This document shows, one piece after another, positions 1-64,000 of a stretch of DNA of 64,000 bases; positions within the stretch are counted from its first letter, which is position 1, and every line of letters starts with the position of its first letter. The position numbers were made by a program, and so were the translations under genes. Under the pieces are notes generated by a model. That model was not told the DNA's origin. It worked only from the letters and a program-made list of their open reading frames with translations, and searched no databases. Origin of the DNA: Melampsora larici-populina 98AG31 (taxonomy: Eukaryota; Basidiomycota; Pucciniomycetes; Pucciniales; Melampsoraceae); contig NW_006768819.1 in the NCBI RefSeq assembly GCF_000204055.1, forward strand, positions 414,120 to 478,119, given 5' to 3'.

Positions 1-278
1 CTGCACATAACGTCCCACGGGGAAGCTGGTACAGTTCCCAGTGAGAAATTTTATGTTAGAAAATTTCATCACCACTTTCTCACCCGCTTCAAGCTAAAGT
101 CACATCCTCAAAGGCACTAAGTTGTGCAGCGTTCAACAGTTCATATTTCCATAATTTCAAAACCCACCACCCACCCTAGAAATTCAAAGGGAAGTGGTAA
201 TAGGTAAGAGTACAGTAATACTCAAAAATTAGACCCGCCCGCCGACCCAACGGTGGGAGCCCAGCTAGGAGAGTCTTG

Positions 279-314
279 TTGGTTCCGACAAACCAATTGG
301 TTTGGCAGAACCAA
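279..314. repeat. Near-perfect 36-bp palindrome
   Basis: The two halves are inverted copies, with a perfect 16-bp core (CAAACCAATTGGTTTG) and outer arms TTGGTTC / GAACCAA. Looser complementary arms (GGGAGCCC near 255 and GGGCTCC near 330) flank it, so the whole 250-345 stretch could fold as one long hairpin. No gene is near. It may be the end or core of a decayed TIR element. Confidence 0.6.
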
Positions 315-429
315 CCAGAGACGGCCGGGCTCCGCCGCTACCGCATACAAACATGATCTGACTAATAATACATAAGAAAGATATGTTCCGGGCTTTGGGT
401 TAATTCTATAGAATTAACTCAAGGATAGA

Positions 430-1485
430 TGATCCTCAAGAGACATGAGAGGCAACTCTCTGAACAACAGTTCTCACAAGCATGAACATAACGCATAACT
501 AACTGAGGAATGGGTTACACCTCTTACACTCTAGTCTCAAGAGTGGAACACAAAAATACACCATAGCAAATACTGAGTTAGAAGTAAAAAATTAATCTAA
601 AACCAAATGACATAATCAAAACCAATGTAAGTCAAGTACAGTGAAAAACCCTTTCTCTCTAGGTTGTTAGCTAGAAGAATAACTAAACTAGGCAGTAACA
701 AAACATTCATTAGAACCCTGACCAAGTGTGGCAATATCCAGATGAATCACCAGCCCTGTGACATATCAGGGACTGGTTTAGAATGAAATTCCTATCAAGG
801 GAAAGTCACACCCTTCCTTTTCATTAACCAACTACTCGATCCTGATAGGACTATCAACAAGATTAGATTGGTTTAAATACTGACCACGATTTGCAAACAA
901 AGAAGGGATTTTTGCATCTTTTTACCAATTAACAAACTCACCTTTAGAAATCCTTTTCTGTTAGAAAGATCACTAAACTCAATAGCCTTATATCTTTTCA
1001 AAAGAAATCTTGTCTTACTTTAGACAATCTCATTTAGATTTGTTCTTTTGTACTCCAACTTATCTCTTTATTGTTTCAGATACTTTTCCTTCTTCTATCT
1101 CAATTTTATCTTCAGGACGTTAAAGATTGTTTACTACTCAGTTATTTTACTAAAGTTCCTCTATTAAAACTATTTTGATAAAGCCTGTTTTATCAACTAA
1201 CGCTAAAGCGTCACCTAGGATCATTATATGTCCGTACAAACTCACCTAGGCAGATTATCAAGTGATTGCACTTGCTAATAAACTGGCAGTGGTCTTTTTA
1301 TCCCGCACCGCAGACAACTATAAGTAACAATTATAGTTTGTATCTCAAAAACCTTTCAGTTTACAAAGACCTTGAAAAATAATTCCTCTCAAACCTTTTC
1401 AAAAACTTGAAGAAATACATTTTGTAAACATCATTCAACTCAGGAACTTCACCAGTCATAGCCTGTTTAGAGTCTCGAGCTGACA
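430..1485. repeat. Diverged LTR-like repeat, related to the solo LTRs at 15.3 and 34.1 kb
   Basis: The right end (CGAGCTGACA, ending 1485) matches the CAGGCTGACA ends of the two clean solo LTRs. Internal blocks also align: an ACACTCTAGT...AAGAGTG block near 525, AACTGGCAG near 1282 and CCCGCACCGCAGAC near 1301. The left boundary is approximate. I could not find a target duplication of the five bases after the right end (TTATC), so this copy is older, truncated or from a sister family. Confidence 0.5.
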
Positions 1486-2754
1486 TTATCAATATGTATT
1501 ATTTTCCACAATATGTTTCTCCACATTTTTGTCTCCTGCAGCCTTTGTCTAATATGGGTAATATCTCTATACGTAATTGCTGATTATACATGGAAATTGG
1601 ATTTTCTGAAGTTCTCTGTGTTGAGGCAAATTTTGATGTAAGATGGGACAAACATGATGCTCAAATTGATTGATATGCATGTATTAATTTTGCTAAAAAT
1701 CTTGGCCCAATTGAGAAAAAATAAAACAGAATTAGACCCAGAATTTCACCACAGCACTCACAATGCAGCAGAGAGAAAGACAAATTAGGGTGCTGTCAGC
1801 TGTGGCACATCCAATCTGTTGGTCCATCACCCACCTTTACTTCACCATTGCCTCATTGGCCCAATCAATAAAGATGGGTTTACTCAAGAAAATTGGATTC
1901 AGCAAGGACTCTCATGATTACTACACTTCATAACAATTCTCAAAGATGTAGGCTCTCAAAGACTAAGAAACAAATCACAGCTCGAGCAGCCATCTGTTGT
2001 GTGAAACTTTCTACACTGTTTCTTGTATGTTGATAACAACCATTTGTTAACAAACAAAGAAAAGAAACAATGTTGAAGCTTTTATGGAGCTCACAACTCT
2101 AATCTGAAAGAAGGGCAAGTTGAATGTGATGTATCTTATGTATCTTCAATCTGTCCAGTGCCAAGCTCTGCTGAATAAAAAATCATGAGATTGAATATGT
2201 TATGAATGATAAAATACGGGATGGACGTAATCTGGAAAGAATCATGGTTTAGTGATTTAGTAAAAGCGCTGAGCTGGGAATCACTAGAGAGTGATGTGGA
2301 AGATGAGGTTCATCTGTTGGAAGGTAATGACAAAAAGACATAGTAGTGTTTGAGTGAAGAAAAATAAAATGAACACACAAACAACAAGTCTTTTTATAGT
2401 GAACAAATCTTCAATACAGAGGTTTAGCAATATCATCAGCTTTGTTTCTCTCATTCACCACATTGGGATTAGTGGTTACATTGGAAACATAGAACAAAAT
2501 ACAACACAGGGCAAAGGAGATGGAAGGAAAGCTCAACGAGGAAAAGTAGAGTGGTGACTATTGTAAAGACCAAATCCTGAATTTAACAATGAAATATATA
2601 TTCCAAATGTGACTGAGTTTTCAAGGTGACCAAGATTGTCAAAATCCTTGATTGGACATGAACAATATCAAAACCAACAAACTCTTGCAATTTGTCTATG
2701 GTCCTCTGAACAAATATTCAGAAGCAATTTGGGAAATATAAAGCCAAGTTTTCA
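1486..2754. other. No gene seen
   Basis: AT-rich DNA between the LTR-like repeat and the Copia fragment. Open frames here (for example 2354-2557) are short, low in complexity and not recognisable. It probably contains further decayed retroelement sequence. Confidence 0.4.
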
Positions 2755-3444
2755 TATAATCCAAATGTCAATTCATTCAAAACATCAGGTCCTCCATCAA
2801 ACAAAGATCAACTTTCAGAAGATCCATACTCTAGTCTGATTGAAGGCCTGTTGTGGGTTGCCCAGTTCACCCGGCTGGATGTAGCGTTTGTGGTAAATAG
2901 ACTGTCTCAATTTTTGAAGAAGCCATTGGTGGAACATTGGAATTTGGTGTTGAGGATATTAGGATACTTGTGTAGAGCTAAGGATTTAAAGTTGAATTTG
3001 GGTGGTACTGATCTAAAAGCTGTTGTGTATTCAGATGCAGACTGGGCAGAGGATCATCATGAGAGAAGATCAACAACGGGGTATGTGTTTATGTTGGGAG
3101 TTGGTCCTATTTCGTGGATATCTAAGGAGCAAAGGACAGCTTCTTTATCAAGCACTGAAGCGGAATATATGGCTATGAGCAATTCTTGTAGAGAAGCAAG
3201 ATGGCTAGTATCACTTTAAGTTTTACATGAGCTGAATATTTCAAAAGAACAGTCATATTTCAAGTTGTGCATTGATAATGAGGGCGCTGAAGCTCTAGCT
3301 CAACATCCTTCACATCACTTTAGGACAAAACACATTCATACAAGGTATCATTTTGTATGTCAGTGTGTAGATGAAGGAATTGTGAAATTAATACATGTTT
3401 CTCCGGCAAAAATGTTAGCGGATATGTTTACTATAGGAAAATGA
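2755..3444 (+). pseudogene. Ty1/Copia pol fragment (RT C-terminus and RNase H)
   Basis: One reading frame carries the end of a Copia polyprotein: a reverse-transcriptase tail (LIEGLLWVAQFTRLD), then RNase H motifs (VVYSDADWA, SSTEAEYMAMS, and after a stop FRTKHIHTRYHFV and AKMLADMFT). The frame is broken by an in-frame TAA at 3217-3219 and ends at TGA 3442-3444. Integrase, protease and gag are absent upstream. It is a truncated, dead element, and the TA-flanked element starting at 3449 lies immediately downstream. RT/RNase H identity is clear from the motifs; the family within Copia is not determined. Confidence 0.85.
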
Positions 3445-3448
3445 ACAA

Positions 3449-4129
3449 TACAGTCAACTCTCAATATAAGCAAGCCCCATGTATGCATATCGCGATGTAA
3501 GCAAGGGTTGCCGCGCGATTTTTTTTGGTATACGTGAGTGCTCCGCCAAAATCAAATTGCTTGATGCATAATGATTAAAGCATAAGATTGGCAAAAAAAT
3601 GCTCTTATCGCAAGTTTTTCTCTGTGTATACAAGCATAAATCTCACAGGAGAGGAAAAATATGCTTTTATGGTGATTATTTGTGTGGTAAGTCCGACTGC
3701 TGGGCGGTACCATATTGACTCGGCGGGGCCGGGCTGGCTCCGCCCCGCTCAAAGCGGGGCTTATATTTGCGCGCCGGCACCGCCAACATATTTATCCTCG
3801 GATTACAAAATCCGAGGTATCTTCGGATGCAAAACCTCGGACAGAAGCTTCCCGAGGTTTTGATCCGATGTAATTCTCAGGGCAAAAAAATACCTCGGGC
3901 AAAAACCTCGGACAAGGTCTGTCCAAGGATTTGCCTCCGATGATGCCTCGGATTTCTCAACCCGAGGCATCTATGCTGGCAGTGCGGGGGCCCATTCTCA
4001 CCATAAACGCATAATTCAAGCCAAAAAAGGCAAAACTTGAATTATGCTTACTTCGTGATTATGCATCGCTCGATGTAAGCACAGCAAATCTGTCGACGGT
4101 CGATATGCTTACATCGAGAGTTGACTGTA
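3449..4129. mobile_element. TA-flanked TIR element, probably non-autonomous Tc1/mariner (pogo-like)
   Basis: Exact 14-bp inverted ends including the TA: TACAGTCAACTCTC at 3449-3462 and its reverse complement at 4116-4129. This fits a TA target duplication with CAGTCAACTCTC termini. Inner ends are also related (ATATAAGCAAG / CTTACATCGAG). No transposase is seen. The centre (about 3690-3990) is GC-rich and packed with CCTCGG/CCGAGG words, unlike the AT-rich ends, and may be a second insertion. TA target choice and CAG termini are known features of Tc1/mariner/pogo; the assignment is inferred from ends alone. Confidence 0.8.
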
Positions 4130-5162
4130 ATTATGTATAGTCTCTAGTGTCAAAAATCATAAATGTCAGACCAGCAAGTTTTTCTCTGACAAATTGAAGC
4201 CAAGCTACAAAACTCATCCAATCTGAGCCAAGGGTAATATTGGATTCCTGGCATTGGTGGCAATCCGGATATCTTGTCAATAAATTGAATATTTCAACTT
4301 CTTTCTTACTTGGTTTCCACACCACAAGAAATTCTTCTCTTGAAGTGGGGTTCTTTGTAAATACCGGTCCATCTTTTACGCTTCTCAGCACTAGCGACCA
4401 TATTGACATATAGAGATGTGAAAATAAATGATAAGCTATCAAAGAACACAAAAAATCAAACAAAAACCCAAAAAGAAGCCCAATAAGGATTTTTATCGAA
4501 TCCTCATAAAAAGGATCAAAACGAGTGACGAGCTTACAAGAAAACACAAAACAAATCAGAATAACGAGTGTATGTGAATATTAAAAAAAATCAAATTCAG
4601 GACAAAAAGAAAATTTCAAATAGGAAAAAACAATAAAATAGATACGATGAATAATTTGGCTTTAGAAGAAATTGATAACGTACGTCAATCAAAGAAAAGA
4701 AAACGAGAATGACGGATGAAAGAGAAAGATCAGATGATTTTACAAAGTTAAACAGTATTAAAAACTTTCAAACTACTTTTCATATTTACAACTTTACAAA
4801 TTTGGTTATTGTTCAATTGTCTTCTTTTGAAAGTTGAGAGATGTATAAAAATAATTGATGTGCTTATTCTTGCTGAATTTTTGTGTTTCTTTATTTTTTT
4901 TCTTATTGATGATGGTGTTGACTTTAAGTTAGCTGCATAGTTGATGCTTTTTGCATTTTCTTTGACGGAGTGGAATAAACGAGTGAATTTTCAAGAGATA
5001 ATCGTTTCTTGATGAGAAGATGAAGGGATACAAATCATTTGAAAATGGTTAGTAATGATAGACAGATATAGAGATAGAGAAAGAAAAGAATTGTCGATGA
5101 AACTTCAAGGCCTAGGAGAGAAAATCAAAAAATGGTGAGGAAGATATGTTGACGAAAATGAA
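4130..5162. other. Intergenic, 3' of the RhoGEF gene
   Basis: AT-rich. A 138-codon minus-strand frame (4131-4547) begins with a hydrophobic stretch and contains REEFLVVWKPSKKEVE, but it ends right against the TIR element, has no recognisable family and shows no intron context. I do not call it a gene. Confidence 0.4.
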
Positions 5163-8100
5163 CTAAGTTGATACATTCGGATGAAAGTGGACTGATGGTA
5201 AAGGTGGTACAGGCGGTGTGATCCCTTGGTGTGAAGCATGCCGACCAGAGCGATTTTTCTTGTTCCATTCAGCTGATAAATTAAATAATGATCTAGATTG
5301 AACTCTAGTATCTCGATTTAAAGTTTTTCTCTTCTGACCCTTTTCAATCAAAGTTCGATCTGTTATGGTTTGTGATATGACTGGAGATGAATAAACTGAT
5401 GACTCTAATACATGAAACCATTCTGAAATCAAACTTGGATCTGGGAGTGTGATTTGAACAATCGTGGTTGACTTTGGGCCTGATCCTTGTTTTTTTGGGT
5501 TTAGTGCGTCCTTCGAGAGTTGAATTGGTTCAAGGTGTAGTTCAAGATGAGCTGGATGCGTGAAATCTAGAAATCAAGAAACAAGTACACGTCAGAATCT
5601 TGGTGAATCATCATTTTGTCCGACTGTTGATTTTTGACTGATACAAATATGTAAATCACTGACCTTCACCAAGTCTCATTGATGCGTCTTTAGACAAGTC
5701 AATGACCCTGAGTACGCGTGATAGTCCAATACAGTCCAAAATGCGATACAAAGGTGCTTTCCTAAGCCTTCGTAGAGGTTCAGCAAAGATGACCAAATCG
5801 TTCATCACAAACATATATGGAGAGCTAATTGCAATTTTTTTGAAAGATGCTGATAAAGATGCGCCTTCTGACGCTCGAGATCTGAGGGCGCGATGCGGAC
5901 GAGGTGAAGGGTTACAATGGGTGATAGGATGGAAGCCGATTTCAGATGTGTCATTCACTGTGATATCACGAACGTCCTCGTGCTCAGAAGGGGTGTTATA
6001 GGAAGTTGAGGCACTACAACCACTCCGCATCGACCTCGTACTCCTACTTTTCTCACTGAAATCTGAGGTCTGAGAGAGCGGGCGAGTGGCTGGCGAAATC
6101 TTAGGTACTTCAGAAGAAGTTCGGCTTCTCCTTGTGGGACGACCTATAGCCACGGCGGTGACCAAAGGAGACAAACGAGCCAGAGCACCTTCACGCAATA
6201 AGCTACGACCTTGCGCTGCTAGTACGAACCCAGGAGGGAGACCTCGTAGATTGACCTCGATCATCTTCAGCGCGAGCTGCTCGTCTTCTCTGACTTTTGA
6301 CTGTTCAACTTGGCGAATGGTCTTTTCGATGATTTTCGATAATTCGGATGTGGCAAAGTGATCTGGATGAACTACAGAAGTTCGCTGGCTCAGGTCCTGA
6401 TTATCCCATCATCGGAAAAGGTAGGTTAATGATTGTAGTTCACGATCCACAAAAGTATCAAGAGAAATGTCAGCTATATTATACGTTATGGAGAGGTTTT
6501 GACAATGGTTTGAATGAGAATTTCACGCACACGAAAGAATAACGGGTATTTCATCAAGCGTTGTACAGGTTTCAACAAGAAACTCAGCAAGCTCAATTTA
6601 TCTGATTCATCCAACTTCAATGATTGAATTCTTAGAAATTCACCAAAAAACGGGGAATCTTGATCTGGTGTTGTAAGAAGATACTTTTCTAAAAGTTTGG
6701 TGACAGACTCAAATTTGACCAAATACCTTTCATAAATTCGAAGATGTGGTATCAGAGGTAAAAGCGTAGGTGCAACTTGAAGAATAGGAGGCGAAGGAGT
6801 AACTTGTAATAACCCTTCAAGTGCCAAGTCGATTTCCTCATGTAATTCCAGGATCGTACTCAAAGCGTCAAATAGTTCGCCTACTGATTTAGGTACTCCA
6901 CTGATCCAAGCTCCATTCGATACTTGTCTAAGAGGGCTGGCGAAAAGCTTCAAAACCTTGCGAAGATCTTGTACGAAATCAATCTCAGTGGTGATAAGTT
7001 CCCATATGATTTGTTGACGGCGAATTTCATCCGGACCATGATCATTTAGGACACGCCGATAATCTCGCTCACTGACTGTAGAACGCCAACTGGTTGCGGC
7101 GGCTCGATGCGGATTAGCAGAATTACCCATAACCCTAGGTTTCAGGTCCGGGGCAGGTGGTTCGGTTATCCGTCGATCGTTTCGATCAACTGACATCGAT
7201 TTGCGAGGTTTGCCGCGATCAGAGTCCGGCGATGTCTTGTTAGGCCCAGTGCTGGTAGGTGAGAAGAGCTGCACAAGCTTCTGGAAACTGGAACGAGTAC
7301 TCTTAGAGTTATTTGACGCGTTGTGGTTCGAAGATCGAAGTGTTGGTGTTTCGACTCGGATGGTTTGTTCGCCACCTGGCTGAATGGTGATGTCTGTATC
7401 AGAAGTACCAAGTTCAGAGCCAGGATGCGGCGATGAGACTGAAGATCGGATTGATGAATGCGTGCCCAAAGGCATACAAGACATGCTTGTCATAGGACGA
7501 GGATTGTCAATCTGCTCCAACAATGACAGTGAACGCCCACGCCAAGCGCGGAAAGGATTACGGTTCTCATTTGGCAGGTCTATTTCAGCTATTAGACTCA
7601 GATGCCCGGAAGCCATCCTGGTTGAGGAAGAGTTGGTGGTACTACTACGAGGACGCCGATTGAGACGCGATATACTAGGTGGTGCACTCAAAGATCGATT
7701 GCGCTTGACCGGCTGGAAGGTGACGGGATTTGCAACCGTTTCCGGAGTAGGACCGAAGCAGACAGGAATGGAAGTGATATCAGAAGTCTTGCGCTCGCGT
7801 ACAACAACCTTGTCCTGTTTGCCCGCAAAACTAGGGTGAATTGGCGATGAATTTGGGGTGAGCTTGTTGAGACCAGCTGTGGGAATTGGGTTTGAAGGGC
7901 GATGCTCCGACCGTGGAGGACGAGAGAAGGCAGTGAAAGCTTGAGGAAGTGAGGCCTGCTCCGAAGAAGGCTTTCCAGGAAAAGAGACTTGGATTTTTGA
8001 AATGGGATGTGCTCGATTGAAGGTGATGGGGAAATGCTCGAGGGAAGAAAGTGAAGAAGAATTCGGCCGAAGAGGACAGCACTCGAGAGACGTGGACCAA

Positions 8101-8480
8101 TTGGCATCATCGCCCTCGTCTGCGCTTTCAAATTCATCATCTTCTTCAATTTCTGATTGCAATTGGAAAGTCTGGGAATTGGGCAAGTGGAATGTGAACT
8201 CGACCGATCGCAAGCCTCCCGATTTCTCATCCGCTTCGATCGGAGTCGAATTGAATGTCGAGATGTCGCCGGTAGTTGAGTTAGATGTGAGAGGTTGAAT
8301 TAATGAGACGTCAGAAGTAGATAGTACACCGAGGCCGAGACCAGAATAAGTCAATATCGACGATGTGTGACGGGAAGGAAGTTGATGAGGAATCAAGGGG
8401 CGTCTTGAGGGAAAACTTTTAAGAAAAATAGATGAATTGAACAATTTTTTTCTCATCGATGGTGAGGAAAACGTGAACAT
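5163..8480 (-). CDS. Rho guanine nucleotide exchange factor (DH domain, PH-like C-terminus)
   Basis: Three exons: 8480-6531, 6396-5664 and 5566-5163 (introns 134 and 97 bp, GT-AG), giving 1028 residues. The first ~480 residues are Ser/Pro/Asn-rich and probably disordered. The Dbl-homology (DH) domain starts near residue 487 (RRQQIIWELITTEIDFVQDL) and includes the conserved late helix SFLLKPVQRLMKYPLFFR (end of exon 1), continuing in exon 2 with VHPDHFATSE. The remainder (FVMNDLVIFAEPLRR ... ISEWFHVLESS) has the strand pattern and final Trp helix of a PH domain. DH proteins load GTP on Rho/Cdc42 GTPases to control polarity and the cell wall; the exact target is unknown. The start is the first ATG of the open frame; an upstream non-coding exon is possible. 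Confidence 0.85.
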
Positions 8481-10025
8481 GACCCTTCGATAAGTAAATG
8501 ATATGATAGGTGAATGGAATCAGTTCAGAAGATTGTAAAAATAAAACCACTTTCAATCTTGAGGATATTGGTATGCACCGATGTTTGTATGAATAATGTT
8601 GAATGACTCGAAGAAGCGCACCATATATGTATCAAGGGTAGAATTATTATAGGATGGAGGAATTTTGAAGGGACTGGTCAAAGGCAAGTTTATGCAATTT
8701 TAAAAAGCTTTCATCGTGAAATTCTCATCTTTCATCCATCCATCTGACTATCCATCCACACATCCACACATCCACCATTCAGAAATTCTGAACATCATGA
8801 CAATAACTCTCCGTCTCCTCAAATTGGATTGATGGGCGACACATAACCCCATCAGAACTCAGCCCATTCATTCATGCTTTGGTTTCGATTCAATATGACA
8901 TCTCAGGACATCTCCTTCCCATCTAGTCTCCACATCGCACAACCACAATTTAAATGCGAGAAAGTTTGCAAGAGACAGGTGGATGTTGGGAATGAGTACA
9001 TACAAGCATAGCATATAGTCATGTATGCTCTCAGGTTTGATTTTGAATTGTATGAACAGGATAGATTAAAATTCCGAACTCTCGAATCACCGCTCGTCAT
9101 CGTGTTATAACTTATGTGTTACAAAAATAAGCGCAATAACCTTCGTTGGCATTCGGGATTTCTCAAGGCTGTAAAGTTGGCGAGGAAATTCTTAAACTTC
9201 GAACTTTGGGTCGCAGTGAGGGGGATGGGAAGCAATTTAGCCCTTATCGACCTCATGGAGACATCATCATGTGGATAATGTGGATTTTCAAAATCTGATT
9301 GATTTCATCCCAAGCATCATGCTCATTTGACATGTGATGATTAAACTTTACGAACCGGTAGTGGAAGAGATTGCTGAGAGGTCAGAGATATGTACTCATT
9401 TGACCGATCTTTGTTTGACATCACGGAAATATTTACCGAGGATTCCCATCAAACGAAATCATCTGGTCCTTTCAGACCTGCAATTGTGATTCCTTTCCAC
9501 AGATGGTAGAGTCAAATCAGAGAAGCTTGTCACAAATTCCCCGCCAATTTGCTGGAGTTTTGCGGGCCACATTGTCCAAGCCTTTATAAATTGACTGTAG
9601 TTAATCCTGACATTACAAACTTTTCCGTTTGGTGGGCTTCATCATGACTCTGAGTACATATCCTGACTCATGGTGTTTTAATGACTTTTGAACAGTCAAG
9701 TCCGAGTCAAGGAATGATATTCAGGGTCATCCGACTGGTTGTCATGCTCTTGGACGTTCAACAACAAGTCTTCACTTCTATGGAGCCCAATGTCATCTTC
9801 TTGGTGATGAAACCAATAAACACTTAGATAAGAGGTCATAAATCTTCAGTGACTGTCCACTTTGTAAGATGTGGGATCAAGGTGCACAAGTTCGAGTTCA
9901 ACGGTGTAATTTGCCCCCAACTGACCACGAAGGTTTCCGTTTCCTTCATGACCAGAATTATGTACATGATGATAATTGGGTAATTGTTCACCTTTTGAGT
10001 ACTCCACATGTGAGGGCTGAGATGA
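8481..10025. other. Intergenic, upstream of the RhoGEF gene
   Basis: No supported gene. It holds the RhoGEF promoter region. Short CATCCA repeats occur near 8733-8770. The right edge is the insertion site of the hAT element. Confidence 0.5.
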
Positions 10026-10519
10026 GCTATGTATCAACCTGAGCCCCGAGCCTAAAAACGCGGGTAATCATCGTCCCGACCCTGCCCCGAGCCTCTGAAT
10101 TCGCACCCGAACCCTACCCGAACCCTACCCGAACCCTACCCGCTCATACCCTAAGAGGCTGACAGGCATCCCGGAACCCTACCCTACTACCCTCGGGGCC
10201 CCGAAAAACCCTTGGGGAGCCCGCGGGGCCCCGAAAAAAATCCTTTCGATGAAAGAGGTCCCGTCAACGTTCAAAGAGAAATTTGAACAGATAATAAAAT
10301 TGACATTACGTAAAAATGAACCGAATTGAGCATTTCAAAAGATGACGATGTGAGAAGAGAAACGGGCCTCAATGACAGTCCTGCTTCCTATGTGAGATAT
10401 AAGTAGTAGAAAGACATTGATGTAAAAAGACACGTTATGATGTATCTTTTTCCCTGATTGAAGAGTCGAGACTTCTGACTAGTCACTCAATACCTTGGTT
10501 GTTTCCAACCTTTATTGCA

Positions 10520-12935
10520 ATGCCTGGTGGTACCTCTGCTGAAGCATCATCTGTCCTCGATCCATCTGGTGATGAAGATACTACATCATCTACTACAACC
10601 AAAGGATGTAAACGTGGTCGGGTCAGTTATGTTTGGCAGTACTTTACAAAGTTTCCAGGAGAAAAACGAGGAACTGGCTATAACCGATGCAATTTCAGTG
10701 ACCCCATAACTGGCAAGACATGTGGCATAAAGATGAAGGAAGATGCTACTGGAAGTACAAAGTCGATGAAAACTCATTTACTCGGTCACAACATTACAGA
10801 AAATAGTGAAGACTTGAAGGGTCAATCGAGTCTTTTTGGATATATCAAAAAATCTAAGCTCGAGCCAGTAGATACTCTCAACGTCAATACTCTTAAGACG
10901 GCTATCTCTTACTTCATCGCTGACTGTGACCTTCCGTACGCCATTGTAAACAAGCCAGCTTTCCGAAATCTTCTTCTACTTGTAAATCCACAGATCTCCG
11001 GCATGCTTGTACAGCGCCATGCGATTGCTCAGCACTGTAGAAAAGTGTATCAAAACTTTGAAAACTACATAAAAAATGTGTGTTTTGCTGAAGCGGACTA
11101 CGTGGCCTTCACCCAAGATGCCTGGACTTCACCCAATAATAACCGGTTTTTGGGAATTACAAGTCATTATATCTCAAAAGATTGGAATTTGATGGATGTT
11201 GTGATTGGAATGCCCGAGATTGAAGGTTGGTCATTCTGTTTAACATTGTCTTATTGATTGATATCTGATGTTAACAGATTCCTTGCTTGAATCCAGGTGC
11301 ACATGATGGTGAAAACTTCACCAATCTATTCCTCAAGTATTTAAAAAGATTTAACCTATGTCACAAAATATCAGCCTTGACTGCAGACAACGCAAGCGTA
11401 AATAAGAAGATTGGCCGTTTGCTTTCGGAAGAACCCGATTTACAATTTGAAGAAGATCAGCTTCTTGGATGTTGTGGTCATGTAATCAATCTAGCTGCAA
11501 AAGAGGGCCTTCAGGTCTTTGGCAGCGAAGATGATTTGGATGAAGATCAAGCTCCTTCAACATTATCATTGCTTGTCGATCCCCCGGACAACGCCTCAGT
11601 CAATCTAAGCACAATCTACGCACGTGTCCGCGGTCTGGCCATCTACACGCAAAAGACTCCGCAACGAAGCCAAGCTTTTGCTAGTGTAGTCAAACTTGTT
11701 CGGTCCCTCAATTCAAACACTGAAATCGAGGATGTTGAAGACGAAGAAGAAATCAATTTGCAAGAAGAAGCTCTTCAAGTGTTTCAGCACAATGAGGCAC
11801 AGGTCAACCCCGATGAACAAGAAGCCGTGCCTCCAAAATCCAAACTGACCGATCGTGTTGATAGACTATCTGTTGATGTTCCAACACGATGGAACTCATC
11901 ATACTTCATGCTTAAACGAGCATTGAGACTGAAATTAGCCTGCATGAAGTATTGTGAACGTCGAGAAGCAACTCGATATGCTATTACCCCGCTTGAGTGG
12001 GACTATGTTCAACAAATGTGTGACTTCCTTGAACCCCTTAGTGAAGCCACCAATATGTTGTGTGTATGAAAGTTTCCGACAATGCAAGAGGTTATTCCAA
12101 TATATACAGTTGTTATCGAGGGTTTGATAGAAGTGTGACCCCTTTTACTCATCTCATCACCTCTCTTATACGATTTCAAGTTGGCTGATCTCTTATTTAT
12201 ATGTCCTTGAGGTCCAAGGAAAGTATGACCATGATCAACTTCTACCTGCTGCGCGGAACATGCTGGTCAAACTTGAAGAATACTTCCGAGATGCACTTCG
12301 AAAACCGGCACCAGTGTGTGCAACAATCCTGAATCCACGTCTCAAGATGAAGTTTTTTGAAGTGAGCAAAGTCTATTTATGTGTAGCTCTTACGCTCTAT
12401 TGATGTACAAAATCATGTGTATAATTAGGATCGGGCTGTTTTCTTTAGCCGATATGGCATGACTCCGGATGATTTCAAGGCACACTTCATTAGGAAAGCA
12501 TCACAGTTCTCTTCGGCTCCTTCGATTGCACAAACTCAGAAGAAGAAGAGTAAATCCTACCTTGACGATGCAATCTACGGACCCGAAGACGACATAGAAA
12601 CCTCCACCATCAAAGGCGAGATCAACAGATACTTGAACGAGATTCGTGAGCGCCGTCGAAGACACATTCTTGACTATTGGAAACTTTGCGAGAAATCTCT
12701 CCCTGGCCTTTCTCAAATGGCAAAGATGTACTTAGCAATTCCTGCTACAAGTACTTCATCCGAAAGTGCTTTTAGCAAGACAAAGAGAATAGTGGTGCCT
12801 CAAAGGTCATCACTATCGTCTATAAGTATTGAAATACTTTTGTGCATCAAGGAGTGGTACCGTATCTTTGGTCCTCTCTCTTTTCCAAGTTGTTTTACAT
12901 CTTTGAATCATCCCATACAAATTGATGATGATTAG
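10520..12935 (+). pseudogene. hAT transposase (one in-frame stop)
   Basis: Four exons by splice and frame logic: 10520-11225, 11297-12132, 12212-12361 and 12429-12935 (introns 71, 79 and 67 bp), 732 codons plus stop. The N-terminus has a BED-type zinc-finger pattern (WQYFTKFP..., RCNF...KTCGIKM ... MKTHLLGH). The middle has catalytic-core hallmarks of hAT (FTQDAWTSPNN near residue 200, SALTADNASVNKKI, LLGCCGHVINLAAKEG, DVPTRWNSSYFML). The C-terminus has the dimerisation motif (YLAIPATSTSSESAFSKTKR). A TGA at 12067-12069 lies in frame just after NMLCV; the flanking sequence (KFPTMQEVIPIY) stays in frame, so the defect is a single nonsense codon. Starting at ATG 10520 places the BED finger ~40 residues in. 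It probably encodes an inactive or read-through-dependent enzyme. Confidence 0.85.
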
Positions 12936-13466
12936 CTTTTATTGATCCTTTTGGCCTATTATTTTTTCTTGACTGTCTTTATCAAGAGTTTGTTTTTCGC
13001 TTCCTATGCGTGATTTCTACTTCTACTTTTGATTGCTCATTTCCTTTTTCTCGACTGTCTCTAGAAAACTTATTCAAAAAAATACCTTACCTTTTCTTGT
13101 CTGTCTTTACCGAGTTTTTCTTGAATCATCATTACTTAAAGCTGTTTTTCGCCTTTGATTGAACATGCTGACTCCTCAGACAGCCGAGTCATACACTTTT
13201 ACCCGGGGGTCCCCGCGGGTAGGGTTATTATTCCAAGGTTGACCCCTGACCCTAGGGTACCTGTTGAAATCTCCAATCGACGAAACATGAAGAGGGTCAG
13301 TATACAGTATGGAAATGTGTTCTGTTAAAGTTGTGAGAAAGTGATGTTTGTGTTTTAAGAAAGAGTGCTCGTTTTAGTTTTTGAGAGAAGATGTTCAGTT
13401 CAATTACCCCAATCAAAATTATGAAGACGAATCAAGAGATACTTATATGATTCCTGTTTTCCCAAT

Positions 13467-14054
13467 CTTACTTCTCTTTCCCATCTTTGGAAAGAGAAGT
13501 AAGTCATTTTTCCTTTTTCGTTTCACTATGTTATCAGGTTGTTGAACTGTTATAATTCCGTTAGACTTTTGCTCTTTTAGCCACCCAGAGATCCTATCGC
13601 ATTCGATAAATAAAACTAATCACGTCTATCTTGAAATCTGTACCTTCCTTTCAGGTAGATCAAATATTATTAGATTTCTTTTCTATTTCTTTTTGACTGA
13701 TCTTTTCTGTTGTTCAATGTCTTAGGTCAGAGACTTTAGTATAGACATCTTGTAGAGGACAGTAGCTCACTCGTGCACATTGCACCTTTTATCAGGTGAA
13801 TAAAATCTATCTTTGGAAAGAGAAACTTTTGCTCTTTTAGCCACCCAGAGATCCTATCGCATTCGATAGATAAAACTAATCACGTCTATCTTGAAATCTG
13901 TACCTTCCTTTCAGGTCAGAGACTTTAGTATAGACATCTTGTAGAGGACAGTAGCTCACTCGTGCACATTGCACCTTTTATCAGGTCAGAGACTTTAGTA
14001 TAGACATCTTGTAGAGGACAGTAGCTCACTCGTGCACATTGCACCTTTTATCAG
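13467..14054 (+). other. Non-coding W-i-X-i-Y / spliced-copy repeat module inside the hAT element
   Basis: Parts in order: hairpin W (perfect 15-bp stem 13467-13481 / 13489-13503, loop 7) that pairs its own 5' splice site; intron-like 13499-13564 (GTAAGT...TTAG); X1 13565-13654; intron-like 13655-13725 (GTAGAT...TTAG); Y1 13726-13795; spacer beginning GTGAAT; the last 16 bases of W (13809-13824) fused directly to X2 (13825-13914), fused directly to Y2 (13915-13984); then Y3 (13985-14054). X1/X2 differ at one base; the Y copies appear identical. So the second copy lacks both introns exactly. No long ORF spans it. It lies 3' of the transposase stop and could be its 3' UTR or a separate RNA. Confidence 0.85.
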
Positions 14055-14260
14055 ACCGTGGTTCAAGACTCCAAATATATTCACAGTACCCTATGCATTA
14101 AGGGTCCAAAATCGCCCCCCGAACCCTAACCCGGACGGGCTCGGGGACGGGGTGCCCGCGGGGCGCCGGGGTCGGGGCTCAGGTTGAGCTATGTATTCTC
14201 CAATCTGCTGAACCACTGGATACCAATATCCCTGTGACATACAATATGGTTTTGCAGGCT

Positions 14261-14770
14261 TGTTGACAACTCTACTGTAACTTAAAGGTTCCGTTGACGA
14301 GGAATCTTCACTGGGATCACAAGGTAGCTTGAGGCTTCAAACTACCTATAACATGTCTATAAATTCCCCCCAAACAATCTAGCTCCGTGGGAGATAATAA
14401 CGCACAAGAAAGCTGTACGTAGAAGTCAGCACTCTATTGTGTATGATGAACGATAAAAAGAGTGATATGTGAAGGACAGTGTTAGAGAGAAGAATGAAAA
14501 GAATCAACATGTATTTCATATAGAACTAGTACTAACCTGTACGTAGAAGTCAGCACTCTATTGTGTATGATGAAAGATAGATAGAATGATATGCAAAGGA
14601 CAGTGTTTGAGAGAAGAATGAAAAGAATCAACACCCAAACAACAACAGGCTATGGAGAACACGAGATTATATATGAAATAGTACAAGTATCTAATTAAGT
14701 ATAAGCATATAATGAATTTGATAATGTGAGTAATGTGATTTAAAATACGTAGGAGTATGTAATGTCAACA
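14261..14770 (-). repeat. 3' LTR of the minus-strand Copia element
   Basis: 510 bp bounded by TGTTGACA ... TGTCAACA (short inverted ends, 5'-TG...CA-3'). It lies directly beyond the end of the minus-strand pol remains and next to a purine-rich tract. It contains a tandem repeat (14413 and 14537 starts, 124-bp step) whose unit, read on the minus strand, ends CGTACAG and is followed by GTTAGT. The matching 5' LTR was not found at the other end of the element. Confidence 0.7.
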
Positions 14771-14784
14771 GGCCCCCCTGCTCC
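14771..14784 (-). other. Polypurine tract of the Copia element
   Basis: On the minus strand GGAGCAGGGGGGCC sits immediately before the TG that opens the LTR. A purine run in this place primes plus-strand synthesis in LTR retrotransposons. It supports the LTR boundary at 14770. Confidence 0.7.
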
Positions 14785-15308
14785 AAGCATTTCTGAACAA
14801 TGATTGATTAAAGTAATCCTATAGTTAAAGTGTAATGAGAATGACAAATGAAAACAAAAACAAAGTGACAAATGGAAAGAAAAATTAACAAAAAATGAAA
14901 CATAAATAAAGTAGCACAGAGAAGAAAAAAAATAAGAAGAAACCACGGCGCCTCATATTGAAGTACCTGAAAGATGGAAGAGATGCCCAAAAACAATTGT
15001 GTGCTCACAGCGTGGCCTAGGTGATGCTTTGACAAATTTGGATAGTAGATGACCCTGGCGGTGCATACTTTGGGAGGAACGTACTTTGACTCTGTGAGTT
15101 CGTCGAGACTCAGGCTCCCAACCAATTCCCGACAGTGGTCAATCACCAACTTGTTTGCTGCCTTGGTGAGGTAATCAGCTGGCATCGATTTGGTGTTGAT
15201 TTGAGTTGGCCGAATAATTTTGTTGTTGACAAGTTCCCTTATGTAGTGATGTCGAACGTCAATGTGCTTTGACCGCGAGTTCACAGCAGCCTCTTGCTAG
15301 AAAGACTG

Positions 15309-16385
15309 TGTCAACCTGAGAGGCTTTTGCGGAGCAAAACCTCCAAGGTATGCACAAAATACCTAAAAACACCTAACAAAACTAATAAAAATAATTACAA
15401 CTCTATCACTCAGTTTCAAGAGTGTAAAAAGAATAACTCGTTCAGTCAAGAACATACCCCTATCTCTTACCAAGGGTCTAGACAACAGTCCCTTGGTCAA
15501 AAGAACCTTTTCTTGTATTACATCAAATACATGAAGTCATTGTAAAAAATAACTAGAACTCGTACCAGAACAAAACCAATCTGGTACGAGTTCAACAATT
15601 ATACATTGAAAACCCTACTCAGGATCTCGTAACCAAAATAACCCAACCAGGCAAGAGAAACAGGAAAAGGGCTGTTTCGTTACGAACCAGTATTAGAATC
15701 TAATCTACTTACCAAGGCTTTCGAAAAACAAAGCAGGGTTTAAATGACATCATAAAGAAAGTTCACGTATTTGGTATATAAAGAACTCATACCATCTAAG
15801 AGTAAGAAGATGAATCCTTATCACAAACCTTTACTACAAATCCACCTTTTTAGAAACTCTTTTTCTTTTCGAAAAACCTTTTTAGAATAAAAACCTTTTC
15901 TTTTTTTCAAAAACTGCTCTTAGATTGATACTTTTACTTGAATTCTTATCAGAACTAGAATCCTATTTTAAATATCCCTTCTCAGACCAGTTTCCCGTTT
16001 TCTTTTACTATCTTTCTTTCTTAAGTCGAAAGTGTTACAGATTGTTTGGCTCAAATAGCCAATCCGACTAAAGTCTTTTGCAACAATCCCCTTTTTGATT
16101 CAACTATAATCAACCACCACTGAAGTGTGGCCTGAAGCACAGATTGCTACATTTAGCTTTCGCTTTGGAAGACGTTTGAGTGAACAGCACCTCAATCAGT
16201 AACTGGCAGCGGTGAACATTCCGCACCAAAGACAACTGTAGAAACCAACTACAGTTCCTTCTAACTTGCTAAGAATCGAAAACCAAACCTCGAATAAGAA
16301 TCTCTTTAGATCTTATCACTTCAAGGTCTACATTTAGTAAGTAAATTCATCCTAGTCTACACCCTTTAGTAGTCTCAGGCTGACA
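15309..16385. mobile_element. Solo LTR with 5-bp target duplication
   Basis: 1077 bp, starts TGTCAACC and ends GGCTGACA (TGTCA/TGACA inverted ends). The same five bases, GACTG, flank both sides (15304-15308 and 16386-16390). It interrupts the RNase H part of the minus-strand Copia pol between the NNNGAVCQ and AAVNSRSKHID segments. It shares ends and several internal blocks (AACTGGCAGCGG, CCGCACCAAAGACA, CTACATTTAGTAAGTA) with the copy at 34113-35053. It contains no coding domain, so it is the residue of LTR-LTR recombination. The internal region of its parent element is not in the window. Confidence 0.93.
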
Positions 16386-17306
16386 GACTGCCCCGTTGTT
16401 GTTGTTGAAAAGAGATGAGGGAGGTAATTTGATATCGGTAGGCAGTGGTGTTGAGTGACTGAGAATGTATACCAGTTTTTGAAACCATACCACATGCTTG
16501 CTGCAATCAGCCATAGCCATGTACTCGGCCTTGGTGGTGGACAAAGCAACACTCTTCTGACAATGTGTCCTCCAACAGACAGTGGAACCACCAAGGGTGA
16601 TGGTGTAACCAGTGACGGAACACCGTGTGGTAGCATCATTTGCATAATCAGCATCTGTGTAAGCCTCAAGAACATGACTTTCAGTTGATGATTTCCGAAA
16701 GACTATACCCCTGTCAACATTGCCTTTGATGTATCAAAGAAGGTGTTTGACAGCAATGTTCTGGTCATTTACGTAGCTGGATGAGAACTGTGGTAGACAC
16801 AAAACCACGTGACTAATATCCGGCCTGGTGTTGACCGCTGCATGGTTCAAGCTGCCATTGATTTCTAAGTATGGGAGCCCACGGTGTGTAGCATGTTCTT
16901 CTGGGGAAGCTGCCACAAGATTGGCGGATGGAGTCATTGGAGTGAGTACAGGCTTAGCATCTGACATACCAAATTTCTCTAGGACATCAGTGAGATAGTT
17001 TTCTTGAGATAGGTGAATGGTCCTAGCAGCCCTATTCCTGGTGATGCAAACACCCAGATGCTCAGTCGGATTATGATGCCATTTGATGTCATACAGTTTG
17101 CAAAGTGATTCCCGAACCGTTTTGAGAAGATTGACATTGTTTGAAATGACGGATCCATCATCAACATGCATGTGGATGTGCACAAATGACTTTCCTACCC
17201 AACAAGAATACCGCAAGTCTTCAACTTCAAAGGAATGAAGTCCAATTGAGGCGTATTTTTGCTTCAAGGTGGCATTGAACTGTTGATGTGCTTGTTGTTC
17301 ACCATA

Positions 17307-18791
17307 TACAGTCAAACCCTTCTAAAGCTGTACCCCTCTAAAGCCTTAACCCGTCTATAGGCATGGTTTTTTGGTTCTCCCAAGTTGGGAGGGGCCAAAA
17401 TTCAATAAAATCCCATAGTTTCTGCCTAACGCATTAACCCATACCCAGAATTCAGAAAAAGGCCTATCTTTTCAATGCAAAGCCATAGAAAAGTGGTCAG
17501 TAGAGAGGTAGGAATTCTTAAATTCTTGCTCTTGAGTATTGTTGCACCAATTAGATACATACCATGACTGATCAAGAAGACAGTTTTGTTAAGATATTCT
17601 ATCTTGGTTAGAGGGTCAAAGATCATTTCCTGTTTTGGGATCTTGAGGAGGTTGGAACAATGTGATGGTTAGAATAGTGAGTAATGTGATATTGGTAAAT
17701 TAGCGATGCAATGCAGTGTTTTAGTGGAAAAGCAGTTGGGTGAACAAAGGGGTAATGGTAGATTTGAATCAAGGGGTGTTAGAATTTTCTTTTGGGATAT
17801 CAGTTCTCTTTTGTAATTTCTCTTTCCTCCCTTTTTCTGATTCTTTTCATGTCGAAAAGAATCAGTGAGTTTCTCTCTCAACTTCATCCTAAGTTTGTTC
17901 CTATCTCAATACTAACATTTCACTATCAAACTTAGAACTATTTTCATTTCATTTGTGTTCAAACTCCTTACATGTGCTCTTCCATTTACTTCGAGCTCGC
18001 AGGTAGTGACAGATTTCTTTTGATCATCTTATATTGAGTTTTCTCATCTTAACCGTTTTCTTTTCAATTGTTTTCTTGTGGTTGTTTGATAGGTTGGTCT
18101 CTTAGTTCTTGATTTAGACTGTTGTGAAGCTGTAGTCTAATCAAGACACTGTGCACTCAGGTTAGTGGGTGTCAACAAGAATCAAACTATTTTCATTTCA
18201 TTTGTGTTCAAACTCCTTACGTGTGCTCTTCCATTTACTTCGAGCTCGCAGGTTGGTCTCTTAGTTCTCGATTTAGACTGTTGTGAAGCTGTAGTCTAAT
18301 CAAGACACTGTGCCCTCAGCTTGGTCTCTTAGTTCTTGATTTAGACTGTTGTGAAGCTGTAGTCTAATCAAGACACTGTGCCCTCAGTGATTTCTTCCCA
18401 TACTGCAGCATTCACTTGTGAAAGTCTCTACGAGTTTCTCTGAGAATCTTTTAAGTTTACCACCACCAGAGCACTATGGCATAGTAAGCATACTGTTTGA
18501 CAATGCAAATTCACCTTACATCACACAAATTGGGAATCAAATCTATGTTGTTGTCTCTTCCTGCTCAGACAACCCTCTAAAGCCATGTTGTTCATGTCTT
18601 TAGAGGGATATTCTTGATGGCTGTAGAGAGACCACCCCGTAAAGCCATGTCTTTCATGCCTTTAGCGGGATCTCAATGTATAGCTATGAATGTATGCCTA
18701 TAGAGGGGTTGCCCAACAAAGACATAACCCCTCTATAGCCATAGGTTCGCCTTTCCACCGCGGGGTATGGCTTTAGAAGGGCTTGACTGTA
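17307..18791. mobile_element. TA-flanked TIR element (Tc1/mariner or pogo-like), non-autonomous
   Basis: 1485 bp with ends TACAGTCAAACCCTTCTAAA and its near-inverse TTTAGAAGGGCTTGACTGTA, so TA is duplicated. It lies inside the RT domain of the Copia remains; joining the flanks restores LNAAVYGEQQAHQQF. Both ends hold repeated CTCTAAAGCC / GGCTATAGAGGGG-type subterminal words, densest at 18570-18790. Only short unrelated ORFs are present and no transposase. Its middle carries the W-X-Y module at 17837-18387. The terminal CAGTCAA is shared with the element at 3449-4129, so the two may be mobilised by the same enzyme family. Confidence 0.9.
17837..18387 (+). other. Non-coding W-i-X-i-Y / spliced-copy repeat module inside the TA element
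   Basis: Hairpin W (perfect 12-bp stem 17837-17848 / 17854-17865, 5-nt loop) ends at a 5' splice site. Then: intron-like 17865-17935 (GTGAGT...TACTAAC...CTTAG), X1 17936-18002, intron-like 18003-18092 (GTAGTG...GATAG), Y1 18093-18160, spacer starting GTTAGT, last 8 bases of W (18177-18184) fused to X2 (18185-18251), fused to Y2 (18252-18319), then Y3 (18320-18387). The second copy lacks both introns exactly. X copies differ at one base, Y copies at one to three. Same order as the hAT module but no sequence similarity that I can see. Confidence 0.85.
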
Positions 18792-18887
18792 CCGCTGCAT
18801 TGAGTACAAGAATGTCACCCGAGCCGTCATTGAATCCCCGTAGTTGGCATGTATGAACAGGAATATCATTAGATCTGGTGACAACGT

Positions 18888-19250
18888 CCGAACCAATCCG
18901 GCCTGGATGTTGGTATCGGATTGGTTTCGTGTCGCCAACCCAACACCAAATCATTGGTTTTCCTCATGTCGGTTCAGCCAACCCGATATGAGGAGTGAGG
19001 ATTTCCCATATCGGGTATCGGCGACACGATATAGGATGGAGGCAATTCCTGGCAATTCGCCTTTTTCTTACTTGAAAAGCCTTGCAACCAATCTTTAACT
19101 ATGGTATCGGCTCGTATCGCTTCAGCGACACAATATGGCCGACTGGTTTTTTTCGCCCTCATATCGTATTGGGTATCGGTCTGAACATGTGGGTTGGCTG
19201 ATACGACATGGAAAACCTCCAAAAAGTCGTATCGTGTCGGATTGGTTCGG
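18888..19250. mobile_element. Small TIR element (MITE) inside Copia RT
   Basis: Perfect 13-bp inverted ends (CCGAACCAATCCG ... CGGATTGGTTCGG) bound 363 bp. Removing it rejoins the pol reading FDIKTAFLTGSA ... VVTRSNDIPVHTCQ. Inside are many short inverted words (ATATCGGGTATCGG, GATACGAC, CCAACCCG). A clear target duplication was not found, so the exact edges may be off by a few bases. Confidence 0.75.
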
Positions 19251-20585
19251 GCGCTGCCGGTGAGGAAAGCAGTCTTGATGTCGAACGTTTCAAATTCAAG
19301 ATCATCGGAAGCAGCAACAGCACAGATAGCGTATAGCGACTCCTTCACACCAACAGATGCATAAGTTTTAGTGAAATCAATTCCTTGAATTTGCTTGTTA
19401 CCTAGAATGACCCATCTAGCCTTGTAAGCGGTGATTTCGCCGAGGTGTTGCGTTTTCGTTTTAGTCTCCACATACCACCTACAACGTTCATCTCTTTTGT
19501 CCGCTTGACCAGTCTTCCAACTCGATGTTGAACAAAAGATGAGTATTCTTCCTGCATAGCCTCCATCCAACGATCTTTATCCTCACCTTTCATTGCTTGT
19601 TCATAGGTTGGATTGTCGGGATCATGCTTCCCAGAAACGACCACAGTGTAAGTCTTGGAATTACCAAGTCAGACAACAGGTTTGATAGTCCGTGATGGTT
19701 GGAGTTTTAAAGTCTTTAGTGCAGGTGATTTGATTGGTGAGTTGGAGATATTGTTGGTAATTGTCGGCGGGTTGGTGGGAATATTGGCAGACAGACCATT
19801 ATCAATCGATGGAATTTCTTCGGCATTAGGAAACCACCAGTCTTCTATAGAATCAGATGAGTCGATTGGTGTTTCATCTCGTTGTTGATGGCTAAGAGGA
19901 AACAGTGACTCAATGAAAGTTACATCTCTGATATCATGACGTGTCTGTTGGATGGATAGTATAGACGATATGCTTTTGCCGCAACCTCATAACCCACAAG
20001 TACCTTACACATCACATTCAGATCCAGCTTCTTTCTATCCTCACAATGTACATGTGCGTATGCAGCACAACCAATTACCCTCAAAAAAGACAAGTCAGCC
20101 AAATGTTCTCCACCATCAGCAATACTCTTCATCCATGTGTTGATGGGAGCATCGTTTGTGACAGAAGATGGCGATAGATTGAGAATGTAAGAAGTTGCCA
20201 TAACAACCTCACCCCATAGATGAGCTGGTAGGTTAGCATGAATCATTTGGGCACGAGTCTTCTCCATGATTGTTTGATTGAACCTCTCAGCAACTCTAGA
20301 TCCTCTTCTTTCAACACGGCTCTATTAGTGTTATGTGGTAAAATAGTAAAATATAAAAACACATTTTGATAACTCGCTTCACATCCGTCTAGACAAATGC
20401 AGTGTAGCATGGTTCCCTGCCGGGGCAAATTCAAACACCAAACCTGGGAGCACGAATAGTAAGACACCCTTTCTGATGTGTCTGTCTGTAGCTTCAAAGA
20501 ACCTCATTGAGTGCTGAAGCTCCTCACATCCCGTGGTCTTTTCTACACCAGTTTGTATAGACAGAAATAATGCTTTCACCTGCAA

Positions 20586-21927
20586 AACAGTTGAAGCATT
20601 TGAAGATATGCAACAACGGGCACCCAGTCAAGTTCTTTCCATGTAGCACAGAACGTTCTGTATAGTGAAACCTTCATTGGGTTTTGCTTTGCTATATTTT
20701 ATTTTTTAACGACAATCAAAGGCTGATTGTGTTACATCTTGATCATCAAAAGCGGGTACCGATTGTACTAAAGATGGCGGAAAGATAAAGGACACAATCT
20801 GTCCTGGAGGTTATCAGCGCTATGGGGCAGTGTGTAAGTCAGGCTTCTCAAAAGCTCAAACCTCATGATCTTCTACCCATACAACTTCTTTCGGGTTATC
20901 TTTACTTACATATATGTCTATCAACAGTCGAGTGCTACCAAAAATTTGCTACCAAAGAGTCGGTTCAATGCCAAAACGCGCAAGTTATGCGTGTGTTGAT
21001 AATTCTATCTTTCAAAAAACTTACCCTCCCCATCTATGAGATATGACCGCAATGCGACTGACACTTGTTTTGTATCCCGTTTTGTTGACTAAAGTTGGTA
21101 ATAATTGCAAATGATTAGCCAAATCTTCTCTTCCAATACCTCTATCCGGTTTGGCCTCTGTTTTGAAATCCATTCCCTCTGCAACAGAACACAATTTTCT
21201 TGCCCTGGCAGTGGAAAGGCATGGGAAATCCAAAATTCCTTACATACATGGTTTATCTTTTCTTGTCTTGCAAACAAATAACCCACTGTACATTCCTCTC
21301 CAGGTTGTCACTGTATTTGTATTTTCTTTGAACATATCATCTGGTCCACTTCCTTCCATCTCCTGACATGATCTACATAAATTTCTCATACATTGTACAT
21401 CCTCAAAGTATCATCTTGATCTTGAGCTTTCACAATCTCCATTTGGCTGTAGCACGTTGACATACACACCAAGGGTTGTGTAATCAAATAATGATGAATC
21501 TTTGCTCCTATTGTGAAACTGAGAGTTCTTTGTATACAAAGGAGCTGTTTTGCAAATGCCTGCTAAATTTTTTGCCAGTTGTCTCTAGCATCAACTTGAC
21601 TGCACCTGATGTGTGTGCTGGCCACGGAGTGGCTATGTCAAATCTTACTGACTGATGATAAAAGGATGTTCTTGCCACTAACCATGAAAGCTGAACAACA
21701 ATCATAAGGGGTTTAGCAAATGTATTGCAAAAGATTTACAGATGAATGGTCACAAGGACACATGATTGTCATTGGAGGACCATCTTCCTTCCATATTGCT
21801 TTGCTTTGTGAAAGGAAAAAAAACCAGTTTGCAGAAGAGAAAGTTTTGAAAAAATAAACCAACTGTTGTTAGAATGACTTTATCTTTTCAATGAGTATGT
21901 GTACAACATGGTGGCAAATACATACCC
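20586..21927. other. No gene seen
   Basis: Beyond the recognisable end of the Copia integrase. Expected gag/5' LTR sequence is missing or unrecognisable. Only short frames without family motifs are present. Confidence 0.4.
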
Positions 21928-22300
21928 TTCCAGCATTAAAGAGGTTCCTGGATGGGAAAGTGGGTACCAGATTCCCCTTCTGCTACTGTTGAACAGCCCC
22001 ATAAATTATTCCCGAGTAGCCATTGTAATATATGCAGTCAAGTTTTCAAGATGCTTGTCTCAATCTCAACAAAATTACAGCATGTATCACATGTAACTTT
22101 CTGATCCAGATGAACAGATAAGTGAGCTGATCTGTATGTAGCCAATAGCTAGTAATTTACTCAGATGTTTGCACATGTGTAGCATATGCTTGATGGCTCA
22201 GTTGCACAGTGCAAGATGGTCTCATGACATGACCTACTCTCAATCATGTTCCCAGCCTAGGTTGCTTTCCCACCCGGGAACCTATTTAATGCTGGTGGTG
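21928..22300 (-). mobile_element. MITE-like element, copy A (inverted relative to copy B at 37.0 kb)
   Basis: Ends TTCCAGCATTAAAGAGGTTC on the left and CCTATTTAATGCTGGTGG on the right are inverted copies, each followed inward by a CCCGGG/TGGGAA-type segment. The interior aligns with the reverse complement of copy B: CAGATGAACAGATAAGTGAGC, ACTCAGATGTTTGCACATGT and GCAAGATGGTCTCATGACA have counterparts there. No coding potential. Boundaries are within a few bases. Confidence 0.7.
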
Positions 22301-24081
22301 ATAGTTTCTTGCACACCGGCACTACAGGAGTCAAGTCATTGCCTTGATCCTCTGCAAACTTGCATGTCTGATCTTGGGTGATTGGCCACCCAAAGATCCT
22401 TGCAGGTTCACCATTGTCCAATTGATATAACTCTTGTACACAAATCTCCCACTCTATCCATCAAGACTGAACTACAACAATTTACCCCACATCAATATCA
22501 TCATACCAAAATGACTATGATGTTTCAAAGAGGGCATGTGATTTCTGAATCCACATTAAGAACCACAGAAGTTGGTCTTGACTTCAAACTCTTCCTATAG
22601 ATTCAGGTATACATTTTCTAACTCTGATTATCAAGGCATAGTCTAAATCAATTTCAGATTTGTTGATTTTCCTTATTTTCAATCCAAGGTCTGAAATCAA
22701 TTAAGAGAAATATTTGATGTTTCTAAAACACAGTTTTTTTAAGCAGGAATTCATTTTCTTTGAAGGATTCTGACCATCTAAAAATTTGAGAATGTAAAGA
22801 ATATACCAAGTAAAAAGATTCTTTGAAATCAATAGTTCACTTCTCAGTGTTAAAAGTATGTAGATCTAGAAAGTGATGTAAATAAATAACACCGTACCTC
22901 AAAGAATAATCAAGAAAGGCTGTTATTTGTCTTTGCAGAAGTAATCTCAGCATACAATTGAATCAAAAGATTCTTTTCTCAAAATATAAAATCAAACCTT
23001 GAATTGTAAAAAACAGAATGTAAAGCAAATTTGAAGATAAAAGATCTATACATAGATTTTCACAGACACTTGTTTAGGGTATGTTTGGTTGTGATTTCAA
23101 AAATAAATTTTGTTTGACCACTGGTACATTGCCCTAGGTCAAAGGAGTTTTGTTTTGAAATCAAGCTTTTTTTTAAATAAACTCTATTTACAGTACATTT
23201 GAGAAAAATATGTTGTTAAAAGTCCATGGCTCATCTTCTTCTGATGGAAGTTGAACTGATCAATCATCACTTTTCAAGCTTGTAACAGTAATTGAAGAAC
23301 TTGAAGAAAAAAGATAGTAATTGGATAATTCAAAAAATAGATATTTTAAGATATTGAAATGAATGATCACAGAAGTTATCGAACCAAACCGGGTTGCCAA
23401 AAAAACCAGTACACCAGGTTGAACTTTTGGCTGGGAGATGTCAAGAGCTGTCAATCAATGTTAACTTGATACACAAAGTTACTATCAGAAAAGCAACTGG
23501 GTTGACCAGCTTTTTTGGCAACCAGGTTAGGTTTGAGTTAAGTTAGGTGTTGAGATGACATTTTGCCTTGTAGTCCAAGAAAGAGTTCATCAACAGGAAA
23601 AAAATCATTTTTTGCAGTTTTCCAAAAGGACCTTTTGAAGTCCTTTTGGGACGGGAATCATTTTTTTGTGGACCCGTAACCGCTGCCAAACTATATTTTT
23701 TCTCGGACAGATTTTTCTTCAATTCCAACATTTTTTGGGAAAAAAAACACCAAAAGAAAACACAACAAAACATACCCTTGAGTAATGAAAACAAATCTGC
23801 TTTAACATCTTCAAGCCCTATTGTTTCATTAAAATATTGGTTTAACTAAAATGTTTGCTAATCTTCTTCATATCCAAACACCACAAATCCAACAAAAAGA
23901 ATCAGAAATTTTATATAAAAAAAGACTGTAATTTAAATTTGCATTTGATTTTGAATGTAATAAAAATTGATAAATCCAATTTCAGCTAAAGTTAGATACA
24001 ACACATCTCATACAAAGAAACACACACACCACATCTCCGCACAATGGAAAAACTCTCTCAAAGAAACCTATCACTTCTCTT
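22301..24081. other. Intergenic, 3' of HRD1
   Basis: AT-rich. A 10-bp-stem hairpin (CCAAAAGGAC ... GTCCTTTTGG) lies near 23620-23650. Loose inverted GTTTGG/CCAAAC words near 23080 and 23875 hint at a decayed MITE. No supported gene. Confidence 0.4.
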
Positions 24082-26925
24082 TCATTGTTCTTCAGTTTCT
24101 TTTTCTTTTCCTTTTCCCTTCTTTTCATTCTGACCTTCATCTTTTTCATCTTCACCTAAAGCTCTCTTCAACCTCTTAGAACAGCCATTCATAATCTCTT
24201 GAATTTCAATCATCAATCTCAATTGATCTCTTAATCCATCTTTAACAAAATCTGAATTTTCTTCTAATTGAAACTTTCTAGTGGGTAAAACTATTGAACT
24301 TGGATCAATCTTCAATCCTTCACTTGAAATCAATTGATTTAAGTTTCCAAGTTTTAAACTTTCAGGTACCTTGTAAGTTTCAGTATCAAATAATGGAATC
24401 AAACATGGTAATTCTTGATCCAACATTTTCGTTTCTAATCCTTTTCTTGCTTTATATTCTGATGTGGATGTGCTTGTTGAGGAGGAGGTTGATCGTGGTA
24501 ATAGTGGATCAAATGAATTTGGCAAGTTGAGTGAGCTGGTCGAAAATGGATTAGACACTGGGATGCCAAGGGCTGTAGCAGCTCTAGGCGTGTTATTGGT
24601 AGGAGCTTGGCTATCAGCTTGCTCCGTCGGCAGACTACTGATATCTCCATCACCCAAAGAATCGACAGGTGAGATCGGTGGTGAAGGCCTCATTGTATTT
24701 GCGCTCTCAGGTGGTACTGGGCCAGACTGATAAGGATACTGATATCCAGTAGATCGAGGTACTTGGGCCGAACTAAGGGAATTAGACTGTACAAGCGAAG
24801 GCTGCTGTTCATGTAGAGGATTGACAACTGGAGAAATAGGAGCTGATGGTAAGGATTCATTGCGAGGTTGCATTTGTTGATGATATTGAAGTGGTTGGTT
24901 GAGTAAGATTTCTTGTCTTCGCGCCACTTCTGCTGCACCTGATTTATCTGCAAGCTTTTTCTTTTCGTAATCAGTTAGTGGGGTTTTTCGACCGAGGGTC
25001 GGTGCACTCATGTGATAAGGATATTCACCGAATGAACTAGTGCTATAGGTCGACGGCTGTGAAGGTAGTGAAGGTTGAGGTGTTGAGGGAAGAACTACAG
25101 GTGGCTCAGATGCAGGTGGTACAGCTCTTCTTGGGAGCGTATTAGGTGGGTTAGGGATTTCGAATGAGAGTAAGGGGTTGGGAGGCAGAGGGCCAGAGCT
25201 GCCCGCTAGCTGGTTCTGTTGCATCGGCGGTCTCATCGCTTGTATACTGCTGGCAGAATACTCAGTAAGCCTCAGATCCGGCGTCAGATAACCCATGGTA
25301 TCTAACGGATTGACTAACCGTTGTTGGATTTCACGGGCCCGGTTCGCAGCCTCCTGCCTCGAAACAAGATGTCCGGGCCGAGGCCCTGTTCCGGTACCGA
25401 GGGGCTGAGGTAGTCCACCTTGAGCAGGTGGAACTTGAGGCTGACCGAATGCACCTGCTGCAGGAAGTTGTGGAGCTGCAGCATGTACTGGAGGAGCAAT
25501 GGGTTGACTTTGAAGAACAGGTCGTCGGCTAGAAGAAGATGCAGTATAAGTGCCAAGACCAACAAAGTATAGATGCATTAGACAATTGTGGCGGGAAGGA
25601 AAGGTGACGACAAAGCAAGTCAAAGGGTCCAAAGACCACATACCAAGTCGGACAAGTTTGCTGACGCTCCAGCCAACTTCGAAGGCAATGGAAATGAAAG
25701 ACGTGACCACAAGGAAGTTTTTTAGGAGTATCGTTGGGTCCACCGCCTGCGCCAGCATTCTGAGCTTCGTTAGCTGGTCTTGCCGCATCTGCACGAAATT
25801 CCATATCTTCACGACATATAATACACGTTTTGTCAATCAAAGCATCCATTTCTTCTTGTGTAGCGTTTGGATAGCGTTCATTCATGTTTCGGGTAGCTTG
25901 TCTAAACCTCATCAAGTTATTACACTTGGTTATAAACGACCTTGCAGTGTAATACACATCCCGAATCACGTTGATCGGTAAACCGTAAAAAGTGAGGGTC
26001 AGAGAGAGGAATCCGATGTAAGTGAGTAGTTTGAGAAAATCAGTGCCCAATTCGATGTAGAACACATAAGTTGATTTTTCCTCCCAGTGTTCCTGGGCAC
26101 GGTATTGACCATAAGAGTTGATTAGATATTTGGCTATAATCGATAGACATGTGACAGACATGATGATGTACTAAGAACACATTTCATCAGATATTGATTA
26201 TTGACCAGTCAATAAATGTGAGTTTGATGTGACTTACCTCCATCTCAAACATCAAAATCACACTTGCTCCTTCAGAAAGAATAGATTCAGTTGCATAGGC
26301 AATGAGCAATAGATCGGTAATCCATATAAGTGACAATACACTAATCATTCGAGCGTGAAATAATCGTCCGGGTGGAGTGGGAGATTGATCCATCTGAATG
26401 AAACAGAATGGGTTTGAGAGTCAGTGAGGTGAAATCAAAGAATCAAGAATAGTGACTGAATAAGGAAGAATTAGTAGGTTACCCATTCGACTCGATCCGA
26501 TGCCAACCAGTGGAAACATTTGACAAAGATCAAACTAATGAATAAGACGACAAATGTTGTATCAAACTCATCCCGAAACATCGCCAAGGCAAGTAGAGTC
26601 TCAGTGACGGTGAACCATAGTCGATCATGCAATCTTCCTATTTCGATTGACCTCAGGTTTCCGAAGAAGATTGATTGAAGGACCTTTGAAAGGATGACGG
26701 TACAGAAGATTCCAAAGTTACAAAGGATCTGGTATACGACATAAACTGATTTAAGCCAATGATCAATCAAGGATAGAAATCTATTCAACAGCTTACCATC
26801 ATACATGCATTGCTCTTACTCAAGTAAACAGATGCACTATAAAAGTTGGATCTCTGTCTGAAGGCTGACAAGATAGCCGAAGTGGCGAAAAGGGTTGAAG
26901 CAGCTCCATAGACGGCCAATCGCAT
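24082..26925 (-). CDS. HRD1: HRD1/synoviolin-type RING-H2 E3 ubiquitin ligase of ER-associated degradation
   Basis: Five exons: 26925-26797, 26728-26483, 26393-26238, 26170-25644 and 25528-24082 (introns 68, 89, 67 and 115 bp), 834 residues. The N-terminal third is a multi-spanning membrane region with family signatures: IFFGNLRSIEIGRL, WFTVTETLLALAMFRDEF, FVKCFHWLASDRVEW, and SILSEGASVILMFE. A cytosolic RING-H2 follows at about 293-353 (CIIC, LPCGHVFHFHC, QQTCPTC) after RNMNERYPNATQEEM. The ~480-residue tail is Pro/Gln/Ser-rich and probably disordered, ending in a Lys/Glu-rich segment. It acts in the ER membrane with HRD3 to retrotranslocate and ubiquitinate misfolded proteins. Residues CR of the RING C-terminus are completed across the last intron. 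An ~25-residue Ala/Gly-rich insertion sits between the second and third zinc ligands. Confidence 0.95.
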
Positions 26926-28500
26926 AGCTAAGGACGTTCAGAATATGAACTGTTGAGCTTGATGATGAGATGATATTTATATTTCGATTGGATGTTTGAT
27001 GATGTTGCTGTTGACCTTGGCGAATGAGGTTTAATAATGAGGTTTGAAGGTGTTTGATGGTGAAGATGATGAATGGAAATTGCTCAGAGTCTACATACAA
27101 ATTCATCAATTACATGTCTCAAAGTCACATAGTTGACACGTCGATACTTATAACTTCGATCGTTATGCTACAACTTAAAGCCTTGAGCATCAGTTGGTGT
27201 CAAAAGCAAAGGATCAAGAGAGCCCTTTCTGATCAGTCAATTCGATTTTAAAAATCCAAAAAACGGATGCCAAGTACATTTTACCAGAAGTTGTTAACAT
27301 GTCTCGATATTTGCATTTTCGAAAAAAAGACTTGAGCAATCCGCATCAAGATCAAAACTAAGTCAACTTATCAAGCCTTCTTCCACTCATAAATCGATGA
27401 ATAGATATTCTCTCAGAACTTATTATATTGGTGTTTTTCAAAAGAATCAGGGCCCAACACTTTGGATTTATGTTCTTTGACTTTGCTCAACTTTTACCGT
27501 GTAGTGAGTAAATACTATGTACAATTTCGCAAAAAGTGACTCTGTACTTTCAGAGGTGAGTGTGAGAAATCACGAACCAGAGTCTAACATGAGTTAAGAA
27601 GTATGCAGTGTAGAGTTGATGATTTGTGGCAACGGTTATGATGCAGATTCGAAAGAACTATGCAAAGGAATCAAAATTGCAAGTTTGGCGAGAAAGTTGA
27701 TTGACTGAGAAAAGGAAAAGATTCAAGTCCATAGAACAAAGCAATTTCAAATTTCTACGCTGCCAAGAAACACCTCGTCACTCGGGTGGATAGATCCGAG
27801 TTGTTTTCCTCTTTGCAGTGTGCGCCCTTACCACCGGTGACCCTTAGTTTTGTACCCTCGGAGACTAGTCGGAGTACACCTGCCCGAGAAATGACTCCAA
27901 GCTCTGGCATCTAGCCTTGGCCCTTGTTCAAACGGAAAACCCTCAACAAAACCGGCTGAGGGCATATCCCTTGCGAGGCATCTAGGTTTACATTCGAGAG
28001 CATCTCGGATCTTCAACTCCGATGGATCTTGATTGTTGATTTTTTTACGCATTGCTTAATGCTCCTTGCCTCAATTCTGAAGAGAAGTCAAGCCGGTTTT
28101 GTGGAGGCAGTGCGAAGGGATATCTAGTCTAGCTTACGAACAACTTACCTCAGCAACGTCCCACGCTCACTCCTGGCGAGTGCATAGTCGAGTTTGTACC
28201 TGGTGTGAAATGACTTTATCGTGTGTTCCTTCGGAAAATTTGAGATCGGAGCAGCGATGCAACAATTTCAATGAGTGACTTTCTGCCAAGAGGTGCTGAC
28301 AGGATTTGAACATGAATCTTTGACTCAAAGCCAACTTCCAAGCGCTGACTCTTGAACTTTTACGTGAACTGTTCTGTCATGACCACATGAACGCGACTGA
28401 TTCATAAGGTCACACTTGAGAGGGTTTCTCACGGAACTAGCAATTACCACACGGTTGCAAGGTCTTGGCAGTCTCGGACGCGTATGTTATGTTTTGACTA
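26926..28500. other. Intergenic between HRD1 and the secreted-protein gene
   Basis: No supported gene. It contains the HRD1 promoter (right of 26926). Frames such as 27828-28052 on the minus strand lack recognisable features. Confidence 0.5.
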
Positions 28501-28523
28501 AAGACGACAAACAACAAGGGGGT

Positions 28524-28701
28524 GCTGGAGTGACGAGCACCGGCCGTACGCACTCAGCTCGAGTATATAAGGAGAGGTCTGGGAGGGCGGTTTGTTTCTC
28601 CAGACCATCACATCGTCCATCAACCACAAGCTCACTCACAAAACTCAGTATCTTAGATCTATCTACCACGTTCCAAAAACCATCATAACCTTTTTACCAA
28701 A
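28524..28701 (+). promoter_or_regulatory. Conserved promoter/5' UTR of secreted-protein gene 1
   Basis: From GCTGGAGTGACGAGCACCGG through the TATA box (TATATAA at 28564-28570) to CAAAACTCAGTA (28651) this ~130-bp block is almost identical to the block at 42773-42901 upstream of the paralogue at 42953. The TATA-to-ATG distance is ~138 bp (140 there). Confidence 0.8.
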
Positions 28702-29186
28702 ATGCAATTCGGTCTCAAGTTCTTCACTCTGCTTGCTCTTGTTGCGCTTGTTGGCTCTACTGTAGGACAACGTGAGTCACCACTGAAGCTTTCTTTTGAG
28801 ATTGCCCGGCTGACTCTTTTGTTTTTTCTTCTCTAGCTGTGGCCAATGCGGAAGGTAAGGTTGCATAGATTTGAATGTCGACTCTTGATCATTTACTAAT
28901 CTCTTTCTCCGTAGCTGCTGGTGAAACTCTCTTGGTAAAACGATGGAACCAATGGAACACAGCCTGGGGCCGAAATGTGTTTCTCCGAAATCAACACTGG
29001 GCAGTGGGCACTCAAGCAATCCCATGGGCACTCGGGTTGATAAACAAACAACCTGTCGGTTGGCACAATGGGGGGTGGTACAGTGTACCCCTAAACGTGT
29101 TCCCCAATGGTGTGCTGCCTACGAACCCCGTTCTCCCAAACTTCGGTTCCTTCATTAACAGCGGCCCCCCAGCCGGCTGGTTCTAA
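28702..29186 (+). CDS. Small secreted Trp-rich protein 1 (Kex2-type precursor, candidate effector)
   Basis: Three exons: 28702-28771, 28837-28854 (an 18-nt microexon) and 28915-29186, 119 residues. Signal peptide at residues 1-23 (MQFGLKFFTLLALVALVGS core), then a 16-residue pro-segment ending LLVKR, a Lys-Arg site for Kex2-type protease. The mature part (~80 residues) starts WNQW, has eight Trp, no Cys and a GWF C-terminus. No known domain recognised. Paralogues lie at 41435-41879 and 42953-43397; signal, pro-segment, introns and promoter are far better conserved than the mature peptide (shared: WNQW, GLIN, LPNF). Likely secreted; an effector role is inference from this architecture. A further intron in the 3' UTR (GTGAGT near 29239 to CAACAG near 29292) is likely. 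Confidence 0.85.
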
Positions 29187-31159
29187 ACCACGCGTTTAAT
29201 AACCCTTCCTTTCACATAGGTCGAAAACTGTGAGTATCTTGCTTGAATTCGAATGACGGGTAAATACTGACATGGAAATTTGTTCCAACAGTATGTCATG
29301 CTTCGCGTCCATCTGTTCTGAGCTTATATCCTCTGGATCTTCAGCTCGCAATATGAACATTTTCTCTTCATTTTCTTCTGGTTTTGTTATTCAAGCCTTT
29401 ATCGATTCCTGTCATTGATTCACGATCCCGTTCACATTGTCGCTTCTTTATGTACTGAATCCTTACGGTCGTCTGTTGAATGTTTTTTACTTGTTCTATT
29501 GTGTTGTTCACGTGTCTTCAGCCATCAATCAGATATCATTGTGCTGTATTGCCATACAAGTCACTAAGTAACCGTGAGTGTTGAGAGGTTGCTCAGCTGT
29601 GAGTATGTTTTAGCATCTTTTGCAAAACCTCACTTGTGTCGGTCAATCGCTTCATATTTAACATGTTGAATATGTCTTTGCATTTTGTGGCGCATAACGA
29701 ACTCTTCATTATGCTGGATAAGATACCGCACGTGCCACAGCATTCATCATTTCAAGATGAAATGAATTGATTGAATCTTAATGCTCGGGATCGACTCAGA
29801 GAGAAGTAGTTTGATATTTTCTAAGTTAGCCATCAAACCGAGTTTACCAATTTATTAAAAATGGTGAAGATGTTACGATTGAGTTTAAGGTCCAGCCTTT
29901 AGCAGATGAACATCAATCACTAAGCAGTGAAATACAAATAGAATCAAAACTTCATTCTTAATTTTCATAATAACGGTCAACAACAAGCATCATCATCAAC
30001 AAAAACAACAGATAATATTCTCACAATACGCTTACAATGATTCCTTCTGGTCAATACCTTTTGATCTCATTCATTCAAATGATCCAGAAGTTATGCAACT
30101 GATTTTGTTTTAACCATGTATTCAGATTTTTCAAAAATTGAAGTTAAGAATAAGTTGATGGAAATCGATGGGGACGAATTGTAAACTATCTTTCTTCTTG
30201 TTCCTTGAATATGGTGGTCATCATCAGAACATAAGGCAATCCAATGATGAAGGAATCAAAAGTTGCGGCAACGGCAAGTCGATTCATGAAAACTTTCACG
30301 AACCTCATGTGGGTTTCGTTTGGGCTAATCTCGCCTTCGGAGCCTCAGGTCACCCCGGGCTATTGTTGGGTTGGATAAAATCTCGGACTGGTTTCAACTT
30401 GTGAAGATCGTCCTGAGATTGAGGATTTACCCAGGTCTCAGAGCTTAGTAGGATTCTTTTCAAAACTTGCTCTTGCTTGTGACGAGATACTCATTTCAGC
30501 TCTCCATTTAGAAACTTTCTCTCGCTCTCAGCCTCAATAAATATATATGTCTCATATGGCAGTATAGGAACTACATCTCGTACACTCCGTAATGTGATAC
30601 TCGAGTGCGCTCCTGAAGAAACTAATGGATTGGTTCCTTTTGACGACGCAATTCAAATTGAGATCTTAGCATGCTACAAATGACCCCCCATATGAATTTG
30701 TACGTCCCGAAATGGTTGGTGATGATCGAATTTTTTAATTTGCTGCGTACTAATCAAAAATTACCCAACGAAGCTCCCCCACTCAGATCGAGCTCTTTGT
30801 GTATCACATTACCTCGAGTCTATTCATCTGAACGGCCTTACCCACCACCTTCACCTCAACCTTCAGCTATTTGAAGGAATGACTCTTGCTTAGCTAGAAG
30901 AGCATTCAAAAATCAAAACTTCCTATTTGAGCATTGTTTTCAAAATCTACAGCAAAAACTTCAAGGTCTCAAAAGCTTATTGCATCATCTTACAAGCACT
31001 CGATATCTTTTTCTCATCCAAACAATCTAGATCTACTCATTACTCGCGAAGCAAAGACTTACTCGCATCACCACCTTGGAATGGAAATACAGTAATGTTA
31101 TTCAATTCAATTGGTCAAACTTGGTTAGAACAATCCCAACAGAATGAACTCCAAGAAAC
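29187..31159. other. 3' flank of secreted-protein gene 1 and unassigned region
   Basis: 29280-29550 is homologous to the 3' flank of the paralogue at 43480-43740 (GCTCGCAATATGAACA, CTGTTGAATGTTTTT, AATCAGATATCA shared). Beyond that are several unlinked frames (30168-30404, 30671-30874, 30927-31187). They might be remnants of a broken gene; I cannot identify a family or join them. Confidence 0.4.
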
Positions 31160-31167
31160 TTGCACTT

Positions 31168-31283
31168 CAATCTCATCAGTTTATTAGTTGGTGTTGATTT
31201 GGGAAGTTTGGTATCATTTACTTTCACTCCTTTAATCAGATCATCAACTTCTCATCTCACAACTTACTCATCACCTAATTTGT
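31168..31283. repeat. Direct repeat, partner at about 33430-33545
   Basis: Both copies contain TTGGTGTTGATTTGG, ATTT(A/G)(C/A)TTTCACTCCTTT, AGATCAT(C/G)AACT and ACTCATCACCTAATTT-like blocks in the same order over ~115 bp (roughly 80 percent alike by eye). Neither flank shows a known element. It is probably part of an unrecognised interspersed repeat. Confidence 0.55.
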
Positions 31284-31500
31284 TCACAGATCAAGAGAAA
31301 AGCTTTGTTGGAATCAGTCATTTGATTCCAAAACTTACAAGATCATTCAATAGTTTTATTAATCCAATTTTCAGGTTTTGTTGTTCTTTTTTTGAGGAAA
31401 CCCCGATTGATCAAATACCACTCACTTCATTTATCAACATCAACATCAACGCTTCACTTCACTTCACTTAACTTCATTTCCAACACAAGAATATTGAAGA

Positions 31501-32068
31501 TGGAAAATATAGATAACACCACTTCAGCAACTAATGTGAGTAAACTTCCTCAAATCTCATCAATACATATCATACAAACTCTTATTTCTCCAAGAAGATT
31601 GATCCTTTTCAAGTGCTTGATCACTTGACTCAACTGTTTTGATTGCTTTTCTCTGAATCAGGACAGTAAACAAGAACCTAAATTACACTTTGAAACCTTG
31701 GTTGAAGTTGATTTATATAAGTTCTTGATTGTTCTGTCTCTGCATGTCTTCAACCTCCAACTGCACACTGAAATCCATCTCAACTCAGTCTCTCTGCTCA
31801 ATCTGCTGTGGCTGATTCTCCCAAGTATGGTATGGTTATTAAGATCCACAAAGCTTGGACTGGTAATTTTCTTGGTAATTATGGTGTAGATGGACATCAT
31901 TTGAAGAAGAACCGTTTACCTTATATCAATCCTCTCAAGTTCTTTGCTGCTATCCCTGTCATGAATGGTACCATCTTTGAAGCAGTCTTGAGTGAAAATG
32001 ACTACAAGGTTATTCAAAGAGATTCACCTCTATATCTCTGGTTAAGCACTTTCATCTCTTTTGACTAA
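31501..32068 (+). other. Possible gene fragment, unknown family
   Basis: An ATG at 31501 opens MENIDNTTSATN followed by a GTGAGT donor-like site. A separate frame ending 32068 reads AWTGNFLGNYGVDGHHLKKN and LSENDYKVIQRDSPLYLW, which looks protein-like rather than random. I could not join them into one model or recognise them; retroelement gag or a captured fragment are both possible. Confidence 0.25.
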
Positions 32069-32311
32069 CCTGCACTTTATCCTTGGACTCATTCAATTGT
32101 TTTACCTTTACTCTAGCTCTACCAGTCTTGGTATCTGCATGTTACTACTCCTCTCAGGTTGATGGTTGATTGCACCATTGTGGGATGCAGACAGTTCCTC
32201 ATGCCAAACTATGGATTTAACATAAACATACACTCAAGCCATTGATCTCTTGGGCTAGACTTGAAATAATTCGATGCGGATTTTAATCTACGCAATAGAG
32301 CATAAGAATAA

Positions 32312-32479
32312 CCTGGACAGACAGGTGTAAGTACGGAGCTCTATGAAAAGACTCGAATAGATGTAAGGAGACTGGCGGAAGAATTCAACGCCTTCCCTGG
32401 ACAGACAGGTGTAAGTACGGAGCTCTATGAAAAGACTCGAATAGATGTAAGGAGACTGGCGGAAGAATTCAACGCCCTA
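32312..32479. repeat. 84-bp tandem duplication (2 copies, nearly exact)
   Basis: Unit starts CCTGGACAGACAGGTGTAAG at 32312 and at 32396. On the plus strand it keeps a frame (VSTELYEKTRIDVRRLAEEF, 28 codons per unit) that runs on to RRDEHTTR and a stop at about 32551, but no ATG precedes it. On the minus strand each unit ends CTGTCCAG, and the outer copy is followed by GT. Confidence 0.85.
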
Positions 32480-34112
32480 CCTGCGGATGAGCAGGAGTAC
32501 AAAAAAGGACGGAAAGACTATTTGAGACGTGATGAGCACACAACCAGATAAACAGTGATAAAGTTAGGGGAAGTGAAAATACGTACTCTTGAGCTATCTT
32601 TTCCTAACGGTGAGGAAGGAAGAGAGAGCTCGAGAGAGAGAGCGTATATGTGGAAAAGTTCAACACACAAATAATCATACTAGAAGAATTCAGCAAGGGG
32701 TATGAAACAACTTCATAGTTGAACGCGCACAGGAAATAAAGGAACTATTCTCAAAGAGGAAAGACACGCTCCATTCAGACACATAGACCATCTCACATTC
32801 CAACCACCATCCTGATTCGGAGAATCCAGTTCAATCCAGATTACCTTACTCCTTTGCTTTGAAACCATCCCTCATTCTCTGATCACATCATGTACACACT
32901 CCCTTCCAACTACCAGAACTCGAATTGTTACACACACACATATGTCTTGATTGTGAAGGACTTGAAAATGATGCATATCCTTTCTACCACAACAAGACTG
33001 ACTTGTGCAATGCTTATCCAACCATGTTGAGTTAGTTAACCTGTCCTGGCAATTGCTGCCCTTCAATAGGGTTAATTTAAAGTTTTTAATTGTTCTATCT
33101 CTCAATTTGATTTAAAACCAATAGAAATCATGACTCCAATTTTCAATCTGCCTTTGATAGCCTCTTTTTGTTTTCAATATATATACTGAGACCAAAACCC
33201 ATGAAGAAGAAGAAAAAGTCGTTCTGAAACCGTCAGTCTTTCTCTTTTCTCTCTTTGTGATAGACTTTATATGGGCTTATTAGCATTTTGAATTTCTGAT
33301 TTTGAACTACAGTTGAGCCAAACTTTTCAAATTAGATGAAGACACTGGGGAATGACGGATCCACTTTGGCCAAGAATACCAATGCTACACCTGCTCATGG
33401 AGTGCAAAAAGGGAATTCACATTTTTATCTCATCACTTTATCACTTGGTGTTGATTTGGAAAACTTGCTTCCATTTGATTTCACTCCTTTGATTAGATCA
33501 TGAACTCTTCATTTCTCAGCTTACTAATTACCTAATTTTTCAATATGTCACTTTTTGTTTGCTCAATTTTGAATTAGATTGAGAACAAGATAGACCATGC
33601 CCGTCAGATGATCATTTCTAATGAGTTGAATGTGAAAAAGGATAAAGGTCTTGAAGAGAGGGAAAAGAGACTTTAGGATAACTTGCAAAAGATTTGAGCC
33701 AGTAACTAAATCTAACACAATCAATACAAGCCAAGTCCACAGCATAAGGTGCTAATACCAGCATAAAAAGCAATCAAGAATTGGTGAACTTCTGGGAAGC
33801 CAGATTGAGTAACTTCAAAGGAAAACATTTTGATGAAAAATTGTTATTCAAAGAGGATGATATTGAATCAAAGGTCCAATTATTACAACTATCACCTCTC
33901 TTCCTGATTGATCACCACTTGATGAGCAAAAACAAAGTTTACCCCACATGCACTACTCAATTAACTCCTTCAACTGGTTGCATCACATGTTGTCAGAATT
34001 TATTGTGTAATAAGAACTGAAGTGGCAATGTGTTATAAGCAACTGTTGTATTTGGTATAATATCATTTACCGCTCATCTGGTTTGACTGAACATAATCAA
34101 CTTTGGTTTAGC
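32480..34112. other. No gene seen
   Basis: Repeat-derived, AT-rich. It contains a GA-rich tract (AGAGAGAGCTCGAGAGAGAG near 32622), the second copy of the 115-bp repeat (about 33430-33545) and short frames near 33560-34018 (for example VNFWEARLSNFKGKHFDEK) interrupted by the solo LTR at 34113. Confidence 0.4.
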
Positions 34113-35053
34113 TGTCAACCAGAGGAGTTTTTGCAGAGCAAAAACTCCCAACATTGACAATTAAATTTAATAAGAAAACTACATATTACAACTCTCTCAC
34201 TCTAGTATCAAGAGTGTAAATAAAATCTATATCTTTTTGCCATCAAAGGCCCGAGAAAACAAATAATACCCTTGAATGACGAAATAACAAAACAGCATTG
34301 AAAAGCAGTAAGTATGACAACCAAAGATAGGGTCTAACAGGAAAAAACCCTGACTAGCCAAAGAACGATAAGAGGGGTTTGGTCAAGGGTCCTCCTCTCT
34401 ACGAACCAGAATAGAAACTAGACCAGCTAAAAAACGAAAGGGTCTTTTTCAGATTTAACTACGCTTTAACGAATCTACGATAAAAGGCAACCTGTTCAGA
34501 GAAAACGAAGAGGATCATTCCCATATTCTTACCTTACAAATTTAGACTAAAATCTATTACTTTTTCTAAAAAACCTTTTACTCTCGAAACCTTCAAGCTT
34601 TTTCCTTTGTTAGATTTCTATATCAGTAGAACTCTTGCTTTTAAAAAACTCTTCTTCGTTTCGAAAACATCTCTTCATTTCTATTATCTTTTCTTATCAT
34701 CGAAAGCGTTAAAGATCGTTAAGCGCAGCTTATTCGACTAAAGTCTTTCTAAATTTCCCCTTTTGATTTTATCGATAAATCAACGAGCACTGAAGTGCGG
34801 CCTGAAGTTAAAAGTCTTATTAAAAGCATTTTACTTTGGAAGACGTTCGAGTGTTCAGCACCTCGATCATTAACTGGCAGCGGTATATATCCCGCACCAA
34901 AGACATTTATAGAAACCAACTATAAATCTTCATTATCAATTTACTAAGAAATCGAAAACCAAGCTTTAGGATTTAAAAGTAAAACTCCTAGAAGCCTACA
35001 TTTAGTAAGTACTATTCACCTGATCTACAGCCCTTTTTAGACTCAGGCTGACA
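34113..35053. mobile_element. Solo LTR with 5-bp target duplication
   Basis: 941 bp, starts TGTCAACC and ends GGCTGACA. The flanking five bases TTAGC are the same at 34108-34112 and 35054-35058. It is the same family and orientation as 15309-16385, with deletions between shared blocks. No coding domain. Confidence 0.93.
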
Positions 35054-36880
35054 TTAGCAGTCATCACCATGTCTGTATTCATGTGACACGTTGACTTGCA
35101 CACACAAAAGACTTTTGATAGAAACTTGCAAGAGCTTCAAAAGAGGTCTTGGGGCTTTGACTTTATTGGGTGGGTTTTTGAAACTCGGGCCATTGAGTTC
35201 CAACAAAGTTTGTGTGCATAAAGGTGATCCACAAGTATGAGCTTGAGACATGTTCTTCCATATTTTTTTGGAGACTCTCTGTGGGTGCACGTCAACGTCC
35301 TACAGGGATACAGTCATGGTGCATACTGTTGGAATTGTGTACCTGATGATTATACTCCTGTGTGTCTTCATATGAGCATTGACTCAATGATAATTGATTC
35401 CATATATGTTCTACCACAACTATCAGACCATGAAATAGGATAATAGTACAACTTCAGAGAAACTCCAAAACCCAATAAGAATATGGCACAAGCTAGAAAT
35501 TGTTATACTCTGATGTGAAGATGGGCAGCAGTTTAAGATTGTTAAGGCACTTAGGTTGAGGGCAGGGGATATTTTCATGTGGAACACAAGTTATGCAGCA
35601 CCCATTCTTCAGAAGAACAACTCTCTAGTGCATGTTTATTTCCATATATGCACACTAATACTGAGAGTAAAACTTCAATTCTCATGTAGTGGCATCCCAG
35701 ACAACAAGTATCACACCACCATTTGGTCAGTGGTGGATGCCGACAGTGCCCATGTGCTGAAGAAATTGTGTTATGTCATTGTTCTATGCTATGACATCAT
35801 ATCTGGACCCAAGCTTGAGATGACGGATCAGTAGGTGTGCAAATAAAAACTTGGTATTCATGGAACTGTAGCCAAATACAGGATTGAGCTATAGGTGTAT
35901 TATGTACTATCCCTGCTATAATTCTTGCTGTGCTAATAGGTCAATTGTACAGCTTAGATGTCTTGACCTCCTTAATGACTATCTCTGAAAATTTGATCAT
36001 CAAATATATAAAGGAGTGCATTAATATTTACATCACTCATCCTACTCAGTCGTAATTGATTTATCATGTTAGTAAGAGATTATTGTGATCAAGCATATTA
36101 TATATCACTGCTTAGCCAGCATATGTCAATATTGCAAATCACCATTCTGGAAATTTGCATTCTCAAATACAGCATTAAACTATCTGGCCAGCATATCAAA
36201 AAATCAATTTAATTGTTGAGCCTTCATCTATGTCAATTGCAGCCAATGACATCAACTCCTTGATTCACTATACATAAATAATCTATTTTCCAAGCAGTGA
36301 TTTGAACTCAAACAAACAGATTCAGCTTCACCCGACTCCCACACCAAATGAGGTTAAGTGTTCCATCCTTTTGCAGCCACTGTGAACATTGATTGTTCAA
36401 CACAATTTGGAAATCAAAAACCCAATGCCACAAAGCAACTATTGATTGGCAAATATTACTGCACAATCAAATCTCCATGATAACTTGACAGTTATTTATT
36501 GAAGTAAAAGCCGCCCTGAATTCACCTACACACATAGCAACAATACAACAACTGGAAAAATGAAACTGCCTGAATTGAGGTTAACATTTGGTGATCCCAA
36601 GAGATACTGAAGCCAGGATTCTCATGGATTCTCCATGTAGGCCTCGACATCTGCAAACAGGTCACAAAGCTAAAAGACTCTGCTTCACCCAATTTACTGT
36701 ATATAAGGCTGCAACTGATTTTGTGAAACAGGGTCTCTTACTGTGCACCACAGGTCCAAGTGACATTATACCTTCAAAAAAGTTTCAGCTTGAAATGAAG
36801 TAGGGATAAAATCCTATGATTGTTGCATTATGTGAAATTTTGTGAAGATAAGAGTGTGGTGCCCACTGCTAAATGGCTAT
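35054..36880. other. No gene seen
   Basis: AT-rich unassigned DNA. Frames such as 35556-35834 and 36588-36803 lack recognisable motifs. Confidence 0.4.
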
Positions 36881-36887
36881 ACTTCTC

Positions 36888-37023
36888 TAACACCGTGGGC
36901 AAAACAATGTTGCATACAGGTGCTGTGACAGTCTGTTGCTGGCCGCAGTGACTGCGCATGACTACAGGAATGCCACAGACTGTCGCAACACTGTTTTGAA
37001 ACAGGCTTATGCCCATGGTGTAA
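36888..37023. mobile_element. Small inverted-repeat element next to MITE copy B
   Basis: CTAACACCGTGGGC...AAAACAATGTTGC on the left mirrors GCAACACTGTTTTG...GCCCATGGTGTAA on the right, and ACAGTCTGT mirrors ACAGACTGT nearer the centre. It is a ~136-bp imperfect hairpin. No target duplication was resolved. Confidence 0.55.
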
Positions 37024-37024
37024 A

Positions 37025-37406
37025 CACTGCCAGCATTAAAGAGGTTCATTGATAAGTATTAGCACTAGGATGGGAACATTTTTGAGAGTAGAATGGGTCA
37101 TGAAACCATCTTGCAGTGGCCATCTGATCAGAAAGCACATGTTACATATGTGCAACCATCTGAGTGAATACTCAGCTATCATCTACATATAGCTCTGCTC
37201 AGTTACCTGCTCATCTGGTTGAGAAATTCACATGTAATATGTTCTGTAACTTTGTCACAATTGCAACAAACAGCCCAAAAAATTGACTACATATATCCCA
37301 ATGGCTACTGAGGAAATACTTATGAAGATGTTTAGCAGTAACAAATGGGGAATTTGGTTCCTGGGACCCATATTCCCACCCGGGAATCTCTTTAATGCTG
37401 GCAGTG
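37025..37406 (+). mobile_element. MITE-like element, copy B
   Basis: Inverted ends CACTGCCAGCATTAAAGAGG and its mirror (TCTCTTTAATGCTGGCAGTG) bound 382 bp. A CCCACCCGGGAATC segment lies just inside the right end. Its interior aligns with copy A (21928-22300) in reverse complement. The flanks read TAAA and AAAG, so a short A-rich target duplication is possible but unclear. Confidence 0.75.
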
Positions 37407-38633
37407 AAAGACTGACAGGTAAACTGGTTGCAGTGGTATATTTTGTGAGATTAGAACAATGAGAGATGATAGCTACAAGATTTCACAGCTGTTCCTTGAT
37501 TGGTTGCTTCTCTTTAAAACTTTTTTTGACATTTTCATCACATTTTGCATTTTTCTTTCTTTTTGAATTAAGTCCCAGTAGGTCTTGAACACAGTCTAAA
37601 GTACTCAGATAGGCTCTTGGATTGTTGTACAATCTATCTTTGTGAGGTTTGAGTTATTTTGGTTGCTTGAGATCTGTTAAACTTCTTGGTACTGTCACTG
37701 AATAACTTAGAAGGCTAATGCTCTACGGAAATCTTAGGTATTATTGGGGCTAACATCAATAATTCATTGTTACAAGCACTTTTGTGGCACTAAAATGCTC
37801 CCACGGAATATTCAAGAACTGTAGGAGGTATCCCTGACACAAGAGCAGATGGTTACAAAAAAAAATAATGTGCAATTTGTTGAAAATGTTAAACAAGTTT
37901 AAAAAAGTTGTAAGTGAAGCAACCAATCAAGGAACGGCTGAAGTAGTGACAAAGTATTGTAAAAAAGTTAGAATACTTAATATCTTTCAAGTCAAAAAAG
38001 AACCATATATTCAAAGACAGTGAAAAATGAGTATCTGTCAATTAGACAAAGTGATACTTGTTGTACTCCGATATTGACACTTTTAGGAGATTGGGGGCTG
38101 GGGGTTAGGCTTGGGGCATAGAGATTTTGACCCCACTCAAAGGTTATGTGTCATTACCTCTGCTTCAAGTCATCATCATTCCTCCCAATCCTGGATCTCA
38201 CCACAATTAGAGCTCACAAGCAGTGTGGCCTACATACCCTGCCGTGCAGCATTCCATTGCTGTTGCTTGCTGCCAGCAGCAACAATCTAACAGCCTTTCC
38301 TAATTCACCAACCTACTTTTAGTTGCCTTGACTGTGCAATATACATGGTCTGGTGCTGTGTTACTCAGAATGGATAAAGTGATTTTCATTAGGTTAAGAA
38401 ATACATTATGCTGCATTCGCATCAACCGTCCACTGATGATGCTACCCTGCTTGAGCCATCTGTGAACAAACATAGGATCTACCTCCTATCTGGATTGAGT
38501 TGAGTTGAGCCCATATCATGGCTGTAGTGCCCGCCGCCCAATTTGGCCAGTTCCCATTGACAAGACAAATGGAATCCAACAAGATTTACAAATGCAAACA
38601 GAATCAACAAATTATTTATGGGGCAGAAGACGT
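37407..38633. other. No gene seen
   Basis: Unassigned AT-rich DNA. No frame with family motifs. Confidence 0.4.
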
Positions 38634-38880
38634 TTACACCAACTCATTTACACCAAATGTTTTGGTGTAAAAAACTTCTGGTGTAAGAATCATATCAAAC
38701 CCCCCTGATGTTTAATTTTACACATGGTACTTATATTGTGTGTAATTATGTAAGGTGGTGTGTAATTATTCTACATTGTATCTTTTACACCAGTTGATCC
38801 AGTGTAAGGAAATCCGGTGCAAAAGTCCAGGTCTTGTGTATTTGTATTTTTACACTGTATCTCTTACACCAACTCATTTT
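38634..38880. repeat. TTACACC-repeat element (possible MITE)
   Basis: The same 15 bases TTACACCAACTCATT open (38634) and close (38864) the segment. In between are a perfect 10-bp-stem hairpin (TTACACCAAA TGT TTTGGTGTAA) and several more TTACACC / GGTGTAA and GTGTGTAATTAT words. It is non-coding. Confidence 0.6.
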
Positions 38881-38976
38881 TTCAAATTTGAATGAATTTC
38901 GATGATTCACAAAGAAGCATTAATACCAAAAGAAACAAAACAAATAACTACCACAACAAAAGATTGAGAAGCGCAA

Positions 38977-39006
38977 AAATAAATAAATAAATAAATAAAT
39001 AAATAA
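38977..39006. repeat. (AAAT)n microsatellite
   Basis: About seven AAAT units in a row. Confidence 0.95.
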
Positions 39007-39229
39007 GGATTATGAATAGTGAAGGGAAACAAAAAAGAAAAATGATACCAGGCAAGAGAGATAGATAAATAAAAAAAGAATACCAAGACATAGAAATAAA
39101 CCAAAAATATTTCAACAAGAGACATGAAATTTGAAATAAATACAAAGGAAATTAACAAGAGCCAAGGAAATTGATCTTTAAAATGAATCAATAGAGGAAG
39201 AATAGAACATGACAGAACATGTATACCAT

Positions 39230-39738
39230 ATCTCCAACTTCTTCACAGAGGTGCACTTCTTGGCCGCTGCAGCCTTGCACTTGGCTTAAGCTTCAATAGG
39301 ATCTAACAGTTTCTTTGGTGGATTCTTTTGGCCTTCTGAGCAAGGAATGCATCAGCAAATTTTAACAGCAGATAGACCTGAATTTTGAACTCACTAGGTT
39401 TGGCCTTTTTGGTCTCCACAGGTTCTTTGTCTTCTGGTTCCACTTTGCAATAGAAAGAAAAAAAAGTCCTTTAGTGAATGTAAAAATAAGCAAAACAAAA
39501 TTTAAAACTCACATTTGTGTCACCATTGCTATGCTGCAAGGACATCTAGATCTTTCAGTGGTCCATCACATAAATCATAATTGTCTTCAGATGTAACAGA
39601 ATGAAAATCAGGTACGAGGGAGACTTTTATCTTAATCTTTGGATTTGATGATGTACTGAGTTGACTAGATTGACTACCCATATGGGTTTCACACTGGCTG
39701 GCAATGTGAGTTGAAGTTGTATTTAAGAAAACAAACAC
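39230..39738 (-). pseudogene. Possible degenerate gene, unknown family
   Basis: Minus-strand segments look coding and are separated by intron-like sequence: 39738-39529 (SNPKIKIKVSLVPDFHSV ... LKDLDVLAA then stop), a short VEPEDKEPVETKKAKP segment near 39440-39395 followed by a GTGAGT-like site, and PPKKLLDPIEA, stop, AKCKAAAAKKCTSVKKLEIW near 39320-39230. Lys/Ala-rich tail and stops suggest a broken copy. No family recognised. Confidence 0.25.
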
Positions 39739-40141
39739 ATTTCACAGAATGTGATTTCTGGACATTCAAGAACACACTTTGTCACAAAAGAGTGCTTAAG
39801 TGAATGTGCCCTTACTAATTTGATAAGTATTTTACTGGCCTTCTTTTGAAAATAGCTAAATAAACCACAAAAACATTCAAAAGATTCAAGATACCAACAT
39901 TGATTTTTTAAACCATGATCAACATTGTGAGGTTGCCTTTCTGAAACACAACATACAATCTCAACACATTATCTGACCTTATAAGATCATTTAAATACAG
40001 AAAACCAACTGTTAGGTTGAAACTCCATTCACAATATCAGAGTTTGTAAATCAATTTAATCTTTGTTTGATGAACCCATGTTGCATGTCAAAACCAGACA
40101 CAGCTTGAATTTGTGATACACACTAAAGATGATTATGAAAT

Positions 40142-40465
40142 ACCTGTGAGTTATCAGGTAATCAGCTCTATGAAGCTGAGGAGCTGATCGAACAGAATGA
40201 AAACAATACCTGTGAGTTATCAGGTAATCAGCTCTATGAAGCTGAGGAGCTGATCGAACAGAATGAAAACAATCTAATGGTAAAGAAGATTGTGAACAAA
40301 AAGATGTTTGAGTTCGATTTCAATAATCATCAACTAAATAAGAATATAACCTACACCTGTGAGTTATCAGGTAATCAGCTCTATGAAGCTGAGGAGCTGA
40401 TCGAACAGAATGAAAACAATCTAATGGTAAAGAAGATTGTGAACAAAAAGATGTTTGAGTTCGAT
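40142..40465 (-). repeat. X-Y-spacer-X-Y-Y repeat block
   Basis: Plus-strand order: A1 40142-40207, A2 40208-40273, B1 40274-40318, spacer 40319-40354, A3 40355-40420, B2 40421-40465, with A 66 bp and B 45 bp, copies essentially identical. Read on the minus strand this is B-A-spacer-B-A-A, where each A ends ACTCACAG followed by GT and each B ends CATTAG. The plus strand keeps an open frame across all units (CELSGNQLYEAEELIEQ, MVKKIVNKKMFEFD), preceded by a stop, so coding status is uncertain. Confidence 0.85.
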
Positions 40466-40881
40466 AAAGAGAAAAAGCTAAAGTAAACAGCACACAAAAG
40501 CTTTATATAACGAAATCAAACACTATGACGTCACAATGTTCTTTTACAATCACAAGTGTAAGATGATGTAACAAAGAATCATTAGATCACTTAATAAGCT
40601 TATAACTTGATCTCAATTTACACTTGACAACTAATGCCTTTTTACCATAACAAACAATCACAGACTATGTACACAAACACGTACCAGCTTTCCCTTCCTT
40701 CCGCCTTAGATTGGGGATTGGACTGTCACTGATGCACAAGTGCCAGCATTTTTAGGTACGGGCAGAGATTGGTCGCGGATAATACCCAGGATCATTTCAG
40801 TCTTAAACGGGGTTTCTGAATTGGATTGAAAAGTTATTTGGTTCAATTAGTTTAATTTTGGTCATGCATCATATGAAAGAT

Positions 40882-42213
40882 TTTTAGATGTGGATGTGTG
40901 TCGATTGAGGCTTACCCTGTGTGGTACATATTTGACCAGCTCATTGACGTCCTCATGATCTCCTCACAGTAGAACTGCAATAAGAGATGATGAGGAAGCA
41001 CTTGATTGGAACACTTCTGAGAAGCATCAGGCACTTCTATGTATGCTGGGCAGGCTGACAGCCAACCTTTTACTGGCAATCAAGTAGTGACTACTCAAAC
41101 ACAGTGATATGTGATTGCTAACTCGAGGAACAGTAGAACAACAAGCAGGATGGAAAACAAAAACATTCAACAGATGATCGTAAAGACTCAGTACATAAGA
41201 AATGGACACATGCACGCTGGGGTCGTGAAACAATGACTGGATTCGATCAAGATTCGAATAACACGACCAGAAATGAAATAAAAAAGAAATCGTTCATATT
41301 GCGAGCACAAGATCCAAAGGACATGAGACTAATGAGAACAATTCAAGTGTCAGTGTTCGTCAATTGTTGGATATCGATCAAGAGGTTAACCCACATATTC
41401 CGACCATTTCGAAGGAACTCAATAATCGCTTGATTTAAAACCAGCTGAGCCGATTGAAGCCGGTGAAGTTTGGAAGCGTCACACCTGGGGCAATCCAACC
41501 GCGGTTGAAGGTGTACCATTGATTCTGACGATACACATAAGGTGTGTTGTTTATGAGCCCGATCGGCCATTGACCGTTGACTCTGTAGTGTCCATTGACA
41601 AAGCTAATCTGGGTCGGCCAACCTGAACCCCATTGGTTCCATCGCTTTGCCAAGATGGGTTCAACAGCAGCTACGGAGTAAAGAGATTAGTAAATGATCA
41701 CGACAATCAAATCTATGCAACCTTACCTTGCTCATTGGCCACAGCTAGAGAAGAAAAAACGAAAGAATCAGCCGGACAATCTCGAAAGAAAGCTTCAGTG
41801 GTGGCTCACGTTGTCCTAAGGTAGAGCCAACGAGCGCAACGAGAGCAAGCAGGGTAAAGAACTTGAGACCGAATTGCATTTTGGTAAAAAAGTTATGATG
41901 GTTTGGTTGTTAGAACGTGGTAGATAGACCGAAAGTACTGAGTTTTGTGAGTGAGCTTGTGGTTGATGGAAGATGTGATGGTCTGGAGAAACAAAACGCC
42001 CTACTCGACCTCTCCTTATATACTCGAGCTGAGTGCGTGCGGCCGGTGCTCGTGACTTAGCATCCCCTTCGAAGCTGCAGCTAGAATTGCTTGTCCAAGA
42101 CCTTGCAATCGAGCTTGGTAATCTCTAGTTCCGTCCGGAGCACTGCCATGTTTCTCATGAAGGATCAGTCATGTTCCTTGGTCTGATTCATGACTGGAAA
42201 AGTCAGAGGAGAC
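40882..42213. repeat. Left arm of a 1.3-kb inverted repeat
   Basis: Reverse complement of 42597-43950 with small differences. It carries a complete copy of the secreted-protein gene (minus strand), its promoter and its 3' flank. Outer edge near GATGTGGATGTGTGTCGATT; inner edge near AGTCAGAGGAGACATATCC. Confidence 0.88.
41435..41879 (-). CDS. Small secreted Trp-rich protein 2 (Kex2-type precursor)
   Basis: Exons 41879-41810, 41744-41727 (18-nt microexon) and 41670-41435, 107 residues. Signal peptide 1-23, pro-segment of 16 residues ending ILAKR, mature part of 68 residues from WNQW to LSWF with seven Trp, no Cys. The last exon encodes the same mature sequence as the gene at 42953-43397; the first intron donor is GTGAGC instead of GTGAGT. 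TATA box on the minus strand at 42016-42022. Upstream of the TATA it diverges from the other two promoters sooner (GACTTAGCATCCCC). Secreted by inference; function unknown. Confidence 0.85.
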
Positions 42214-42772
42214 ATATCCGCGTACGCCTCCTTTGTTGAGTTTATATTTGTCAAAGGACTTTAAAATGAGTGCGGTATAGTAAGGGCCTGTCAACAAGAA
42301 GCGGTCGGGTTTGTAGCTGTTTGTACTCATCTCATTCTTGGACTTTCATTTGGGCTTGACTTTCTCATTCAATCATGTTCGAATTCGCTTGGTATATGTC
42401 TTGGCTTAGGGCTTTTCGCGAGTGTCAACGCTTTCTTGGATGATTCGGATCGGAATGAGCTCTTTCAATTGACTCCAGTTTGGTAAAGTTGATTGAGAAA
42501 GACGGAAGCATTTTATATACCCTATGAGTATGTACTTGGGAAGCCGTAAAACGGCGGTTATGTAAATCTCGGAGATCAAGCCCGATTTGCGTCACCAGGA
42601 TATGTCTGCTCTGACTTTTCCAGTCATGAATCAGACCAAGGAACATGACTGATCCTTCATGAGAAACATGGCAGTGCTCCGGACGGAACTGGAGATTACC
42701 AAGCTCGATTGAAAGGTCTTGGACAAGCAATCCTCCCTACAACTTCGAAGGGGCTACAACTTCGAAGGGGAT

Positions 42773-42952
42773 GCTGGAGTCACGAGCACCGGCCGTACGC
42801 ACTCAGCTCGAGTATATAAGGAGAGGTCTGGGAGGGCGGTTTGTTTCTCCAGACCATCACATCGTCCATCAACCACAAGCTCACTCACAAAACTCAGTAC
42901 TTTCGGTCTATCTACCACGTTCTAACAATCACACCAGATTTTTTTTACCAAA
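42773..42952 (+). promoter_or_regulatory. Conserved promoter/5' UTR of secreted-protein gene 3
   Basis: Almost identical over ~130 bp to 28524-28652, including the TATA box (42813-42819) and CACTCACAAAACTCAGTA. Sequence just before the ATG (42902-42952) differs. Confidence 0.8.
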
Positions 42953-43397
42953 ATGCAATTCGGTCTCAAGTTTTTCACCCTGCTTGCTCTCGTTGCGCTC
43001 GTTGGCTCTACTTTAGGACAACGTGAGTCACCACTGAAGCTTTCTTTCGAGATTGTCCGGCTGATTCTTTCGTTTTTTCTTCTCTAGCTGTGGCCAATGA
43101 GCAAGGTAAGGTTACATAGATTTGAATGTCGTGATCATTTACTAATCTCTTTACTCCGTAGCTGCTGTTGAACCCATCTTGGCAAAGCGATGGAACCAAT
43201 GGGGTTCAGGTTGGCCGACCCAGATTAGCTTTGTCAATGGACACTACAGAGTCAACGGTCAATGGCCGATCGGGCTCATAAACAACACACCTTATGTGTA
43301 TCGTCAGAATCAATGGTACACCTTCAACCGCGGTTGGATTGCCCCAGGTGTGACGCTTCCAAACTTCACCGGCTTCAATCGGCTCAGCTGGTTTTAA
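42953..43397 (+). CDS. Small secreted Trp-rich protein 3 (Kex2-type precursor)
   Basis: Exons 42953-43022, 43088-43105 (18-nt microexon) and 43162-43397 (introns 65 and 56 bp), 107 residues. Signal peptide MQFGLKFFTLLALVALVGS..., pro-segment PVANEQAAVEPILAKR, mature WNQWGSGW...NRLSWF, the same as the copy on the left arm. Shared positions with gene 1 (28702): WNQW, IGLIN/LGLIN, WY, LPNF and a terminal WF. The three-gene family lies divergent (2 and 3) or dispersed (1). Candidate apoplastic effector or wall-associated peptide; no homologue recognised by eye. Confidence 0.87.
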
Positions 43398-44543
43398 ATC
43401 GAGCGATTATTGAGTTCCTTCAAAATGGACGGAATGTGTGGGTTAACCTCTTGATCGATATCCAATAATTGACAAACACTGACACTTGAATCGTTCTCAT
43501 CAGTCTCATGTCCTTTGGATCTTGTGCTCGCAATATGAACAATTTCTTTTTTATTTCATTTCTGGTTGTCTCATTCAACTCTTGATCGAACCCAGTCATT
43601 GTTTCACGACCCCAGTCTGCATGTGTCCCTTTCTTATGTACCGAATCTTTATGGTCATCTGTTGAATGTTTTTGTTTTCCATCCTGCCTGTTGTTCTACC
43701 GTTCCTCGAGTTAGCAATCAGATATCACTGCGTTTGAATAGTCACTACTTGATTGCCAGTAAAAGGTTGGCTGTCAGCCTGCCTAGCATTGATAGAAGTG
43801 CCTGATGCTTCTCGGAAGTGTTCCAATCAAGCGCTTCCTCATCATCTCTTATTGCAGTTCTACTGTGAGGAAATCATGAGGACGTCAATGAGCTGGTCAA
43901 ATATGCACCACACAGGGTAGGCTTCAATCGACACACATCCACATTTAATAAACCTTTTTTGAAAATCCCAAGGCTTCATTTCTAATATACATTTACCAAC
44001 CTCGTATTGTGGATAGCAGACGCGGATCGCAACTTGTACGAGTATGTCAAACCCGGTGTGTTCCTTGGTCCCATCCCGCGTGGTGGTGCTTGTGTCAAGC
44101 TAGCATATAGACACGGGCCTGCTCACAAGCTCGTTTTGTTTACGTCTGGGCTGCGTATTGGCTCTAATGTTGTATGATGCGGTTGGTATGCATGTATATA
44201 TGACGTCATCCGTGTTTACACACACTTTCTTATCTTTCATTCTCTTCATAACCTTTTACTGGCCTTTACAATTGCACTCAGATTTGGAAGCGGAAAATAG
44301 ATCATGGGCTTTTTCTATTTCATTGCATTACAACTGCATCATCATGTCTGGTGAGCTGTTCATCGGTTTAGAATTCTCCAGATCCTTTGAGATTGATAAG
44401 AGACTTTTATTCATCAAAACTCGAATAAAACCATCAGTTACATCTTTGATCATACAAAACGGAGCAAAGCTACAGAAAACACGAAAAATACACGATTCTA
44501 GTGATCAAAAAAAATCATTTTAAAACATAAACCCATCAAATTT

Positions 44544-45477
44544 TCAATCTTTTGCATTCTCTTTCTTATCTTGATGAGCCGTTTTAGCCTTGGCTACAAT
44601 GGTCTTAGTATCTATAGCCGCATCTGGGTCTGTACCTCTTTTAGAACTATTTATTCTAGCTTCATCCATCTTCTCAGGTATAGCCTATGTCAATCAAATA
44701 AGAAATCAAGTATGTTAACTTTCAATCAAAATCAAATATAGATGAGATCAGATCAAATTTCATCAAGACTTACTCCATGTTCTTGTAAACCACCCGTTGA
44801 GGTTTGTTTACCACTGTGTGATTCAGTAGATTTGACCATCTGTCTTAAAGCTTTATCTCCATCACCTACAAAATATGATCATTGAAAGTTCACTAATCTT
44901 TTTCAACATCGACTTACAAAATAAGGTAGTTTGGATGATAACTTACCATGAGGTCTACCTTCACCAGCAGGACTAGAAGTCAAAACTTCAGAACTACCTG
45001 CCACCGGAATATGTTCTTCTTCAAAGCTTTGTTTATGTTCTTCATCATTAGAAGGTAAATGTTGAACAGGAATCGAACGAGTATGTACATGATGCGCATG
45101 AGTCGTTCGATCACCACCCGAAAGTAAATAAGTAAGAGTCGACCCAAAGACTACAGTAGCACCAATCTGAAAAGAAACGCCGTAAGAGATTTCATCAGTT
45201 TCTGATTACCATTTGATTGGATAAGTCATCGAGTAATCCAATCGACTTACAATCCAAGGTGTATCAGATGATTTTTGATGCTAAATAGAACGAAAAGGTT
45301 CATAGAAAGAAATAAGATCAGCACTTGATTTTCCATGATAAGTTTTAACTTGATTTGGAAAAGTCAGATTGTACAAACTTGAACACTAGATGAACTATAA
45401 GGTTGATGATGATGAGGTAAATTAGTTAACTTGAACTTTCTAATTTGATGTAGTTTAAGAATTGCATTTCTGTTCAT
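44544..45477 (-). CDS. Small probable mitochondrial membrane protein, unknown function
   Basis: Five exons: 45477-45379, 45280-45251, 45166-44947, 44865-44774 and 44684-44544 (introns 98, 84, 81 and 89 bp, all GT-AG), 193 residues. The N-terminus (MNRNAILKLHQIRKFKLTN) is basic and without acids, like a mitochondrial presequence. Exon 3 begins with one hydrophobic segment (IGATVVFGSTLTYLLS), a probable single membrane span. The remainder is polar and acidic/basic, ending AKTAHQDKKENAKD. No catalytic motif. The exon structure is convincing because frames and phases all fit; function is not recognised. Confidence 0.75.
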
Positions 45478-46276
45478 TTTGTTTATTTACTATCTGATTT
45501 TGATTTAATGTTATGATGAGGTTCAAGTTAAGAATGAGATAGGTAGTATTTTGTGCTTTGGATTCAAACTCAGTGTTAAGAAATGCTTTGAGATTGATTT
45601 GAGCCTGAACAATGAAAACCAAAACCAAATGTCTCTTAAATTGTCTGATTACCAAATTAACTGAAGATGACGTCACATTCAAACCTAACAATTTCAACAT
45701 TTCATCGGTCAAATTGAGTGAAACTAGAAATTGCCTTATGCGTTTCTTCAAAGCTCCAAGCCTAAGATAATGCATACTGTGAAATGCTGTTGGAATAGTC
45801 CCCTCTCAGTCAGAAATGGCATCCGGATCACATTTGAACGGTGGCTCAGGTGATCTGCCTGCAATGCGACTCAACAAGTGGGACATTCATCGGTGGCTAT
45901 CTGGGCTTGGAAGACTAGTAGATGGGTTATTCCCAGAAATTACTATTGCCCTTAAGATTCAACATGTGGGAGGGAGGCAGGTTGGGCTTCTTGACATCGA
46001 TAGCAGCACAAGGTGTTTCAAGTTTCACGAGGTGCAAGATAAAAAGGTTCAACACCGAATACCGGTAAGGGACTCATTGGAAGATCCGAGGTTGGCCACT
46101 AAGCAGGGACCCAAACACTGACTTCAAGATAAGTCTCCAAGTCCAAGCCTGAATTGAGGTAGAACCTATCCCATAAAAGCATACGGGGCATAGTACATTT
46201 GAAAAATTACGAAGCGAGTGCATGCGGTGGGGAACGTGAGGGTGAAAAGATCTCATAAAACATGATTTTCAGTGAT
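45478..46276. other. Intergenic
   Basis: Between the small mitochondrial-like gene and RPL26. A 101-codon plus frame (45816-46121) has normal-looking composition but no motif, introns or neighbours to support it. Confidence 0.4.
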
Positions 46277-47094
46277 TCAATCAACATTCATCTTCTCTGG
46301 TTTTTCACCTCGATCCTTTCTGGCTAAGATAGCCTTTCGGTCTTTATCAAGGTACAATTTGGAAATCACACAATTTGAAGGATGAATTCCAACTTGAACA
46401 GTTTGACCGGATGCCTAATTTAAAATGATTTGTACAAAAAAGAGGATTGAGACAAGTTAGAGTGATGATCAAGGATGATTGTAGAGTCAATGATGAGATA
46501 TCAAACTTACCTTATCACGGGTCACCTTGTCAACATGGATCACATATTTCTTTCGGTAAACAGTGAGTACTTTTCCCTCTCGTCCCTTGAAAGCACCTCG
46601 GACGACGGTCACCTCATCATCTTTACGGATGGGCATGGCTCGAACCTATTCCAACATTTCATCAACATCTGGAGTCCTTGATCTTCATGAGAATGTCATA
46701 AAACCTACTCGGTATTGAGCCCGGAGGTCTTTTGAGAGAGATGAGGACATGATAATTCGCCTCTCGTGGGATGGAGCCTGGAAGTGGGCCTTTCGCGATT
46801 TACGTCGCGAAGACGAAACATCTGACAAAGAACAGGTAACATGAAGATCAGCTTGATTGATAACAGCAGCTTTGAGGTGAATCGGGTGAGGGGTCTTTCG
46901 GAGTATCGAATGAAGAGGAGTCGATGGACACGAAAGTTTTCTTCAAGCAGCATAGAGCATTTTTCTGCAAGATCATTTGGTTGCGGGACGAGTGACGGCG
47001 AGTTTCGACTTTGGCCAACCGAGATAGCGGACAGAAGGAAGTTCAAAGACGTGTCGATTGCAAGGCTAGTCTTACCTTTTGAAAACTTGGCCAT
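46277..47094 (-). CDS. RPL26: 60S ribosomal protein L26 (uL24)
   Basis: Four exons: 47094-47076, 46821-46709, 46645-46511 and 46414-46277 (introns 254, 63 and 96 bp), 134 residues. Sequence hallmarks: [40 protein letters not shown], the KOW motif [54 protein letters not shown] and RKAILARK. It assembles near the exit tunnel of the large subunit. The first coding exon has only 19 bases before a long first intron, common for ribosomal protein genes. It is divergent from RPS21 with ~350 bp between start codons. Confidence 0.97.
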
Positions 47095-47376
47095 CGAGTT
47101 ATCTTGCGTCGAGGTGGGCCGTCGTCGAAGGGGTCTTGTAAGTCGGAAATCGGGTCAGTGGAGGGGGTATCAGCCAATCGGTGTGACCACCCTCTCACAA
47201 CCGATACATGTGAATCGAACCCTAATCTCACTAAACCAGACCTATCTATCGCTACCACCGGACCTTGGCCCCGATACATCCCAATTTTCACCCTTTCGTT
47301 GATTATACTCGATTCCCATACCCCATCACGATCCTTTGAACTCAACTATCATCAACCTCATTAATCCTTCAGCAAA
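47095..47376. promoter_or_regulatory. Shared bidirectional promoter of RPL26 and RPS21
   Basis: Compact region between two divergent ribosomal protein genes; it includes both transcription starts. The RPS21 5' UTR is split by an intron (47377-47445, GTGAGT...TTCAG) that ends directly at the ATG. Co-regulation of the two genes is inference. Confidence 0.6.
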
Positions 47377-47445
47377 GTGAGTCAATTCGATGCGTTAAAT
47401 TGAAATGAACCCAAAACTGAAGTTAAATGAAATTATCATTTTCAG

Positions 47446-47888
47446 ATGGAGAACGATCAAGGAATTGTCGTCGACTTATACGTCCCACGAAAATGCGCAG
47501 CCACCAACCGATGTTTGTTCATTTAACTTAACCCTTCAAAAAAAAACTCGATTAATTTTTGGACTAAAATTTGCGGGACTTTTTTTGTCATTTTCAGTAA
47601 TCACTGCTAAGGATCACTCATCTGTCCAGATCAACATTGCTGAGGTTGATGAAGAAGGCAAAGCCATTCCTGGTCAAAACGTCACTTACGCCCTCTCCGG
47701 TTTCGTACGAAGAGAAGGTGAAGCTGATGATAGTATCAACCGATTGGCCACCCGGGATGGTCGTCAGTCTCTCAAATCTTATTCTTGAAAAAATTTATCT
47801 TGAAAGCTTACATAGAACTTATTCTTTTTTTGATCTTTTGTATCGTATGATTTTAGTTCTCAAAAACGTTTGGTCTGCATCAAAATAA
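47446..47888 (+). CDS. RPS21: 40S ribosomal protein S21 (eS21)
   Basis: Coding exons 47446-47512, 47598-47762 and 47857-47888 (introns 85 and 94 bp), 87 residues, the usual length. Hallmarks: [60 protein letters not shown] and [11 protein letters not shown]. The donor of the last intron is GTCAGT, chosen because it restores DGLLKNVW; a donor two codons earlier would not. The start ATG directly follows a 5' UTR intron. Confidence 0.97.
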
Positions 47889-48950
47889 TTGTTTTTTGAC
47901 ATCACGGGGAGTCGAGTTGCTTGTATCACAAAATATTTGCAAACCAGTCTATTCAGATTTCAGCTTTAGAGCATTCTATTCTTTTTATACCCAAGCAAGA
48001 CCTACAGAATGATACTTGAACTACACTTGCTTTGAGTCACTTGGTCAGCTGAGCGCGATCCTTCAACAAGAACTCATCATGTGGTAGCGATCATAATCCG
48101 GGAATTATTTCCTGAATGATTGTCCAGATTGTGGTTCCGATCCCAATGGTCTCACGAACCAACACGATTCTCTGAGAAACTGTGTCTTTGTATAATCTTG
48201 GATCCGGCTGAACGTGTAGACTAGAGCTTTGCTCCATCTTGATTTACGTAATCGGCCTTTGAGAATGCTCGCTTGAATACTCTTGACTTTTGCGCACTTT
48301 CGTAAGGACAGTGAGCAGAAATTATGTGCGACTTGGCCATAAAACCTGCCCGTCCCTGTCGGCTTATACATATGCGCTCTGACCAAGCCTTAATCCGCAT
48401 ATGTTGTGGAACTTGAGTATATGCGTATCTTCGACACCGTTTGAGATGATCACTGGTCCAGTGATATACCACACAACTAACTATCGTGGAGTCGCTAGTG
48501 TACACTCCGATGTCAAACTAAAGAGGAGGACGAGGGGTGATGTCCTGGTGTGGTATTTGATTGTGGTCATTGGCTGCTGTGTTGAATCATAATCCTTACA
48601 TATGAGTCCTTATGATTGGCTTAGTTATATCAATGATGTCATTCGCAGGCTGAAATACTGATGACATCATTGGCTGTGTTGGCTGTGTTTCTTTACCACT
48701 TACTCAGGTTTATGATTGAGATGGTGAAGTATAAGTTCAATGCTTTCACTTATTTTCTTCCTTCTCTTCACCCAAATCAATCCTTCCTTGATGTCACCAT
48801 CCATTCTGGGATCTTGACACTTTGATCACCTGTGTCATTCATCCTCTCTCCTGATTCATATTTGAGATATTCATTGACTACAAGCATCAATGCTGGATTT
48901 GTTGAGAAAGCGAAATGCATGGTGACTCATATGTCTGGGGTAGATTCTAT
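47889..48950. other. Intergenic
   Basis: No supported gene. Short ORFs only. Confidence 0.5.
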
Positions 48951-48959
48951 ACGACGAAT

Positions 48960-51300
48960 GAAGTGTTAAGGCTGTATCAGGGATATCAAAGGTGCACTGA
49001 ACACGTCATCAAATCCGGTGAAAAGAGCCTCGGCCACTTTGAGTCCAGAACTTGGTTAAAATAAGAGGCGCGCCCCGATGAATGTTTTCTCTGGGACAAA
49101 GGCTTCTTTTGGTCATCGACAGCCATACCAGGATTCAAAAACTTCGCCGGTAACTCGACATTCAGAATCAAGGCCTATCATCGCTAAGCAGAGTCAGATC
49201 TAACCTTGATGAATCAAAAGCTGAAGAAATCCAACCAGCAAGAAGGTCGCTCATATGCGAATCGTTTGGCTATTGTTCCAAAACCTTTGATGGATAGGTC
49301 TCAACAAAGAAGGCAGTTGAGATACCGTGATCTGATGAAGCGCGTTGAATTGTTGATACTCAGCCCGAATCCTTTATATGTAAGCCTTTCTCTCCCCAAC
49401 CAATAATTGAAAGTCGAAGATAACCGAGTAAGAAAATGGATATATATTGGGCTAGGAAGAGCAAGAATCATCATCACAAGCAAAATAAACTTCCGAGCAT
49501 CATCAAAACCTATTCGTTCAAAAACCTTTCACCAATCAATCCGAATCAAGCTTTTAGCAAAAACTACATACAATCTTTCGCTTGTAAAGAAGGATAAACA
49601 CAGCATGAACTTTGGAAACTTTCCAGTTGAAATCGTATATTCAATATTGACAGAAGCAGTACTTGAAGGTGATAAGCTTATAGTCCAAGCCGATAGATTA
49701 CTACAGAACGGCGAGGCAAGAGATAGTGAGTAATTGAACTTGATCGAGTATGAAGAAGATGATGTTGACCAAGATATGTATCTTTAAGATCGCGTTCTTC
49801 CTCGCCTTTTACTCTTGAACAAGAATCTTTCTCAATTTACCAAAGAACTATTGTGGAGGGTATGTCAGATTTTCTCATTTACTTACTGTATACGTCTCTT
49901 GTTATAAATAACTGATGTTACCCTGAATTCCGATTTGATCGTATCTAAAAAAGAGAATTGGATTATGTAGGTTAGATATGAGTGAACCGATCCCTATTGA
50001 TCACTTCACAACGTTATCTGAATTATATCAATCTAAAAAACATCATACCAAATCTATCAATGTAGCATTGGAATTCGCACGATATGAATTAGATGAACCG
50101 ACACCTCTTGAAGTACTTCAAATTGCCAGCGGAATCTTCCAGGCTTCTCGACTTAGTCCAATCAATGAAGTGGTCCTTTGGATAACAATTCCTGATTTAG
50201 CTGAAAACACAGTCGAATTTTGGTATCACATTCATCCGATCTTGGAGACTACCACTGAGTTTGGGAATTTGACTAAATTGGAATTTTCGTTTTCTCATAC
50301 TTTTTGGGAACAAGAAACAACATTAGCAGCAGTGATATGTCTTTTGAAAAGTCTTGAAGTAATCAAATTATGTGCACATAAAAAAATAACAGAAGCAAGA
50401 AGACCAGAATCACAAGCAGCCTTAGGAAACAGTCTATCATCTTTAACTAGGCTCGAGTCAATGTCACTTGAAGGACTCAAATCACCCAATCCGAAATGGA
50501 CTAAACTAAATTGGAAATCAAACATCAAAAAATTATCAATTACAAATTGTAAAAGCTTTAAAGACTTTTCATCATTGAGAAGCTTTTTTAACTTGTTTCA
50601 TAAAAGTTTGATAGCTTTAAGATTTAATGCTGACGAGAATGATTGTAGAGCACTTGAAGATTGTGGGATTTTGAAGAGTTTTGAATCACTTCAACAGCTT
50701 ACGATTTATCAAAATCATCATCGAAATATATCAATCCTACAACAATTTTCAATTTGTCCCGCCATCAAATTTATACATTGGATAGTCTCTGATCCACATC
50801 CATCAAAGGAACAGATCAGAAGTTTGATTTTTGATTTACTGATACTAAAAAATTATCAAAATCGTTGGAGAAGTCTTCGGTCATTAGTCTTACCTTCAAA
50901 TTTTGCAAACTCTCTTGATTCTTCAACTTATGCAATACTTGATGTACTTCATATACTTTGTGATAATTATTCTGTTAGATTGAGTTATCTAGATGATAAT
51001 GAATATGATGTGAAAAAGCATTTAAAGTTTTACATATAATACTTGATTTTTATTTTGTATATATTTCATAGAAGCATTCCATGTATATCTCCCCCCTGTG
51101 ATCATTTGTATCTGACTCTTATATTAATAATCAATTCTTGACATTGCAGCACGTATACAACTTGAACTAAAATTCTAAAATTCAGAGTGGTAGAACATGA
51201 TGTTGGTTGAGGTGAATAGGCTCTGGATAGCCGGTAGGGCATGAATTCGAGTCACTGAGAAGATATTGTACAACATGGGAGCACGGTCACTGTCAAATGG
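48960..51300 (+). repeat. Tandem segmental duplication, unit 1
   Basis: Partner unit at about 51530-53820. Shared order of blocks: TGTATCAGGG(A/G)(T/C)ATCAAAGGTG at the left, CTGATGAAGCGCG, GATATATATTGGGCTAG, the whole three-exon gene, and TGGTTGAGGTGAAT at the right. The units follow each other directly. Confidence 0.8.
49605..51039 (+). CDS. F-box/LRR-like protein A
   Basis: Three exons: 49605-49725, 49789-49859 and 49954-51039 (introns 63 and 94 bp), 425 residues. Residues 1-70 (NFPVEIVYSILTEAVL ... LPRLLLLNKNLSQFTKELLW) resemble an F-box (P-x-E-I-...-L-..L..NK). The rest has irregular Leu-rich strands (LTKLEFSFS, LTRLESMSLEGL, IKKLSITNCKSF, LQQLTIYQNH, WRSLRSLVLPS), like divergent LRR substrate-binding domains of SCF ubiquitin ligases. 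Exon 3 starts upstream of the first internal ATG, at AGA ATT GGA, because this matches the paralogue in frame. Direct tandem paralogue at 52151. Lys/Asn/Ile-rich codon use, like other AT-rich genes here. Confidence 0.75.
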
Positions 51301-51529
51301 CTATCTCTCAGCAGCCTAAATATCTTTTGTATGAGTAAAAATCATGCTGAGCATTTGTCGAGAGATGTTGATTTGCTTCAACAAAGAAGGATAAGTATTG
51401 TTTATTGAAGTTCATTATATCTTGACCTCCAAAACGGAACAAATTCCTTCCTACATCCAAGACTAGTGAAAGTTTTTCATACTTTGGATCATATTGGTTT
51501 TCGTTTAATAGAGTTGAAGCCATTCTATC

Positions 51530-53820
51530 CCCTCGGTTGCTTCTCAGCTGTATCAGGGGCATCAAAGGTGAACTGAACAATTTTATGAAATCACATCAGT
51601 GAACTCGGTCAAGACAACTTTATAAGAATTCAGACGCGTGTGCTGATGAAGGCCTTTGTGATCTGGAATAAAGGCGATGTTTGGTCTTCGAAGGGCAGTA
51701 CTAGGAATCAGACACTTCGCTTCGTAAGTCGATACTCAAGGCCTATCATTGCTCAGGAGACTTTGAGCCAACGATGATGAATCAATTACTCAGAAATTGC
51801 TCAAATGCGAGGCGTTCGTCCAGAACCTTTGATGGATCAATCTCGTTATAGAAGACAGTAGAAGTACAGTAAGCTGATGAAGCGCGAAAACTTGTTGGTA
51901 CTCAGCCTGAGTTCTTGATATAACAGCCTTTATGTTGCTGATCAATAATCGAAAGTCAAATATTAATGAGTAAGAAAGTTGATATATATTGGGCTAGAAA
52001 GAGAAATATCGATCATTATCGAGCAAAATAAACATTCAAGTATCATCAAAACCCGATCATTTCCAAACCCTTCCACCAAGACATCCAAATCAAGTTAGGA
52101 AATAATTGTTCACTTTTCTTATTTAAAAACAAACAAACAAGAAAACAAGGATGAGCTTTGCAAACTTTCCAGTCGAAATTGTACATCTGATATTATCAAA
52201 AGCAGTGCTAGAAGGTGATAGGCCCATTGCACAAATCAATAGATTGCCACAGAATGGCGAGGCAAGAGATAGTGAGTGATTGCACTTAATCGACTATGAG
52301 AAAATGATTTTAATTCAGATATATCTCTTTAGACATCGTTCTCGCTCGTCTTTTACTGTTAAATAAAGACCTTTCTGAATTTCTAAAAGGAATAATGTGG
52401 AAGGTATGAAGCATTTTCTCATTTTGTTTGTTATATATTTCCTGTTAGATTTACTGATTCTATTCTCAACTTCTATATGATGTTATTAAATTAAAGAGGA
52501 TTGGATTAACTCGGTTGAATAAACGTGAACCAATTGCTATTGATTACTTTAGAAAGGTATCTAAATTATATCAAATTCACAAACATTATACTAAATCGAT
52601 CAATATATCATTGAGATTTGCAACACGCGAATTGATTAAGCCGAAACCAGAGGATGAGGAATTGATTGATATTGCAAATGACATATTCAAGGCTTCCCAA
52701 CCTGATCAAATCAATGAAGTAATCCTTTGGGTGGCAGTTCCTCCTACACTTCCTTCAAGTACCATCGAACAATTTTGGGAACGCATTCATCCAATCTTAG
52801 ACACTGTCACTGGATTCAAAAACTTGACTAGATTTGAATTTTGGTTTTCTCGAAGGCTTGAAGAAACAAAATTAGCAGTAGTGATCAGTCATTTAAAGAA
52901 TCTTGAAGTTGTTAAATTATATGCACGTCATAAAGGATTGAAATCAGTCGAAGAATCAGAATTTCAAGAAGACTTAGGAATCAGTTTATCATCTTTAACT
53001 AAATTGAAATCACTTTCACTTGGAAGACTTAAATCACCTAATCCAAGTTGGATCAAATTAAATTGGAAATCAAATATCGAAAAACTGTCAATTTTCAAAT
53101 GTAAAAGATTTCAAGATTTTTCATCACTGAAGATTTTTTTTCATTTGTTTCATAAAACTTTAAGAGCCCTAAGATTTGATGTTGTAGAGAATGATGATAG
53201 GATTTTTAAAGAATGTGAGATTTTGGAAAGTTTCAGATCACTCAAACAACTTACAATCTTTCAATATCATCATCGTAATACATCAATACTACAACAATTT
53301 TCTATTTGTCCTGCAATCAAATCTATCAATTGGGTAGTGTCTGATTTACATTCATCAAGTGAACGAATAAGTAGTTTGATCTATAATTTACTCATAACTA
53401 GAAATTATCAAAATCGTTGGAGAAGTCTTCGTTCATTGACATTACCTTTGAGTTTTGCAGTTTCTATGGACGATTCAACTGATACGGTACTTGATATACT
53501 TTGTAAGAAATATTCTGTTAGATTAAACTATTCAGATCATGATGGATATGATATGGTATAAGTCTTTGAAGTTTCACATTGTAAAACATTTCTTCCCTGT
53601 GTTCTATATACTTATTGGTTGTCTTAGTGAAGGATTTTATGTTTAAGTATATCACCCCCTGCTGGCTTGTCTTACTGATTGTCAATTCATCCTTGACATT
53701 TTGTACTGAATAGTAGCATGAAAAAAGTGAGCTACATCTGTTAATAATCAAAGTGCTGGTTGAGGTGAATGGATCATGGATGGCAGTTGAACATGAACTC
53801 ACGCCACTGAAAATGTAATG
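51530..53820 (+). repeat. Tandem segmental duplication, unit 2
   Basis: Second copy of the ~2.5-kb unit, with many substitutions, so the duplication is not recent. Confidence 0.8.
52151..53561 (+). CDS. F-box/LRR-like protein B
   Basis: Exons 52151-52271, 52333-52403 and 52497-53561 (introns 61 and 93 bp), 418 residues. Colinear with protein A with identical intron phases: F-box-like start (MSFANFPVEIVHLILSKAVL, ARLLLLNKDLSEFLKGIMW), then Leu-rich repeats (LTRFEFWFSR, LTKLKSLSLGRL, IEKLSIFKCKRF, LKQLTIFQYHH, WRSLRSLTLPL). It ends earlier than A (after SDHDGYDMV). Both copies remain open, suggesting both are used. Substrate unknown. Confidence 0.75.
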
Positions 53821-54405
53821 TGAGCAGGATGAGTGAGAAGTGGCTTCTTGTGCATCTTAGCAGTCTGAGCTTTATCTTCAGGTGCAAGGGATAATGCTGG
53901 TGCCTGGGCATATGTCGAGAGATGTGGCAAAGACACACAGCCAGGTGTGTTTTTTTTGGAGAAACGAAACCCAGATGATTGAACACGATGAAGATGAAGC
54001 TTTGCACTGAGGGTCAAATGATGACAGAGGTTTGGGAGTTGACGCATTGGGGTTCTTATGAACTTTGAGCAATTCGTTGCTATCAATCCAAGACAACACA
54101 CAAATCCTACATATTTCAAGTCATGCAAATATGTACGTCTTTCACACCAGCAAATAATAAAATTAATCAAACTGATGCCTGCAGGTGAGAAAGCTGCAGA
54201 TAAGCCATATCTCAACTCAATTTTCTGATGATATTGGAAGACAAATAGTACAACATTCGGAGTGGCAGTGATCGCTTGGATCAAATGATCAGATCACGTC
54301 GAGAACCTCAAAATATATCAGGCCATGAAAAAAAGTGAATCTGCAGAGTGTTTTTACAAGTCCAATACAAGTGACAATTGACGAATAGTACAAGCGGTTC
54401 AAAGA
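53821..54405. other. Intergenic
   Basis: Minus frames here (for example 53799-54284) overlap each other and have no motif. No gene called. Confidence 0.4.
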
Positions 54406-55712
54406 CTAGGGCGACCCTGAGTGTACTCGAATTGACTGCTCAGGTCCAGGTAGTGCGATGGCACCCTCCCTCGTTGTAGGATAATCGTCTCTTAGGTGTG
54501 GCGTAGAGAAATAGACCTGTCGAGGTTTACCCATAGTGGTGCCCAATGTGTTTCCATCGAACGGGGATGGAAAGTATAACAGATAGGCAATGAGAGCCGA
54601 AGATATACCGATGAAACCACCGGCTAGAACATCAGTAGAGTGATGGAGATTATCCTGAAGGCGGGTCACAGCAACTTTGAAAGATGACGAGAAAGGAGAA
54701 AGTAATTTTTGGTTAATTAGAAAACTTTCATGGAGTGCACATGGCACCGTAGAGAATACGTACTCCAAGTTGCTAGCACCAACCACACTACAGCTACCAA
54801 ACCCTTGAGCAGCCGGCTTTCCAATGGACCCGATCCACGAAGTCGATCTCCACCAAATGCAAAGGCACCGTTCCTCCCAGCAATCCACAATGCCAAAAAG
54901 CCTAAGCCAGAAAATGCTTCGGCAGAATGACCACTGGGGAAGCTCTTCATACCCTTTTCGATCAATTTAAAGTTGGAATGATGAGCTATACAAGTGTTGG
55001 TGGTAACTGAATAAGAGCAGCGCGAAAAAAAGTCAGGTCTCAAACGTCCTACCCAAACCTTGAGCAAGTCAGTTGGATAACGTGCGATCACATGAGATGC
55101 CAAAAGTCCCAAGAGAGAGAGATGTAGTGTAGGAAGCAAATGAACGCCTCCTGTTGGATAGGAGAGTAGAGTCAAGATGATAAGCACCAAGAATGGTAAA
55201 GTCACAGAGAAATGATGAAGCCATTCTTCGGAGATGCTGTTGTTCATAAAGAGTGACATTCGGGTTAATTGAGCATTCGATTGTGATATGAATCGATGAT
55301 AGCTTACTGCTCTGGCTTGAGTATTCCATGGTACTCAGGGCTAGGGAAGTAGATAGAGAGATCACGTTGGAATGGCTTGAGAGGAGTTAAGTAGATCTGT
55401 TTGGAAGCATCAGATCGGTCTGCGAATATTGAACAGCAGCGGATGAAGCAACTCGAAGTTTGTATCTCTACTGACTTTTTCAAGAACAATAGCAGCCAGT
55501 ACAACTGCCCAATCGACAAGATAAGCAGGGCAGAACCAACCCGACAACGAATGTGAGAGGGAAGTCCTAAAAAGTTGATATAATGATGGACGAGGTGCAG
55601 AAGTGATAGGTGTGGATCGTCCGTTCAAAGGATTAGCCTCCAAATCATCGGGAACTTCAGGTGTCGGTGCGGTGGTATGTTGAGCTTGTGATGTTGATGG
55701 ATTAGGATCCAT
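54406..55712 (-). CDS. PAP2-family lipid phosphate phosphatase (DPP1-like)
   Basis: Four exons: 55712-55476, 55396-55308, 55236-54764 and 54674-54406 (introns 79, 71 and 89 bp), 355 residues. The three PAP2 signature motifs are present in order: K168-x5-RP (KVWVGRLRP), PSGH at 209-212 (KSFPSGHSAEAF) and R271-x5-H277-x3-D281 (TRLQDNLHHSTD, with Thr replacing the usual Ser). Hydrophobic spans surround them (DWAVVLAAIVLE, SVTLPFLVLIILTLLSY, HLSLLGLLASHVIA, GFLALWIAG, VVWLVLATW, GGFIGISSALIAYLLY), a six-span fold. The family dephosphorylates diacylglycerol pyrophosphate/phosphatidate in vacuole or Golgi membranes; the exact substrate is inferred only from DPP1/LPP1 likeness. The start codon lies 42 bp from a MITE. 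Confidence 0.92.
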
Positions 55713-55753
55713 TGGTCGAAGTTTTGCGGAGTAATAGGTAGGAGAGGAAGTGA

Positions 55754-56142
55754 GAGCATCCACAACGGTCCACCTACTTTGCGAGCCCTGGAACAGACCC
55801 CCGATCCTGATTTTGTGGATGTAGGGGGTCAAAAAAACAGGTGTCCACAGCGGTGCACTTGAAGTCAGGGGCCAGAACTCGATTGAGTGATATGGTATGC
55901 TTGTACCATATCATCTTGTTTCGAGTGCGGTTTGAGACGTGACTATATCGGTCACGTGGAAGCAGTGGCACGTGATATTGGGAGCCCCTATAGACCTCGC
56001 AGATGTGGGGGGTCCGGATGGAAATCTGGAGGCCCCCGACGTCTCACCCCCGATTGTGCGAGCTCCGTTGGAGCGTTTTTTTGCGTTTTGACCCCCTACA
56101 TCGCTGGGGGCCCGCAAAGTAGGTGGACCGTTGTGGATGCTC
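55754..56142. mobile_element. Harbinger-like MITE upstream of the PAP2 gene
   Basis: Exact ~30-bp inverted ends (GAGCATCCACAACGGTCCAC... and mirror) bound 389 bp, flanked by TGA on both sides (55751-55753 and 56143-56145). A 3-bp T-N-A target duplication and GAGCATC-type ends fit PIF/Harbinger. GC-rich interior, no transposase. It sits in the 5' UTR/promoter of the phosphatase gene. Confidence 0.88.
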
Positions 56143-56216
56143 TGAGTGCCACTGAGCATGGATTGGAGAGCACCACCATGTCAACATGGAAATAAGTTCA
56201 GCCACCACTATGTGCA

Positions 56217-56254
56217 ACTTAAGCGGACTTAAGCAGACTTAAGCAGACTTAAGC
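56217..56254. repeat. Four 10-bp tandem repeats (ACTTAAGCRG)
   Basis: CTTAAG palindromes recur exactly every 10 bp, one helical turn. Confidence 0.9.
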
Positions 56255-56385
56255 TACCCTCAGAAACATAAAAAGACAAAAAGTCATTTCCAAACGTTTG
56301 AAGACACATTCACCAGCATTCATAATTTCATCTACACCAACCTACATCATTTGTTTTTATTCAAGAAGCTCTGAGATCCGAGCAA

Positions 56386-57444
56386 CGGCCTATTCCATTC
56401 TGATCTTGAGAGATGGAGTGATGCGATCTTCATTCGGTCCCAATATCAACCCGGGTACAAAGCACAGAGAATCGATTGGGTCATATCCCTTGGAATATCG
56501 AAAGAGATTAGGACAGATTTCAATGGCACGAGGGGAAATCTTTCTGGGAATACCACCCACAGTGGCGACTGTTTTCCCGTTGAAAGTGTTTTGCAGGTGT
56601 TAAAATCACATTGATCGAGAGCGTCATCAAAAGTACATTGTGAAGCTCTCGGGGATCATGCAAAGGTTTTTACTTTTCTTGGACTACTCATGTAGAGAAA
56701 GGAGAGGGCCAACTCGCACGAAGATTTTGGATCGTCCAACGGGGGGATCTGAGGCCCCAGAACTTGAATTGAGATCGAACATACCGGGAAATGAAGTAGA
56801 TTTTAGAACAGAAACGACACAGTCGACAGAGTCAGCTGTACTTTGAAGGTCTTCAGACTCGGAAGTGAGAGTTGCTTCCAGGGCATTGTTAGAATCGAAA
56901 GGATGATTATCATGATCGGAAGTACAAGCATCGAGCATGACACATTTCAAGCTTCTAAGGATGGGACGTAAACCAAGACAAAATTGAAGTGAGGCGATGC
57001 ATCTGACGTATTGATTTTAATCGCGTCTTGCAATTTACCGGGGAAGATAGGCTTTGGAGAATGGGGTGGGTCTCAAGAATTCAAGTGTTGTCGTGAAAAG
57101 TGAAAGTAGAGGTAATGAGAAAAGACTGCACCTGCAGAGAACAATGCTTGCCTTTTGTGATCGCGGGATCAACTTGATAAAGCGCGCTTAGGGCATATTG
57201 AGTGAGATTGTCTGGATTTGGTCTCCTATCTCACATCGAAAAACACGCCTTTTTCTACACTCCATCTCATTTCTTGAGTCTGTGTTGTCGGCTGGTGTAT
57301 TGATGATATTTCACCGTACTCCTCCGCCATAGTATCACTTCCATCGGCTGGTTTTTTGTGTGAAACGAGCATTTTGAAACGACATCTAGGCTGTCCGCTA
57401 GTAGTATAGCCTATTGCCACTTGCAGACAACCCTGAATCTGCAT
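56386..57444 (-). CDS. Possible multi-exon gene, unknown product
   Basis: Three minus-strand stretches look coding. 57444-57226 reads CRFKMLVSHKKPADGSDT. About 57060-56684 reads SLQFCLGLRPILRSLKCVML, DSNNALEATLTSESEDL and GRSKIFVRVGPLLSLHE. 56600-56386 reads VATVGGIPRKISPRAIEICP, SKGYDPIDSLCFVPGL and EDRITPSLKIRME stop. Intron-like GTGAGA, GTGCAG and CAAAG sites lie between. I could not settle exon joins or phases. Short Leu-rich segments and CPNL hint at an F-box-type protein, but this is weak; a decayed gene is equally possible. Confidence 0.35.
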
Positions 57445-60400
57445 TGAAACGAACGTGATTTTTCTTTGATCCCTTCAGCTAAGTTCTCGATCTTTGTTAT
57501 CACCAGGGATTAGTCACTGTAGAGCAACTTGATGCACACCTAGCCCTTATTTTATTTCCCTTTTTACCGATCGCCCTGGAGGAAAACGCCGTTCAGGTTG
57601 TCAATGTGATGCGTGACACCTATAAGGTAATCAATCAACATGATACGTCACCGCGAATTCATCTCTTCATTGTTACATTGTTATACAAGCATATTTATGC
57701 TAGATCAATACTTGGACAAAAACTCTATCATCTACAGACTTGCAAGGTTTCATTCATTGCACTTCCTCGATTTCTGATTGAGCAGTTAAAACCATTTTCA
57801 ATCGAATTTTTCCATTGAGGAAGTAGAATTTAGCGCTCTTGTCAGGTCAGGTTGGCCGTGACCCACAAGAGAGCGAGAACCTCATCCAGGTATATTATGA
57901 TACAGAAACAAGTACAATCGTGTTCTTTGGCAATGCCCAAGGGAGCCTGAATACTAGTCAAGCCCAATCTGACTATCTATTCGGTCACAAAAATCGATCT
58001 TCGGATTCAAGTACCCTCTCACTTGTTGCCTGTGTATGTTCAATTGATCTGAAGACCCTTTGTCGTCCTGATTCTCTTCCGAGACTTAGTCAACTTGTAG
58101 ACACATTGTGTTTTTGGGCAAACCATGTATTAAAATTATTATGATCGCGACGAGTATAAGATCACGCGCCATAACCCGCCCAGTGCGTTTTGTTTCAAAA
58201 TTAGTCTCTGAATCTCCTTAGAGCATCTTGGTCGCTTTATTTATATTTTCTTCCAAATTTGAGCTGTGATACTTTGTATAGAACTACAAAAAGATTACCT
58301 TTGATATTCATATATACTTTTCTATCGCTGATGGAGTAGCTTTCAGCTCTGTCACACATTTGTTGGCGGATGAAATTACAACGGCTAGTTTCTTCATGAT
58401 GCTCTTCGCTGACGGTGTGCCAAAATACGCACTACGTTCGCGCGGCGTCCTTATCTCACAGGAACACGGCGTCTTTTCTACCAGAAAATCGATTTAAAAC
58501 GGTGTGGTTCATCTGGTGAGGCGTTCTGATCATAAGCTCGCAAATCCTCTGCCACGAGAATACAAAATTCTGATTTTCTCGTCACTCTTGCAGTGTTGTA
58601 GAAGGCATCATGGCGAATTTCGGCTCGGGTCACCTCGAAAACATATATCCTGCCATTCTGTACAATTGGAAACAACCGCTGGCAATTCATGGGCATGGAC
58701 TGGTGTTAAGATTTGCGAATGATAAAGGTCGAAAGTTTATCATTTCATCAGAATGATCTGGACCCAAGTGAGAATATATACGTGATATTGGTTGAAAAGT
58801 ACTCATTTTGTCAACCGCAGGACTTTTAGCCATTAGCAATCCCAAAGGCAAAAATTTAGCCAAGACTATGTGACCGTACCATTTTCAATACCCATTTTTC
58901 CATCGCGGTCAAACAAACTCTTTTGAGGCGCATCTATACCGTCAAAACACTCATTTGAAATTCAATTTATAAACCAACTCCTTGAATTAGCCTTCAATGA
59001 CAATGATTACGCCTGGTAGAGTGGAAAAACCAAACGGGCCTTGAACTTGGAAAGTGATGGGATGATGATTAGATATAGCACGATAAAATTTAATTGTTGA
59101 GACATATCCACAGTCAAGATCTCATTGCTGAGACGTATGAAAAATCATGGTGAAGAGGTTGAGCCATCAAGGCTAACTACAGGTACAGTGATAGTAGCAG
59201 ATAAACATGTAACATCTTTTTAATTGAGGACCACACATACGAGTCTTCTTCAAGAATGAACAGTTTGCCATACTTTTTTGCTTTCATTGATAGCCAGCAG
59301 GTCTAAGCTTGACTTTCTACCTATCCAGTAAAGTGTTTTTCCAATAACAAAAAGTAAAGATGTGTCTCAAACATGGAAGTTTTCTTCAACACCACATCAT
59401 ATCTAACAACTCTTCTCTGGATACTTCATCTGCTTCTGAGACCGTTATGCTGGTAGATGTGCTGTTTGATCTCAGAGATTCCTGTAAAATAGCCCCCTTA
59501 GTATGTATAAATGGTCATCCTGTGGCGTTAATTTATGGAGGGGTTTGAGCCGGGTCGAGTTAGCAAATCTGGACTGTTCAAGTTGAAGTGTGTCAAAAAG
59601 TGAGCATTCAGTGGAGGGGCGTGAGTTCATTTACATATAATTTTTTGAACACAAGACTTGCTCGTGATTTTATGGAAGCTATCTTTGGGAGTGGCATGGT
59701 AGTTAAATGACAAATTGATAGACATATTCAACTTCAAAGATCTTATTATGCGTAATCTCAAGGGCAAACCACAAGCAAATTGGCAGAGAATCCGGGACAA
59801 GATTAGTTAATAAATCCTGCAGTGCTACGATAGCTTTTGTAAGCTTATATTTTCCATATCAAAAAGGCTTCCGGGAGATAAGTTGATGGTGGAGAAACTG
59901 GAGAAACCAATCTCTAGAAGAAAATTTGAAACCAAGTTTCAAAATCCAATTCAAAGGTACAAAAGGTCAGGGAGATAGGTGGGTATATGTTCAGAAGACA
60001 GCGTCAGCTAACTTAACAAAGTCCCTCCGAGGCTTGACACCCTGTCAATCAACAAGCACAACATTAAGTAAAAAGTTACTTAACTCAACCAAATTTCGCA
60101 CTCGTTTGCATTAGCAGCGCTGTAACTTTTATAACTTTACAGATAGTGCATGTACTCCGCACCGGTCGTGCAGTAAGGTAAAGTTTTAATTTTTTGAGTA
60201 CACATCACCTGCTTTCATGGCCAGTTTTCATGTGATAGAGGCACTGTTCTCTTCTTTGCACTAAGATACTAATACTCCATCTACACATGAAGACCCGATA
60301 TCATCCTGTTCATCTACTCGATCGATAGATCTTAATTTAAAATTACAAATTTAACATGAGTTTGTTCAGATCTTAATACATGAATTCCAATTAAAAAACA

Positions 60401-60853
60401 AAGGCTTTACTACATCGAGAAAGCTTTTAATGAGTCTGAATACACATAATGATCTTGTAAAAGATTTAAAGATTTAAAACTAGGAAATAAAAATCCAAAC
60501 TTCAATTTTTAATTTGTATCACTTGATCCTAAAAGTCCTCCAATGATTGGTCTTTTAATGTTGATTTTCTTAAATATTGACCTCTACATAGCTATATGAA
60601 TCTAGACATCTTTCATTTTCATCTGAATGGTTTGGAGTCGAGTTCAAGATGGTTGATTGACTTATTTCAATTGAAGACATCGATCGGTGTCAAACGTTCT
60701 CGAGTTGATTCATGCAACTGTAAGGCTTGGAATTCATCGTGTGTGAGTGGTGAAAAGGAGATATTGGTTGTTGACTTTGGTGTTGGAGGTCTGGTTGAGT
60801 TTCGTTTTTGGAGTCGAGTTGCCGGGAACAAGTCGTGATGTGTGATACCGCAT
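57445..60853. other. Intergenic
   Basis: No supported gene. Frames such as 57839-58144 and 59926-60114 show no motif or intron support. Confidence 0.45.
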
Positions 60854-60891
60854 GCGTTAGCCAATTGGTAAATTTACCGATTCGCTAACGC
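60854..60891. repeat. 38-bp imperfect palindrome upstream of GCV2
   Basis: GCGTTAGC at the left mirrors GCTAACGC at the right, around a perfect 12-bp core palindrome (GGTAAATTTACC). It lies ~460 bp before the GCV2 start. It could be a regulatory site or a decayed TIR end. Confidence 0.6.
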
Positions 60892-61350
60892 AAAATGACC
60901 GAAAATTAACTACCGCGGGGCTCCCTCATGCTGCGACATGCGGATTCAACTTGCTTGAATGACAGCTGTAACCTTACCGCACCCGACTTACCGCACGAGT
61001 GCGGATGCTCTCAGGCTGTTTGGGTACTTATCGATTTGGTCAGGTTTATTGAATTGTTTGTGAGTTTGGTCAGTATCCGGTCCGATTTCACCGGACTTTG
61101 TCTCCATCGATCGGGGTCGTTTTTTTTTGTGCAGATCGAGATTTTTTTTTGTCCTGCAAGCTCACAAAGAATTGTCGCTCAGATCTCGTACCTTAGTTCC
61201 ACCTTGACCGCTGGTGCCTCATAGAATCCCAGTGTTTGGGCTTATTAGGATTCAGTCAAAGCCAGACCCACTGCTGGGTTCATCTAGGTTCACCTTTGAA
61301 TACGACTTTGCAACGTTTACTTTTCAACTCATCAGGCGCCCAAGCACATC

Positions 61351-63962
61351 ATGTTATCTTCCCTCTCGATCATCAGTCGAATAACTAGTCGGCCGGCTAT
61401 ATCAAAGTCTTACATTCCTACGTCTCGAGCACTGACTAAGCGCTGCATCAGTATTCGCGCGAATCCTACAGGAGCCGCTATCACGAACAATCAACAACTC
61501 CGTACCGCCACGACCAAGTCTGCGGCTACATCTGAAATTCACAGCTCAATATTTGCTCCTTTGGATACTTTCCCTTCCCGCCATGTGGGTCCTCGCGATG
61601 AAGACATCAAATATATGTTGAAAACCCTTGGCTTCGAGTCTCTTGATGATTTTGTTAATGAAGTCGTACCCGACTCGATTCGAATGAATGAGCTCAACAA
61701 TGAAGAGCTCCCTGTTCTGAGCGAGAGCCAACTATCTAAGCGTGCAGAAGAGTTGTCGAACAAAAACATCTTGGCAAGAAATTACATTGGAATGGGATAC
61801 TCGAATGCCGTCATGCCGCCTGCGATTGCTAGAAATGTGAGATACTCATTTTATACAATTGATTTTTAAAAATGCTTCTGATTTTACTTACTAGCCTTCT
61901 TGAATTTTCAACTTTGGATCAGGTCCTTGAAAATCCCGCTTGGTACACGAGTTACACTCCCTACCAGCCTGAAATATCTCAAGGCAGATTGGAGTCTTTG
62001 ATCAATTACCAGACGATGATCAGCTCGCTCACCGGTTTATCAATTTCTAATGCATCATTATTAGACGAAGCAACTGCTGCCGCTGAAGCTATGACACTTT
62101 CTTACAATCAGTTGAAGGGAAAGAAAAAAACCTACCTTGTCGATCGATCTGTGTACCCTCAAACTATGGCTGTTCTCCGTAACCGATCAGGTCCTACAGG
62201 CATCAATCTTGTGGTCGGAAACATCAAAAAAATCCTGGAAGGCTCCACAGAGCACGATCGACAGCTCAAAGCCGACTGTTTCGGAGCGCTCCTCCAATAT
62301 CCTGAGCGACGAGGAGACATTACAGACTGGGCATCCGTTACTGAGCAGATTCACGAACTTGGCGGCTTAGTCACTTGCGCTACTGATCTTTTATCATTAA
62401 CTAAGATCAAGCCCCCAGGTGAATGGGGCGCAGACATTGCGGTCGGAAACAGTGCCCGATTTGGAGTCCCTCTAGGCTATGGTGGACCCCATGCAGCCTT
62501 CTTTGCCGTCAAAGAGAGTTTGACGCGGAAAATCCCCGGCCGGTTGATCGGCGTGTCAAAGGACGCTAATGGAAAACCCGCTTATCGATTAACGCTGCAG
62601 ACTCGGGAACAGCATATCCGCAGAGATAAAGCTCTTTCCAACGTATGCACTGCCCAGGCATTATTGGCCAACCTGGCAGCGTTCTACGCAGTATATCATG
62701 GACCACACGGTCTTTCGAAAATTGCCGATAAAGTTCACGCCTTCACTCAAGTTTTAGAGGCTGGTTTGAAAAAGTTGAGCTACGAGATTGTTAATGAGAG
62801 TTATTTTGATCGGTTGACAGTCAACACTTCTCGAATCGCCATGAAAGTTGTGATGAGTGAAGCCGAGAAACGTTTGATAAACCTACGATCTCCAGACGAA
62901 TTCCATGTAGGAATCACTATAGACGAGTCTCATTCGATTGATGATCTAGTCAAGCTCCTAAATCTCTTTGTAGACTTGAACGACATGACATTCAACAACC
63001 GGAGATCGGCAGCTGACCATCACTTTACGGCTCAATCCGTCCTTGACTTGGCTAAGTCCTTGAAGCTCGACACTATCCTTGAGCTACCTACTAGCAACTC
63101 CATCAATGCATCCTCTTCTAAGCCGACTCAATCTCCCGTGCGATCTGTTGTTCCATCTCCAATGCAGAGACAGAGCAAATTTCTAGAGCACAAGGTTTTC
63201 AATTCGTACCACTCCGAAACAGCCCTGATGCGATATATCTACTCCCTTCAAGCTAAAGATCTGTCCCTCGTTGACAGCATGATCCCGCTGGGCTCTTGTA
63301 CTATGAAACTGAACTCGGCAAGCTCGATGATGCCATTAAGCATGAAGAAATTCAGCGAGCTACATCCTTTTGCCCCCGTCCATCAAGCCAAAGGATACTT
63401 GGAAATGATTCGCGTGAGTTCACACTATAGATCGCCAGCTTCAGTTTCCCTCTACCTCAACAATTTTTCTCTCCCTCACTAACACTCCAATGCGTTTGAT
63501 CAGGAATTGGAAGAAGACTTGAGTAGGATCACTGGCTTCCCGGCAATCAGTCTTCAGCCCAATTCGGGAGCTCAGGGAGAGTACGCCGGCCTGTCCGTCA
63601 TTCGAGCCTATCATCACGCCCGAGGTGACAAACAACGAGAAGTATGTCTGGTACCTGTCAGCGCGGTGAGTGTTCCATCATCCTAAAACTAGTGAAGAAA
63701 CTGGACTTACCATTGCGATACACGTGATAGCATGGCACCAATCCAGCCTCTGCTGTGATGGCCGGAATGAGAGTAATTTCGATCAAAACTACAAATACTG
63801 GCGAACTCGATTTGGTGGATTTGGAAGCAAAAGCTTCAAAGCATGCTCATGAGCTGGCAGCAATTATGATCACCTACCCTTCAACCTTTGGGGTTTTCGA
63901 ACCAAATGTAGCAAAGGCTTGTGAGATTATTCATCGATATGGTGGTCAAGTATACCTGGATG
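61351..63962 (+). CDS. GCV2: Glycine dehydrogenase (decarboxylating), P protein, mitochondrial; 3' end outside window
   Basis: Visible exons: 61351-61836, 61923-63413, 63504-63665 and 63731-63962 (introns 86, 90 and 65 bp; a fourth donor GTTAGT at 63963), 790 codons so far of the ~1000 usual. The first ~60 residues are basic and Ser/Thr-rich, a mitochondrial presequence. Family motifs: [151 protein letters not shown] and [12 protein letters not shown]. It decarboxylates glycine with pyridoxal phosphate and passes aminomethyl to H protein. The PLP lysine region lies beyond the window end. No defects seen. Confidence 0.97.
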
Positions 63963-64000
63963 GTTAGTTTTAACTTTGCCCAGTTTCCTTGAAACCTGTC

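What the first reader, a model, noticed from the sequence alone, without database searches (positions are those of the whole stretch)
17837..18387. The same W-i-X-i-Y-spacer-wX-Y-Y architecture in an unrelated TA-flanked transposon
Here the first introns are 71 and 90 bp (GTGAGT...TACTAAC...CTTAG and GTAGTG...GATAG) and the second copy again lacks both exactly: the W/X join AAGAATCA|AACTATTTTC cannot be slid. Segments are 67 (X) and 68 (Y) bp and a third Y follows. There is no visible sequence similarity to the hAT module, yet order, copy numbers, Y length (68 vs 70) and the 5'-truncated w are the same. Two independent hosts with the same arrangement suggest a mechanism or a functional requirement rather than an accident.
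Basis: partly seen in the sequence, partly recalled or inferred. Interest (0 to 1): 0.93.

Follow-up and report, generated by a model that had tools for sequence, protein, structure and literature searches.

The report
Jumping gene copying its spliced leader
The repeated block is part of the end (LTR) of a copia-type jumping gene: its leader holds two introns and is followed by a second, intron-free copy of itself that appears to be rewritten from spliced RNA each time the element jumps, which would let a retrotransposon keep introns that copying through RNA should erase.

Summary
In detail: 71- and 90-bp GT-AG segments, 67- and 68-bp repeats, a W/X join that cannot slide. The setting was misread. 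The block lies in a solo LTR (17587-18453, TSD AGTTT) of a Ty1/copia retrotransposon, inserted in a TA-flanked element whose empty site exists elsewhere. The "hAT module" is also a solo LTR (13262-14085, TSD GTACC). I cut the layout out of 36 LTRs in 23 families; 23 of 28 LTRs picked by PBS or PPT motif carry it.

In 23 of 23 families the second copy matches its own first copy (mean 2.4% difference) far better than any other family (17%). In nine LTR pairs only 1 of 1,804 sites differed between copies before insertion. An old duplication evolving alone does not explain this. The second copy appears to be rewritten, without introns, in about every cycle, most simply by reverse transcription of the spliced 5' leader. 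It starts in or near the loop of a conserved hairpin (possible RNA 5' end) whose stem ends on the first 5' splice site. My model: spliced strong-stop cDNA lands on the intronless copy of the unspliced 3' LTR, so the introns survive. No RNA data were available; start site, splicing and hairpin gating are inferred.

The parts
17582..17586 (.). Left 5-bp target site duplication AGTTT
   Evidence: repeated at 18454-18458
17587..18453 (+). Solo LTR of a Ty1/copia retrotransposon (group I), 867 bp, TGTTAAGATA..AATCTTTTA
   Evidence: Start by comparison with LTR pairs that have PPT, PBS and TSDs; both ends by the empty site of the host element in L090 and L091
18454..18458 (.). Right target site duplication AGTTT
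17587..17836 (+). Promoter-side part of the LTR (U3-like), CT-rich before W
   Evidence: Position relative to LTR start; inference
17837..17865 (+). W hairpin: CTGATTCTTTTC-loop-GAAAAGAATCAG; the last stem base is the G of the i1 5' splice site
   Evidence: inverted repeat I14; stem in 22 of 22 families tested
17849..17853 (+). Hairpin loop; possible transcription start, because the second copy begins in or near it in most families
   Evidence: in the loop or up to 4 nt before it in 19 of 22 families; in this LTR a strict match stops in the 3' arm and a loose one (15 nt) reaches the loop; inference
17865..17935 (+). Intron i1, 71 bp, GTGAGT..TACTAAC..TTAG
   Evidence: Absent from the second copy, join not slidable; branch-point motif in 19 of 22 families
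17936..18002 (+). Exon X1, 67 bp
18003..18092 (+). Intron i2, 90 bp, GTAGTG..GATAG
   Evidence: branch-point motif in 15 of 22 families
18093..18160 (+). Segment Y1, 68 bp (exonic in the second copy, but begins GTNNG and ends CAG like an intron)
18161..18251 (+). i3: spacer + w + X2, GT..AG, 91 bp; its removal would give the Y2|Y3 join
   Evidence: this join can be slid; the equivalent one in group III cannot
18169..18184 (+). w: second copy of the 3' half of W (a few mismatches)
18185..18251 (+). X2, second copy of X, 1 of 67 differs
18252..18319 (+). Y2
18320..18387 (+). Y3
18388..18453 (+). Rest of U5
   Evidence: LTR end
17307..18791 (.). TA-flanked CAGTCAAACCC terminal-inverted-repeat element that received the LTR (bystander)
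   Evidence: (I1)
13262..14085 (+).
   Evidence: (alignment with L032 starts at 13262 and ends at about 14086)
40122..40619 (-). LTR stretch of copia group III: XY-i3-XYY, no i1 or i2; limits approximate

Best explanation
The block is the leader part of a copia LTR. SHOWN: it lies in a solo LTR; the layout hairpin W - i1 - X - i2 - Y - spacer - w - X - Y (often one more Y) recurs in 22 LTR families, and without i1 in one more; within each LTR the second copy is close to the first (nearly identical in young copies) although families have diverged strongly; i1 and i2 carry intron signals and are missing exactly from the second copy. INFERRED: transcription starts in or near the hairpin loop; the 5' leader is spliced to w-X-Y-..-U5; reverse transcriptase copies this spliced leader up to the RNA 5' end (minus-strand strong-stop cDNA); this cDNA pairs with the intronless second copy in the 3' LTR RNA and is extended through the spacer into the still unspliced Y1-i2-X1-i1-W-U3. 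The new LTR again has an intron-bearing first copy (from the 3' LTR) and a fresh spliced second copy (from the 5' end). So the second copy is the landing site and is overwritten each cycle, and the introns survive. MOST SPECULATIVE: the full hairpin forms only in the 3' LTR, because the 5' RNA lacks the 5' arm, and there it hides the i1 5' splice site.
For: LTR nature: paired copies with PPT, PBS and 5-bp TSDs; copia proteins; empty site. Recurrence: 36 LTRs cut out in 23 families (34 of them with both introns, the two L077 LTRs lack i1); 23 of 28 LTRs picked by PBS or PPT motif, largely the same copies and both ends of some elements (22 by script plus L047 read by eye). Rewriting: X2 closest to own X1 in 23 of 23 families, Y2 in 23 of 23, Y3 in 15 of 15; differences shared by both LTRs, hence pre-insertion, in nine two-Y pairs: X 0 of 652, Y2 1 of 610, Y3 0 of 542 sites. 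Introns: CTRAY branch point in i1 19 of 22 (4.9 expected), i2 15 of 22 (2.8 expected). Recursion: in group III the Y2|Y3 join equals removal of spacer+X2 with no slide possible. Alternative acceptors: in L053/L085 the X2|Y2 join lies 5 nt downstream, at the next AG, versus its family member L030; L006 Y3 is similar. Spacer: T at +6 in 23 of 23, G at +5 in 19 of 23. w begins in the loop in 10 and 1-4 nt before it in 9 of 22 families. Exact i1 loss in L077, as expected when the safeguard fails.
Against: No RNA evidence of any kind. In 3 of 22 families (L001, the finding itself, L020, L026) a strict w match stops inside the 3' arm. Masking of the 5' splice site is weak: mean unpaired probability over its 9 nt is lower in the full context in 17 of 22 families, but for the GU alone in only 7 of 22. 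Splicing i3 to the end of X2 should add one Y per cycle, yet only one or two Ys follow X2 in the LTRs cut out; X has no branch-point excess (7 of 22, 4.4 expected), while Y looks intron-like (14 of 22, 3.7 expected). The pair L013/L014 (one Y) has 3 pre-insertion differences in 146 sites, and L002, L017, L019, L026 show 6-11 X differences, so rewriting is not universal or these copies are old. LTRs of one element differ in structure in L006/L007, L009/L068, L047/L062, L056/L088 and L078, which shows frequent repeat-mediated jumps that could also homogenise copies. The cut-out imposed GT-AG for i1 and i2, AG|GT after Y1, and absence of the insertions from the second copy. Group III and 5 of the 28 motif-picked LTRs lack part of the layout.
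Confidence: 0.66

Rival explanations
1. One ancient retrocopy event made the second copy; since then DNA gene conversion or template switching between the two copies keeps them alike, without any new splicing.
For: Repeat-mediated rearrangements are frequent: LTRs of one element differ by an X1-X2 or Y-Y exchange.
Against: Conversion should also move introns between copies. In the part that was shown, insertions in the second copy of the sense strand appeared only in the three-unit LTR of L078; the 36 LTRs were selected to lack them, and first-copy losses are under-counted. Two families show a different splice acceptor in the second copy. Differences fixed before insertion are nearly absent.
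Confidence: 0.22
2. The spliced copy is a by-product: end-to-end jumps of reverse transcriptase join spliced strong-stop cDNA to the 3' end of the RNA anew in each lineage, and the copy has no role.
For: w starts near one point, as expected for an RNA 5' end.
Against: The layout is the common form (23 of 28) and the spacer keeps a 5'-splice-site form, which suggests descent with maintenance rather than repeated chance.
Confidence: 0.15
3. Tandem repeats with functional insertions in the first copy (for example protein-binding sites); the GT-AG form is incidental.
For: Y starts and ends are constrained as well, and W is the most conserved segment compared.
Against: Branch points, 5' splice site consensus, exact loss of i1 in L077.
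Confidence: 0.04
4. Chance tandem duplication inside a DNA transposon, as the window alone might suggest.
For: None beyond the local view.
Against: Genome-wide recurrence, LTR pairs, empty site.
Confidence: 0.01

Closest known systems
Ty1/copia LTR retrotransposons (Pseudoviridae)
   Same: Order gag - gag_pre-integrase - SH3 - RVT_2, PBS TGGTAGC[GA]AGAGT, PPT TTTGAGGGGGTG, 5-bp TSD, LTR starting TG.
   Different: Introns lie inside the LTR leader and are followed by a second, intronless leader copy; I know of no described copia element with this (recall, plus the searches named in the report).
Foamy viruses (major splice donor in R; PMC3694450, abstract and passages seen)
   Same: [quoted passage not shown] the abstract says U1 binding at the 5' LTR suppresses polyadenylation and a different structure at the 3' LTR blocks U1 binding.
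   Different: There it controls polyadenylation. Complete introns within the LTR or an intronless second copy are not known to me there (recall). Here structural gating is only predicted.
Retroviral spliced RNAs that are reverse transcribed (HIV-1, PMC1868081, title and start of abstract seen in the listing only)
   Same: Spliced RNA enters reverse transcription.
   Different: There whole spliced RNAs are copied; here only the leader copy would be spliced, with introns regained from the other end.
LTR elements with an internal intron such as plant Ogre or Yarrowia Ty elements (recalled, no call)
   Same: Retroelement that keeps an intron.
   Different: As I recall, their intron lies outside the LTR and has no regenerated copy.

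Membership tests
Ty1/copia LTR retrotransposon | Integrase region before reverse transcriptase in one polyprotein | tested here: met
   on L075 and L077 (the rve domain itself only below its cut-off, in L077); group III by reading the ORFs only
Ty1/copia LTR retrotransposon | LTR pair, PBS after the 5' LTR, PPT before the 3' LTR, 5-bp TSD | tested here: met
   four of four elements printed; no TGGTAGC PBS found in group III L078
Solo LTR (the window copy) | Complete LTR flanked by TSD, no internal region, empty site known | tested here: met
Spliceosomal introns i1, i2 | 5' splice site consensus, branch point, exact absence in a copy (GT-AG was imposed by the search) | tested here: met
Spliceosomal introns i1, i2 | Spliced RNA observed | not testable with these tools
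Foamy-virus-like gating of a splice donor by LTR position | 5' splice site less accessible in the 3' LTR context than in the 5' RNA | tested here: inconclusive
   17 of 22 by mean over 9 nt, 7 of 22 by GU alone
   Two copies of the transposon read lack it at that point
   The module lies within a solo LTR with TSD GTACC; whether a hAT element surrounds it was not tested

The most novel reading that the evidence does not exclude
A retrotransposon keeps spliceosomal introns in its own LTR through endless rounds of RNA copying by carrying a self-overwriting, intronless copy of its spliced leader as the landing site for first strand transfer, with a hairpin that is whole only at the 3' end of the RNA and so lets the 5' leader be spliced and the 3' LTR not.
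Probability: 0.38. Interest if true: 0.88.

Novelty: new variant of a known kind. Interest (0 to 1): 0.78.

Why it matters
Copying through RNA should erase introns, so introns placed where the element copies its own 5' end are a paradox. These LTRs offer a concrete, testable answer, and each genomic copy may record in its second leader the splicing state of its parent RNA, including alternative acceptors. That would give a natural readout of splicing, transcription start and strand transfer from genome sequence alone.

Tried and rejected
Rejected: module as cargo of the TA-flanked element (empty sites); module as cargo of a hAT element (solo LTR with TSD); chance tandem repeat. Left open: how the number of Ys stays at one or two. 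Joining Y1 to Y2 adds a Y per cycle; joining Y1 to Y3 keeps two but does not explain why Y3 equals Y1 (0 of 542 shared differences); removal of a Y as an intron (GTNNG..CTRAY..CAG) or slippage could both work. Weakened: the idea that one-Y LTRs have simply stopped rewriting; L013/L014 supports it, but L015 and L016 could be old copies and their partner LTRs were not found where I looked. L017/L019 share 7 X differences but may be one insertion in two haplotypes (97.7% over 1.9 kb). Partner LTRs were also not found where I looked for L005, L017, L018, L019, L069. A scan of viral contigs with 500 residues of the polyprotein found no relative. The MAFFT alignment of hairpins misplaced the group II stems, so I counted pairs by distance from the splice site instead.

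Rows dropped before counts: the loci L036, L041, L043, L044, L045 (by name; no W-i1-X-i2 layout) and the i3 entries. Of L001-L030 four are not: L004 (best join without GT-AG), L022 (only its i3 entry was kept; searches show it as a near copy of L021), L025 (truncated), L029 (X1-X2 deletion). L077 is left out of the hairpin, branch-point and w-start counts because its i1 is absent; the 'i1 start' and 'i1 end' tables still include a spurious i1 for it. Searches count 22 families, searches count 23. The output was cut by the tool and I saw only part of it.

After the filing check I ran on where w begins. It showed that the start is in or up to 4 nt before the loop in 19 of 22 families, not exactly in the loop in all, so I lowered two odds slightly (best explanation 0.68 to 0.66, novel case 0.40 to 0.38) and raised rival 1 from 0.20 to 0.22.

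Full report
What is there. The W|X join cannot slide.

It is an LTR. A search of the window's own genome (98.3 Mb, 243 contigs) gave 48 matches to the block; six pairs of places lie 5.2-5.5 kb apart on one contig. Three such pairs share 816-918 bp at 99.2-99.4% identity, two more share the same stretch in pieces. Four of four pairs printed start TGTTA[AC]GATA, follow TTTGAGGGGGTG at the 3' LTR, are followed by TGGTAGC[GA]AGAGT at the 5' LTR, and have 5-bp target duplications. The internal ORFs are copia polyproteins (RVT_2, gag_pre-integrase, SH3, gag). In the window the LTR is solo: 17587-18453 with AGTTT on both sides. Copies of the TA-flanked element elsewhere run straight through this point (L090 and L091, the two read, of 34 matches, one of which is the window itself). 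The module at 13.5 kb is also a solo LTR (13262-14085, GTACC on both sides), from a second copia group.

How common. A script for repeats in which one copy holds GT-AG insertions and a cut into segments gave 36 LTRs in 23 families: 19 in group I, 4 in group II (greedy grouping of X+Y at 12% mismatch or more than 3 gaps). L077, a group II family, lacks i1. Of the first 30 loci, 26 are in this set. Because that search started from the block, I also took LTRs by PPT motif (15) and PBS motif (13): 22 of these 28 show the full layout by script and one more (L047) by eye. The other five: L056 and L068 W-i1-X-Y-Y; L062 W-i1-X-i2-Y without a second copy; L071 with i1 but no i2 in the first copy; L065 without introns or copy. 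The motifs came from group I pairs, the 28 include both ends of several elements, and most are also among the 36, so this is a check on selection, not an independent sample. A third copia group (L043-L045, L078, window 40122-40619 minus strand) has XY-spacer-XYY without i1 and i2; I saw no hairpin there by eye but did not test it.

The introns. i1 5' splice sites read GT[AG]AGT in nearly all families (GT-AG itself was imposed by the search). A CTRAY branch point lies in the last 55 to 8 nt of i1 in 19 of 22 families (4.9 expected) and of i2 in 15 of 22 (2.8 expected); X has no clear excess (7 of 22, 4.4 expected), Y does (14 of 22, 3.7 expected). L077 lacks i1 exactly. Y begins GTNNG in 23 of 23 families, and the spacer has T at +6 in 23 of 23 and G at +5 in 19 of 23 (its first GT was imposed), so Y and spacer+w+X also look intron-like.

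The second copy is rewritten. Group I families differ on average by 25% in X and 21% in Y, yet X2 is closest to its own X1 in 23 of 23 families (mean 2.4% against 17% to the nearest other family), Y2 in 23 of 23 and Y3 in 15 of 15. To remove ageing after insertion I used pairs of LTRs of one element and counted only differences seen in both: nine pairs gave 0 of 652 (X), 1 of 610 (Y2) and 0 of 542 (Y3; eight pairs), plus the 5-nt acceptor shift of L053/L085, which is not a substitution. Private, post-insertion differences numbered 8, 6 and 6. One of these pairs, L027/L067, lies 12 kb apart and is taken as a pair by position and 99.2% identity; another, L006/L007, has the third Y at one end only. 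One pair of a one-Y family (L013/L014) gave 2 of 72 and 1 of 74. An ancient duplication evolving by itself is excluded for the two-Y families; renewal in about each cycle is the simplest reading.

Renewed from spliced RNA. In the 36 LTRs the second copy lacks both introns, but they were selected for that. In group III the Y2|Y3 join equals removal of the spacer plus X2 with no possible slide, so the template already held a second copy: the process is recursive. In L053/L085 the X|Y join of the second copy lies five bases further on, at the next AG, while its family member L030 uses the first AG; L006 shows the same kind of shift at Y2|Y3. A five-base deletion between short repeats could give the same result, so each case alone is not proof.

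Where the copy starts. The W stem (10-13 pairs, its last base on the G of the 5' splice site) is found in 22 of 22 families tested, with folding z-scores from -1.9 to -7.5; an unguided scan found it as the best hairpin on a GTR site in 26 of 28 motif-picked LTRs. Seven of twelve stem positions carry different Watson-Crick pairs in different families, mostly between groups I and II; six cells do not pair. Taking a loop of at least five bases, the match of w to W begins in the loop in 10 of 22 families, 1-4 nt before it in 9, and by strict matching only inside the 3' arm in 3, among them L001, the finding itself. A nearly fixed copy start is what reverse transcription to an RNA 5' end would give. 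If so, the 5' RNA lacks the 5' arm while the 3' LTR has the whole hairpin. Predicted accessibility of the 5' splice site agrees in 17 of 22 families by the mean over nine bases but only 7 of 22 for GU, so gating remains a guess, with a precedent in foamy viruses (PMC3694450, abstract and passages).

Why the landing-site model. Spliced strong-stop cDNA would pair without interruption only with the intronless copy of the 3' LTR; extension from there restores i2 and i1. Elements lacking the second copy or the hairpin should lose introns; group III and L065 are in line with this but few, L071 and L077 have lost one intron (or, for L071, may never have had it) although they keep a hairpin, and L062 keeps both introns without the copy (its partner LTR has the copy). 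Differences between the LTRs of one element (L006/L007, L009/L068, L047/L062, L056/L088, L078) show that template jumps between the repeats are frequent.

Novelty. The listings showed no report of introns inside an LTR with a renewed spliced copy; the library lacks most subscription papers. PMC5542766 matched 'intron in the LTR' only as 'intron in the LTR1.20 leader' of an engineered vector (passages). Protein relatives of the copia polyprotein are many (4760 of 8000 scored candidates, best 120 listed); the top named records come from an alga, an oomycete, an arachnid and a plant, two Puccinia striiformis records and one Microbotryum record are among the 120, and the closest by identity (62-66%) are unnamed assemblies. 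I do not name the host species.

Noticed in passing
window 14410-14633 (minus strand): Two 100-bp copies 92% alike, separated by a spacer that begins GTTAGT on the minus strand: possibly another LTR of this kind without introns.
   Followed up: no
window 32312-32483 (minus strand): Two tandem copies with an 84-bp period, 98% alike, each ending CCAG on the minus strand: a possible Y-Y pair of another LTR family.
   Followed up: no
window 48971-51035 and 51547-53579: A 2.1-kb direct repeat at 71% identity.
   Followed up: no
L021 875-1405 and 1402-2157: The 5' LTR of the C7 element carries a partial internal duplication: a stretch from the LTR start to about mid-Y1 is followed by the LTR from within U3.
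   Followed up: partly
L032 (minus strand): A group II LTR with two successive intronless copies (w-X-Y-spacer-w-X-Y), as expected if i1 and i2 were spliced but i3 was not, or by an unequal exchange.
   Followed up: partly
L078 3' LTR 5440-6220: The 3' LTR has one extra spacer-X-Y-Y unit that the 5' LTR of the same element lacks.
   Followed up: partly
alignments: Many private differences between the copies look like C-T or G-A changes, as in RIP-like or deamination damage; not counted.
   Followed up: no
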